In this document: positions 1 through 45,777 of the stretch, in pieces
Position numbering within the stretch: position 1 is the stretch's first letter
Layout: each line of letters starts with the position of its first letter
Source: Verrucomicrobiia bacterium
GTDB taxonomy: Bacteria > Verrucomicrobiota > Verrucomicrobiia > JADLBR01
Length of the DNA stretch: 45,777 nucleotides
Direction of reading: 5' to 3'
Assembly (NCBI GenBank): GCA_020847615.1
Contig: JADLBR010000341.1
Span: 1-45,777 of the forward strand
Notes under the pieces: model-generated
Told to the model about the DNA's origin: nothing
The model's database searches: none
The model's input: the letters and a program-made list of their open reading frames with translations, nothing else
Made by a program: the position numbers and the translations under genes

Positions 1-213
1 GCTAGGAGGCTGTCGGACTTTGTCCGGCAGCCTCCTCTGGCAAAACCGCCTCCTATTTGCGAGCAAAGGAGTTATGCAACGAGGGCACGATTCGCTAAAC
101 TCGCTCAGGCACGGTGCCACATCTGGGTCTTGCCCATCATAACTGCCTTGGAATAAGGCGGTTTTGCTTTCTAGCAGCCTTGTCGGACTTGGCTAAGTCC
201 GACAGGCTGCTAG
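1..213. repeat. Composite palindromic repeat with long imperfect inverted ends
   Basis: The left arm (1-88) and right arm (130-213) are imperfect reverse complements of each other; both contain a 'GGCGGTTTTGC' core. Each arm ends in its own long hairpin. On the left, 5-18 pairs with 22-35 around a TTT loop. On the right, 171-190 pairs with 195-213 around a GGCT loop, with one bulged T. The two terminal hairpins differ in sequence but stay paired, which suggests selection on structure. No transposase ORF lies between the arms. A third, related arm occurs at 9461-9584. It could be a MITE-like element or a transcribed repeat. No protein is supported here. Confidence 0.6.
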
Positions 214-246
214 CCAGAGCTCTCCACGCGCCGGATTATTCAGGGG

Positions 247-334
247 GAAACTTCTGGTGGGTCGCGGAGTGCCTAAAGGCACCACTACGAACATTCCCGT
301 GGTCTTGGGCTCGTCGTGCCGCCTTCAGGCGGCA
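247..334. repeat. Dispersed repeat B, direct copy plus reverse partial copy
   Basis: Bases 247-294 match 25063-25110 closely: 'CTTCTGGTGGGTC' versus 'TTTCTGGTGGGTC', then a TGCCT/AGGCA hairpin and 'CACTACGAACATTC'. A second, inverted partial copy follows at about 309-334, where TGCCGCC (317-323) pairs with GGCGGCA (328-334) around TTCA. The copy lies in gene-free sequence upstream of the deoR-type regulator. Function is unknown. Confidence 0.55.
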
Positions 335-424
335 TTCGCATAACCTTCTGATGACGTGTCTTTTGTGACACACATCAAAGTATCACCAACTTTGAAGTTT
401 CAGGTCAGATCCCATCCGGCAGTC

Positions 425-525
425 GCCGGACCACCGGCTTGGGAAAATGTAGCCGAAGCCGTGAGGCTTTGGCAGCCACACGCTTACGCGTTCGGCTACG
501 GGATGCGCTGCGGCAATTTTCAAGT
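425..525 (-). repeat. Dispersed two-hairpin repeat A, copy 1
   Basis: This is a full-length copy on the minus strand. One hairpin has stem 452-460/465-473 with loop GTGA. The second has stem 475-483/488-496 with loop TTAC and two mismatches. It shares the flank 'CCGGCTTGGGAAAATG' with the partial copy near 21310. Unlike the other seven copies, no recognisable gene ends next to it on the matching strand. Confidence 0.65.
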
Positions 526-743
526 CCGTACAGCAGCCGTTGTCAGCGGCGCCATGCGGGCCCACCCGGTCATGGCCCTATTCGCCGGGCTCCGGTCGGT
601 TGGGCGTGATGGGGGTGCTTGTGTCTCATTCGAGGCGATTTCCGCGTGCCGCTCTGCTCGGGCGGGATATTGTAGGAATCTGCGGCACGCGTCCCCTCCC
701 CAAAACTGATTGCCTTCGATCATTTCCTGTGCGAAATGGTTTC
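526..743. other. Gene-free stretch before the regulator
   Basis: Open frames exist in this stretch but none has a recognisable product. The reading frame of the downstream DeoR-type regulator stays open upstream to 540. Its N-terminal translation there resembles no part of the family and runs directly on from repeat DNA, so I treat 526-743 as intergenic and probable leader. Confidence 0.4.
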
Positions 744-1535
744 GTGCGCGTACCCGAGCACGTCATCCGGAAGCGTCGCGATGAGGTGGCGAGCCTCCTT
801 TCGCAGTTCCGCTACCTGCCGGTCTCCGAACTCTGCCGGCGGCTCAATATCTCCGAGGCGACCGCGCGCCGCGACCTCGCCGCGCTCGAGCGCGAGCGGC
901 GCATCACGCGCACCTACGGCGGCGCGCTGAGCGACTACAACGCCAACTTCCCCTCCTTCCGCCAGCGGCAGGCCACCAACGCCGCCGCCAAGCGCCAGAT
1001 CGGGCGCGCGGCCCGCGACCTCCTGAAGCCAGGCCAGACCTGCTACCTCGACGGCGGCACCACCCCCTTCGCCGTCGCCGAGGCCCTCCGCGAGAACCCC
1101 GTCTCCCCACTCACCGTCGTCACCTGCAACATCCCCTGCGCCGAGCTGCTCGCCCCCGTCGAGGCCCTCCAGGTCTACCTCCTCGGCGGCCGCTTCCTCG
1201 CCCGCCAGTCCGTCCTCCTCGGCGACACCGCCCGGCGCTCCGTCGGCCACTGGCACATCGATGTCGCCTTCCTCGGCGCCGAGGGCGTCACCGCCGAGGG
1301 CTTCTGGAATTCCCAGGAGGAGATCATCCGCCTCCAGCGCGCCGCCGCCCGCCGCGCCACCCGCGTCGTCCTCTGCGCCGACGCCACCAAGCTCGGCCAG
1401 CGCACCCCCTTCTTCGTCCTCCCCTGGTCCGATGCCGTCCACCTCCTCTCCGACGCCAGCCCCGCCCAGCTCCGCGCCGCCGCCGTCACCCTCCCCAGAG
1501 ACCACTTCCTCCGGGCCCCGGAAAAAACCCCTTGA
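744..1535 (+). CDS. DeoR-family transcriptional regulator of the BMC operon
   Basis: This predicted regulator of about 263 residues has the usual DeoR length. The N-terminal winged helix-turn-helix contains 'LPVSELCRRLNISEATARRD' at about residues 29-48, followed by the family-typical 'RTYGGAL'. A C-terminal sugar-phosphate-sensing domain contains 'LDGGTT'. DeoR regulators usually sense phosphorylated sugars, and PVM-type BMC loci carry one, so it probably controls the downstream operon. I chose GTG 744 because homology begins just after it. GTG 729 is an alternative, and the frame is open further upstream. No clear Shine-Dalgarno sequence is visible. The stop codon overlaps a -35-like TTGACG that may serve pduL. 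Confidence 0.85.
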   Translation: MRVPEHVIRKRRDEVASLLSQFRYLPVSELCRRLNISEATARRDLAALERERRITRTYGGALSDYNANFPSFRQRQATNAAAKRQIGRAARDLLKPGQTCYLDGGTTPFAVAEALRENPVSPLTVVTCNIPCAELLAPVEALQVYLLGGRFLARQSVLLGDTARRSVGHWHIDVAFLGAEGVTAEGFWNSQEEIIRLQRAAARRATRVVLCADATKLGQRTPFFVLPWSDAVHLLSDASPAQLRAAAVTLPRDHFLRAPEKTP

Positions 1536-1560
1536 CGCGCGACGCGGGCCGTGTGAATAT
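1521..1560 (+). promoter_or_regulatory. Putative sigma-70 promoter for the BMC operon
   Basis: An A-tract is followed by 'CCCCTTGACG' (TTGACG at 1532-1537), and 17 bases later by GAATAT (1555-1560). The -35 is good and the -10 is weak. TGAC-4-GTCA, a short palindrome just downstream (1560-1571), could be an operator. The A-tract/CCCTTGACG arrangement closely resembles the one ahead of the tuf operon at 26493-26519. Confidence 0.45.
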
Positions 1561-1583
1561 GACGGAAGTCAATCATTAAAACT

Positions 1584-2252
1584 ATGGCCGCCCTTGCCCC
1601 GAGCCGGGATCTGGTGGAGCGCGTCGTGCGCGAGACGGTGTTTCGCGAGATGGCGAGGCGCCCGGGTGTGCCGTCGGTGCCGCAGCTGGTGGTGAACAGT
1701 TCGGCGCGGCACATGCACGTGTCGCAGGAGAATCTCGAGGTGCTCTTTGGGCCCGGGGCGAAGCTGGAGGCGCACAAGTGGCTGTACCAGGAGGGGCAGT
1801 TCGCCTCGACGGCGACGGTGACGCTCATCGGGCCGAGGCGGCGGATCATCCCGAACCTGCGCATCCTGGGGCCGACGCGGAACCTGACGCAGATCGAGCT
1901 GGCGATCACGGACGCGGTGCAATTGGGCATCGACGTGCCGGTGAAGATGTCGGGGGACATCGCGGGGACGCCGGGGGGTTTCGTGATGGGCCCGGCGGGG
2001 ATGCTGGAGATGCGGGAGGGGATCATCCGGGCGGCGCGGCACGTGCACATGTCGCCGGACGACGCGGCGTTCTACGGGGTGAAGCACAAGGACCTGATGA
2101 AATTGCGGGTGGTCTCCCGGGACTGCACGACGATTTTCGACGACCTGCTGGTGCGGGTGGACCCGACCTTCAAGCTGGAGGTCCACATCGACACCGACGA
2201 GGCCAACGCCTGCAACCTGGAGGCGGCGGAGAGGGTGGAGCTTTTGCGCTGA
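1584..2252 (+). CDS. pduL: PduL-type phosphate propanoyltransferase (BMC phosphotransacylase)
   Basis: The product is predicted to interconvert acyl-CoA and acyl-phosphate inside the microcompartment, recycling CoA for the aldehyde dehydrogenase. The 222-residue protein has the two PduL half-domains, each with a histidine metal-binding motif: 'SARHMHVS' near residue 40 and 'AARHVHMS' near residue 154. An N-terminal amphipathic helix, 'DLVERVVRETVFREMARR' (residues 9-26), looks like an encapsulation peptide and resembles those of the aldehyde dehydrogenase and aldolase. In this pathway the acyl group is probably lactyl. The gene is the first structural gene after the regulator and has no obvious Shine-Dalgarno sequence ahead of its ATG. 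Confidence 0.93.
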   Translation: MAALAPSRDLVERVVRETVFREMARRPGVPSVPQLVVNSSARHMHVSQENLEVLFGPGAKLEAHKWLYQEGQFASTATVTLIGPRRRIIPNLRILGPTRNLTQIELAITDAVQLGIDVPVKMSGDIAGTPGGFVMGPAGMLEMREGIIRAARHVHMSPDDAAFYGVKHKDLMKLRVVSRDCTTIFDDLLVRVDPTFKLEVHIDTDEANACNLEAAERVELLR

Positions 2253-2286
2253 GGCAGCGACATCGGAGCAACAACACAGAGGTAAC

Positions 2287-2556
2287 ATGAACGAGGCACT
2301 CGGAATCATAGAAACGCGCGGCTACGTGGGGCTGGTGGAGGCCAGCGACGCGATGGTCAAGGCCGCGAACGTGAAGCTGGTCAAATCGATCCCCATCGGC
2401 GGGTCGCTGATCACGACCATCGTCACCGGCGACGTGGGCAGCGTCCGCGCCGCGGTGGAGGCGGGCAAAGAGGCCGCCACGCGGGTGGGCAACCTGGTGG
2501 GCTCTCACATCATCGCGCGGCCGAGCGAGGGCCTGTTGGCCTTCTTCACGGCCTGA
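2287..2556 (+). CDS. BMC-H shell protein, paralogue 1
   Basis: This is a single-domain BMC (Pfam 00936) protein of 89 residues, the typical length for hexamer-forming PduA/EutM/CcmK-type shell proteins that tile the facets. It opens with '[20 protein letters not shown]' and ends the fold with '[11 protein letters not shown]', both diagnostic. It has a strong ribosome site (AGAGGTAA) six bases upstream. It shares most fold positions with the two other BMC-H proteins here, but its pore-loop region differs ('KSIPIGGS'), so the three may form pores of different selectivity. Confidence 0.95.
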
Positions 2557-2582
2557 GCCGCGCGCGCACGGAGGACAAACAT

Positions 2583-2879
2583 ATGGCAGGACAAGCAATC
2601 GGAATGATAGAGACCCGGGGCCTGACCCCGCTGTTCGAGGCGACGGACGCGATGCTCAAGGCGGCGAACGTCGAGCTGATGGGCTGGGAGAAAGTCGGCT
2701 CGGGCTTCGTGTCGACCTTCGTCAAGGGCGAGGTGGCCGCGGTGAAGGCGGCGGTCGAGGCGGGCGCCACGGCGGCCGCGTCGATCGGCGAGGTCATCGC
2801 GGTGCACGTGATCCCGCGCCCGCACGAGGACCTTTCCAAGCTCGGCAAGTTCCTGGCCCCGAAGGCCGCGGCAAAGTGA
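2583..2879 (+). CDS. BMC-H shell protein, paralogue 2
   Basis: This 98-residue single BMC domain protein begins '[20 protein letters not shown]' and contains '[12 protein letters not shown]', typical of facet hexamers. A GGAGG ribosome site precedes it. The short C-terminal tail is Lys/Ala-rich ('FLAPKAAAK'). It is only 26 bases from the first BMC-H gene, and the acetate-kinase homologue follows. It is closer in sequence to the third BMC-H (4212-4490) than to the first. Confidence 0.95.
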
Positions 2880-2941
2880 CGCCCGGGGCGCGATGACCGC
2901 GCCCCGCGGAACCCCGCGCACCCCGCGCGGGGGAGGATGAC

Positions 2942-4150
2942 GTGGAAGCCAAGAACAAGATCCTGGTCGCCAACATCGGCAGCACCTCGTTCAAGTTTCG
3001 CTTGTTCGAGATGCCGGCCGAGCGCCTGCTCGCGCGCGGATCCGTGGAGCGCATCGGCGCCCCGCGTGGCGCGTGGAAGGCGCAGGTCGGCGACGCCAGG
3101 CCCGAGGAGGGCGAGGGCGCCTTCCCCGACTACGGGGCCGCGATCGCGCTGGTGGAGGAGAAACTCCGCGGGCGCGCGCTGGACGGCCTCGGGGAACTGG
3201 CCGCGGTCGGCTTCAAGCCGGTGATGGCCAAGGGGATCTCTGGCACGCAATTGCTGGACGATGGCGTGCTGGCGGCGATGGAGGCGCTGTACACGCTGCT
3301 TCCGGCGCACAACCCGCCGTACGTCAAGGCCGTCCGCGCCTTCCAGGCCCGGCAGCCCGGGCTCCCCTGCATCGGCACCTTCGAGACGGCCTTCTACGAC
3401 AGCCTCCCGCGCGCTCGGCGCCGGTTCCCCATCCCGCTGGAGTGGGAACAGAAATACGGCATCCGGCGCGAGGGCTTCCACGGCGCCAGCCACCGCTACG
3501 TCACCGAGCGCGCCGCCGAGATCCGCGGGACCAAGAAGCTGCGCATGATCTCCTGCCACCTCGGCGGGAGTGCCTCCATCTGCGCCGTGCGCGATGGCGT
3601 CGCGGTCGATTCCTCCTGGGGCATGACCGCACAGAGCGGCCTGCCCCACAACAACCGCGTCGGGGATTTCGATGTCTTCGCCGCCTTCTACGTCCAGAAG
3701 CTCGCCGGGCTCTCCATCGAGCAGATGGAGGCCGCGCTCGCGAAAGAGGCGGGCCTCAAGGGGATGTCCGGCCTCGATTCGGGGGACATCCGCGACGTGC
3801 GCGCCGCGGCCAACGCCGGCAACGACGACGCCCGCACCGCGCTGGCGGTCTTCGTCGACTCGATCCGCAAGTACGTCGGCCAGTTCCTCGTGGAGCTCAA
3901 CGGCGCCGACGTCCTCATTTTCGCGGGCGGCATCGGCGAGTACAACCCCGACATCCGCGCCGAGGTCTGCGCCGGCATGGAGTTCTGCGGCCTGCGCCTC
4001 GACCCCGCCGCCAACGAGGGCGCCGTCGGCCGCGAGGCCGTCATTTCCGCGGCGGGCTCGGCCATCGAGGTCCGCGTCATACCCACCAATGAAGAGATCA
4101 TCATCGCGCGCAACGCCTGGGAGAAGCTCGGCCACGGGCGCGAGAGGTAG
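2942..4150 (+). CDS. Acetate/propionate kinase homologue of the BMC operon (divergent active site)
   Basis: The product is predicted to convert acyl-phosphate (probably lactyl-phosphate) plus ADP to the acid and ATP. The 402-residue length is normal for AckA. The ASKHA-type phosphate loop reads 'NIGSTSFKF' (residues 11-19), and 'FHGASHRYV' (179-187) and 'LPAHNP' (120-125) are kept. Several usually invariant positions differ: the substrate-arginine motif GHRVVHGG is 'GFKPVMAKG' (90-98), FDTAF is 'FETAF' (147-151), and HLGNG is 'HLGGS' (206-210). These comparisons rest on recalled family sequences. It starts at GTG 2942 behind GGGGGAGG. The changes may reflect a larger acyl group. Confidence 0.85.
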   Translation: MEAKNKILVANIGSTSFKFRLFEMPAERLLARGSVERIGAPRGAWKAQVGDARPEEGEGAFPDYGAAIALVEEKLRGRALDGLGELAAVGFKPVMAKGISGTQLLDDGVLAAMEALYTLLPAHNPPYVKAVRAFQARQPGLPCIGTFETAFYDSLPRARRRFPIPLEWEQKYGIRREGFHGASHRYVTERAAEIRGTKKLRMISCHLGGSASICAVRDGVAVDSSWGMTAQSGLPHNNRVGDFDVFAAFYVQKLAGLSIEQMEAALAKEAGLKGMSGLDSGDIRDVRAAANAGNDDARTALAVFVDSIRKYVGQFLVELNGADVLIFAGGIGEYNPDIRAEVCAGMEFCGLRLDPAANEGAVGREAVISAAGSAIEVRVIPTNEEIIIARNAWEKLGHGRER

Positions 4151-4211
4151 GAAATCGATTTCAGTAAAAGCCGGAATTCGGAGAACAGGGAATACAGAGA
4201 CAAGGAGAACC

Positions 4212-4490
4212 ATGAGCCAGGCAATTGGAATGATAGAGACGCGCGGGCTGATCGCGCTCGTCGAGGCGACGGACGCCATGCTGAAGTCCGCCAACGTCGA
4301 GCTCGTCGGCCCGCTGACGCAGGTCGGCAACGCCATGGTCACGGTCGTGGTCCAGGGCGACGTGGCCGCCGTCAAGGCCGCCACCGAGGCGGGCCGCAAC
4401 GCGGCGCAGGCGCTGGGCGAGGTCGTGTCGGTGGACGTCATCGCCCGCCCGCACGGCGACCTCGGCGCGGTGCTGCCGAAGGCCAAGTGA
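4212..4490 (+). CDS. BMC-H shell protein, paralogue 3
   Basis: This 92-residue BMC-domain hexamer protein begins '[20 protein letters not shown]' and contains 'VDVIARPHGDL'. The ATG at 4212 follows AAGGAG. The frame is open much further upstream, across the kinase gene, but the family start is clear. Its separation from the other two BMC-H genes by the kinase suggests local duplication followed by shuffling. It is very similar to paralogue 2 through the first 30 residues. Confidence 0.95.
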   Translation: MSQAIGMIETRGLIALVEATDAMLKSANVELVGPLTQVGNAMVTVVVQGDVAAVKAATEAGRNAAQALGEVVSVDVIARPHGDLGAVLPKAK

Positions 4491-4512
4491 TCGGCCACCG
4501 GAGCACATCGCC

Positions 4513-4824
4513 ATGATCCTCGCCAAGGTCGAGGGCAGCGTCGTCGCCACCAAGAAGCACGGCAAGATCACCGGCAACAAGCTGTTGCTGGTCCGGCCAT
4601 TCACGGCCGACTCGCCGGAGGCGGGGGCGCTCCGCGCCGGCGGCTCCACGCTCGTCGCCGTCGACCAGATCGGCGCCGGCGAGGGCGAGATGGTCCTCGT
4701 CGCCCAGGGCAGCTCCGCGCGCCTCGGGATGAGCGACAAGGACTCGCCCGTGGACGCCGTCGTCGTCGGCATCGTCGATACCGTCGATATCGGAAAGAAA
4801 CTGGTCTACCGCGCCAGTGCGTGA
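4513..4824 (+). CDS. EutN/CcmL-family BMC-P vertex protein 1
   Basis: This 103-residue EutN_CcmL (Pfam 03319) protein is expected to form pentamers that cap shell vertices. It shows the family opening 'MILAKVEGSVVATKKHGKI', the central 'VAVDQIGAGEGEMVLVAQGS', and the C-terminal 'DAVVVGIVDTVD'. GGAG lies 10 bases upstream. Of the three BMC-P proteins in the operon this is the closest to the CcmL/EutN consensus. Confidence 0.95.
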   Translation: MILAKVEGSVVATKKHGKITGNKLLLVRPFTADSPEAGALRAGGSTLVAVDQIGAGEGEMVLVAQGSSARLGMSDKDSPVDAVVVGIVDTVDIGKKLVYRASA

Positions 4825-4836
4825 GGCGGTTTGAAC

Positions 4837-4866
4837 CACGAATGGACACGAATGGACACCAATGAC
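4837..4866 (+). repeat. Three 10-base tandem repeats upstream of the aldehyde dehydrogenase
   Basis: Three units of 'CACGAATGGA' (the last reads CACCAATGAC) lie in the 83-base gap between the BMC-P gene and the aldehyde dehydrogenase. The gap is unusually large and its sequence is less GC-rich than its neighbours. The repeat may be a small dispersed repeat or a spacing element. No regulator is evident. Confidence 0.6.
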
Positions 4867-4907
4867 GACGGACCTGGTGTGGTGCGGAATGAGGATTTAA
4901 GGATCGC

Positions 4908-6335
4908 ATGAAAATGGATGAGCAGATCGTATCGCGGGTCGTGAGGGAGGTCCTCGCGCGCCTGGAGAAGCAGACCGCCGTCGTCGCGTCGGGCCAGACC
5001 GGTTTCGGCGTCTACGACCGGATGGAGGACGCGGTCGGCGCCGCGCACGCCTCGTTCGAGAGACTCCGGGAGTCGGGCACCGAGGCGCGCAAGAAGGCCC
5101 TCGGCGTCATCCGCCGGATGTCCGAGGAGAAGGCCGCCGAGTGGGGTCCGCTGGAGCTCGAGGAGACGAAGATCGGGCGGCTCGACCACAAGATCGAGAA
5201 GCTCGGCATCTGCGGGCGCCTCGTGCCCGGGGTGGAGTTCCTGGAGCGCATGGCCTTCAGCGGCGACTTCGGCCTGACCGTGATCGATTTCGCGCCGTGG
5301 GGCGTCATCGGCGCGGTCACGCCCTCGACGCACAGCATCCCGACGCTCACCGGCAACGCCATCAACATGATCGCGGCCGGCAACGCCGTCGTCTTCAACA
5401 CGCACCCCTCGGCCTGCAACTGCGCCGCCGTCGCGATCCGCGCCTACAACGAGGCCATCTTCCGCGAGACCGGTATCCCGGACCTCCTCACGACGGTCCG
5501 CAAGCCCACGCTCGACACCTTCAACGCGATGTGCGCCGACGAGCGCGTCGCGCTCCTCTGCGTCACCGGCGGCCCCGGCGTCGTCAAGGCCGCCATGAAG
5601 ACCGGCAAGCGCGCCATCTGCGCCGGCCCCGGCAACCCGCCGGTCGTCGTCGACGAGACCGCCGACCTCGAGCGCGCCGCCCGCAGCATCATCCAGGGCG
5701 CGGCCTACGACAACAACCTCCTCTGCATCGGGGAGAAGGAGGTCTTCGTCGTCGCCTCGGTGGCCGATGCGCTCATCGCCGCGCTCAAGCGCGCCGGCGC
5801 CATGCAGCTGACCGGCCCCCAGATCGACGCGCTGACCAAGGCCGCGTTCACCTTCCCCGAGGGCCAGGGCGCCGGCTGCCCGCACCCGCAGCTGAACAAG
5901 AAGCTCGTGGGCCAGGGGCCGAAGTTCCTGGGCCAGCAGATAGGCATCCAGGTCCCCGACAAGTGCGACCTGCTCTTCGGCGAGACCGACGAGAAACACC
6001 CCTTCGTCCAGGAGGAGCAGATGATGGCCTTCATCCCCATCGTCCGGGTCAAGGACGTGGACGCCGCGATCGATGCCGCGATCCGCGCCGAGCACGGCTA
6101 CCGCCACACCGCCATCATGCACTCCGTCCACGTCGGCCGCCTGACCAAGATGGCGCAGGCCGTGGACACGACGCTCTTCATCAAGAATGGCCCCTGCATG
6201 ACCGGCCTGGGGCTCGGCGGCGAGGGATTCCTCAGCTTCTCCATCGCGACCCCGACCGGCGAGGGCGTCACCACCCCCATGACCTTCACGCGATCGAGGC
6301 GGTGCGTGATGGTGGAGAATCTCAACCTCTTTTGA
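4908..6335 (+). CDS. CoA-acylating aldehyde dehydrogenase (PduP/EutE-like) of the BMC
   Basis: The product is predicted to oxidise an aldehyde (probably lactaldehyde) with NAD+ and CoA to the acyl-CoA in the BMC lumen. At 475 residues it has typical PduP/EutE length. Cys273 in 'NNLLCIGEKE' is the expected catalytic thiol, and 'CAGPGNPPVVVDETAD' (238-253) is a hallmark of BMC-associated enzymes. The N-terminal helix 'DEQIVSRVVREVLARLEK' (4-21) looks like an encapsulation peptide. ATG 4908 has AAGGA upstream; ATG 4914 is a close alternative. The next BMC gene is separated from it by an inserted S23-type ORF. Confidence 0.93.
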   Translation: MKMDEQIVSRVVREVLARLEKQTAVVASGQTGFGVYDRMEDAVGAAHASFERLRESGTEARKKALGVIRRMSEEKAAEWGPLELEETKIGRLDHKIEKLGICGRLVPGVEFLERMAFSGDFGLTVIDFAPWGVIGAVTPSTHSIPTLTGNAINMIAAGNAVVFNTHPSACNCAAVAIRAYNEAIFRETGIPDLLTTVRKPTLDTFNAMCADERVALLCVTGGPGVVKAAMKTGKRAICAGPGNPPVVVDETADLERAARSIIQGAAYDNNLLCIGEKEVFVVASVADALIAALKRAGAMQLTGPQIDALTKAAFTFPEGQGAGCPHPQLNKKLVGQGPKFLGQQIGIQVPDKCDLLFGETDEKHPFVQEEQMMAFIPIVRVKDVDAAIDAAIRAEHGYRHTAIMHSVHVGRLTKMAQAVDTTLFIKNGPCMTGLGLGGEGFLSFSIATPTGEGVTTPMTFTRSRRCVMVENLNLF

Positions 6336-6342
6336 GCGATGG

Positions 6343-6866
6343 TTCTTCCAACTTCCATCTTCTTCTCCCCACTTCCTCCACGTCGAGGTTAGCGCACCAT
6401 GGCTTTCTCCCACGAGAACCTAAGAGTCTACCAGAAGGCTATCGCCTTTGTCGCGTGGACCCACGCGCTGATCGAGACGCTTCCGCGCGGTTTTTCCGCC
6501 AAGGACCAGTTGGAGCGTGCATCGACCAGCGTCGCCCTGAATCTCGCGGAAGGTAACGCGAAGTTCTCCCACAGGGATCGCGGGCGGTTTTGGCAGATCG
6601 CGCACGGCTCGGCGGTGGAGTGCGCGGCGTGCCTCGATGTTCTGGTCGCACGAAAGGCGATCGAATCCCAACTCGCCGACGCCGGCAAAGGCAAGCTCGA
6701 AGAGATCGTCCGGATGATCCTCGCCCTGCTGGATGGCCTGGGGCAGCGGTTCCGCGAGGACGAATCGGAGTATGGTGCTGCTTTTGACCCGCTTGCCTGT
6801 ACGTGCCACGAGGTGGGACTGGCAGCGGGGAGGATGATGGAAGAGGAAGATGGAAGAGGGTGGGAG
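6343..6866. repeat. Inverted repeat enclosing the S23-type gene
   Basis: Bases 6352-6366 are the reverse complement of 6842-6856 at 14 of 15 positions, and the odd one is a permitted G-U pair. Both arms sit in pyrimidine-rich (left) and purine-rich (right) tracts. A transcript could fold into a stem that closes over the whole S23 ORF, as intervening sequences do in 23S rRNA. The arms have low complexity, so chance pairing is possible. Confidence 0.5.
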
Positions 6867-6893
6867 GGGCAGGAGCGGCATGCGCCTCGCTAG
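6399..6893 (+). CDS. Four-helix-bundle (S23/IVS-type) protein inserted in the BMC operon
   Basis: The product matches the family encoded in 23S rRNA intervening sequences (TIGR02436/S23). Diagnostic stretches are 'ENLRVYQKAIAFV' near the start, 'QLERASTSVALNLAEGNAK' at about residues 37-55, and 'FWQIAHGSAVECAACLDVL' at about 64-82. The molecular role is unknown; members form homopentameric four-helix bundles. Homology ends near residue 125, and the last 35 residues look like translated flank. The ORF overlaps the start of the next BMC-P gene by 14 bases. It has no expected role in BMC chemistry and looks like an insertion between the dehydrogenase and the BMC-P genes. Confidence 0.8.
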   Translation: MAFSHENLRVYQKAIAFVAWTHALIETLPRGFSAKDQLERASTSVALNLAEGNAKFSHRDRGRFWQIAHGSAVECAACLDVLVARKAIESQLADAGKGKLEEIVRMILALLDGLGQRFREDESEYGAAFDPLACTCHEVGLAAGRMMEEEDGRGWEGQERHAPR

Positions 6894-7155
6894 AATAATC
6901 GGCCACGTCGTTTCGACGGTGAAGCACAAGAGCCTCGGGGGCTGGCGGCTCCTCATCGCCCAGCCGCTCGACGGCGAGGGCAAGGAGGAGGGACCGCCGC
7001 AGATCGTCATCGATCCCTTCGGCGCCGGGATCCGGCAGAAGGTTCTCATCACCTCCGATGGCGCCGAGGCGCGGAAACTCGTGGGCGACGACCGAAGCCC
7101 CGCGCGGTGGTCGGTGCTCGGGATCGTGGATCCCGAGGGGGAGCTGGCGATATGA
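6880..7155 (+). CDS. EutN/CcmL-family BMC-P vertex protein 2
   Basis: This 91-residue EutN_CcmL protein starts 'MRLARIIGHVVSTVKH' and contains 'IDPFGAGIRQKVLITSDG' and 'SVLGIVD'. The ATG at 6880 lies just after AGGAGC. The frame is open ten codons upstream, but that part is purine-tract DNA at the S23 boundary. It is predicted to form shell pentamers. Its stop overlaps the next BMC-P start (ATGA), which implies translational coupling. Confidence 0.93.
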   Translation: MRLARIIGHVVSTVKHKSLGGWRLLIAQPLDGEGKEEGPPQIVIDPFGAGIRQKVLITSDGAEARKLVGDDRSPARWSVLGIVDPEGELAI

Positions 7156-7463
7156 GGATGGGCACGGTCATCGGGCGCGTGACGCTCTCGGTCCGCCATC
7201 CCGCGTTCCGGGGCGAGCGGCTGCTGCTGACCTCGCCGTGGAAGAAGGACACGTTCTGCGGCAAGCGCGTCTTCGACCCGGCGATCGTGGTGTACGACAC
7301 GCTGGGCGCGGGCGTCGGCCAGGAGATCGGCATCAGCGAGGGCCGCGAGGCCGCCTGCCCCTTTGAGCGCCCCACGCCCGTGGACGCCTACTGCGCCGCG
7401 CTCATTGACGAATTCTACTGCCCGCCGGAGACCAAGACCGGGGGCCGAGACCCGAAAGGATAA
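7152..7463 (+). CDS. EutN/CcmL-family BMC-P vertex protein 3
   Basis: This 103-residue EutN_CcmL protein has 'MGTVIGRVTLSVRHPAFRGE' after a two-residue lead and 'VYDTLGAGVGQEIGISEG' in the middle. It ends with a longer tail containing 'DAYCAALIDEFYC'. It is more Cys-rich than the other two BMC-P proteins (Cys in the loop, the middle and the tail). It starts within the ATGA overlap with paralogue 2; Met 7158 is an alternative start. Three BMC-P paralogues are typical of PVM-type loci. Confidence 0.92.
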   Translation: MRMGTVIGRVTLSVRHPAFRGERLLLTSPWKKDTFCGKRVFDPAIVVYDTLGAGVGQEIGISEGREAACPFERPTPVDAYCAALIDEFYCPPETKTGGRDPKG

Positions 7464-7469
7464 GACACC

Positions 7470-8534
7470 ATGAGACTATTCGCACAGAGAGACGCGGAGG
7501 AATTCGCCAAGACCGGCGAGAAGGTCTTCCGGTTCAACCGCGACATCCGGCTCACCCCCGGCGCGCGAGACGTGTTTGCCGAGCGCGGCGTCAAGGTCAT
7601 CTTCGAGGCCGACGGGCCCGCGCCATCACCCGCGACCGCCCCCGCGGCCCCGTCCGCCGGCGGCACGAAATCCGAGTGGGAGAAGCTGTTCCGCTCGCCG
7701 GAGGCGGAGTCCCTGAAGCAGCAGATCTGCGAGATCGGCAAGCGCTGCTGGCAGCGGGATTACTGCGACGGCAACGGCGGCAACATCTCCGCGCGGCTCG
7801 GCGACGTGTTCATCTGCACGCCGACGGGCGTGAGCAAGGGCTTCATGAAGCCCGAGATGATGTGCCTCGTCGACATCGATGGCAACCAGCTCGCGGGGAC
7901 GTGGAAGCGCACCAGCGAGATCCTGACCCACATGGCCATCTATCGCGCCGTGCCGCAGGCCAAGGCCGTCGCCCACGCGCACCCCGTCTACGCGACGGCG
8001 TTCGCGATGGCGGGGCTCGAGCCGCCGCAGTGCCTGATCCCCGAGATGGAGGTCTTCGTGGGCCGCGCGCCGCTGGCGCCGTATCGAACGCCCGGGAGCG
8101 CCGACATGCAGGAGGTGATCAAGCCCCTCGCGCCGAAGCACCAGTCGATCCTGATGGGCAACCACGGCGTCATCTGCTGGGGCACCAGCGTCGAGGACGC
8201 CTACTTCAAGATGGAGATCACCGACGCCTATTGCCGCACGGTGGTCGTCGCCTCGCACCTGCCCACCAACCGCACCACGATCCCCGCCGAGGGCGTGCGG
8301 GAGCTTCTGGACATCAAGAAGAAGCTCGGCCTGCCCGACCCGCGGGAGGATTACAAGCCCGTGCAGCTCTGCGAGGTCGATCCCTGGAACATGATCTCGG
8401 ACCGCCCGTGCGGCTGCTCCTCGCCTGCCTCGGGGGGCGGCGCCGATGCCGGTGGCATGACCAACGCCGAGCTGGAGGCCCTGGTGCAGCGAGTGACCGA
8501 CGAGATCATGAGATCCACGGGGGGCAAGTCGTGA
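7470..8534 (+). CDS. Class II (FucA/RhaD-like) aldolase with extra N-terminal domain
   Basis: The product is predicted to split L-fuculose-1-phosphate or L-rhamnulose-1-phosphate to DHAP and lactaldehyde. Zinc ligands His169 and His171 ('HAHP'), His232 ('GNHG') and catalytic Glu150 have the same spacing (19, 2 and 61 residues) as recalled for E. coli FucA (E73, H92, H94, H155). The 354-residue length exceeds FucA by about 140. Part is an N-terminal segment (1-46) with 'LTPGARDVFAERGVKV', followed by a Pro/Ala linker. Part is a Gly/Ala linker and C-terminal helix 'TNAELEALVQRVTDEIMR', an encapsulation-peptide candidate. Confidence 0.9.
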   Translation: MRLFAQRDAEEFAKTGEKVFRFNRDIRLTPGARDVFAERGVKVIFEADGPAPSPATAPAAPSAGGTKSEWEKLFRSPEAESLKQQICEIGKRCWQRDYCDGNGGNISARLGDVFICTPTGVSKGFMKPEMMCLVDIDGNQLAGTWKRTSEILTHMAIYRAVPQAKAVAHAHPVYATAFAMAGLEPPQCLIPEMEVFVGRAPLAPYRTPGSADMQEVIKPLAPKHQSILMGNHGVICWGTSVEDAYFKMEITDAYCRTVVVASHLPTNRTTIPAEGVRELLDIKKKLGLPDPREDYKPVQLCEVDPWNMISDRPCGCSSPASGGGADAGGMTNAELEALVQRVTDEIMRSTGGKS

Positions 8535-9454
8535 AGGTCGCGATCGTCGGCGGCGGGGGCCGCGTCGGCTCCTGCGCCGCGTTCGCGCTCCAGTGCAGCG
8601 GCATCGCGCGCGAGCTGGTGATCCTCGACGCGAACCAGGCGTCCGCCGAGGGCGAGGCCCTCGACCTGCTGCACGGCGCCGCCTATTGCGCCGATCAGGT
8701 CATCCGCGCGGGCGGCTATCCCGATTGCGCGGACGCGGACGTGGTGTGCATCACCGCCGGGCTGCGCCGCAAGCCCGACGAGTCGCGGCTCGACCTCATC
8801 AATCGCAACGTCGCGCTCTTCAAGGGCATCCTCGACAGCCTCAAGGGGGCGGGCCTCCGCAAGGACGCGATCGTGTTCGTCGTCTCCAACCCGGTCGATA
8901 TCCTCACGCACCTGGCGTGGAAGGCCACGGGCCTTCCCGAGAATCAGGTCATCGGCCTCGGCACCATGCTCGACACGTCGCGGTTCTGTTCCCTGATCGC
9001 CGAGGCGCTGAAACTCCCGGCCACGCAGATCCGCGCGATGATTCTGGGAGAACACGGGGACACCATGATCCCCGTCTGGTCCTCCGCCACCGTCGAGGGC
9101 TTCCCCCTGCTGAAATTTCCCGGCGTCACCCCGACCTTCCAGGGCCAGATCTTCGAGCGCACGAAGAAGAGCGGCGCGGAGGTGATCTCCCGCAAGGGCG
9201 GGGCGGGCTGGGCCGTCGGCGTCGCGATCCGCGAGGTGATCGACTGCATCGCGCTGGATCGCCGGCGCGTGCTGCCCGTCTCCAGCCCGGTCAAGGGCGC
9301 CTACGGCATCCGCGACATCTCCATCAGCGTGCCCACGGTCGTTGGCCGGAAGGGCGCGCTCGGCCACGTCGAGCTGGAGCTCTGGCCCAAGGAGATTCAG
9401 GGCCTCCAGGCCTCGGCCAAGGCGCTGAAGGATACCTACGCCAAAGTGGGCTGA
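8531..9454 (+). CDS. LDH/MDH-superfamily NAD-dependent dehydrogenase, MDH-type specificity residue
   Basis: This 307-residue protein starts at GTG 8531 in a GTGA overlap with the aldolase stop. The Rossmann loop is 'VAIVGGGGRVGS' (3-14), the catalytic His sits in 'GEHGDTMIPVWS', and the substrate loop reads 'AGLRRKPDESR'. The residue equivalent to LDH Gln102 is Arg, as in malate dehydrogenases. PVM loci carry a dehydrogenase annotated as lactate/malate dehydrogenase, thought to recycle cofactor. No terminal encapsulation helix is visible, so it may act outside the shell. A longer overlapping frame begins at 7676 but is a shadow of the aldolase. Confidence 0.88.
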   Translation: MKVAIVGGGGRVGSCAAFALQCSGIARELVILDANQASAEGEALDLLHGAAYCADQVIRAGGYPDCADADVVCITAGLRRKPDESRLDLINRNVALFKGILDSLKGAGLRKDAIVFVVSNPVDILTHLAWKATGLPENQVIGLGTMLDTSRFCSLIAEALKLPATQIRAMILGEHGDTMIPVWSSATVEGFPLLKFPGVTPTFQGQIFERTKKSGAEVISRKGGAGWAVGVAIREVIDCIALDRRRVLPVSSPVKGAYGIRDISISVPTVVGRKGALGHVELELWPKEIQGLQASAKALKDTYAKVG

Positions 9455-9460
9455 TGATTC

Positions 9461-9584
9461 TGGAATAAGGCGGTTTGGCTTTCCAGCAGCCTGTTGAAGA
9501 ACGCCATCGGACGCCGAGGCCGGCGTCCCTCCCCGGTTGCGCCGGGAGGGCCCGCGGCCTTCCCAAAGTCCAATGGGCTGCTAG
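9461..9584 (+). repeat. Third copy of the palindromic repeat, at the end of the BMC operon
   Basis: It begins 'TGGAATAAGGCGGTTTGGCT' seven bases after the dehydrogenase stop, matching 148-168, and ends in 'GGGCTGCTAG', matching the end at 213. The outer ends (AGCAGCCTGTTG / CAATGGGCTGCT) are imperfect inverted repeats. Inside are two hairpins: GGACGCCG (9509-9516) with CGGCGTCC (9521-9528), and CCTCCCCGG with CCGGGAGG (about 9528-9549). It could terminate or insulate the BMC transcript, although no U-tract follows. Confidence 0.6.
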
Positions 9585-9594
9585 GGATATATCC

Positions 9595-10344
9595 ATGACG
9601 GCGCAAGCGATGCCGGGCGGGAGGCGCGAGCCCTTCTTAGAGGCGGTCGAGCACGCGGAGCGGCGGCTGCTGGAGGGGCGGCGCGAGCGCGGGGCCGATC
9701 TCGAGAGCGCGGTGCGCGTATTCCTGGAGTTCTTGCGGGGCTACGAGTCGCTGGATTTCGAGGGGCCGTGCGTGACGGTGTTCGGTTCGGCGCGGTTCCG
9801 CGAGGACCACCGCTATTATCGGATGGCGCGCGACCTCGGCAAGAGGCTCGCGGAAGAGGGTTTCGTGGTGATGACGGGCGGCGGGCCCGGCATCATGGAG
9901 GCGGCCAACCGCGGCGCCAAAGAGGGCGGGGGTTTCACGATCGGCTGCAACATCCGGCTCCCGCACGAGCAGCAGCCCAATCGCTACCTGGACCGTTTCG
10001 TGGAATTCGAGCACTTCTTTGTCAGGAAGGTCATGCTCGTGAAGTACTCCTGCGCCTTCGTGGTGCTGCCGGGTGGCTTCGGCACGCTGGACGAGACCTT
10101 CGAGGCCATCACCCTCGTGCAGTGCGAGAAGATCGACCGCTTCCCCATCGTGGCCATGGGCGCCGACTTCTGGGGGCACATGCGCGGCTTCGTGCAGAAT
10201 GCCCTCATCGCGGAGAGGACGATCAGCCCCGGCGATCTGGACCTGCTGAAGACAACCGACTCGGTGGACGAGGTCATTGGCCACATCCGCGGCGGTATTC
10301 CCACGGCGCTGGCGAGCCAGATGCGCGCCAGATCGGGGGCGTAG
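9595..10344 (+). CDS. LOG-family (TIGR00730) Rossmann-fold protein
   Basis: The 249-residue protein carries both LOG signature motifs: 'GGGPGIMEAANRGA' (about residues 101-114) and 'LPGGFGTLDE' (about 158-167, PGGxGTxxE). Family members are nucleotide 5'-monophosphate phosphoribohydrolases (LOG, PpnN-like). The substrate here is unknown. ATG 9595 was chosen because family similarity begins after it; the frame runs back to 9475 through repeat DNA. It is probably co-transcribed with the metallo-beta-lactamase gene 45 bases downstream. Confidence 0.88.
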   Translation: MTAQAMPGGRREPFLEAVEHAERRLLEGRRERGADLESAVRVFLEFLRGYESLDFEGPCVTVFGSARFREDHRYYRMARDLGKRLAEEGFVVMTGGGPGIMEAANRGAKEGGGFTIGCNIRLPHEQQPNRYLDRFVEFEHFFVRKVMLVKYSCAFVVLPGGFGTLDETFEAITLVQCEKIDRFPIVAMGADFWGHMRGFVQNALIAERTISPGDLDLLKTTDSVDEVIGHIRGGIPTALASQMRARSGA

Positions 10345-10389
10345 CCGCGCGCCTGCACCGATCGAAAAGGCGGCAAGGAGGTTTTTGGC

Positions 10390-11790
10390 ATGAAGATCAC
10401 AGTCCTCGGGGCGGCGGGCGGCGAGGTGACGGGATCCGCCTATCTGGTGCGCGCGGGCGGGGCGCAGGTCCTGGTTGATTTTGGGATGTTCCAGGGCGGC
10501 GCCAGGGCCGACGACCTGAACCGCGTCCCGTCCGAGCTGGCGCTCGATCGGCTCGACTCGGTGCTGCTGACGCACGCGCATCTGGATCACGTGGGGCGCC
10601 TGCCGCTGCTGGAGCGCGGGGGGTACTCCGGATCGGTGCGCTGCACCCCGGCGACGATCGACCTGGCGGGCCTCATCCTGCGGGATTCGGCCAAGGTGCA
10701 GGCCTCGGATCTCGAGCGGACCAACCGCCGACGCGAGCGCGCCGGCAAGGAGCCGATCGAGCCATTATATGGCGCGGGCCACGTCGAGGCGATCATGGGA
10801 AGATTCTCGGCCGTTCCCTACGGCGGCGCGGTGGCGGTTGCGGAGGGCATCAGCGCGCGGTTCGTCGAGGCGGGGCACATGCTGGGTTCCGCCAGCATCG
10901 AGCTCACCGTCGAGGAGAAGGGCGCGCGCAAGACCGTGATCTTCTCGGGCGACCTGGGCCCGTGGGGCGCGCCGATATTGAGGGATCCCGAGCCCTTCCC
11001 GGACGGGGACATGGTCTTTCTCGAATCGACCTACGGCGATCGCGACCACAAGCCCTTCGCGCAGACCGTCGAGGAGTTCATCGTGATCGTGCGCGAGGCG
11101 GTCGCGGCCAAGGGCAAGATGCTGGTGCCGACGTTCGCGGTGGGGCGCGCCCAGGTGATGCTGGCGCTGCTGGCGTGGATGTTCCGCCGCGGCAAGGTCG
11201 ATCCCTTCCCCGTGTTCCTCGACAGCCCGATGGCGATCCAGGCGAGCGCGATCTATGAGGAGCACCGGGAACTGTTCGACGAGGAGACCCTGGCGTTCAT
11301 TCGCGAGCGCCCCATTCAGGAGGACCTTGAGATGGCGCATTCCAAGGCGACCGTCACCGCGGAGGAATCCAAGGCGCTCAATGATGTCCGCGGGCCCTGC
11401 ATGATCCTCGCCGGCGCGGGCATGTGCAACGCCGGGCGCATCCTCCACCATCTCCGGCAGAACCTCTGGAAGCCCGAGACCCGCGTGATCATCGTCGGCT
11501 ATCAGGGGCACGGCACGATCGGGCGCATGCTCGTCGATGGCGCCCGCGAGGTGAAGATCTTCGGTGAACCGATCGCCGTGCGCGCGGGCGTGCACACGCT
11601 GGGCGGGTTCAGCGCGCACGCCGGCCAGCGCGACCTGTTGCACTGGTTTGGCGCCGTGGCGCGCTCCAAGCCGCGCGTGATCCTGACCCACGGTGAGGAT
11701 CGCGCCCGCGAGGCGCTGGCCAAGTGCATCCTCGGCAAGTTCGGCATCCGCTGCGCCGCGCCGGGCCTCCACGACACCATCGAGCTGTGA
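10390..11790 (+). CDS. Metallo-beta-lactamase/beta-CASP RNase-like protein
   Basis: At 466 residues this is a full-length MBL, beta-CASP and RMMBL protein of the CPSF73/YSH1-like bacterial group. The zinc motif is 'HAHLDH' (residues 62-67), followed by 'AGHMLGSASI' and 'FSGDLG'. The beta-CASP region contains 'STYGDRDH' and 'VPTFAVGRAQ', and the C-terminal part has 'FSAHAGQRDLL' and 'LTHGE'. It is predicted to act on RNA as an exo- or endonuclease in the cytoplasm. AAGGAGG lies nine bases upstream of the ATG. The gene follows the LOG-family gene on the same strand. Confidence 0.9.
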   Translation: MKITVLGAAGGEVTGSAYLVRAGGAQVLVDFGMFQGGARADDLNRVPSELALDRLDSVLLTHAHLDHVGRLPLLERGGYSGSVRCTPATIDLAGLILRDSAKVQASDLERTNRRRERAGKEPIEPLYGAGHVEAIMGRFSAVPYGGAVAVAEGISARFVEAGHMLGSASIELTVEEKGARKTVIFSGDLGPWGAPILRDPEPFPDGDMVFLESTYGDRDHKPFAQTVEEFIVIVREAVAAKGKMLVPTFAVGRAQVMLALLAWMFRRGKVDPFPVFLDSPMAIQASAIYEEHRELFDEETLAFIRERPIQEDLEMAHSKATVTAEESKALNDVRGPCMILAGAGMCNAGRILHHLRQNLWKPETRVIIVGYQGHGTIGRMLVDGAREVKIFGEPIAVRAGVHTLGGFSAHAGQRDLLHWFGAVARSKPRVILTHGEDRAREALAKCILGKFGIRCAAPGLHDTIEL

Positions 11791-11815
11791 GATGCTCGTC
11801 GCGGCCGCGCGCCCG

Positions 11816-12406
11816 TCACTCCAGATGGCTATCGGCCACGGTCCATGCCCCGGGGGGCGCATCGACCGCGCCGGGCATGACCTGCCAGGCGACCGCCAGG
11901 TGCAGGTTGATCACCATCTGACCGCCGTCCGGGTGCCGCGCCGCGAACGCGGGCAGAGAGGCGATCTTTTCGGCGGCGGCGTGCCGCTCCTCCTTGGGCC
12001 GCGCGGGGCCGCTGATTCGGAAATGGTGGGCCGCGCCATCGGCCATGATCAATCGAAGGAACTGGACCACGCTGGTCCCGGGAGGTTCATCGACGAGCCG
12101 GATCTTCGTCTGAAGGCGCCGCACCGCGGCCTCGTTTGAAAAATCGGCCTCGGCGACCCATTCGACCAAATCGGTGCCCAGGGGGTATCGCCAGCCGGGT
12201 TCGGCGCCGACGATGTGGACGAAGTGGGTCTGCTCCGGTCGTATGGATGTGAAGCACAGGGAGTGGGAGAACCACCAGGGCTGCGGCAGGAACAGCGTCT
12301 CGGGCAGGACCTTCGCGAGTATCCCGGGCAACGGCGAGTCATCCGGCAAGTCGAAACGGAGCACGCGCCCGCCAGCCAGCCCCAACCGAATCACGAGCGA
12401 TGACAT
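11816..12406 (-). CDS. Hypothetical protein, 196 residues
   Basis: I do not recognise a family. The product has no signal peptide or membrane segment and appears cytosolic. Its N-terminal half contains a Trp/Phe-rich stretch ('LPQPWWFSHSLCF'), and the C-terminal half has a charged segment ('RPKEERHAAAEKI') and a beta-rich 'GQMVINLHLAVAWQVMPG'. GC and codon character match its neighbours, so it is probably a real gene. It lies downstream of the Tat-exported protein on the same strand, with repeat A copy 2 between them, and converges with the MBL gene. Confidence 0.6.
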   Translation of the reverse strand: MSSLVIRLGLAGGRVLRFDLPDDSPLPGILAKVLPETLFLPQPWWFSHSLCFTSIRPEQTHFVHIVGAEPGWRYPLGTDLVEWVAEADFSNEAAVRRLQTKIRLVDEPPGTSVVQFLRLIMADGAAHHFRISGPARPKEERHAAAEKIASLPAFAARHPDGGQMVINLHLAVAWQVMPGAVDAPPGAWTVADSHLE

Positions 12407-12449
12407 GCCACAATGTACCCGAAAAGATCAGATTGTCGCGCCGCGATCG

Positions 12450-12490
12450 GCGGCCAAACGCTCACGCGTTCGGCTACGGGAATTTTCGAG
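12450..12490 (-). repeat. Dispersed two-hairpin repeat A, copy 2
   Basis: Read on the minus strand, it starts at the first base after the TGA stop (12491-12493) of the Tat-exported protein. It runs 'CTCGAAAATTCCCGTAGCC' and then the 9-bp hairpin with loop GTGA. Only the first hairpin of the element is present. Orientation matches the upstream gene. Confidence 0.75.
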
Positions 12491-13489
12491 TCAGGCGTAC
12501 CACGGCCGCTTCCGCTCGCGGGCCGCGATGCAGGCGGTGCCGGCGAGTTTTGCGTCCTCGGCGACCTGGAAATCGAACATCCCCGCGAGGATGAAATCGG
12601 CACCGTTGTCGAAGGCGTACTTGAAGGCGTCTTTCGGCAGGATCGCGCCCGCGGCCATGACCTTGTAGGCGATCCAGGGCTTCATGATCTCGGCCATGCA
12701 CGCCGCCGTTTCCTCGGGGTTCACGCACCAGATGCCGTGCGGGCGCTCCTGGCAGCGGTGCGTCCGGTAGAAGTCGCTCTTGTCGGCGGCCAGTTCCTCG
12801 GGGGTCGGGCACGAAGGGTACTTCAGGTGGTGGAATGTCTTCAGGTAGAAGTCGCACTCGATCTTGGCGGCGAGGCAGGCCTTGAGCGAATCCAGGTTGT
12901 GGCAGGCCATGCCGGCCGGCAGCCCGGAGGCCCGGATGATGTCGATGAATTCCCCGACCCGTTTCACGTTGCCATTGGCCACCAGCGGATCGACCGCCGC
13001 GCCGTGGACATAGAGGCCCGAGGCCCCGCCGTCGACGAGCCTCTGGACGACCTCCATGTAGTCCGCGGGTTCCTTCACCGCGGGCGTCGGCGCGACGAAG
13101 TGCTTCATCTTGCCGCCGTGCTTCTGCCTGTGCTCCTTGAGCAGGCCGAGGACGCGCTCCTCGTCGTGCGTGATGAACGTGTCGACCCCGTTGGCCTCCG
13201 AAACCGCGAACGTCTCCAGGATCTTCGCGTCGGTGTTGTACTGCCGGGAGAGGTCCTTGAGATACCACAGGTCGCGCTGGTGCATGTGGCAGGTGATGAT
13301 GTTCGTGCCCAGGATCAGGCGGCTGACCTCCACGTCGCCGATCTTGCCCTTGCCCAGCGCCGCGGCCCCGGATGCGGCATCCGCCGACCGCGCTGTCCTC
13401 GGGACCGCCGCCCCGAGAGCGCCCAGCCCCGATGCCGCGATGAAACCCCGCCTCGATACCCGTCCGGCCGCGCCCCGCGTCTGTTCCAT
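12491..13489 (-). CDS. Tat-exported aldo/keto-reductase-like TIM-barrel protein
   Basis: The 332-residue product has a twin-arginine signal, 'SRRGFIAASGLGALGAAV' (residues 12-29), so it is predicted to fold in the cytoplasm and be exported. The mature part begins 'VSRLILGTNIITC', resembling the opening strand of aldo/keto reductases. Repeated strand-helix units follow ('GVDTFITHDEERVLGLL', 'GGASGLYVHGAAVDPL'). The catalytic Tyr/Lys/His set of classical AKRs is not evident, so it may have another activity. It contains many Cys and His residues. It is transcribed away from the ABC binding protein. Confidence 0.65.
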   Translation of the reverse strand: MEQTRGAAGRVSRRGFIAASGLGALGAAVPRTARSADAASGAAALGKGKIGDVEVSRLILGTNIITCHMHQRDLWYLKDLSRQYNTDAKILETFAVSEANGVDTFITHDEERVLGLLKEHRQKHGGKMKHFVAPTPAVKEPADYMEVVQRLVDGGASGLYVHGAAVDPLVANGNVKRVGEFIDIIRASGLPAGMACHNLDSLKACLAAKIECDFYLKTFHHLKYPSCPTPEELAADKSDFYRTHRCQERPHGIWCVNPEETAACMAEIMKPWIAYKVMAAGAILPKDAFKYAFDNGADFILAGMFDFQVAEDAKLAGTACIAARERKRPWYA

Positions 13490-13585
13490 GACGCGAGGAT
13501 ACGGCTACGCCGGCTCGCGTTCAATCCATATCGGGGTGTTGGCGCCCTTGGCAGGCCGGGCGTTTTCTGGGAGATTGGGCCACTG

Positions 13586-15211
13586 ATGCGCCCGAGTTGC
13601 CGCCGCCCGGAGCACGCCGAACCGCGCAAGAACGCGAGGCCGGTCGTGGCCGCGCTCTTGGCCCTTGGGCTCGCGGGCTGCGGGGCCGGGCGCGAGCGGG
13701 CGGATCTGGTGTTCATCAACGGGGTGGAGCCCGAGAGCCTCGATCCCGCGATCATATCCGGGCAACCCGAGGGGCGGCTGGTCATGGCGCTCTTCGAGGG
13801 GTTGACCTCGCGCGATGCGGGGGGAGCCATCGGGCCCGGGATGGCCGAGCGGTGGGATATCTCGCCCGATGGCCTGGAGTACACCTTCCATATCCGCGAG
13901 GCCGCGCGCTGGAGCAACGGCGACGCCGTCACCGCGCACGACTTCGCCAACTCTTGGGAGCGCACGCTCAATCCCGCGACGACCTCGCCGTATTCCGAAC
14001 TGCTCTTCTACGTGGATGGCGCGGAGGATTACGCCAAGGGCGCCCTGGGCGATTTCTCCCGCGTGGGCGTGCGCGCCATTGACGACCGCACGCTCCGCGT
14101 CCGCCTGCGCGCCCCGACGCCATTTTTCTTGGAACTCTGCGCGTTCCAGACGCACTATCCGGTGCATCTGCCCAGCATCGCGCGCCACGGCATCGACTGG
14201 ATCAAGCCCGGCAAGCTCGTCTCCAACGGAGCCTACCGGCTCGTCGAATGGCGCATCAACGACCGCATCCGCCTCGAGGCCAACCCCCATTACTGGCGCG
14301 CGGCCTCGGTCCGCCTCAAGACGGTCGAGGCGCTCCCGATCTCGCAGGCGACCACGGCGTTCAACTTCTACAGCACCGGCGTGGCGGACCTGACGCTGGA
14401 CAAGGGCGTCGTCCCGCCGATGCTGCTGGACGAATTGCGCAAGCGCCCCGATTGCCACACCGCGCCCATCCTCGCGGCGTATTTCTATCGATTCAACGTC
14501 ACGCGGAAGCCCTTCGACGATGCCCGCGTCCGCCGCGCCTTCGCAATGGCGTTGGACAAGGGATTTATCGTGGCGCGGATCACCCGCAACGGCGAGCCCC
14601 CCGCCGGGTCCCTGACCCCGCCCGGCATCCGGGGCTACGACCCCCCCGCCGGCGTGCCCCACGACCCGGGTGCCGCGCGCGCCCTGCTCGCGGAGGCCGG
14701 ATATCCCGGCGGCTCGGGCTTCCCGCCGGTCGGGCTGCTCTTCAACTCCACAGAGCAAGACGAGGAGATCGCGGTCGCGGTGCAGGACATGTTCCGCCGG
14801 GAACTCGGCGTCCGCATCGAGCTGCGCAGGCAGGAGTGGAAAGTGTACTTGAATTCCCTCAACCGGATCGATTTCGACATGGCCCGATCCACCTGGGTCG
14901 CGGATTACCCCGACCCGAACTCGTTCCTCGATTGCTTCGTCACCGGGCGCGGCAACAACCGCACCGGCTGGAGCAACGCGCGCTACGACGAGCTCGTTGA
15001 CCGGGCCAACCGCACGCTCGATCCCGCGGCGCGCTTCGCCCTCATGCGGCAGGCGGAGGAGATCCTCGTCGCGGGCGATGTGCCCATCGTTCCCGCGTTC
15101 CACTACGTGGGCGTGAAACTCTATGACCCGGACCGCATCGGCGGCATCGTGATGAATCCCATCGACGAGTATCCGATCCGCGAGATGTTCCGCATCGGGG
15201 GTGGCCGGTGA
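13586..15211 (+). CDS. ABC transporter substrate-binding lipoprotein, family 5 (OppA/DppA-like)
   Basis: The 541-residue protein is predicted to bind peptides or similar solutes in the periplasm. A lipobox 'LGLAGC' puts the lipidated Cys at residue 32. Family-5 hallmarks follow: 'EPESLDPA', 'FEGLTSRD', 'GLEYTFHIREAARWSNGD', 'VRRAFAMALDKGF', and a C-terminal 'YPDPNSFLDCF' typical of oligopeptide binders. The open frame extends upstream to 12413, but that is antisense to the Tat gene; ATG 13586 precedes the signal peptide. Its stop overlaps the permease start (GTGA). The promoter region is shared divergently with 13489. Confidence 0.92.
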   Translation: MRPSCRRPEHAEPRKNARPVVAALLALGLAGCGAGRERADLVFINGVEPESLDPAIISGQPEGRLVMALFEGLTSRDAGGAIGPGMAERWDISPDGLEYTFHIREAARWSNGDAVTAHDFANSWERTLNPATTSPYSELLFYVDGAEDYAKGALGDFSRVGVRAIDDRTLRVRLRAPTPFFLELCAFQTHYPVHLPSIARHGIDWIKPGKLVSNGAYRLVEWRINDRIRLEANPHYWRAASVRLKTVEALPISQATTAFNFYSTGVADLTLDKGVVPPMLLDELRKRPDCHTAPILAAYFYRFNVTRKPFDDARVRRAFAMALDKGFIVARITRNGEPPAGSLTPPGIRGYDPPAGVPHDPGAARALLAEAGYPGGSGFPPVGLLFNSTEQDEEIAVAVQDMFRRELGVRIELRRQEWKVYLNSLNRIDFDMARSTWVADYPDPNSFLDCFVTGRGNNRTGWSNARYDELVDRANRTLDPAARFALMRQAEEILVAGDVPIVPAFHYVGVKLYDPDRIGGIVMNPIDEYPIREMFRIGGGR

Positions 15212-16125
15212 GCCGCGGCATCGCCATGCGCCTCGCCGGGGCGCCGCTGCTGTTGCTCGCGGTCGCGAGCCTCACCTTCCTCCTGATGCGCGCCGCGCCC
15301 GGCGGGCCCTTCGACCGCGAGAAGCAGATCCCCGAGCAGATCCTCCGCGAGCTGGAGAAGAAGTACAAATTGGATGGACCGGTCCACGAGCAGATGGGGC
15401 GCTACCTGTGGGACGTCGCTCGGGGCGACCTGCGGCTTTCGACGCAGTACCGCAACCGCACCGTCAACGAGCTGATCGGCCAGACCCTGCCAGTCTCGAT
15501 GGCGCTGGGGGCCACCGCCTTCGCGATCGCGATTGTCGCCGGCTCGGTCCTGGGCATCTGCGCGGCCGCGGCGCACAATCGGCCCCCCGATTACGCGCTG
15601 ATGGTGCTGGCGCTGGTCGGCGTGTCGTTGCCGAGTTTCATCCTGGGGCCGCTGCTCATGCTGGTGTTCAGCTTCTGGCTCGGGTGGTTTCCGGTCGGTG
15701 GCTGGGGCGAGCTGCGCCAGCTCTGGCTCCCGGCCCTGGCCCTGAGCCTGCCGTACGTGGCGTACATCACGCGCCTGGTCCGCGTGAGCATGCTCGAGGT
15801 GCTCGGCGAGGACTACGTCCGCACCGCGCGCGCCAAGGGCGTTTCCGAGGCCCGCGTGCTATTCGTGCACGCCTTCCGCAACGCCGCGCTGCCGCTGGTG
15901 TCTTACTCCGGCCCGCTCGCCGCGTTCATCCTGACGGGGTCCCTCGTCGTGGAGACGATCTTCAACATCCCGGGCATGGGACCCTTCTTCGTCAACAGCG
16001 TGCTCAACCGCGACGTCTTCCTCACCGGCGGGGTCACGCTGGTCTACAGCGCGCTGCTGATCGCCTTCAACCTGACGGTCGACGTGGCCTACGTGTGGCT
16101 CGACCGGCGCATCCGGCTGGACTGA
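15208..16125 (+). CDS. ABC permease, OppB/DppB-like
   Basis: This 305-residue inner-membrane permease has about six hydrophobic helices. The binding-protein-dependent transport signature, the coupling loop that contacts the ATPase, is seen as 'EDYVRTARAKGVSEARVL'. The N-terminus has the OppB-type 'LTFLLMRAAPGGPFD' and 'LDGPVHEQMGRYL'. GTG 15208 overlaps the upstream stop. It pairs with the OppC-like permease four bases downstream. Confidence 0.92.
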   Translation: MSRGIAMRLAGAPLLLLAVASLTFLLMRAAPGGPFDREKQIPEQILRELEKKYKLDGPVHEQMGRYLWDVARGDLRLSTQYRNRTVNELIGQTLPVSMALGATAFAIAIVAGSVLGICAAAAHNRPPDYALMVLALVGVSLPSFILGPLLMLVFSFWLGWFPVGGWGELRQLWLPALALSLPYVAYITRLVRVSMLEVLGEDYVRTARAKGVSEARVLFVHAFRNAALPLVSYSGPLAAFILTGSLVVETIFNIPGMGPFFVNSVLNRDVFLTGGVTLVYSALLIAFNLTVDVAYVWLDRRIRLD

Positions 16126-16129
16126 CGCC

Positions 16130-17023
16130 ATGGACCGCGCATTCCTCCGCCGCTGCCTCGCCAACCGCCGGATCTCGGTGTCGCTCGCGATCCTGGCCCT
16201 CGTGTCGGTGGCCGCGATCCTGGGCCCGTGGCTTTCGCCCTACAGCCACGACGGGCTCGGCCCCCTGCGCTTCGCGCCGCCGGGCGCCGCGCACTGGGGC
16301 GGCACCGACCTGCTGGGGCGCGATGTGCTAACTCGCGCGCTCATGGGGGCCCGCATCTCCCTGATGGTCGGTCTGTCCGGCGCGCTGGTCAGCCTCGCCA
16401 TTGGCGTGACCTACGGCGCGGTCTCCGGCTACGCGGGCGGAAAGACCGACGCGCTGATGATGCGCCTCGTCGACGTCCTGTACTCCATCCCGAGGCTGGT
16501 GTTCGTCATCGTCCTGATCAGCGTCCTGGACTTGCGCGTCCGCGCGGCGCTCGTCGGCCTCGGCCATCCCGAGTGGGCGCCGCAGGCGAAATTCATCCTG
16601 CTCTTCATCGGCCTCGGCGCCGTCCAGTGGCTGTCGATGGCCCGGATCGTGCGGGGCCAGGTCCTCTCGCTCAAGGAGCGCCAGTTTGTCCTGGCCGCGC
16701 GCGCCCTCGGCCAATCGCATGCGGCGATCCTGTTCCGCCACATTCTCCCCAATCTGGTCGGCATCGTCATCGTCTACCTCACGCTCACCATACCGGTGGT
16801 CATACTGGAGGAGTCGCTGCTGAGCTTCCTGGGCCTCGGCGTGCAGCCCCCGATGGCGAGCTGGGGGACGCTCATCGCCCAGGGTGCGCAGACCATCAAC
16901 CCCATCAAGAGCTACTGGTGGCTGCTCGTCGTGCCGGCGTCCGCCATGGCCATGACCCTCATGTCGCTCAACTTCCTCGGCGACGGCCTCCGCGACGTGC
17001 TCGACCCGAGGGCGAGGCGCTAG
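16130..17023 (+). CDS. ABC permease, OppC/DppC-like
   Basis: This 297-residue permease has an N-terminal membrane helix, the OppC-type 'GTDLLGRDVLTRALMGARIS' and the coupling loop 'RQFVLAARALGQSHAAI'. It ends with the usual 'LNFLGDGLRDVLDPR'. It completes the membrane channel with the OppB-like protein. No OppD/OppF-type ATPase follows, and the next gene is a sulfatase behind a repeat element, so the ATPases must be encoded elsewhere. Confidence 0.92.
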   Translation: MDRAFLRRCLANRRISVSLAILALVSVAAILGPWLSPYSHDGLGPLRFAPPGAAHWGGTDLLGRDVLTRALMGARISLMVGLSGALVSLAIGVTYGAVSGYAGGKTDALMMRLVDVLYSIPRLVFVIVLISVLDLRVRAALVGLGHPEWAPQAKFILLFIGLGAVQWLSMARIVRGQVLSLKERQFVLAARALGQSHAAILFRHILPNLVGIVIVYLTLTIPVVILEESLLSFLGLGVQPPMASWGTLIAQGAQTINPIKSYWWLLVVPASAMAMTLMSLNFLGDGLRDVLDPRARR

Positions 17024-17034
17024 CTCGGAGATTC

Positions 17035-17088
17035 CCGCACCGCATCCCGTAGCCGAACGCGTGAGCGTTTGGCCGCCCAAGCCCCGCG
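17035..17088 (+). repeat. Dispersed two-hairpin repeat A, copy 3
   Basis: It lies 12 bases after the OppC-like stop, on the same strand. The first hairpin is GCCGAACGC (17052-17060), loop GTGA, GCGTTTGGC (17065-17073). The second hairpin is degenerate ('AAGCCCCGCGG'). The leading 'CGGAGATTCCCGCA' also occurs in copy 6 behind the glutaredoxin gene. Confidence 0.75.
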
Positions 17089-17126
17089 GTTGCGCCCGGC
17101 GTTGCCCGTGCGCTAGGCTCTCGCGC

Positions 17127-18488
17127 ATGTCCGGACTGCTGCGTTCTCTCCTGTTTCTCGTCGCCCTTTGTCCCCCGGTGTCGGCATTCGCGAAACCGAA
17201 CATCGTAGTCATCGTCGCGGATGACCTCGGTTATGCCGATGTGCTGTTCAATCCGCGCCACGCCAAGGAGGTCACGACCCCGCATCTCGACTCGCTGGCA
17301 AAACAGGGCGTGATCTGCAGGCAGGGCTATGTGAGCGGCCATGTCTGTTCGCCGACGCGGGCGGGCCTGATGACGGGGCGCTACCAGCAGCGGCTGGGCC
17401 TCTACACGGGCGGCGAGGCCGGGAGCGGGTTGCCGATGAGCGAGACGATCTTCCCCCAGCACCTGAAGGCCGCGGGCTATGCGACGGGCCAGTTTGGCAA
17501 ATGGCACCTCGGCCCCACGCCGGAGTGGAGCCCGGCGCTGCGCGGCTTCGACGAGGTCTTCGGCTTCCTGGGCCGCGGGGCGCACGATTACTTCAAGCTC
17601 GATGACCCCGCGGACCCGATCTATCGCGGCACCGAACCGGTCAAGGAGAGCGGATACCTCACCGACCGCCTGGGCGAGGAGGCATCGGCGTTCATCGCGA
17701 GGCACAAGGCCCGGCCCTTCTTCGTCTACCTGGCCTTCAACGCCGTCCACGCGCCCCTGCAGGCACCGCCCGACGAGATCGCGAAGTTCAACACGGGCAA
17801 CCGAGACCGCGACACGCTTCTGGCGATGGGCAAGCGCCTCGATGACGCCATCGGCCGGGTCGTCGGCGCCCTGAAGGCCGAGGGCGTCTGGGAGAACACG
17901 CTCCTCTTTTTCATCAGCGACAACGGTGGTCCGCTCGCGCAAGGCGCCGACAACGCGCCGCTGCGCGGCGGCAAGCACACCGACTACGAGGGCGGCATCC
18001 GAGTGCCATTTCTCGTGTGCTGGCCGGCGCGGCTCAAGCCGGGCGAGTTCGAGGCGCCCGTGTTCTCGCTCGACATCCTGCCCACCGCCCTGGTCGCCGC
18101 GGGCGCCGGCGCCTTGGACGGGAAGAGTTTCGACGGTCGGGACATCCTCCCGCTGCTGCGGGGTGAGACCGCGCCGACGCCCCGCAACCTCTTCTGGTGC
18201 TCCGGGAGCGAGGAGGGCTGGTGGGCCGTGCGTTCGGCCGATTGGAAACTCGTGGGCGAGAAGGGCACGATCGGCCTCTTCGATCTCGCCAAGGACGCCT
18301 CCGAGGCCAGCGACCTCGCCGCGCAGATGCCCGAGAAGGTCGCCGAACTCACGCGGTTGCATGACGCCTGGCTCGCCGAAATGGCCAGGCCCATCAAGGC
18401 CGGCGAAAAACGCTACGGCATGGGATCCGAAGAAGGCGGAAAGCCGCAGAAGAAGAGAAAGAAGCGGGACCGGAAGGGTAAGACGTAG
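17127..18488 (+). CDS. Secreted type I sulfatase (formylglycine-dependent)
   Basis: The product is predicted to hydrolyse sulfate esters, most likely on polysaccharides. The 453-residue protein has a signal peptide (1-22) and metal ligands in 'VADDLGYAD' (30-38). The sulfatase signature is 'CSPTRAGLMTGR', with Cys74 the expected formylglycine residue, and is followed by 'GKWHLG' and 'DNGGP'. The C-terminal tail is very Lys/Arg-rich ('KPQKKRKKRDRKGKT'). ATG 17127 was chosen because the frame upstream is repeat DNA. No formylglycine-generating enzyme is in the window. Confidence 0.93.
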   Translation: MSGLLRSLLFLVALCPPVSAFAKPNIVVIVADDLGYADVLFNPRHAKEVTTPHLDSLAKQGVICRQGYVSGHVCSPTRAGLMTGRYQQRLGLYTGGEAGSGLPMSETIFPQHLKAAGYATGQFGKWHLGPTPEWSPALRGFDEVFGFLGRGAHDYFKLDDPADPIYRGTEPVKESGYLTDRLGEEASAFIARHKARPFFVYLAFNAVHAPLQAPPDEIAKFNTGNRDRDTLLAMGKRLDDAIGRVVGALKAEGVWENTLLFFISDNGGPLAQGADNAPLRGGKHTDYEGGIRVPFLVCWPARLKPGEFEAPVFSLDILPTALVAAGAGALDGKSFDGRDILPLLRGETAPTPRNLFWCSGSEEGWWAVRSADWKLVGEKGTIGLFDLAKDASEASDLAAQMPEKVAELTRLHDAWLAEMARPIKAGEKRYGMGSEEGGKPQKKRKKRDRKGKT

Positions 18489-18560
18489 CCCGAAAATTCC
18501 CGTGGCCGAACGCGTCAGCGCTTGGCCGCCAAAGCCTCACGGCTTCGGCCTCATTTTCGG
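18489..18560 (+). repeat. Dispersed two-hairpin repeat A, copy 4
   Basis: It begins immediately after the sulfatase stop, in the same orientation. Hairpin one is GCCGAACGC (18505-18513), loop GTCA, GCGCTTGGC (18518-18526). Hairpin two is GCCAAAGCC (18528-18536), loop TCAC, GGCTTCGGC (18541-18549). Together with copies 1 and 8, it shows the complete two-hairpin form. Confidence 0.8.
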
Positions 18561-18605
18561 CGCCGCCATCCCCGCGGCCGCCCCGGGCTTTCTATCCTCT
18601 GCCCG

Positions 18606-19832
18606 TCATTCCGCGACGCCCTGTCCCATGGGCGCGGCGTGGCGGCGGGCCGGGGCGAAGCGGACCTCGGGGATGATGGCGAGGGTGCCGAGAAAAACGA
18701 ACCCGACCGCGATCCAGCCGAGTGTCGGGATGGGCAGGTGCTCGGCGAGCTGGAATGCAAGCAGCGGCGCGACCAGGCCCCGCGCGCCGGTCATGAACGT
18801 GTGCACGGCCATGTAGTCCGCGACGCGATCGGGCGGCGCGAGCTTGGTGACCCAGAGGCTCCACGAGATCTCGCCCCCCGCCATTGTCATCCCAAAGAGG
18901 ATCGAGCCCCACACCAGGCCGACCGGCGGCGCCATGATGAAATAGCACGCGATGGACACCAGCGACACCACGTCCAGCGCCGCGCGCAGGAGGAAGAAGT
19001 TAATTCTGTCAAAAAGGCTGCCCCAGATCGAGCTGCTCAACCGGATGATGCTCGGGATGACGCCGGTGAGCAGCGCCACCGCGGTCGCCGATAGCGCGAT
19101 ACCGTATCGGGCGTTGGCGATATACTCGACGCGCAGCGGGAACATCATGAGGTTCCCGAAACCGACCAGCATCCAGCTCACCAGCATCAGCCCGAACTGG
19201 CGGTCGTGGAAGGCGAAGCGCAGCGCCGAGAACGGGTGGCCCCCGCCATCGGGCGCGATCGCGCGGGACGGATAGCGCGCGATCGCCGTCGCCGCGAACA
19301 GGCTCGCGCCCCCAAAGATCAGCAGCAGCAGCCGCGCGCGACCGATGTCCGCCTCGAGGAGCCGGCCCGCGGCCCAGCCGAAGCCCGCCGACACCAGCAC
19401 GCGGATCGTGACGGCCCGCGAGAAGAGTCGTCCGCGGTCGGCCTCCGGGTAGTTGTCGCGGTACATCTGCGTGAAGAGGGGGACGCACGCCGAGGCGGCC
19501 GCGGTGGCCACCATGGCGCACGCCACGAAGACGTGCAGTTCCGGCACCATCGCCGCGAAACAGTAGGCCACGCCCGCCGCCAGCGTCAGGACGGCGGCCG
19601 CGCGGGCGGGCAGGATGCCCATCCGGGTCACGAGATTCACCAGCGCCGGGGTCGCGACAAATCCGAGGCTGCTCGCCGCGGCGATCCACCCCTTGGCCGA
19701 AGAGCCCGCGTGGAAGTAGCGCACGGCGATCAGGAGCAGGAAGGTCGACGCCGCGGTCTCCATGACGCCATTGGCCACCGCCCGCTGGCAGTCCAGCCGG
19801 AATGTCGTTCTCTCGGCATCAGACGATCGCAT
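18606..19832 (-). CDS. MFS transporter
   Basis: This 408-residue integral membrane protein has about 10-12 hydrophobic helices separated by short loops and a central cytoplasmic loop near residue 195. The pattern is that of a major facilitator, with 'RGRLFSRAVTIRVLVSAGFG' in the position of a cytoplasmic loop and helix. The substrate cannot be inferred. It ends facing the sulfatase gene, with repeat copy 4 in the convergent gap. The small secreted-protein gene lies 19 bases upstream on the same strand. Confidence 0.8.
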   Translation of the reverse strand: MRSSDAERTTFRLDCQRAVANGVMETAASTFLLLIAVRYFHAGSSAKGWIAAASSLGFVATPALVNLVTRMGILPARAAAVLTLAAGVAYCFAAMVPELHVFVACAMVATAAASACVPLFTQMYRDNYPEADRGRLFSRAVTIRVLVSAGFGWAAGRLLEADIGRARLLLLIFGGASLFAATAIARYPSRAIAPDGGGHPFSALRFAFHDRQFGLMLVSWMLVGFGNLMMFPLRVEYIANARYGIALSATAVALLTGVIPSIIRLSSSIWGSLFDRINFFLLRAALDVVSLVSIACYFIMAPPVGLVWGSILFGMTMAGGEISWSLWVTKLAPPDRVADYMAVHTFMTGARGLVAPLLAFQLAEHLPIPTLGWIAVGFVFLGTLAIIPEVRFAPARRHAAPMGQGVAE

Positions 19833-19851
19833 GGGATCCTCCGACCCCGCC

Positions 19852-20202
19852 TCAGCGCGCTCCCCTGCGGACCGGCGCCAGGTACGAGCACCGCCCGTCG
19901 GACTGGAACTTTCCGCGCCCGATCTCGATGATCTTGACGTAGCGGTCGCGCCGGAAACCGGGGCGCCCCTCGTAGAATCGCATGATGCGATCGAGGTCGC
20001 GGGTCGCGGACTCCGGGTTGCTGCCCCAGCCGTTGGGCTGGATGGTCACCCGCGACATCGGCACGCCATCCACGACCGCCGCATTGACCCGGGTCAGATC
20101 CAGCGCCCGGGTCTGGGTCGCTGGGGCGGCCGGCGCCGCGGCCACCGTCCCGGCCATCGCGGCGGACGCCAGCGCCAGGGCGCAGGGCAGGGTGATTCTC
20201 AT
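19852..20202 (-). CDS. Small secreted hypothetical protein
   Basis: The predicted 116-residue product has a signal peptide ('MRITLPCALALASAAMAG' and following Ala-rich cleavage region). It has a compact mature domain with 'VTIQPNGWGSNPESATRDLD' and a basic C-terminus. I do not recognise the family. A Met 12 codons upstream is also possible, but 20202 gives a better signal peptide. It is the first gene of a probable two-gene unit with the MFS transporter and shares a 103-base divergent region with the OmpA-type gene. Confidence 0.55.
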   Translation of the reverse strand: MRITLPCALALASAAMAGTVAAAPAAPATQTRALDLTRVNAAVVDGVPMSRVTIQPNGWGSNPESATRDLDRIMRFYEGRPGFRRDRYVKIIEIGRGKFQSDGRCSYLAPVRRGAR

Positions 20203-20305
20203 GGGGGCGAGTCTGTGCCGTTTCGACATCGGTGGCAAGGCGATGACGCGCGCCCGGCCCGCCCGCGGGGTTGAGTTTCTCGCGGGGACGGCGCACTATG
20301 GGAGC

Positions 20306-21274
20306 ATGAAAGCTTGGATCATCACACTGTGCGCCACCCTGGCGATACTCTTGGGCGTGGGCGTCTGGCTGTACCGCGATCTCCAGGGCCTCGGCGCCGA
20401 GGCCGCCCGCCTGGGGGCGGAGGCGCACCGCCTGGGCGATGAGGTCAAGCGCCTCGAGGGTGAGCTGAGCCGTTCGAGCAATGAGATCAGCCGCCTCAGC
20501 GCCGCCGTGAACTCGGCCCGCGCGGAGGAGGCGGCCAAGGCCCGCGGCGAGATCGATGGCCTCAAGGGCAGGATCGGGGAACTGGAGTCCCGCCTGGCTG
20601 ACTCCGAGAAGCGGGCGGGCGACCTGGCGGCCCGTTTGGCGGACACGGAGGGCAAGGCCCGCGTCGCCGAGGTCGGCCGCGCCGACGCGGAGCGCACCGC
20701 CCTGGATGACCGCCGCATGGCCCGCGAGGTCGAGCGGCGGAGGACGCTCCAGAAGGCCGAGCTGGAGCGCAAGCTCGCGCAGGAAAAAGAGGATCTCCAG
20801 AAGCGGCTCGCCCGCGAGAAGACCGACCTGGAGCGCCGGCTCATCGAGGCGCGCAAGCGGGCCGAGGTCGCGATCGGCCAGCGCGAGGATCGCATCGAGG
20901 TATCGGTCGCGAGCCGCATCCTCTTCCGCTCTGGCTCCGACCGGCTGCTCCCCGAGGGCATGGATATCCTCCAGGAGCTCGCCAAGACCGCCGCCGGCGA
21001 CGACCGCGAAATCCACGTCGTCGGGCACTCCGACGACCTGCCCATCCGCAGGCAATACCGCGATCGCTTCCCGACCAACTGGGACCTCGCGGCCGCGCGC
21101 GCGACCGCGGCCGCCCGTTACCTGATCGAGGCCTGCAAGATTCCCGCCGGTCGCCTCGTCGTGCACTCCCACGGCCCGACCCGCCCCGTGGCCCCCAATG
21201 ACACCGAAGAGGGCCGCGCCAGGAATCGCCGCATCGAGATCGCTTTCGTCCCCGCCGGATCGACCGCGCGCTGA
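20306..21274 (+). CDS. Membrane-anchored coiled-coil protein with OmpA/MotB-type peptidoglycan-binding domain
   Basis: The 322-residue product has one N-terminal membrane helix (about 4-22), then a long heptad-rich coiled coil (about 28-195) of Glu/Arg/Ala/Leu repeats. The C-terminal OmpA-like domain contains 'FRSGSDRLLPEGMDIL', 'VVGHSDDLPI' and 'EEGRARNRRIEIAF'. The domain binds peptidoglycan, so the protein probably links the inner membrane to the wall, as MotB-like or TolR/Pal-type spacers do. There is no MotA/ExbB partner beside it. GGGAG lies upstream of ATG 20306; the longer frame to 19982 is antisense to the neighbour. Confidence 0.85.
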   Translation: MKAWIITLCATLAILLGVGVWLYRDLQGLGAEAARLGAEAHRLGDEVKRLEGELSRSSNEISRLSAAVNSARAEEAAKARGEIDGLKGRIGELESRLADSEKRAGDLAARLADTEGKARVAEVGRADAERTALDDRRMAREVERRRTLQKAELERKLAQEKEDLQKRLAREKTDLERRLIEARKRAEVAIGQREDRIEVSVASRILFRSGSDRLLPEGMDILQELAKTAAGDDREIHVVGHSDDLPIRRQYRDRFPTNWDLAAARATAAARYLIEACKIPAGRLVVHSHGPTRPVAPNDTEEGRARNRRIEIAFVPAGSTAR

Positions 21275-21304
21275 CGCCGCGCCGGCCAGGGGGAATCAGC
21301 CCCC

Positions 21305-21355
21305 GGACCGCCGGCTTGGGAAAATGTAGCCGAAGCCGTGAGGCTCTGGCGCCCA
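21305..21355 (-). repeat. Dispersed two-hairpin repeat A, copy 5 (half element)
   Basis: This copy has only the second hairpin (GCCGAAGCC 21329-21337, loop GTGA, GGCTCTGGC 21342-21350) plus the flank 'CCGGCTTGGGAAAATG' shared with copy 1. It directly follows the rsmI stop on the minus strand and fills the convergent gap with the OmpA-type gene. Confidence 0.7.
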
Positions 21356-22081
21356 CTATCCGTGGATCGAAGTTTCTGGCTGGGCAGGCTGCCGAGCCTC
21401 GTCCTCCCGACCCGCGCCCCCGACGACCAGCGTGATCTCGCCGCGCCACGCGCGGCCGGCGTGCGCGGCGGCCAATTCCCCCGCGGTGCCGCGCAGGCAC
21501 TCCTCGAACTTCTTGGTCAACTCCCGGGCGATGCAGATCCGCCGGTGGGGGAGGATCGCACCGAGCGCCTCGAGCGTCCGGGCGATGCGGTGGGGGGATT
21601 CGAAGAAGACGGTGGTGGCCTCGCGGTCGCGCAGGGCCTCGATGGCGCGAGTGCGCCGCCCCGATTTCTGGGGCAGGAATCCCTCAAAAGTGAAAGGGCA
21701 GGCGGGCAGTCCGCTGGCCACGAGGGCGTGGAGCACCGCCGACGGCCCGGGTATGACCTCCACCGGAACGCCCTCCCGGACGCAGTGCGCGATCAGCCGC
21801 TCGCCGGGATCCGAGATGCCCGGCATCCCCGCGTCGGTCACCAGCGCCACGGCTTGCCCCGCATCGAAGCATTCCTGGAGGCGCCCCAGGCGGCGCGCCT
21901 CGTTGAACTGGTGGCAGCTGACTAGCGGCTTGCGGATCTCCAGGTGCCGCAGCAGCACCGAGGCGTGGCGCGTGTCCTCGGCCGCGATGACATCCGCCTC
22001 GCGCAGCGCCCGGATCGCCCGGAGCGTGATGTCCTCCAGATTGCCGATCGGGGTGGCGACGACGAGGAGTCTCGCGGGCAT
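21356..22081 (-). CDS. rsmI: 16S rRNA 2'-O-methyltransferase RsmI
   Basis: The product is predicted to methylate C1402 of 16S rRNA using SAM. The 241-residue protein has the tetrapyrrole-methylase-type fold with 'ATPIGNLEDITLRA' near the start, 'AEDTRH', 'VTDAGMPGISDPG' and 'ESPHR'. The C-terminal residues are shorter than in E. coli. The frame is open upstream to 22438, inside lpxB, but ATG 22081 precedes the family N-terminus. It lies five bases downstream of lpxB, so the two are probably co-transcribed. Confidence 0.93.
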   Translation of the reverse strand: MPARLLVVATPIGNLEDITLRAIRALREADVIAAEDTRHASVLLRHLEIRKPLVSCHQFNEARRLGRLQECFDAGQAVALVTDAGMPGISDPGERLIAHCVREGVPVEVIPGPSAVLHALVASGLPACPFTFEGFLPQKSGRRTRAIEALRDREATTVFFESPHRIARTLEALGAILPHRRICIARELTKKFEECLRGTAGELAAAHAGRAWRGEITLVVGGAGREDEARQPAQPETSIHG

Positions 22082-22086
22082 CGCGG

Positions 22087-23211
22087 TCAGTAGGATAGAT
22101 CCAGGATCTCCTTGGCCGCGCGGCTCGAGGCCCCGGGGCCGCCGAGCATGCCGATCGCGCGCTCGAGATCCTCTCTCTGTTTTTCCATGCGCGGGCGGTC
22201 GGAGAGCAAGTCGAGCGCCGCGCGGGCCATCTCCGCCGGGCGCGGGCGGATGTGGATCAGCTCGGGCACCGCGGCGCGGTTGAGCAGCAGGTTCACCATC
22301 GCGAGATAGGGCACCTTGACCAGGAATTTCGCGGGAAAGTAGGTGAATGGCCCGACGAGGTAGTACACGACCATCGGGGTGCCCGCCACGGCGCACTCCA
22401 GCGTCGCGGTCCCGCTGGTCACCAGCGCGAGGTGGCACCGCGACATGTGCGTGGCCGAGTATCCCACCCGCACCCGCACGTCGATCGCGCAGCCGACCTC
22501 CCGCGCGATGATCGCCTTGACCCGTTCCGCGACGCGGTCATTGGGCGCGAGGCAGATGAACCGCGTCGCCCGCGACTCCGCCATGATGGCCGCGGCCCGG
22601 AGCATGACCGGCAGGTGACGGCTCACCTCTTTCTCCCGGCTGCCCGGCAGCAGGGCCACCGACAGCCCCTCGTCGTCCCGGTCGTCGCCCCGCGAGACCA
22701 GCAGCCTGTCGAGGATCGGGTGGCCCACCCAGACGACCTTGAGCTTCGGCGCCCGGTCCTTGTACCACGCCTCCTCGAAGGGGAGGATCGACAGCAGCAG
22801 GTCCGCGCGCTTCTCCAGCAGGGCCGCGCGGCCCGGCTTCCAGGCCCAGACCTGCGGGCTCACGTAGTAGATGATCTTCGCCGTCGGCAGGATCGGGCGG
22901 ATGCGGTCCATGAACCGCATGTTGAAGCCCGGATAGTCGATGAGCACGATGGCGTCAGGCTGCAGCGCCGAGCAGTCCCGCACCATCTGGGAGAAGAAGC
23001 GCATGTACTTGGGGTACTGGCGCAGGACATCCCAGATCCCGATCACGCCGTGCGACGCCAGGTCGAGGGACTGGCGCTGCCCCGCCGCGAGCATCCGCTC
23101 GCCGCCCGCCCCGTAGCATTCGATGGCCGGGTTGCGCTGGCGCAACGCCTCGATGAGATCGGCGCCCAGGTGGTCGCCGCTCGCCTCGCCGGCGATCAGG
23201 AACACGCGCAT
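22087..23211 (-). CDS. lpxB: Lipid-A-disaccharide synthase
   Basis: The enzyme joins UDP-2,3-diacylglucosamine and lipid X to form the lipid A disaccharide at the inner membrane. The 374-residue length is normal. Signature segments are 'GEASGDHLGA' (8-17), 'DYPGFNMRF', 'YYVSPQVWAWKPGR', 'LLPGSREKEV' and 'TSGTATLECAVAGTPMVVYY'. It lies in the order lpxI, Gfo/Idh oxidoreductase, lpxB with only 3-base gaps, consistent with one lipid A operon. It shows that the host is a diderm with lipid A. Confidence 0.96.
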   Translation of the reverse strand: MRVFLIAGEASGDHLGADLIEALRQRNPAIECYGAGGERMLAAGQRQSLDLASHGVIGIWDVLRQYPKYMRFFSQMVRDCSALQPDAIVLIDYPGFNMRFMDRIRPILPTAKIIYYVSPQVWAWKPGRAALLEKRADLLLSILPFEEAWYKDRAPKLKVVWVGHPILDRLLVSRGDDRDDEGLSVALLPGSREKEVSRHLPVMLRAAAIMAESRATRFICLAPNDRVAERVKAIIAREVGCAIDVRVRVGYSATHMSRCHLALVTSGTATLECAVAGTPMVVYYLVGPFTYFPAKFLVKVPYLAMVNLLLNRAAVPELIHIRPRPAEMARAALDLLSDRPRMEKQREDLERAIGMLGGPGASSRAAKEILDLSY

Positions 23212-23214
23212 GGC

Positions 23215-24159
23215 TCACCCGCCGGCCCGCGGTCCCCCGTTTTCGCCGAACCAGATCCGGTCGGTGATCTCGATCGCCACGTCGAGCGCCGCGGCGCCCT
23301 GTTCGCCGCTGACGACCGGCTCCCGCCTCGACCGCGAGCACTCGACGAAGGACTGGAGCTCCAGCCGGAGCGGCTCCTCCTTCTCCAGCGGCACCCGCTC
23401 GCGGACGATCTGGGACTTGAGCTTGCGGTAGATCTCGCCGGACTGGTTCTGGTAGTCGAGGGAGATGTAGGTGTCCTCCTGGAACACGCGGATCTTGCGC
23501 ATCTTCTCGGGGCTGATGCGGCTCGTGGTGATGTTGGCCACGCAGCCGTTCTCGAAACGGATCCTGGCGTTGGCGATGTCCTCGCCCCGGCTGAGCACCG
23601 CCACCCCGACCGCGTCGATGGATCGGATCGGCGAGCGCACCAGGTGCAGGATCACCTCCAGGTCGTGGATCATGAGGTCCAGCACGACCCCGATGTCGGT
23701 GCTGCGCCCGGGATAGGGCGAGAGGCGGTGGGCCTCGATGAACCGCGGGTGCGTGAGCCGTTCCTCGAGGACGCGCAGGACCGGGTTGAACCGCTCGATG
23801 TGCCCCACCTGCAGCACGGCGCCGCCGGCGCGCGCCATGCGCACCAGCTCGCGCGCCGGGTCGGGGGAATCCGCGATCGGTTTCTCCAGCAGCACGCTGC
23901 GCCCCGCCGTCAGGAAGGGCTTGGCCACCTCGAAGTGCGTCGACGTCGGCGTGGCCACCGACACCGCGTCCACCGCCTCGATCATGTCCGCGAGCGACGA
24001 GAAAGTGCGGATGTCGTACTGCTGCGCGATGGATCGGGAGACCGCAGGATCGATGTCGTAGACCCCCGCGAACTGGACCCCGTCGAGCAGGGAATAGATC
24101 CGGGCGTGTTCCCGGCCGATGTGGCCGACGCCCACGACGCCAACTTTGAGCTTTTGCAT
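23215..24159 (-). CDS. Gfo/Idh/MocA-family oxidoreductase in the lipid A cluster
   Basis: The 314-residue NAD(P)-dependent oxidoreductase has a Rossmann motif 'VGVVGVGHIGREHARIY' and the family signature 'LLEKPIADS', and 'DLMIHDLEVIL' carries the likely catalytic His/Asp. It is predicted to act on a sugar nucleotide. Its position between lpxI and lpxB suggests a substrate linked to UDP-acylglucosamine, such as oxidation for an amino-sugar (GnnA-like) variant of lipid A. That role is inferred only from position; no GnnB-type aminotransferase is in the window. Confidence 0.88.
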   Translation of the reverse strand: MQKLKVGVVGVGHIGREHARIYSLLDGVQFAGVYDIDPAVSRSIAQQYDIRTFSSLADMIEAVDAVSVATPTSTHFEVAKPFLTAGRSVLLEKPIADSPDPARELVRMARAGGAVLQVGHIERFNPVLRVLEERLTHPRFIEAHRLSPYPGRSTDIGVVLDLMIHDLEVILHLVRSPIRSIDAVGVAVLSRGEDIANARIRFENGCVANITTSRISPEKMRKIRVFQEDTYISLDYQNQSGEIYRKLKSQIVRERVPLEKEEPLRLELQSFVECSRSRREPVVSGEQGAAALDVAIEITDRIWFGENGGPRAGG

Positions 24160-24162
24160 AGG

Positions 24163-24966
24163 CTATCCGATGGCGACGAGCGATACCCGCAGCCGAGAGG
24201 CAAGCTCGGTTAGTCTCTCCATGCGCAAAAGCAAGGTTTTTCTCGCCTCGACCGCCAGGAGCCCGATGCCGGATTCGGCCGCGACCTCCAGCGTCCGGGG
24301 CCCCACCACCGGCACGTCAAAGCGCATGTCCTGCGCGGGTTTGCTGACCTTCACGGCGACCGCGCCCCCGTGCCCGAGCGCCCCGCCGCGGCGCAGGAGG
24401 TCGTTGGTGCCCTCGAAGGCCTCGACCGCCAGCACCGTGCCGTTCTTGACGACCACCGCCTGGCCGATGTCCAGCCGGCTGACCTCTTTCGCGATCCGGA
24501 ACCCGAACTCCGCCTCGCGCAGCGCGCGCGCCTTGGGGCGCGGCCCGATGCGCCAGCCGGGCCCGGGCATCCGGTCCTCCATGAAGGTCGTCGCCGCCAC
24601 CAGCTCGATGCCCGCGCCCGCGAGCTCGTCGGCGATGGCCCCGAAGAGCGTCTCGGCATTGCGCTCCCGCAGGCGCGCCAGCAGCATGAGGGCCCTGAGG
24701 TCGGGCTTCAGGTCGAAGAGGTTCTTGGGCCGGATCTGCCCGGCCATCACCGCACGCGTCGCCCCGGACGCCTTGAGCCGGTCCAGCATGCGGCCCAGTT
24801 GTCCGACGCGCATCCACGACACCTCGTCGACCGCGCCCGCGACCGCCGGGTCGGTCTCGCCCTCAAACGCGCACGCCGCGATCCGGCCCACGCCCGCGCG
24901 CCGCGCCGCCTCGATCCATTCGAGCGGATAGTCCCCGCGTCCGGCGATCAGCCCCATCGGCTCCAT
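24163..24966 (-). CDS. lpxI: UDP-2,3-diacylglucosamine pyrophosphatase LpxI
   Basis: The enzyme hydrolyses UDP-2,3-diacylglucosamine to lipid X and UMP, the step before LpxB. The protein is 267 residues and LpxI-sized. The N-terminus 'MGLIAGRGDYPL' and the C-terminal catalytic-region motifs 'EAFEGTND', 'KVSKPAQDMRFDVPVVG' and 'LLAVEARKTLLL' are characteristic of DUF1009/LpxI. ATG 24966 was chosen over the longer frame from 25059, which enters intergenic sequence. LpxI replaces LpxH in many non-gammaproteobacterial diderms. Confidence 0.94.
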   Translation of the reverse strand: MEPMGLIAGRGDYPLEWIEAARRAGVGRIAACAFEGETDPAVAGAVDEVSWMRVGQLGRMLDRLKASGATRAVMAGQIRPKNLFDLKPDLRALMLLARLRERNAETLFGAIADELAGAGIELVAATTFMEDRMPGPGWRIGPRPKARALREAEFGFRIAKEVSRLDIGQAVVVKNGTVLAVEAFEGTNDLLRRGGALGHGGAVAVKVSKPAQDMRFDVPVVGPRTLEVAAESGIGLLAVEARKTLLLRMERLTELASRLRVSLVAIG

Positions 24967-25062
24967 CGGCACAGCATGCGCGCCGCCGCCCGCCGAATCA
25001 ACGCTGCGCTGGGGCGCCACCGGGGCGGGCCGGATTCGAGGGCGCGCCCCATCACGCATTTG

Positions 25063-25110
25063 GAAATTTCTGGTGGGTCCCGGCTGCCTGAAGGCAGCAC
25101 TACGAACATT
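25063..25110 (+). repeat. Dispersed repeat B, copy 2
   Basis: It matches 247-294 closely. A CTGCCT/AGGCAG hairpin (25084-25097) sits between 'TTTCTGGTGGGTC' and 'CACTACGAACATTC'. It abuts repeat A copy 6 in the 197-base gap between the glutaredoxin stop and the lpxI start. The same B-then-A order is seen at 247-525. Confidence 0.6.
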
Positions 25111-25111
25111 C

Positions 25112-25153
25112 TGGCGGCCAAACGCTCACGCGTTCGGGTGCGGGAATCTCCGA
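25112..25153 (-). repeat. Dispersed two-hairpin repeat A, copy 6
   Basis: It lies ten bases behind the glutaredoxin stop on the same (minus) strand. The stem is GCCAAACGC (25117-25125) with GCGTTCGGG (25130-25138) around TCAC on the plus strand, with a terminal mismatch. It shares the leader 'CGGAGATTCCCGCA' with copy 3. Confidence 0.75.
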
Positions 25154-25163
25154 GGCACGGCCG

Positions 25164-25523
25164 CTACCGCACCTGAATCGGCTCGGACCAGCCGCCCTGC
25201 GCGGCGTGCTCCTCGTCGGAGCAGGCCGCGTTGGTGGGGGCCCCGGCCGGGGCGTCGCTGGGCCTGACCACCCCCTCGCGGATCAGCCACTGCTCCAGTT
25301 CCTCGCCGCTCACGTCCGCCAGAATCCGCCCCCCGATGTCGAGTGTGGGCTGGAGTGTCTGGCCGCTCTTCTGCACCATCTCCGCATAGTTGGCGGGATC
25401 GCCGATGATGTCGCGATCCTCATACCGGAGGCTGTATTTCTGAAGGACGGCGCGCACACCGCGGCTCCAGCCGCACGACGGCTTGAGGTACGCGACGATC
25501 TCGGGCTGTTTCGGCTCGGGCAT
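25164..25523 (-). CDS. Glutaredoxin-like protein with C-terminal extension
   Basis: The 119-residue protein has a thioredoxin fold of the glutaredoxin type: strand 'EIVAYLKPSCGWS', with Cys17 in a CGWS active site, a monothiol-like arrangement with Ser in place of the second Cys. 'QTLQPTLDIGGRILADVSGEEL' carries the conserved cis-Pro (TxP-type) and Gly-Gly region. The last 30 residues form an acidic Pro/Ala-rich tail with one more Cys. It is predicted to act in thiol transfer or Fe-S handling in the cytosol. It starts 80 bases from rsmA, transcribed divergently. Confidence 0.75.
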   Translation of the reverse strand: MPEPKQPEIVAYLKPSCGWSRGVRAVLQKYSLRYEDRDIIGDPANYAEMVQKSGQTLQPTLDIGGRILADVSGEELEQWLIREGVVRPSDAPAGAPTNAACSDEEHAAQGGWSEPIQVR

Positions 25524-25603
25524 GGGCGGACTATAAGCGGAAATTTCTTTGCCGCAACTTTTCTCATGCCGCGGCGCGCGCGCCGCCCGGCGGGGAGGCG
25601 CCC

Positions 25604-26449
25604 GTGACGCTGACCGAGATCCGCGCGATCCTCGCGGAGCGCGGGCTGGCGCCGCAGCGCCGGTTCGGCCAGCACTTCTTGCACGACGAGAACCTGTGCC
25701 GCTGGCTCGCGCGGGAGTCCGGCCTCGAGCCGGGCGAGCCCGTGTGGGAGATCGGCCCGGGGCTGGGCAGCCTCACCGAGGCGCTCATCGGCGCCGGTCA
25801 CCCGGTCCGCGCCATCGAGATCGACCGGGGCTTCGCCCAATTTCTGGAGGAACACTTCGCCGCATCGGGACGCCTCCAGGTCATCGGGGCCGACGCCGTG
25901 GCGTTCTGCGAGTCGGGGCAACTCCGAGGGCGCGTTGTCATGGGCAACCTTCCATACAACGTCACCACGCCGCTCATCATGGCCCTCGTCGCCTCCCGGG
26001 CCGCCGAGCGGATGCTCTTCATGGTCCAAGAAGAGGCCGCCGACCGCCTCGTCGCCACCCCCGGCACGCCCGCCTACGGCGCGGTGAGCGTCCTGGTGCA
26101 ATGCTGTTGTCAGGTCACCTTCCTGCGCCGCGTGCCCCCCGCCGTCTTTTACCCCGCGCCCGCTGTCGATTCCGCCATCGTGCGACTCACCCTCCTTCCC
26201 AATGCGCCCGACCCCAGCGCCTACGCGCGGCTCAACTCGCTGGTCAAATGTGGTTTCTCAAACAAACGCAAGCAGTTAGCCAAGCTCATGGCCTGTTGGA
26301 TTCCCCCGGAAGGCGGCCAACCCCCCGATCGTTCCCGCTGGGAGAATGCCCTCCAAAACCTAGGCGTCCGCCCCGATGCCCGGGCCCAGGACCTAGCCCC
26401 AACGACTTGGCGCGCTCTGGCCGCCTGGGCGACGGCGAGCCCCCATTGA
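25604..26449 (+). CDS. rsmA: 16S rRNA (adenine1518/1519-N6)-dimethyltransferase RsmA
   Basis: The product is predicted to dimethylate two adjacent adenines in the 3'-terminal helix of 16S rRNA. The 281-residue protein has 'RFGQHFLHDENL' (20-31), SAM motif I 'EIGPGLGSLTE', the target-adenine motif 'NLPYN' and a C-terminal helical domain with 'CGFSNKRKQLAKLM'. It starts at GTG 25604 behind GGGGAGG. It stands alone between the divergent glutaredoxin gene and the tuf operon promoter. Confidence 0.95.
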   Translation: MTLTEIRAILAERGLAPQRRFGQHFLHDENLCRWLARESGLEPGEPVWEIGPGLGSLTEALIGAGHPVRAIEIDRGFAQFLEEHFAASGRLQVIGADAVAFCESGQLRGRVVMGNLPYNVTTPLIMALVASRAAERMLFMVQEEAADRLVATPGTPAYGAVSVLVQCCCQVTFLRRVPPAVFYPAPAVDSAIVRLTLLPNAPDPSAYARLNSLVKCGFSNKRKQLAKLMACWIPPEGGQPPDRSRWENALQNLGVRPDARAQDLAPTTWRALAAWATASPH

Positions 26450-26492
26450 CCGCCAAGACCTTAGGACCCCGGCCGCGCCCCCCACGGCCACC

Positions 26493-26542
26493 AAAAAATT
26501 CTAAAAAAATCCCTTGACGAAGTCGCTCGGGATGACACAGTT
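26493..26542 (+). promoter_or_regulatory. Putative promoter of the tRNA-Thr/tuf/rpoBC operon
   Basis: Two A-tracts resembling an UP element (26493-26509) are followed by 'CCCTTGACG', with TTGACG at 26514-26519. A weak -10 candidate lies 17 bases on, at 26537-26542 (ACAGTT). The A-tract and -35 arrangement is nearly identical to the one ahead of pduL. Bases 26543-26710 hold no gene and would be the GC-rich leader of the tRNA. Confidence 0.5.
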
Positions 26543-26710
26543 GCCGTTCACTTTAGCCGGTCAAGGCGGGTGCTCCGTGTCAATCTGCGCTGTGCGCGGG
26601 TCGCACTGCGGCGCGCGCCGAGGCGGAGCGTCGGCATGCCGGCGCCGGCTGGGGTGAGAATACGACGCCCGGAGGCACGACGCAACGACAGAGGATGCAA
26701 GAGCGGATTT

Positions 26711-26783
26711 GCCCACGTAGCTCAGTTGGTAGAGCACGTCCTTGGTAAGGACGAGGTCGTCGGTTCAATCCCGATCGTGGGCT
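26711..26783 (+). tRNA. tRNA-Thr (GGT)
   Basis: A full cloverleaf is visible. The acceptor stem GCCCACG/CGTGGGC is complete. The D arm is GCTC...GAGC. The anticodon arm CGTCC/GGACG has loop TTGGTAA (anticodon GGT), and the T arm is GTCGG-TTCAATC-CCGAT. CCA is not encoded. Its position directly upstream of tuf is the common bacterial arrangement, and it is probably processed from the same transcript. Confidence 0.95.
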
Positions 26784-26868
26784 GTCGGTCGAGGAGACAA
26801 CGCAGAGAGGCCACGGCGCGAGACAAACAGCTTGGAGAAACCGGCAACCTGAGGAGAAGAGAAGCACT

Positions 26869-28062
<1,194 letters not shown>

Positions 28063-28104
28063 TATTGAAGTCGAGGTCGCGACGGCGCGGGCGGACAACC
28101 GAAC

Positions 28105-28180
28105 AGGAGAGTAGCTCAATTGGTAGAGCAGCGGTCTCCAAAACCGCCGGTTGCAGGTTCGAGTCCTGTCTCTCCTGCCA
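28105..28180 (+). tRNA. tRNA-Trp (CCA)
   Basis: A full cloverleaf is visible. The acceptor stem is AGGAGAG/CTCTCCT. The anticodon arm GCGGT/ACCGC has loop CTCCAAA (anticodon CCA), and the T loop is TTCGAGT. The 3' GCCA, with encoded CCA, ends at 28180. The position between tuf and secE is conserved in many bacteria. Confidence 0.95.
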
Positions 28181-28182
28181 GA

Positions 28183-28199
28183 TCCCGGTGAATCCGGGA
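28183..28199 (+). other. Short hairpin before secE
   Basis: TCCCGG (28183-28188) pairs with CCGGGA (28194-28199) around TGAAT, three bases after the tRNA-Trp CCA. A very similar hairpin precedes rplA (29762-29776). It may mark the tRNA 3' processing boundary or stabilise the mRNA 5' end. There is no U-tract, so it is not an intrinsic terminator. Confidence 0.4.
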
Positions 28200-28234
28200 C
28201 CGCCCATGCCGCGTCGGCCGAAAGGGGTGATGCC

Positions 28235-28600
28235 GTGAGCCTTTTCATCGCGCAGACCAACGAGCTGACCGCCGGGCCGCAGGGCGCCGCCGCGGGCGCC
28301 CTCCAGTGGCTCCGGTTCAACTGGGGCTGGGTCGGCTGGGGCGTCGGCCTCGCCATCCTCGCGGCACTCGCCTGGCAGAATCGCCCGCTGATCCGCAAGT
28401 TCTTCCGCGAGGTCGTCGTCGAGCTCAGGAAGTGCTCGTGGCCCTGGGACCCCACCCAGAGCGGCCTGCGAAAATACAAGGAACTCATCGACTCCTCGGT
28501 CGTCGTGCTGGTCTCGATGGTGCTCCTCGGCGCCTACACCAGCGTCGTCGATTTCTTCCTCCTCAAGGCCACCAGCCTCGTCATCCACTGGAAGCTATAG
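28235..28600 (+). CDS. secE: Preprotein translocase subunit SecE
   Basis: This 121-residue inner-membrane subunit has a hydrophobic segment at about 29-46 and the conserved SecE core: amphipathic '[15 protein letters not shown]' followed by '[20 protein letters not shown]'. GTG 28235 was chosen because it is the only sensible start after the tRNA, with AAGGGG upstream; the longer frame overlaps the tRNA. It has one more membrane segment than the minimal single-helix form. It lies immediately upstream of nusG, as usual. Confidence 0.92.
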
Positions 28601-28607
28601 GCCCATC

Positions 28608-29273
28608 ATGACCGACGCCGATTCGAAGCACGGGTTCGAGCCGCAGGTCGCCCCGCCGGGGGCGGGCGACGATGCTGCCGCCGCGGACGCCGCGCCCGCC
28701 GAGGAGCCGCGGCACCCGAATTACGAGAAGGCGCAGTGGTTCGCGCTCCACGCCCTCAGCGGGCAGGAGTACCGCGTCCGCGAGCACCTCATGCGCCGCC
28801 GCAAGACCGAGGAGCTCGCCGACGTCATCCACGAGATCGTCGTGCCCACCGAGCGCATCTCCGAGGTCAAGCGCAACCGCAAGATCGAGACCGACCGCAA
28901 GCTCTACCCCGGCTACGTCTTCGTGCTGGCCAACCTGCTCGACGAGAACAACAACATCATCGAGCGCACCTGGTACAGCCTCCGCGAGACCCCCGGGGTC
29001 ATCGGCTTCGCCGACGGCCAGCGCCCCATACCCATGCGCCAGGCCGAGGTCGACGCCATGCTCGCCCAGATGAAGGCCTCCGAGGAGCGCGTCATCCCGA
29101 AGACCAAATTCGCGGTGGGCGATCGCGTCAAAGTCGGCGACGGGCCGTTCCTCAACCAGGATGGCGCCGTCGAGGAAGTCTACCCGGACAAGGGCCGCCT
29201 GCTTGTCTCGGTCAACATCTTCGGGCGCAGCACCCCCGTAGAACTCGAATACTGGCAGGTGGAAAAGACCTAG
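28608..29273 (+). CDS. nusG: Transcription termination/antitermination factor NusG
   Basis: The NGN domain begins 'KAQWFALHALSGQEYRVREH', followed by 'YPGYVFV' and 'ETPGVIGF'. The C-terminal KOW domain contains 'FAVGDRVKVGDGPF' and 'GRLLVSVNIFGRSTPVEL'. At 221 residues it is about 40 longer than E. coli NusG, because of an acidic Ala/Pro-rich N-terminal extension. Its product couples RNA polymerase to Rho or the ribosome. It lies seven bases after secE and six before rplK. Confidence 0.96.
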   Translation: MTDADSKHGFEPQVAPPGAGDDAAAADAAPAEEPRHPNYEKAQWFALHALSGQEYRVREHLMRRRKTEELADVIHEIVVPTERISEVKRNRKIETDRKLYPGYVFVLANLLDENNNIIERTWYSLRETPGVIGFADGQRPIPMRQAEVDAMLAQMKASEERVIPKTKFAVGDRVKVGDGPFLNQDGAVEEVYPDKGRLLVSVNIFGRSTPVELEYWQVEKT

Positions 29274-29279
29274 GACACC

Positions 29280-29705
29280 ATGGCTAAAGAGATTGTCGCT
29301 CAGATCAAATTGCAGATCCCGGCCGGCCAGGCCAACCCGGCCCCGCCCGTCGGCCCCGCCCTCGGCCAGCAGGGCGTCAACATCATGGCCTTCTGCAAGG
29401 AGTTCAACGCCAGGACGCAGAAGCAGGCCGGGGACATCCTCCCGGTCGTCATCACCGTTTTCAAGGACAAGAGCTTCACCTTCATCACCAAGTCCCCGCC
29501 CGCCGGCGTGCTGCTCAAGAAGGCGGCCAAGATCGCCAGCGGCTCCAAGGAGCCCAACAAGACCAAGGTGGGCAAGGTCACCCGGGCCCAGGTGATGGAG
29601 ATCGTGCGGCTCAAGATGCCGGACCTCAATTGCTCGGACGAGGAGGCGGGTTTCCGCATCATCGCCGGCACGGCCCGCCAGGCGGGCATCGAGATCGTGG
29701 ATTGA
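29280..29705 (+). CDS. rplK: Ribosomal protein L11
   Basis: The 141-residue length matches the family. It contains the N-terminal '[20 protein letters not shown]', which interacts with elongation-factor-dependent conformations of 23S rRNA, and the C-terminal rRNA-binding domain with 'MPDLNC' and '[10 protein letters not shown]'. It sits six bases after nusG, in canonical order before rplA. Confidence 0.97.
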
Positions 29706-29761
29706 CGTGCTCTTCGCGCCCCGCCGGGTGGCGGTGCGTCAGGGAGCGAGGCGTAGGAGAT

Positions 29762-29776
29762 CCCGGCGAAACCGGG
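29762..29776 (+). other. Short hairpin before rplA
   Basis: CCCGG (29762-29766) pairs with CCGGG (29772-29776) around CGAAA in the 98-base rplK-rplA gap. It resembles the hairpin behind tRNA-Trp (both contain ATCCCGG-YGAA-CCGGG). In many bacteria L1 autoregulates rplKA, but its classical target is upstream of rplK, so the role here is open. Confidence 0.35.
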
Positions 29777-29803
29777 CTCGACAGCACTACGGGAGACAGC
29801 GCA

Positions 29804-30511
29804 GTGGCAAACAAGAGAAGCAAACGTTACAGGGAGGCGGCGAAACTGGTCGATGCGGAGCGCCAGTACTCGCTGCCAGAGGCGGTCAAGATCATCAAAT
29901 CCATGCCCCAGGGCAAGACGAACCAGACGCTATCGCTGGCGTTCAAGCTGTCCGTCGACCCCCGCCAGAGCGACCAGGCCGTCCGCGGCACGGTCAACCT
30001 GCCCCACGGCAGCGGCAAGGCCGTCCGCGTCCTGGTCTTCGCCAAGGGCAAGGCCGCCGATGACGCCAGGGCCGCCGGCGCCGACATCGTCGGCTTCGAG
30101 GACCTCGTCAAGAAGGTCTCCGAGGGCTTTCAGGATTTCGACGTGGCCGTCGCCACGCCCGAGGCCATGCAGGAGGTCCGCAAGCTGGGCCGCGTGCTCG
30201 GCCCGCGCGGCCTCATGCCCAACCCCAAGACCGGCACCGTCACCGACGACACCGCCACCGCCGTCAAGGCCTGCAAGGCCGGGCGCGTCGAGTTCAAGGT
30301 CGACAAGGCCGCCAACCTCCACGTCCCCTTCGGCAAGGCCGCCTTCGCCGAGGAACAGCTCGTCGAGAACGGCATGGCCGTCGCCGACGCCGTCTTCAAG
30401 GCCAAGCCCGCCTCCACCAAGGGCATCTACGTGGAGCGCGCCTTCGTCAGCGCCACCTTCTCGCCCGGCCTCCGGCTCGAGATCGGCTCCCTAGCGTCCA
30501 AGAACAACTAG
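29804..30511 (+). CDS. rplA: Ribosomal protein L1
   Basis: The 235-residue protein has typical L1 length. It begins '[17 protein letters not shown]' from GTG 29804 and contains 'LPHGSGK', '[19 protein letters not shown]' and '[17 protein letters not shown]'. The GTG lacks a strong Shine-Dalgarno sequence (GGGAGACAG eight bases away). It binds 23S rRNA at the L1 stalk and commonly represses its own operon. The longer frame from 29630 overlaps rplK and is not used. Confidence 0.96.
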
Positions 30512-30541
30512 AACCGGTAGAGAGACAGGAGGACACACCCC

Positions 30542-31057
30542 ATGAGACCCGAAAAATCGATCCTGCTCGACGAGGTCAAACAGCGCATCCAGGACAGCCC
30601 CTACGCGATCGTCACCGACTATACCGGCCTGAAGGTCGCCGAGATCTCCGAGCTGCGCAAGCGCCTCCGCGCCGTCGGCGCCCGCTACACCGTCGTCAAG
30701 AACACCATGCTGCGCCTCGCCGCCCAGCAGCTCGGCTGGCCCGAGTTCGACAACCTGCTCGCCGGCCAGACCGCCATCGTCGCGGGCAGCAGCGACGTCT
30801 GCTCCGCCGCCAAGGCGGTCAAGAATTTCGCCGCCGAGTTCAATCGCCCCGCCATCCGGGGCGGCGTGCTCGACGGCAGGGTCCTCGCGGCCGCCGACGT
30901 CGTCGCGCTGGCCGACCTCCCCTCGAGGGAGGCCCTGCTCGCGCAGCTCCTCGGCGTCCTCAGCGCCCCCGCCTCCACACTGGCAAGGCTCATCCAGACC
31001 CCGGGCTCGCAGCTGGCCCGCGTCATCAAGGCCAACGCCGACAAGGGGGCATCCTGA
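30542..31057 (+). CDS. rplJ: Ribosomal protein L10
   Basis: This 171-residue protein anchors L7/L12 dimers to the ribosome stalk. It contains 'DYTGLKVAEISELRKRLRA', 'YTVVKNTMLRLA' and a C-terminal helix ('LLAQLLGVLSAPASTLARLI') that binds L12. It starts 30 bases after rplA with ACAGGAGG upstream, so there is no long classical L10 leader before it. The long spacer in this operon is instead after rplJ. Confidence 0.96.
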   Translation: MRPEKSILLDEVKQRIQDSPYAIVTDYTGLKVAEISELRKRLRAVGARYTVVKNTMLRLAAQQLGWPEFDNLLAGQTAIVAGSSDVCSAAKAVKNFAAEFNRPAIRGGVLDGRVLAAADVVALADLPSREALLAQLLGVLSAPASTLARLIQTPGSQLARVIKANADKGAS

Positions 31058-31238
31058 GCGGGGCCACACGATTTGCTACGGCGGCGGCGCCCACGCGCCG
31101 CGGCCGGAGCCAAGAGAGAAAACATAAGGGCAGAACAACCAATGGCCGGCAACACCTAGTCCCGAAGCCCTTCGGGATTAATTGGGCCGCGGGTGCGGCC
31201 CGCTAGGGGTCCGGTCGCAGGTAAGGAAGATACAAATT
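31058..31238 (+). promoter_or_regulatory. 181-base rplJ-rplL spacer with two tandem hairpins
   Basis: The spacer holds no ORF of note. Two perfect hairpins lie 38-78 bases before rplL: CCCGAAG/CTTCGGG (31161-31176) and GGGCCGC/GCGGCCC (31184-31201, loop GGGT). L12 is needed at higher copy than L10, so this spacer may tune or process the message, or boost rplL translation. No intrinsic-terminator U-tract is present. Confidence 0.5.
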
Positions 31239-31628
31239 ATGGCAGCAGATCTGAATGCGATCGCTGATCAACTCAGTGGGCTAACGGTCCTCGAGGCCGC
31301 AGAGCTCGTCAAGAAACTCGAGGAGAAGTGGGGCGTCAGCGCCGCCGCGCCCGTGGCCGCCGTCGCGGTCGCCGCGCCCGCCGCCGCCGGGGCCGCCCCC
31401 GCCGCCGAGGAGAAGACCTCCTTCGACGTCATCCTCGCGGATGCCGGCTCGAACAAGATCGGGGTCATCAAGGAGGTCCGCGCCTGCGTCGCGGGCCTCG
31501 GCCTCGCCGACGCCAAGGCGCTCGTCGAGTCCGCCCCCAAGCCCATCAAGGAGGGCGCCACCAAGGAAGAGGCAGCCGAGATCAAGAAGAAGCTCGAGGC
31601 CGCCGGCGCCAAGGTCGAGATCAAGTAA
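31239..31628 (+). CDS. rplL: Ribosomal protein L7/L12
   Basis: The 129-residue acidic stalk protein has a dimerising N-terminal domain ('[20 protein letters not shown]'), an Ala/Pro-rich hinge (about residues 35-55) and the factor-binding C-terminal domain. That domain contains '[20 protein letters not shown]' and ends 'AAGAKVEIK'. The ATG at 31239 follows GTAAGGAAG; upstream in-frame codons are in the structured spacer. Confidence 0.97.
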
Positions 31629-31644
31629 GAGGCGTATCGATGTC

Positions 31645-31675
31645 CTGCCCCGGACGGCGAACGCCGCCGGGGCAG
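31645..31675 (+). promoter_or_regulatory. Strong hairpin between rplL and rpoB (attenuator or RNase III site candidate)
   Basis: CTGCCCCGG plus CGGC (31645-31658, one bulged A) pairs with GCCG plus CCGGGGCAG (31663-31675) around GAAC, giving a 13-bp stem. In E. coli the same interval carries a partial terminator and an RNase III processing site, which set the ribosomal-protein to RNA-polymerase ratio. No U-run follows, so processing or Rho-independent pausing are both possible. Confidence 0.55.
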
Positions 31676-31725
31676 CGATCGGGCCGCCATGTTGGCCAGA
31701 CGGAGACCAAGCGCGAGACACAGCC

Positions 31726-35604
<3,879 letters not shown>

Positions 35605-35717
35605 CCCCGCCGCCGCGCGGGACCACCAGAAGCAACTTTGATCGACTGAGGTATGATACGACGAGGGACGGGCGCGGGTGACCGCGGGCCCCTCCCGCAA
35701 CGAAGGGACACAGAGCT

Positions 35718-39872
<4,155 letters not shown>

Positions 39873-39944
39873 TATCCGGGGCGCCGCTTGACGCATGGCC
39901 CGACCGCGCCGAGAGCGTGAGCGCCTGGGCCATCGCGCGGCCCA

Positions 39945-39975
39945 CCCGTAGCCGAACGCGTGAGCGTTTGGCCCG
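39945..39975 (+). repeat. Dispersed two-hairpin repeat A, copy 7
   Basis: Hairpin: GCCGAACGC (39951-39959), loop GTGA, GCGTTTGGC (39964-39972). It lies about 75 bases after the rpoC stop in the same orientation, with only the first hairpin kept. The 213-base gap between rpoC and the next gene otherwise contains no gene I can support. Confidence 0.75.
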
Positions 39976-40085
39976 AGGGTCCATGGTCCGGCGAGCGCTG
40001 CGACGGATTTGCGGGCTCCCGGCGCCGGGGACCGACGGTCGGTTCCGCGCTTGACCGCGCCCCCGCGTGCCTGTCCCATCTCCGC

Positions 40086-41516
40086 GTGACATCGGCGCAC
40101 TGGTACCTGTTGGCACTCGAGGTGCTAGCCGCCGGTGGCGCGCTCGTCCACGTCATCCTTCGCAAGCGGGATCCCAGGGCCGCGGCCTACTGGATCGCCA
40201 TCATCCTCCTAGTTCCGCTGGCGGGGGCGGCCCTCTACCTCCTGCTCGGCATCAACATCATCCGGCGCAGCGCCCGATTCTACCGAGAGGCCGCCGGCCT
40301 CGACCATGCCGCCGTCGCCGGCGGCGCCGTACCCGCCACCGCCTTCGAGCCGGAGCCCGAGGTCATCGCCATGGGGACGCTCCTCGACAGCCTCCGCAAG
40401 CTATCCCGGCTCGATGCCACATCGGGCAATGCCGTCCATATCCTCCGCAATGGCGATGAGGCCATGCCCGCCATGCTCGAGGCCATCGATCGCGCCCGCG
40501 AGTCGGTCTGCCTGGGCACCTACATCTTCGAGCTCCAGGGCATCGGCTCCCGGTTCGTCGACGCCCTGGAGCGGGCCAAGGGCCGCGGCGTCGAGGTCCG
40601 CGTCATGGTCGATGACGCCGGCACCCGCTACGCGTGGCCGCCGGTCACCACCGAACTGAGGCGGCGCGGCGTGCGGGTCGCCCGCTACATGCCCAACCGC
40701 TTCATCCTGCGCCTGATCACCATGAACATGCGCAACCACCGCAAGATCCTCGTCATCGATGGCCGCGAGGGATTCACCGGCGGCATGAACATCCGACAGG
40801 GCAACATGCTCCTCGAGCGCCCGCGCTACCCCGTGCAGGATATCCACTTCCGCGTGCGCGGCCCAGCCGTGGCCCAGATGCAGCGCATGTTTGCCGAAGA
40901 CTGGCACTTCTGCACCGGCGAGGTCCTCGCCGGCCCGCGCTGGTACCCCGATCTCTCGCCGGTCGGCGACGTCTGCGCCATCGGCATCCCCGACGGCCCC
41001 GATGAGGACCTCGGCGTCATAGCGACCGCCATGGCGTCCGCCCTCGCCGCCGCGACCCAGGAGGTCCGCATCGTCACACCGTACTTCCTGCCAACCCCCC
41101 AGCTCTTCTACGGCCTCGTCGCCTGCGCCCTCCGCGGTGTCGACGTCCGCATCATCGTTCCATCCAAGAACAACATCCCCATCATCAAATGGGCGTCCCG
41201 CACCGTGTACCCGCCCCTCCTCCAGCGCGGCGTGCGCATCTTCGAGTCCGCCCCGCCCTTCGACCACTCCAAGATATTCACCGTCGATGGCAAGTGGGCG
41301 TGCATCGGCTCCACCAACTGGGACCCCCGCAGCCTCCGCCTCAACTTTGAATTCGACCTCGCCTGCTTCGACGAGCCACTCGCCCAGGGCCTCAACCGCG
41401 AGTTCGACGCGAAACTCGCCCTTGCCACCGAGATCACCCCGGCCTCCCTCGAGCACCTGCCACTCCCCGAGCGCTTCCGCAACGGCATCGCCAGGCTCTT
41501 CATCCCCCTCCTCTGA
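40086..41516 (+). CDS. cls: Cardiolipin synthase-like phospholipase D protein
   Basis: The product is predicted to make cardiolipin by transferring a phosphatidyl group at the inner membrane. Two N-terminal membrane helices (about 4-22 and 34-56) precede a linker. Two HKD motifs follow: 'NHRKILVIDGREGFTGGMN', with His218, Lys220 and Asp225, and 'DHSKIFTVDGKWACIGSTNW', with His394, Lys396 and Asp401. The 476-residue length from GTG 40086 fits ClsA. The frame is open to 39960, but that part is repeat DNA. It is transcribed in the same direction as rpoC but separated by 213 bases. Confidence 0.9.
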   Translation: MTSAHWYLLALEVLAAGGALVHVILRKRDPRAAAYWIAIILLVPLAGAALYLLLGINIIRRSARFYREAAGLDHAAVAGGAVPATAFEPEPEVIAMGTLLDSLRKLSRLDATSGNAVHILRNGDEAMPAMLEAIDRARESVCLGTYIFELQGIGSRFVDALERAKGRGVEVRVMVDDAGTRYAWPPVTTELRRRGVRVARYMPNRFILRLITMNMRNHRKILVIDGREGFTGGMNIRQGNMLLERPRYPVQDIHFRVRGPAVAQMQRMFAEDWHFCTGEVLAGPRWYPDLSPVGDVCAIGIPDGPDEDLGVIATAMASALAAATQEVRIVTPYFLPTPQLFYGLVACALRGVDVRIIVPSKNNIPIIKWASRTVYPPLLQRGVRIFESAPPFDHSKIFTVDGKWACIGSTNWDPRSLRLNFEFDLACFDEPLAQGLNREFDAKLALATEITPASLEHLPLPERFRNGIARLFIPLL

Positions 41517-42086
41517 TCCGTAAGGCGGAGATCACTGCCCGCCACCCGCGCCATCAGGCCCACCGTCCCCTCCATCGCCGCCCGCATCCGCCGCGCGCGG
41601 ATCGTCCCCGCCAATCCCTCCAGCGGGCGCCCCATCACCGTCCCAAACAAAAACAGCAGCGCCGGAAACGCCCGGTTCTGCGTGCTCGCCGACACGTCCC
41701 GCTACCCCAGTGCCCCCACGCCCATCCCACACATTGACGCCAAATACTGCCCAATCGCGGATGGCAGGTTCTCGCTTGCCCCCGCTCCCCCATTGCGGCA
41801 GTGTTTTAAAAAACGGGATAGGTGCACACCCCACCCATACAGCGTCTTCTCCGACAGGCGCACCCCGCGCCCCGCCGTCCCGTTCCGCGGCCACAACGCC
41901 GCCCGTCCCACCACTCTTTATCCATTGCACGTCAGTATAATCACACACCCACGCCCCCTCTTCGACCCCACAGCACCCCCGGCGCGGCGTGTCGGTTTTC
42001 ACCCCCCAAACCAGACATTTCGGTCCGCTTTTCCCCCCAAGACAGTCCTTTGGGTCCCCGAAACAACGTTGGGCGACTCACATTTT
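41517..42086. other. Gene-free stretch entering a less GC-rich patch
   Basis: I see no supportable gene. Open frames occur on both strands, but their translations are Gly- or Pro-rich low-complexity sequence without family features. Composition shifts from very GC-rich (41520-41700) to more A/T and pyrimidine-rich sequence after about 41800. A TATAAT occurs at 41936-41941 without a good -35. 'GTTGGGCGAC' (42068-42077), just before the next ORF, matches the integron core-site pattern GTTRRRY. Confidence 0.4.
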
Positions 42087-42320
42087 ATGAACAACACTGA
42101 AAACGAGCCTGTCAGCATCGGCAATTGGATCATCACATTCATTCTTCTCGCCATCCCACTCGTGAACATAATTATGCTCATAGTGTGGGCTGTCGGGGGA
42201 TCAACTCATCCTTCAAAAAAGAGCTATGCTCAGGCATCGCTCATAGTTTTTGGAGCCATAGTTGGCATTGCCACTTTGGCTGCCTTGGTGTTACCGCTGA
42301 TGAGTCATGCCACAAGATAA
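42087..42320 (+). CDS. Small two-helix membrane protein
   Basis: The 77-residue product has two hydrophobic helices: 'WIITFILLAIPLVNIIMLIV' (about 13-32) and 'SLIVFGAIVGIATLAALVLP' (about 51-70). The connecting loop has 'WAVGGSTHPSKKSYAQ'. It resembles a widespread family of small bacterial membrane proteins of unknown function with an IPLVNIIMLxVWA signature (recognised by eye). Codon use and GC content are clearly lower than in the neighbours, suggesting recent acquisition. The start codon lies 12 bases after a GTTRRRY core site. Confidence 0.75.
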   Translation: MNNTENEPVSIGNWIITFILLAIPLVNIIMLIVWAVGGSTHPSKKSYAQASLIVFGAIVGIATLAALVLPLMSHATR

Positions 42321-42335
42321 AACCGAGTTCCCCTG

Positions 42336-42426
42336 ACCCAACAATTGGCTTCAGGCAAGGCCGGGGAGCGCGTTGCTGGTGGCCTCGGCTCATTGGCCCG
42401 GCCTGCCTGAGCCAAAACGTCGCCAC
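42336..42426 (+). repeat. attC-like imperfect palindrome 1
   Basis: ACCCAAC (42336-42342, RYYYAAC pattern) is followed by an arm at 42345-42365 that pairs with 42397-42415 over 19 bp. Two single bases (T42351, A42358) are extrahelical on one arm only, and the loop is about 31 bases. The distal core site is degenerate (CGTCGCC, about 42418-42424). Placement just after the small membrane gene, before the next start codon, fits an integron recombination site. A simple terminator is the alternative. Confidence 0.4.
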
Positions 42427-42456
42427 GCGTAGTCACCGACATAGACATTCTTCTCC

Positions 42457-43530
42457 ATGAGCAAGATCCTGATCCTATCACTCGCCGCTTCTGTGACACT
42501 GTCCGCGCAGGAGGTCCCACTCCAACCGCGTGTTGTGCAGGAGGCGCGGGGCTACAACTCGTGGCCGATGATCCAGGCCATCGGAGAGAAGCTGGTCTGC
42601 GTTTATAGCCGGGGCACGGGGCATACGATCGGTGAAGACGCCCGCGCCGTTTACGCGCGCACGTCCACGGACGGCGGAACGACGTGGACGGCGGAGACGG
42701 TGGTGGCCAACACGCCGGGCTACGGCGAGGTCGAAGTCGGGAAAGGGCTGGATTCCACGGGGGCGATGCTCCTCTGGGTGCGTCGCGTCGGAAGAGAGTG
42801 GCACCACGACCTCTACCGCACCACGGATGGCGTGCAATTCACCCTCGTGGCGACGCCGAAGCTCGCCGTGAGACCCATGCAGGTCACGGACGTCTTCACC
42901 GTCCCGAAGGTCGGGCTGATGGCGCTGTGGTTCGCCGGAGACTATGGGGATAAGCCGACGAACGCGTGGGGCACCTTGACCAGCCGTGACAACGGCGCGC
43001 GTTGGACCCAGACCCCGATCGAGTCCGGGCTGCTCAAGGCGCAGTGGCCGACCGAGCCTGCCGCCGTTTATCTCGGCGAGGGCAGGATTCTCGCCATCGG
43101 TCGGACCGAGGTGAAAGGCGCTCAATTCCAATTGACCTCGACGGACTTTGGCCAGACGTGGATGCGCGCGCCGACCAACATCCGCGATGTCATGGCCTCC
43201 ACACCGAGCCTGATCCTCGACGCCAAGACCGGGCTGCTGAGCCACTATTACTTTCATCGGGGCGCGGGCGTGCTTCGGCGTCGGGTCGTCGCTCCAGGGC
43301 GCGTGTTCAGCCACCCGCTCAACTGGCCGGATTCCGAGCCAGTCGCCGAGGGGAGCAGGGTCCCGTTCGATGCGGGCAACGCCAACGCCACCGCGATCGG
43401 CGATACGCACTACGTCTCCTTTTACTCCGGCAAGGCTCCTGACACCGCCGTCCTGGTGTCCGTGTTCCCGGCGCCGACTGCGGACAGCCCCTCGCGTCCC
43501 GGAGAGCCGCTGAAACTCCAAGAACCATGA
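42457..43530 (+). CDS. Secreted sialidase/BNR-repeat-like beta-propeller protein
   Basis: The 357-residue product has a signal peptide (1-18, ending LSA). Three Asp-box (BNR) motifs follow: 'STDGGTTW' (70-77), 'SRDNGARW' (176-183) and 'STDFGQTW' (228-235), implying a sialidase-type six-bladed propeller. A full set of catalytic Arg/Tyr/Glu residues cannot be confirmed by eye, so it may be a glycosidase or a non-catalytic propeller. The gene lies between two attC-like palindromes and is less GC-rich than the chromosome around it. Asp-box proteins often act on host or algal glycans. Confidence 0.75.
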   Translation: MSKILILSLAASVTLSAQEVPLQPRVVQEARGYNSWPMIQAIGEKLVCVYSRGTGHTIGEDARAVYARTSTDGGTTWTAETVVANTPGYGEVEVGKGLDSTGAMLLWVRRVGREWHHDLYRTTDGVQFTLVATPKLAVRPMQVTDVFTVPKVGLMALWFAGDYGDKPTNAWGTLTSRDNGARWTQTPIESGLLKAQWPTEPAAVYLGEGRILAIGRTEVKGAQFQLTSTDFGQTWMRAPTNIRDVMASTPSLILDAKTGLLSHYYFHRGAGVLRRRVVAPGRVFSHPLNWPDSEPVAEGSRVPFDAGNANATAIGDTHYVSFYSGKAPDTAVLVSVFPAPTADSPSRPGEPLKLQEP

Positions 43531-43538
43531 CCGCAACG

Positions 43539-43629
43539 CCCGACCATGCGCTCAGCGAACCCGGCCCTCGCGCCCTGGTTGCAATCCACGCCTTCCGTGG
43601 GCCGGGACGCGGAGCTTGGGTCGTTCGCC
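43539..43629 (+). repeat. attC-like imperfect palindrome 2
   Basis: GCCCGAC (43539-43545) starts the element and GTTCGCC (43623-43629) ends it. Between them the arm 'GCTCAGCGAACCCGGCCC' pairs with 'GGGCCGGGACGCGGAGC' with bulges, and the outer CGACC pairs with GGTCG. The next ORF starts 10 bases later, as in integron cassettes. The core sites deviate from RYYYAAC/GTTRRRY by one or two bases, so it may be decayed. Confidence 0.42.
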
Positions 43630-43639
43630 GACATCCAAC

Positions 43640-43831
43640 ATGACGATGAATTACAGCGATCCGCCCCCTTTGCTTCTCCGCCTCGCCCTATGGGGTGGCG
43701 CGGCCTGCTTCTGCTGCATGGCCGTGGCGCACTTCTTTGGCCTGAAATACCCGCTCTTGTTCGTCTACCACGACGTTCCCCTCTACGCTCATCAGGACAA
43801 GATCATTTCCTTCGCGGTCGTGGTGGCATAA
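43640..43831 (+). pseudogene. Short ORF resembling the N-terminus of a membrane protein, probably truncated
   Basis: The 63-residue product has one hydrophobic helix ('LALWGGAACFCCMAVAHFFG') followed by 'YPLLFVYHDVPLYAHQDKII', then ends at 'FAVVVA' in the middle of what looks like a second helix. The sequence appears to be the N-terminal part of a larger small-membrane-protein family. The TAA stop coincides with a change to GC-rich DNA before LysE, suggesting a junction. It could be a real short protein, but truncation is more likely. Confidence 0.5.
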
Positions 43832-43876
43832 GGTGGGTTCGGTCAAGGGTTGCCCCGGGCGCGCTCCCTGCGAATA

Positions 43877-44512
43877 ATGGCTTTGCCAGTGACACTCGCG
43901 TCTGAGATCGCATTCCTCGGTGCCTCGGTGGCGCTGACGATCGCGCCTGGGCCCGATAACCTCTTCGTGATCGCGCAGGGGATCTCGCGGGGGCGGCGGG
44001 CGGGGCTGATCACGGCGTGGGGGATGTGCAGCGGCATCACGGTGCACACGCTCGCGGCCGCGGCGGGGATCTCGGCGATCTTCTACACGTCGCCCCTCGC
44101 GTTCCACGCCGTCAAGTATGCGGGGGCCGCGTACCTGCTCTTCTTGGCATGGCGGACCGTGCGATCCAATGGAACGCGGACCGGGGGCGCGGACCCGGGG
44201 TCGCCGTCCCAGCTCGGCCACTTTCGGCGCGGCTTTCTGATGAACGTCCTGAACCCCAAGGTCGCGCTCTTCTTCCTCGCGTTTCTCCCGCAGTTCGTGG
44301 ATCGGGGCGCGGGCCGGATCGGCGCGCAGATGGCCCTGCTGGGCATGCTGTTCATGGTTCAGGCGCTCGTGATCTTCTCCGCGATCGCCTGGTTCTCCGG
44401 CGGGATCGGCGAGCGGCTGAAGCGTCACCCCCGATGGCCCAGGTGCCTCGCGTGGCTATCGGCCGCAGTCTTCGTCGCGCTCGCGCTGCGGCTTGGCCTG
44501 ACTCGAAAATAG
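43877..44512 (+). CDS. LysE/RhtB-family amino-acid exporter
   Basis: This 211-residue membrane protein has about six helices. Family features are 'TIAPGPDNLFVIAQGISRGR' near the start, 'FRRGFLMNVLNPKVALFF' in the middle and a hydrophobic end. It is predicted to export an amino acid or homoserine-lactone-type solute; the substrate is unclear. ATG 43877 begins the family N-terminus; a longer frame from 43850 adds only nine residues. It is followed by repeat A copy 8. Confidence 0.92.
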   Translation: MALPVTLASEIAFLGASVALTIAPGPDNLFVIAQGISRGRRAGLITAWGMCSGITVHTLAAAAGISAIFYTSPLAFHAVKYAGAAYLLFLAWRTVRSNGTRTGGADPGSPSQLGHFRRGFLMNVLNPKVALFFLAFLPQFVDRGAGRIGAQMALLGMLFMVQALVIFSAIAWFSGGIGERLKRHPRWPRCLAWLSAAVFVALALRLGLTRK

Positions 44513-44513
44513 C

Positions 44514-44586
44514 CGAATCGCTTCCCGTAGCCGAACGCGTAAGCGTTTGGGCGCCGAAGCCTCACGGCTTCGGCTGCATTTTCACC
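44514..44586 (+). repeat. Dispersed two-hairpin repeat A, copy 8
   Basis: This complete copy follows the LysE stop by about one base, in the same orientation. Hairpin one is GCCGAACGC (44530-44538), loop GTAA, paired with GCGTTTGGG. Hairpin two is a perfect 9-bp stem, GCCGAAGCC (44553-44561) and GGCTTCGGC (44566-44574), with loop TCAC. The flanking 'GCATTTTC' also matches copy 4. Confidence 0.8.
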
Positions 44587-44654
44587 GCAACGGAGCCCGG
44601 GCGCGTCCGGGGTCCAATCACCCGAGGCGATCGGCCACGGGCTGCCGCCCGGGT

Positions 44655-45551
44655 TCACTTCGCCGGATTGGCGCCCTTGACGCGCATCTTCATCGCGTAG
44701 AGGCCGGTGGTGGCCGTGATGAACAGGGTCTTGTGCCCCGGGCCGCCGAACGAGACATTCGCGCACCACTTCTCGGGCACGTCGATGTGCGCGATCTCCT
44801 TGCCGTTGGGGGCGATGACAAAGACGCCCTTGCCGGTGAGGTAGAGGTTGCCCTCCTCGTCGAGCGTGATCCCGTCGGAGCCCAGCTCGCAGAGGAGCGT
44901 CTTGTCGCCAAGCGATCCGTCGGGCGCGATCGCGAAGCGGTAGGTCTTCTTGGCGCCGATGTCGGCCACGAAGAGGCGTTTGCCGTCGGGCGTGCCGACG
45001 ATGCCGTTGGGCTGGACGAGATCGGTGGTGACCCGCGCGAGGCCCTTGCGGTCGGGCGCGAGCCGATAGACGTGCTGCCCATCCTGCGGCGGGTCCTTGT
45101 GCTGCCACCACGGCCGCTTGTAGAAGGGGTCGGTGAAATACATCGCCCCGGAAGGGTGAACCCAGACGTCGTTGGGGCCATTGAGCGTCTTGCCCTGATA
45201 CTCCCCGAGAATGACGGTGACCTTGCCATCGGGCGCGATGGACCACAGCTCGTTCTTCTCGTCGGCGCAGGCGATGAGCTGGCCCCTCGCATCGAAATAC
45301 ATCCCGTTGGAACGCCCCGCGGGCTGCATGAAGGTCGACAGGCCGCCGGCCGCGGACCATTTCATGATCCGGTCGTTGGGCTGGTCCGTGAAAAACACGT
45401 CGCCGGCCGCGTTCGCCGTGGGGCCCTCGGTGAACTTGAAGTCGCCGGCCAACTTCTCCAGCGCGGCGCCGACGGCTATGGGGCTAGCCTCCTGCGCGGC
45501 GGCTACGCTCGTGGCGAATAGGGTGGCGGCTGCGAAAGCGAGCGTTCTCAT
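44655..45551 (-). CDS. Secreted SMP-30/gluconolactonase-like beta-propeller protein
   Basis: The 298-residue product has an N-terminal signal peptide (1-19). Propeller motifs of the SMP-30/gluconolaconase family follow: 'FTEGPTANAAGDVFFTDQPN', 'GRSNGMYFDARGQLIAC', 'NGPNDVWVHPSGAMYFTDP', 'QPNGIVGTPDGKRLFVAD', and 'SDGITLDEEGNLYLT'. The conserved metal ligands Glu, Asn and Asp appear in those segments. It is predicted to open sugar lactones in the periplasm, plausible beside sulfatase and BMC sugar use. It follows ispF on the same strand by 21 bases. Confidence 0.9.
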   Translation of the reverse strand: MRTLAFAAATLFATSVAAAQEASPIAVGAALEKLAGDFKFTEGPTANAAGDVFFTDQPNDRIMKWSAAGGLSTFMQPAGRSNGMYFDARGQLIACADEKNELWSIAPDGKVTVILGEYQGKTLNGPNDVWVHPSGAMYFTDPFYKRPWWQHKDPPQDGQHVYRLAPDRKGLARVTTDLVQPNGIVGTPDGKRLFVADIGAKKTYRFAIAPDGSLGDKTLLCELGSDGITLDEEGNLYLTGKGVFVIAPNGKEIAHIDVPEKWCANVSFGGPGHKTLFITATTGLYAMKMRVKGANPAK

Positions 45552-45572
45552 GGATGGTGTCCTCCTGTGGTA

Positions 45573-45777
45573 TCACGGCACATCGACCGATGCGGTGGCG
45601 AAGGCGGCGATGCCCTCCTCGCGCCCGATGAAACCCATGCCCTCGTTGGTCGTGGCCTTGAGGTTGACCCGCGCGGCGTCGATCCCCAGCGCCCCGGCGA
45701 TGTGGGCCCGCATGGCGGGCGCGTGCGGCAGGACTTTCGGCGCCTCCGCGATCACGGTGGCATCGACGTTGATGAGC
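45573..45777 (-). CDS. ispF: 2-C-methyl-D-erythritol 2,4-cyclodiphosphate synthase, C-terminal part
   Basis: Only the last 67 or so residues lie in the window; the rest is beyond the right edge. They read '[16 protein letters not shown]', then '[19 protein letters not shown]'-type sequence (here '[19 protein letters not shown]'), and end '[10 protein letters not shown]'. The '[18 protein letters not shown]' segment is diagnostic of IspF in the MEP isoprenoid pathway. It lies upstream of the SMP-30 gene on the same strand. Confidence 0.93.

Follow-up and report, generated by a model that had tools for sequence, protein, structure and literature searches.

Why does a gene of the S23 family, which is known from the intervening sequences (IVSs) of rRNA, lie within an operon of BMC genes, enclosed by an inverted repeat? 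We analyzed this locus in the window, that is, the whole 45,777-nucleotide stretch of DNA from a Verrucomicrobiia bacterium, and compared it with S23 loci elsewhere in bacteria. To our knowledge, no function has been assigned to S23 proteins in the decades since they became known from rRNA IVSs, and no cause to the heptamer repeats that have been counted in many genomes. The window probably contains one copy of a widespread element type whose parts had not been linked previously, an S23 gene within inverted heptad arrays, which together would make up a two-component selfish system. From sequence comparison, S23 genes and heptamer repeats thus appear to be one kind of element, a larger finding than that of the initial, sequence-only reading of this locus, of which the stem, the placement of the gene and the insertion into a protein operon stood, whereas the processing from mRNA and the shared purine-rich arms did not.

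The S23 gene and its arms in the BMC operon

The features of the locus are as follows:

4908-6335, + strand: BMC aldehyde dehydrogenase gene, the upstream neighbour, 96% identical in a same-genus genome
6345-6379, + strand: upstream arm of degenerate heptads (CTTCCAA CTTCCAT CTTCTTC...), between the aldehyde dehydrogenase stop and the S23 start
6352-6366, + strand: strict 15-bp upstream arm, CTTCCATCTTCTTCT, pairing with 6842-6856
6399-6893, + strand: S23/TIGR02436 four-helix-bundle gene, 164 aa, with profile matches to PF05635 and TIGR02436
6829-6856, + strand: downstream arm, partner of 6352-6379, with the heptad GGAAGAT x3.9 at 6832-6857
6842-6856, + strand: strict 15-bp partner arm, AGAGGAAGATGGAAG, pairing with 6352-6366
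6883-7155, + strand: first downstream BMC-P (EutN/CcmL) gene, its start ATGCGCCTCGC conserved in the same-genus genome

The ORF at 6399-6893 is a member of the S23/TIGR02436/PF05635 family, scoring above the curated cut-offs of both profiles: 81.4 bits against PF05635 (E 6.5e-23, cut-off 33.8, residues 6-107) and 73.1 bits against TIGR02436 (cut-off 24, residues 10-111). These matches bear out its original recognition as an S23-type ORF that follows a BMC aldehyde dehydrogenase and precedes a BMC-P gene, and the proposed overlap of its 3' end with the BMC-P start is equally real, with 11 bp shared from the start at 6883. At its 3' end, ~40 codons of the ORF have no family match and traverse the downstream arm into this start. 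The operon comprises, in order, phosphate propanoyltransferase, two BMC-H genes, acetate kinase, a further BMC-domain ORF, BMC-P, aldehyde dehydrogenase, S23, BMC-P, BMC-P and aldolase. The S23 gene of the window is located in a BMC operon and not in a 23S rRNA gene, as an IVS would be; the sole ORF of the element is the PF05635 protein and not an HUH/Y1 tyrosine transposase; and the assigned neighbours are BMC and central-metabolism genes, not the reverse transcriptase and TR/VR repeats of a diversity-generating retroelement (DGR). An Rfam search of positions 4000-9500 returned zero matches. Another repeat occupies a different junction of the same operon, namely, the 10-bp tandem repeat CACGAATGGA (x2.8, 4837-4864) in the short gap between BMC-P and aldehyde dehydrogenase.

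As in rRNA IVSs, the complementary ends close a stem over the ORF. The pairing of 6352-6366 with 6842-6856 is exactly as first described, with 14 Watson-Crick pairs and one G-U, and the stem is contained in the MFE fold, the whole stretch reaching only z = -1.57. Each arm is built from degenerate repeats of a 7-bp unit, which the sequence-only reading did not see; the arms form inverted arrays of tandem 7-mers around the gene, of which the upstream one is degenerate, and Tandem Repeats Finder independently detected the unit GGAAGAT x3.9 at 6832-6857. When the two short flanks (from the upstream stop to the S23 start, and from the end of the S23 core to the BMC-P start) were subjected to dinucleotide shuffling, 3 of 2000 shuffles reached the observed arm score; with wobbles counted as mismatches, only 1 of 2000 did, for an extended 28-bp pair of 6352-6379 with 6829-6856.

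One could argue that this is a stable gene of the BMC operon, with purine-rich flanks that match by low-complexity coincidence, given that the arms in the window are short and partly low-complexity, and that their 7-bp periodicity is weak. The shuffles, which reach the arm score in 0.05-0.15% of cases, speak against such a coincidence, as do the variability of the junction in relatives and the generality of the same bracket among S23 genes, both described below, and we assign this explanation a negligible probability.

The homologous junction differs among relatives. Of the genus, one other genome was searched; its aldehyde dehydrogenase is 96% identical, and an S23 gene is again present at the same junction. 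This gene, however, is unrelated to the S23 gene of the window (BLASTP E = 2.4) and has different arms (GAACGAT GAGCGCC GAGGGAC..., a score reached in 1 of 2000 shuffles). Another genome (G019) retains heptad arms at this junction and lacks the S23 gene, whereas in eight others (G008, G005, G025, G015, G010, G023, G021 and G007) only a few bases separate the stop codon from the next ATG. Among these eight, an S23 gene follows the second BMC-P gene in G025, and in G021 the two BMC-P genes are separated by short heptads without an ORF. The junction is therefore polymorphic for the insertion, and the S23 gene is an insertion rather than a stable member of the operon. The state that would have spoken against this, the same gene everywhere with no stem, was not encountered among the relatives, and the early suggestion of an IVS-like element that can enter protein operons is supported both by the varying junction states and by the recurrence of the arm anatomy elsewhere.

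Heptad arrays beside S23 genes across bacteria

At the S23 loci of 39 relatives, the arms appeared to consist of ~7-bp units that are different for each element. The expectation that other S23 genes would have identical purine-rich arms turned out to be wrong, each element having its own heptad. Autocorrelation peaks at lags 7, 14 and 21 appear beside the S23 genes only, not farther out. In a survey of 80 named S23 loci from ~18 phylum-level groups, of which 75 were usable, the median arm score was 16 within a locus compared to 8 for mismatched arms, and a score of at least 12 was found at 71% of the loci compared to 1.7% of mismatched arm pairs. Among 313 control ORFs from the same contigs, 2.6% reached this score (Mann-Whitney p 8e-29). 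Thus, S23 genes generally stand between two inverted arrays, each with about 4-5 7-mers in tandem (median, 4.7 heptads per arm), although a strong arm pair is absent at about 29% of the loci and, in the genome of the window, at 3 of the 5 S23 matches. Low-complexity coincidence was ruled out by the combination of the shuffles, the mismatched-arm test and the control-ORF test. In 35 of 45 cases, the heptads in their real order within the arms outscored the average over permuted orders, but many arms are too uniform to discriminate.

In 53 of 71 elements, the arm upstream of the gene is rich in purines on the S23 strand and contains about one AG in each heptad. The presence of AG in the upstream sense-strand heptads is frequent, not universal (AG exceeds CT in 57 of 74 elements, and CT exceeds AG in 9 of 74), and the window is an exception in polarity, its upstream arm being pyrimidine-rich (CTTCCAT). 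Bacteroidales have a tendency towards 9-mers: the arms of five loci, all within this single bacterial order (L072, L074, L075, L079 and L110), are built of 9-bp units, such as AGAAGTTAG and GGGAGTTAA. In Maribacter, an S23 element separates what appear to be the two parts into which a methionine synthase (metH) gene is split. The phage records contained zero S23 matches.

The heptad varies between elements yet tracks the S23 protein across phyla. Among 84 elements, the cross-phylum Jaccard index of arm 5-mers was 0.01-0.02 for pairs of S23 proteins below 110 bits and 0.205 for those at 140 bits or more, and the observed correlation between proteins and arms was reached in 0 of 5000 permutations of arms within phyla. 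For example, elements with the CAGAAGT/CAGGAGT heptads are found in Ignavibacteria, Acidobacteria, Planctomycetes, Cyanobacteria and the class of the window, with proteins that are ~65-78% identical. At this level of protein identity, unconstrained arms would be expected to be lost, which argues for a constraint; the correspondence could partly reflect joint inheritance of gene and arms, although synonymous sites would be expected to be saturated at 65-78% protein identity.

Insertion, loss and ORF-less arrays

At homologous junctions in other bacteria, too, the S23 unit may be present or missing, or a different, unrelated S23 gene with heptads of its own may take its place. Across 30 Flavobacterium species, the fadB|thiolase junction contains an S23 gene with AAGTATT arms, one of varied ORF-less heptad hairpins, or only a few bases (L185). 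The hairpins at this junction share heptads with the arms at the next junction to a greater extent within the same genome (0.23) than across genomes (0.108; 0 of 10000 permutations). At one locus (L187), the slot is filled by a small hydrophobic ORF that is not S23, with a downstream arm resembling that of the S23 element in relatives, so that replacement of the cargo is possible.

The traM|hypothetical junction of Nostoc plasmids contains S23 with AGGGAAC arms in two plasmids, a short homologous spacer in three, and, in one plasmid with 94% identity, heptad arms and no S23. The S23 ORFs of two plasmids are 99.7% identical, compared to 82.6% for traM and 94.5% for the next gene. This excess suggests recent transfer of S23, the alternatives being purifying selection and a recombination tract on the right. 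In plasmid pANA02 of Anabaena sp. 90, the cas6 and cas4 genes of a type I-D CRISPR locus are separated by an S23 gene whose AGGTGAC/AGGGAAC array is very long; complementary heptads are found in the cas4 start. A Dolichospermum plasmid that is 99% identical around cas6|cas4 lacks S23; it has another insertion there, so that this site demonstrates the absence of S23 and not a pristine target. The location of this gene may bear on the listing of the 23S rRNA IVP among CRISPR-associated domains (PMC10910872). No target-site duplication and no exact or clean boundary was found in the plasmid empty-site comparisons, in which the intergenic sequence is replaced and not cleanly split.

ORF-less arrays that share the heptad of an S23 element are scattered in the genomes that carry the element, and they include the TAACTGA and GGGAATC repeats. 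In the genome of the window, a CTTCCAT pattern search yielded 9 matches compared to 1 for the control, and the heptad occurs without an S23 gene in two other places (contig C274, positions 4937-4962, and contig C417, positions 1876-1908). The C274 array falls within the 5'-terminal part of a gene for a secreted protein, and the C417 array is at the 3' end of a gene, just before the next ATG, so that heptads turn into coding sequence.

The TAACTGA repeat, as (TAACTGA)4, is present in 67 of 293 Cyanobacteriales genomes. An S23 gene flanked by TAACTGA/TCAGTTA was found in 11 of 15 TAACTGA-rich cyanobacterial genomes and in none of 11 TAACTGA-free ones (Fisher p 2e-4). In one Cyanobacteriales genome with 183 TAACTGA array matches (G372), there are zero PF05635 matches, S23 being either lost or missing from the assembly. 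MacGregor proposed that an unidentified TAACTGA-binding protein might be the mobile element (PMC4679880). GGGAATC arrays were detected in 1 of 369 Gammaproteobacteria genomes, and the single S23 gene of that genome has GGGAATC arms. This gene is frameshifted, is related to XCC0516 of Xanthomonas and lies, by inspection, between apparent biotin carboxyl carrier and biotin carboxylase genes; the other GGGAATC arrays of the same genome are ORF-less hairpins. In Xanthomonas, according to Rehm et al., GGGAATC repeats mostly consist of four units and often form convergent inverted pairs, and GGGGA(C/T)T is a heptamer repeat of Nostoc (PMC4692102).

The abundance of ORF-less hairpins, together with the fact that, in most bacterial genomes, no longer SSR is as common as the heptads (reviewed in PMC4679880), could be taken to mean that heptad hairpins arise on their own by polymerase slippage and template switching, and that S23 is a mere cargo landing in their loops. 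Such a passenger role would leave unexplained both the arms at 71% of S23 genes against 2.6% of control ORFs and the cross-phylum correspondence between heptad and protein; we regard it as very improbable.

A candidate mechanism and its relation to known systems

It had been suggested that the element is processed from mRNA through the stem. Under this interpretation, the arms would close an mRNA stem over the S23 ORF and RNase III would excise it, making the insertion neutral to the operon, as in 23S rRNA. Indeed, the IVSs of rRNA, which contain S23 ORFs and have complementary ends, are substrates of RNase III (PMC4990558), and the arms in the window pair in the predicted fold. Nevertheless, on the sense strand the arms form 35 G-U wobbles with one another, against 63 A-C mismatches, and in most TAACTGA-type elements, with TCAGTGA or TCAGTAA in the upstream arm and TAACTGA in the downstream arm, each heptad carries one systematic mismatch. 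The absence of a wobble excess in the sense RNA and the mismatch in each heptad weaken the case for an RNA stem; furthermore, pairing requires neither a 7-bp periodicity nor a protein-matched heptad, and no 23S rRNA motif was seen near the named S23 loci. Processing from mRNA is accordingly not supported, and we consider excision at the RNA level improbable.

A regulatory system is another, also unlikely although less remote, candidate. Here, an S23 ring would bind mRNA heptads near start codons in a TRAP-like manner, with the S23 gene autoregulated and the dispersed arrays acting as operators, spread by ordinary repeat slippage and recombination of an element that is not itself mobile. The arms adjoin start codons, the arrays are intergenic, and AG appears about once per heptad upstream on the S23 sense strand, all of which would fit. 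This scheme, however, explains neither the inverted downstream arm nor the swapping of unrelated S23 genes at one junction, and arrays also occur inside gene ends and in both orientations.

In the two-component interpretation, S23 would be the active partner of the repeats. Solved S23 structures (2gsc and 2rld) contain five chains each, and XCC0516 has been described as a homopentamer toroid (PMC4990558); taken together with 4-5 heptads per arm, five chains would fit one heptad per subunit. We lean, by a slight balance of the sequence evidence, towards a model in which S23 proteins would be cognate readers and mobilisers of heptamer repeats in a selfish system that spans many phyla. The five-membered ring would recognise some five tandem 7-mers, perhaps one repeat per subunit, each subtype having its own heptad, and could act in trans on ORF-less hairpins of the same heptad, TAACTGA and GGGAATC repeats being putative non-autonomous copies. 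If so, gene and repeats would be the two components of a selfish system that resembles RAYT/REPIN in its working but uses a different protein. No catalytic motif was recognised in S23. The link offers a candidate protein partner for the TAACTGA and GGGAATC repeats and a partner for S23, both testable, and the protein-heptad correspondence would amount to a new code in nature, linking a small protein ring to a repeat of seven letters. Metabolic operons and those of type I-D cas genes are also among the places that these elements enter.

Among known systems, the 23S rRNA IVSs of Leptospira, Coxiella and Brucella share with the S23-heptad element the PF05635/TIGR02436 protein, the complementary ends and the insertion into a transcribed unit. 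The S23-heptad element differs in that it resides in protein operons, has subtype-specific tandem heptads as arms, shows no sign of selection for sense-RNA pairing, and shares its repeat with ORF-less copies. In the RAYT (REP-associated tyrosine transposase)/REPIN system, the gene is flanked by short palindromic repeats that are also scattered without an ORF and are host-specific and intergenic. The likeness lies in this arrangement of a gene and scattered short repeats; S23, however, is a four-helix-bundle ring and not an HUH/Y1 transposase, and its repeats are 7-bp tandem arrays. Avd of diversity-generating retroelements has been described as homologous to PF05635 (4DWL compared to 2GSC; PMC10053308). 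The partners of Avd are a reverse transcriptase and TR/VR repeats; the S23-heptad elements were not seen to include a reverse transcriptase, and an Avd-like partnership for their movement is a lead only. In the open-access full-text literature, we found no paper linking S23 to heptamer repeats. The TAACTGA (PMC4679880), GGGAATC and GGGGA(C/T)T (PMC4692102) repeats resemble the S23 arms in being intergenic 7-bp arrays, often of about four units and often in convergent inverted pairs; these two papers name no S23 partner, whereas here TAACTGA-armed S23 genes were identified in 11 genomes and a GGGAATC-armed one in 1.
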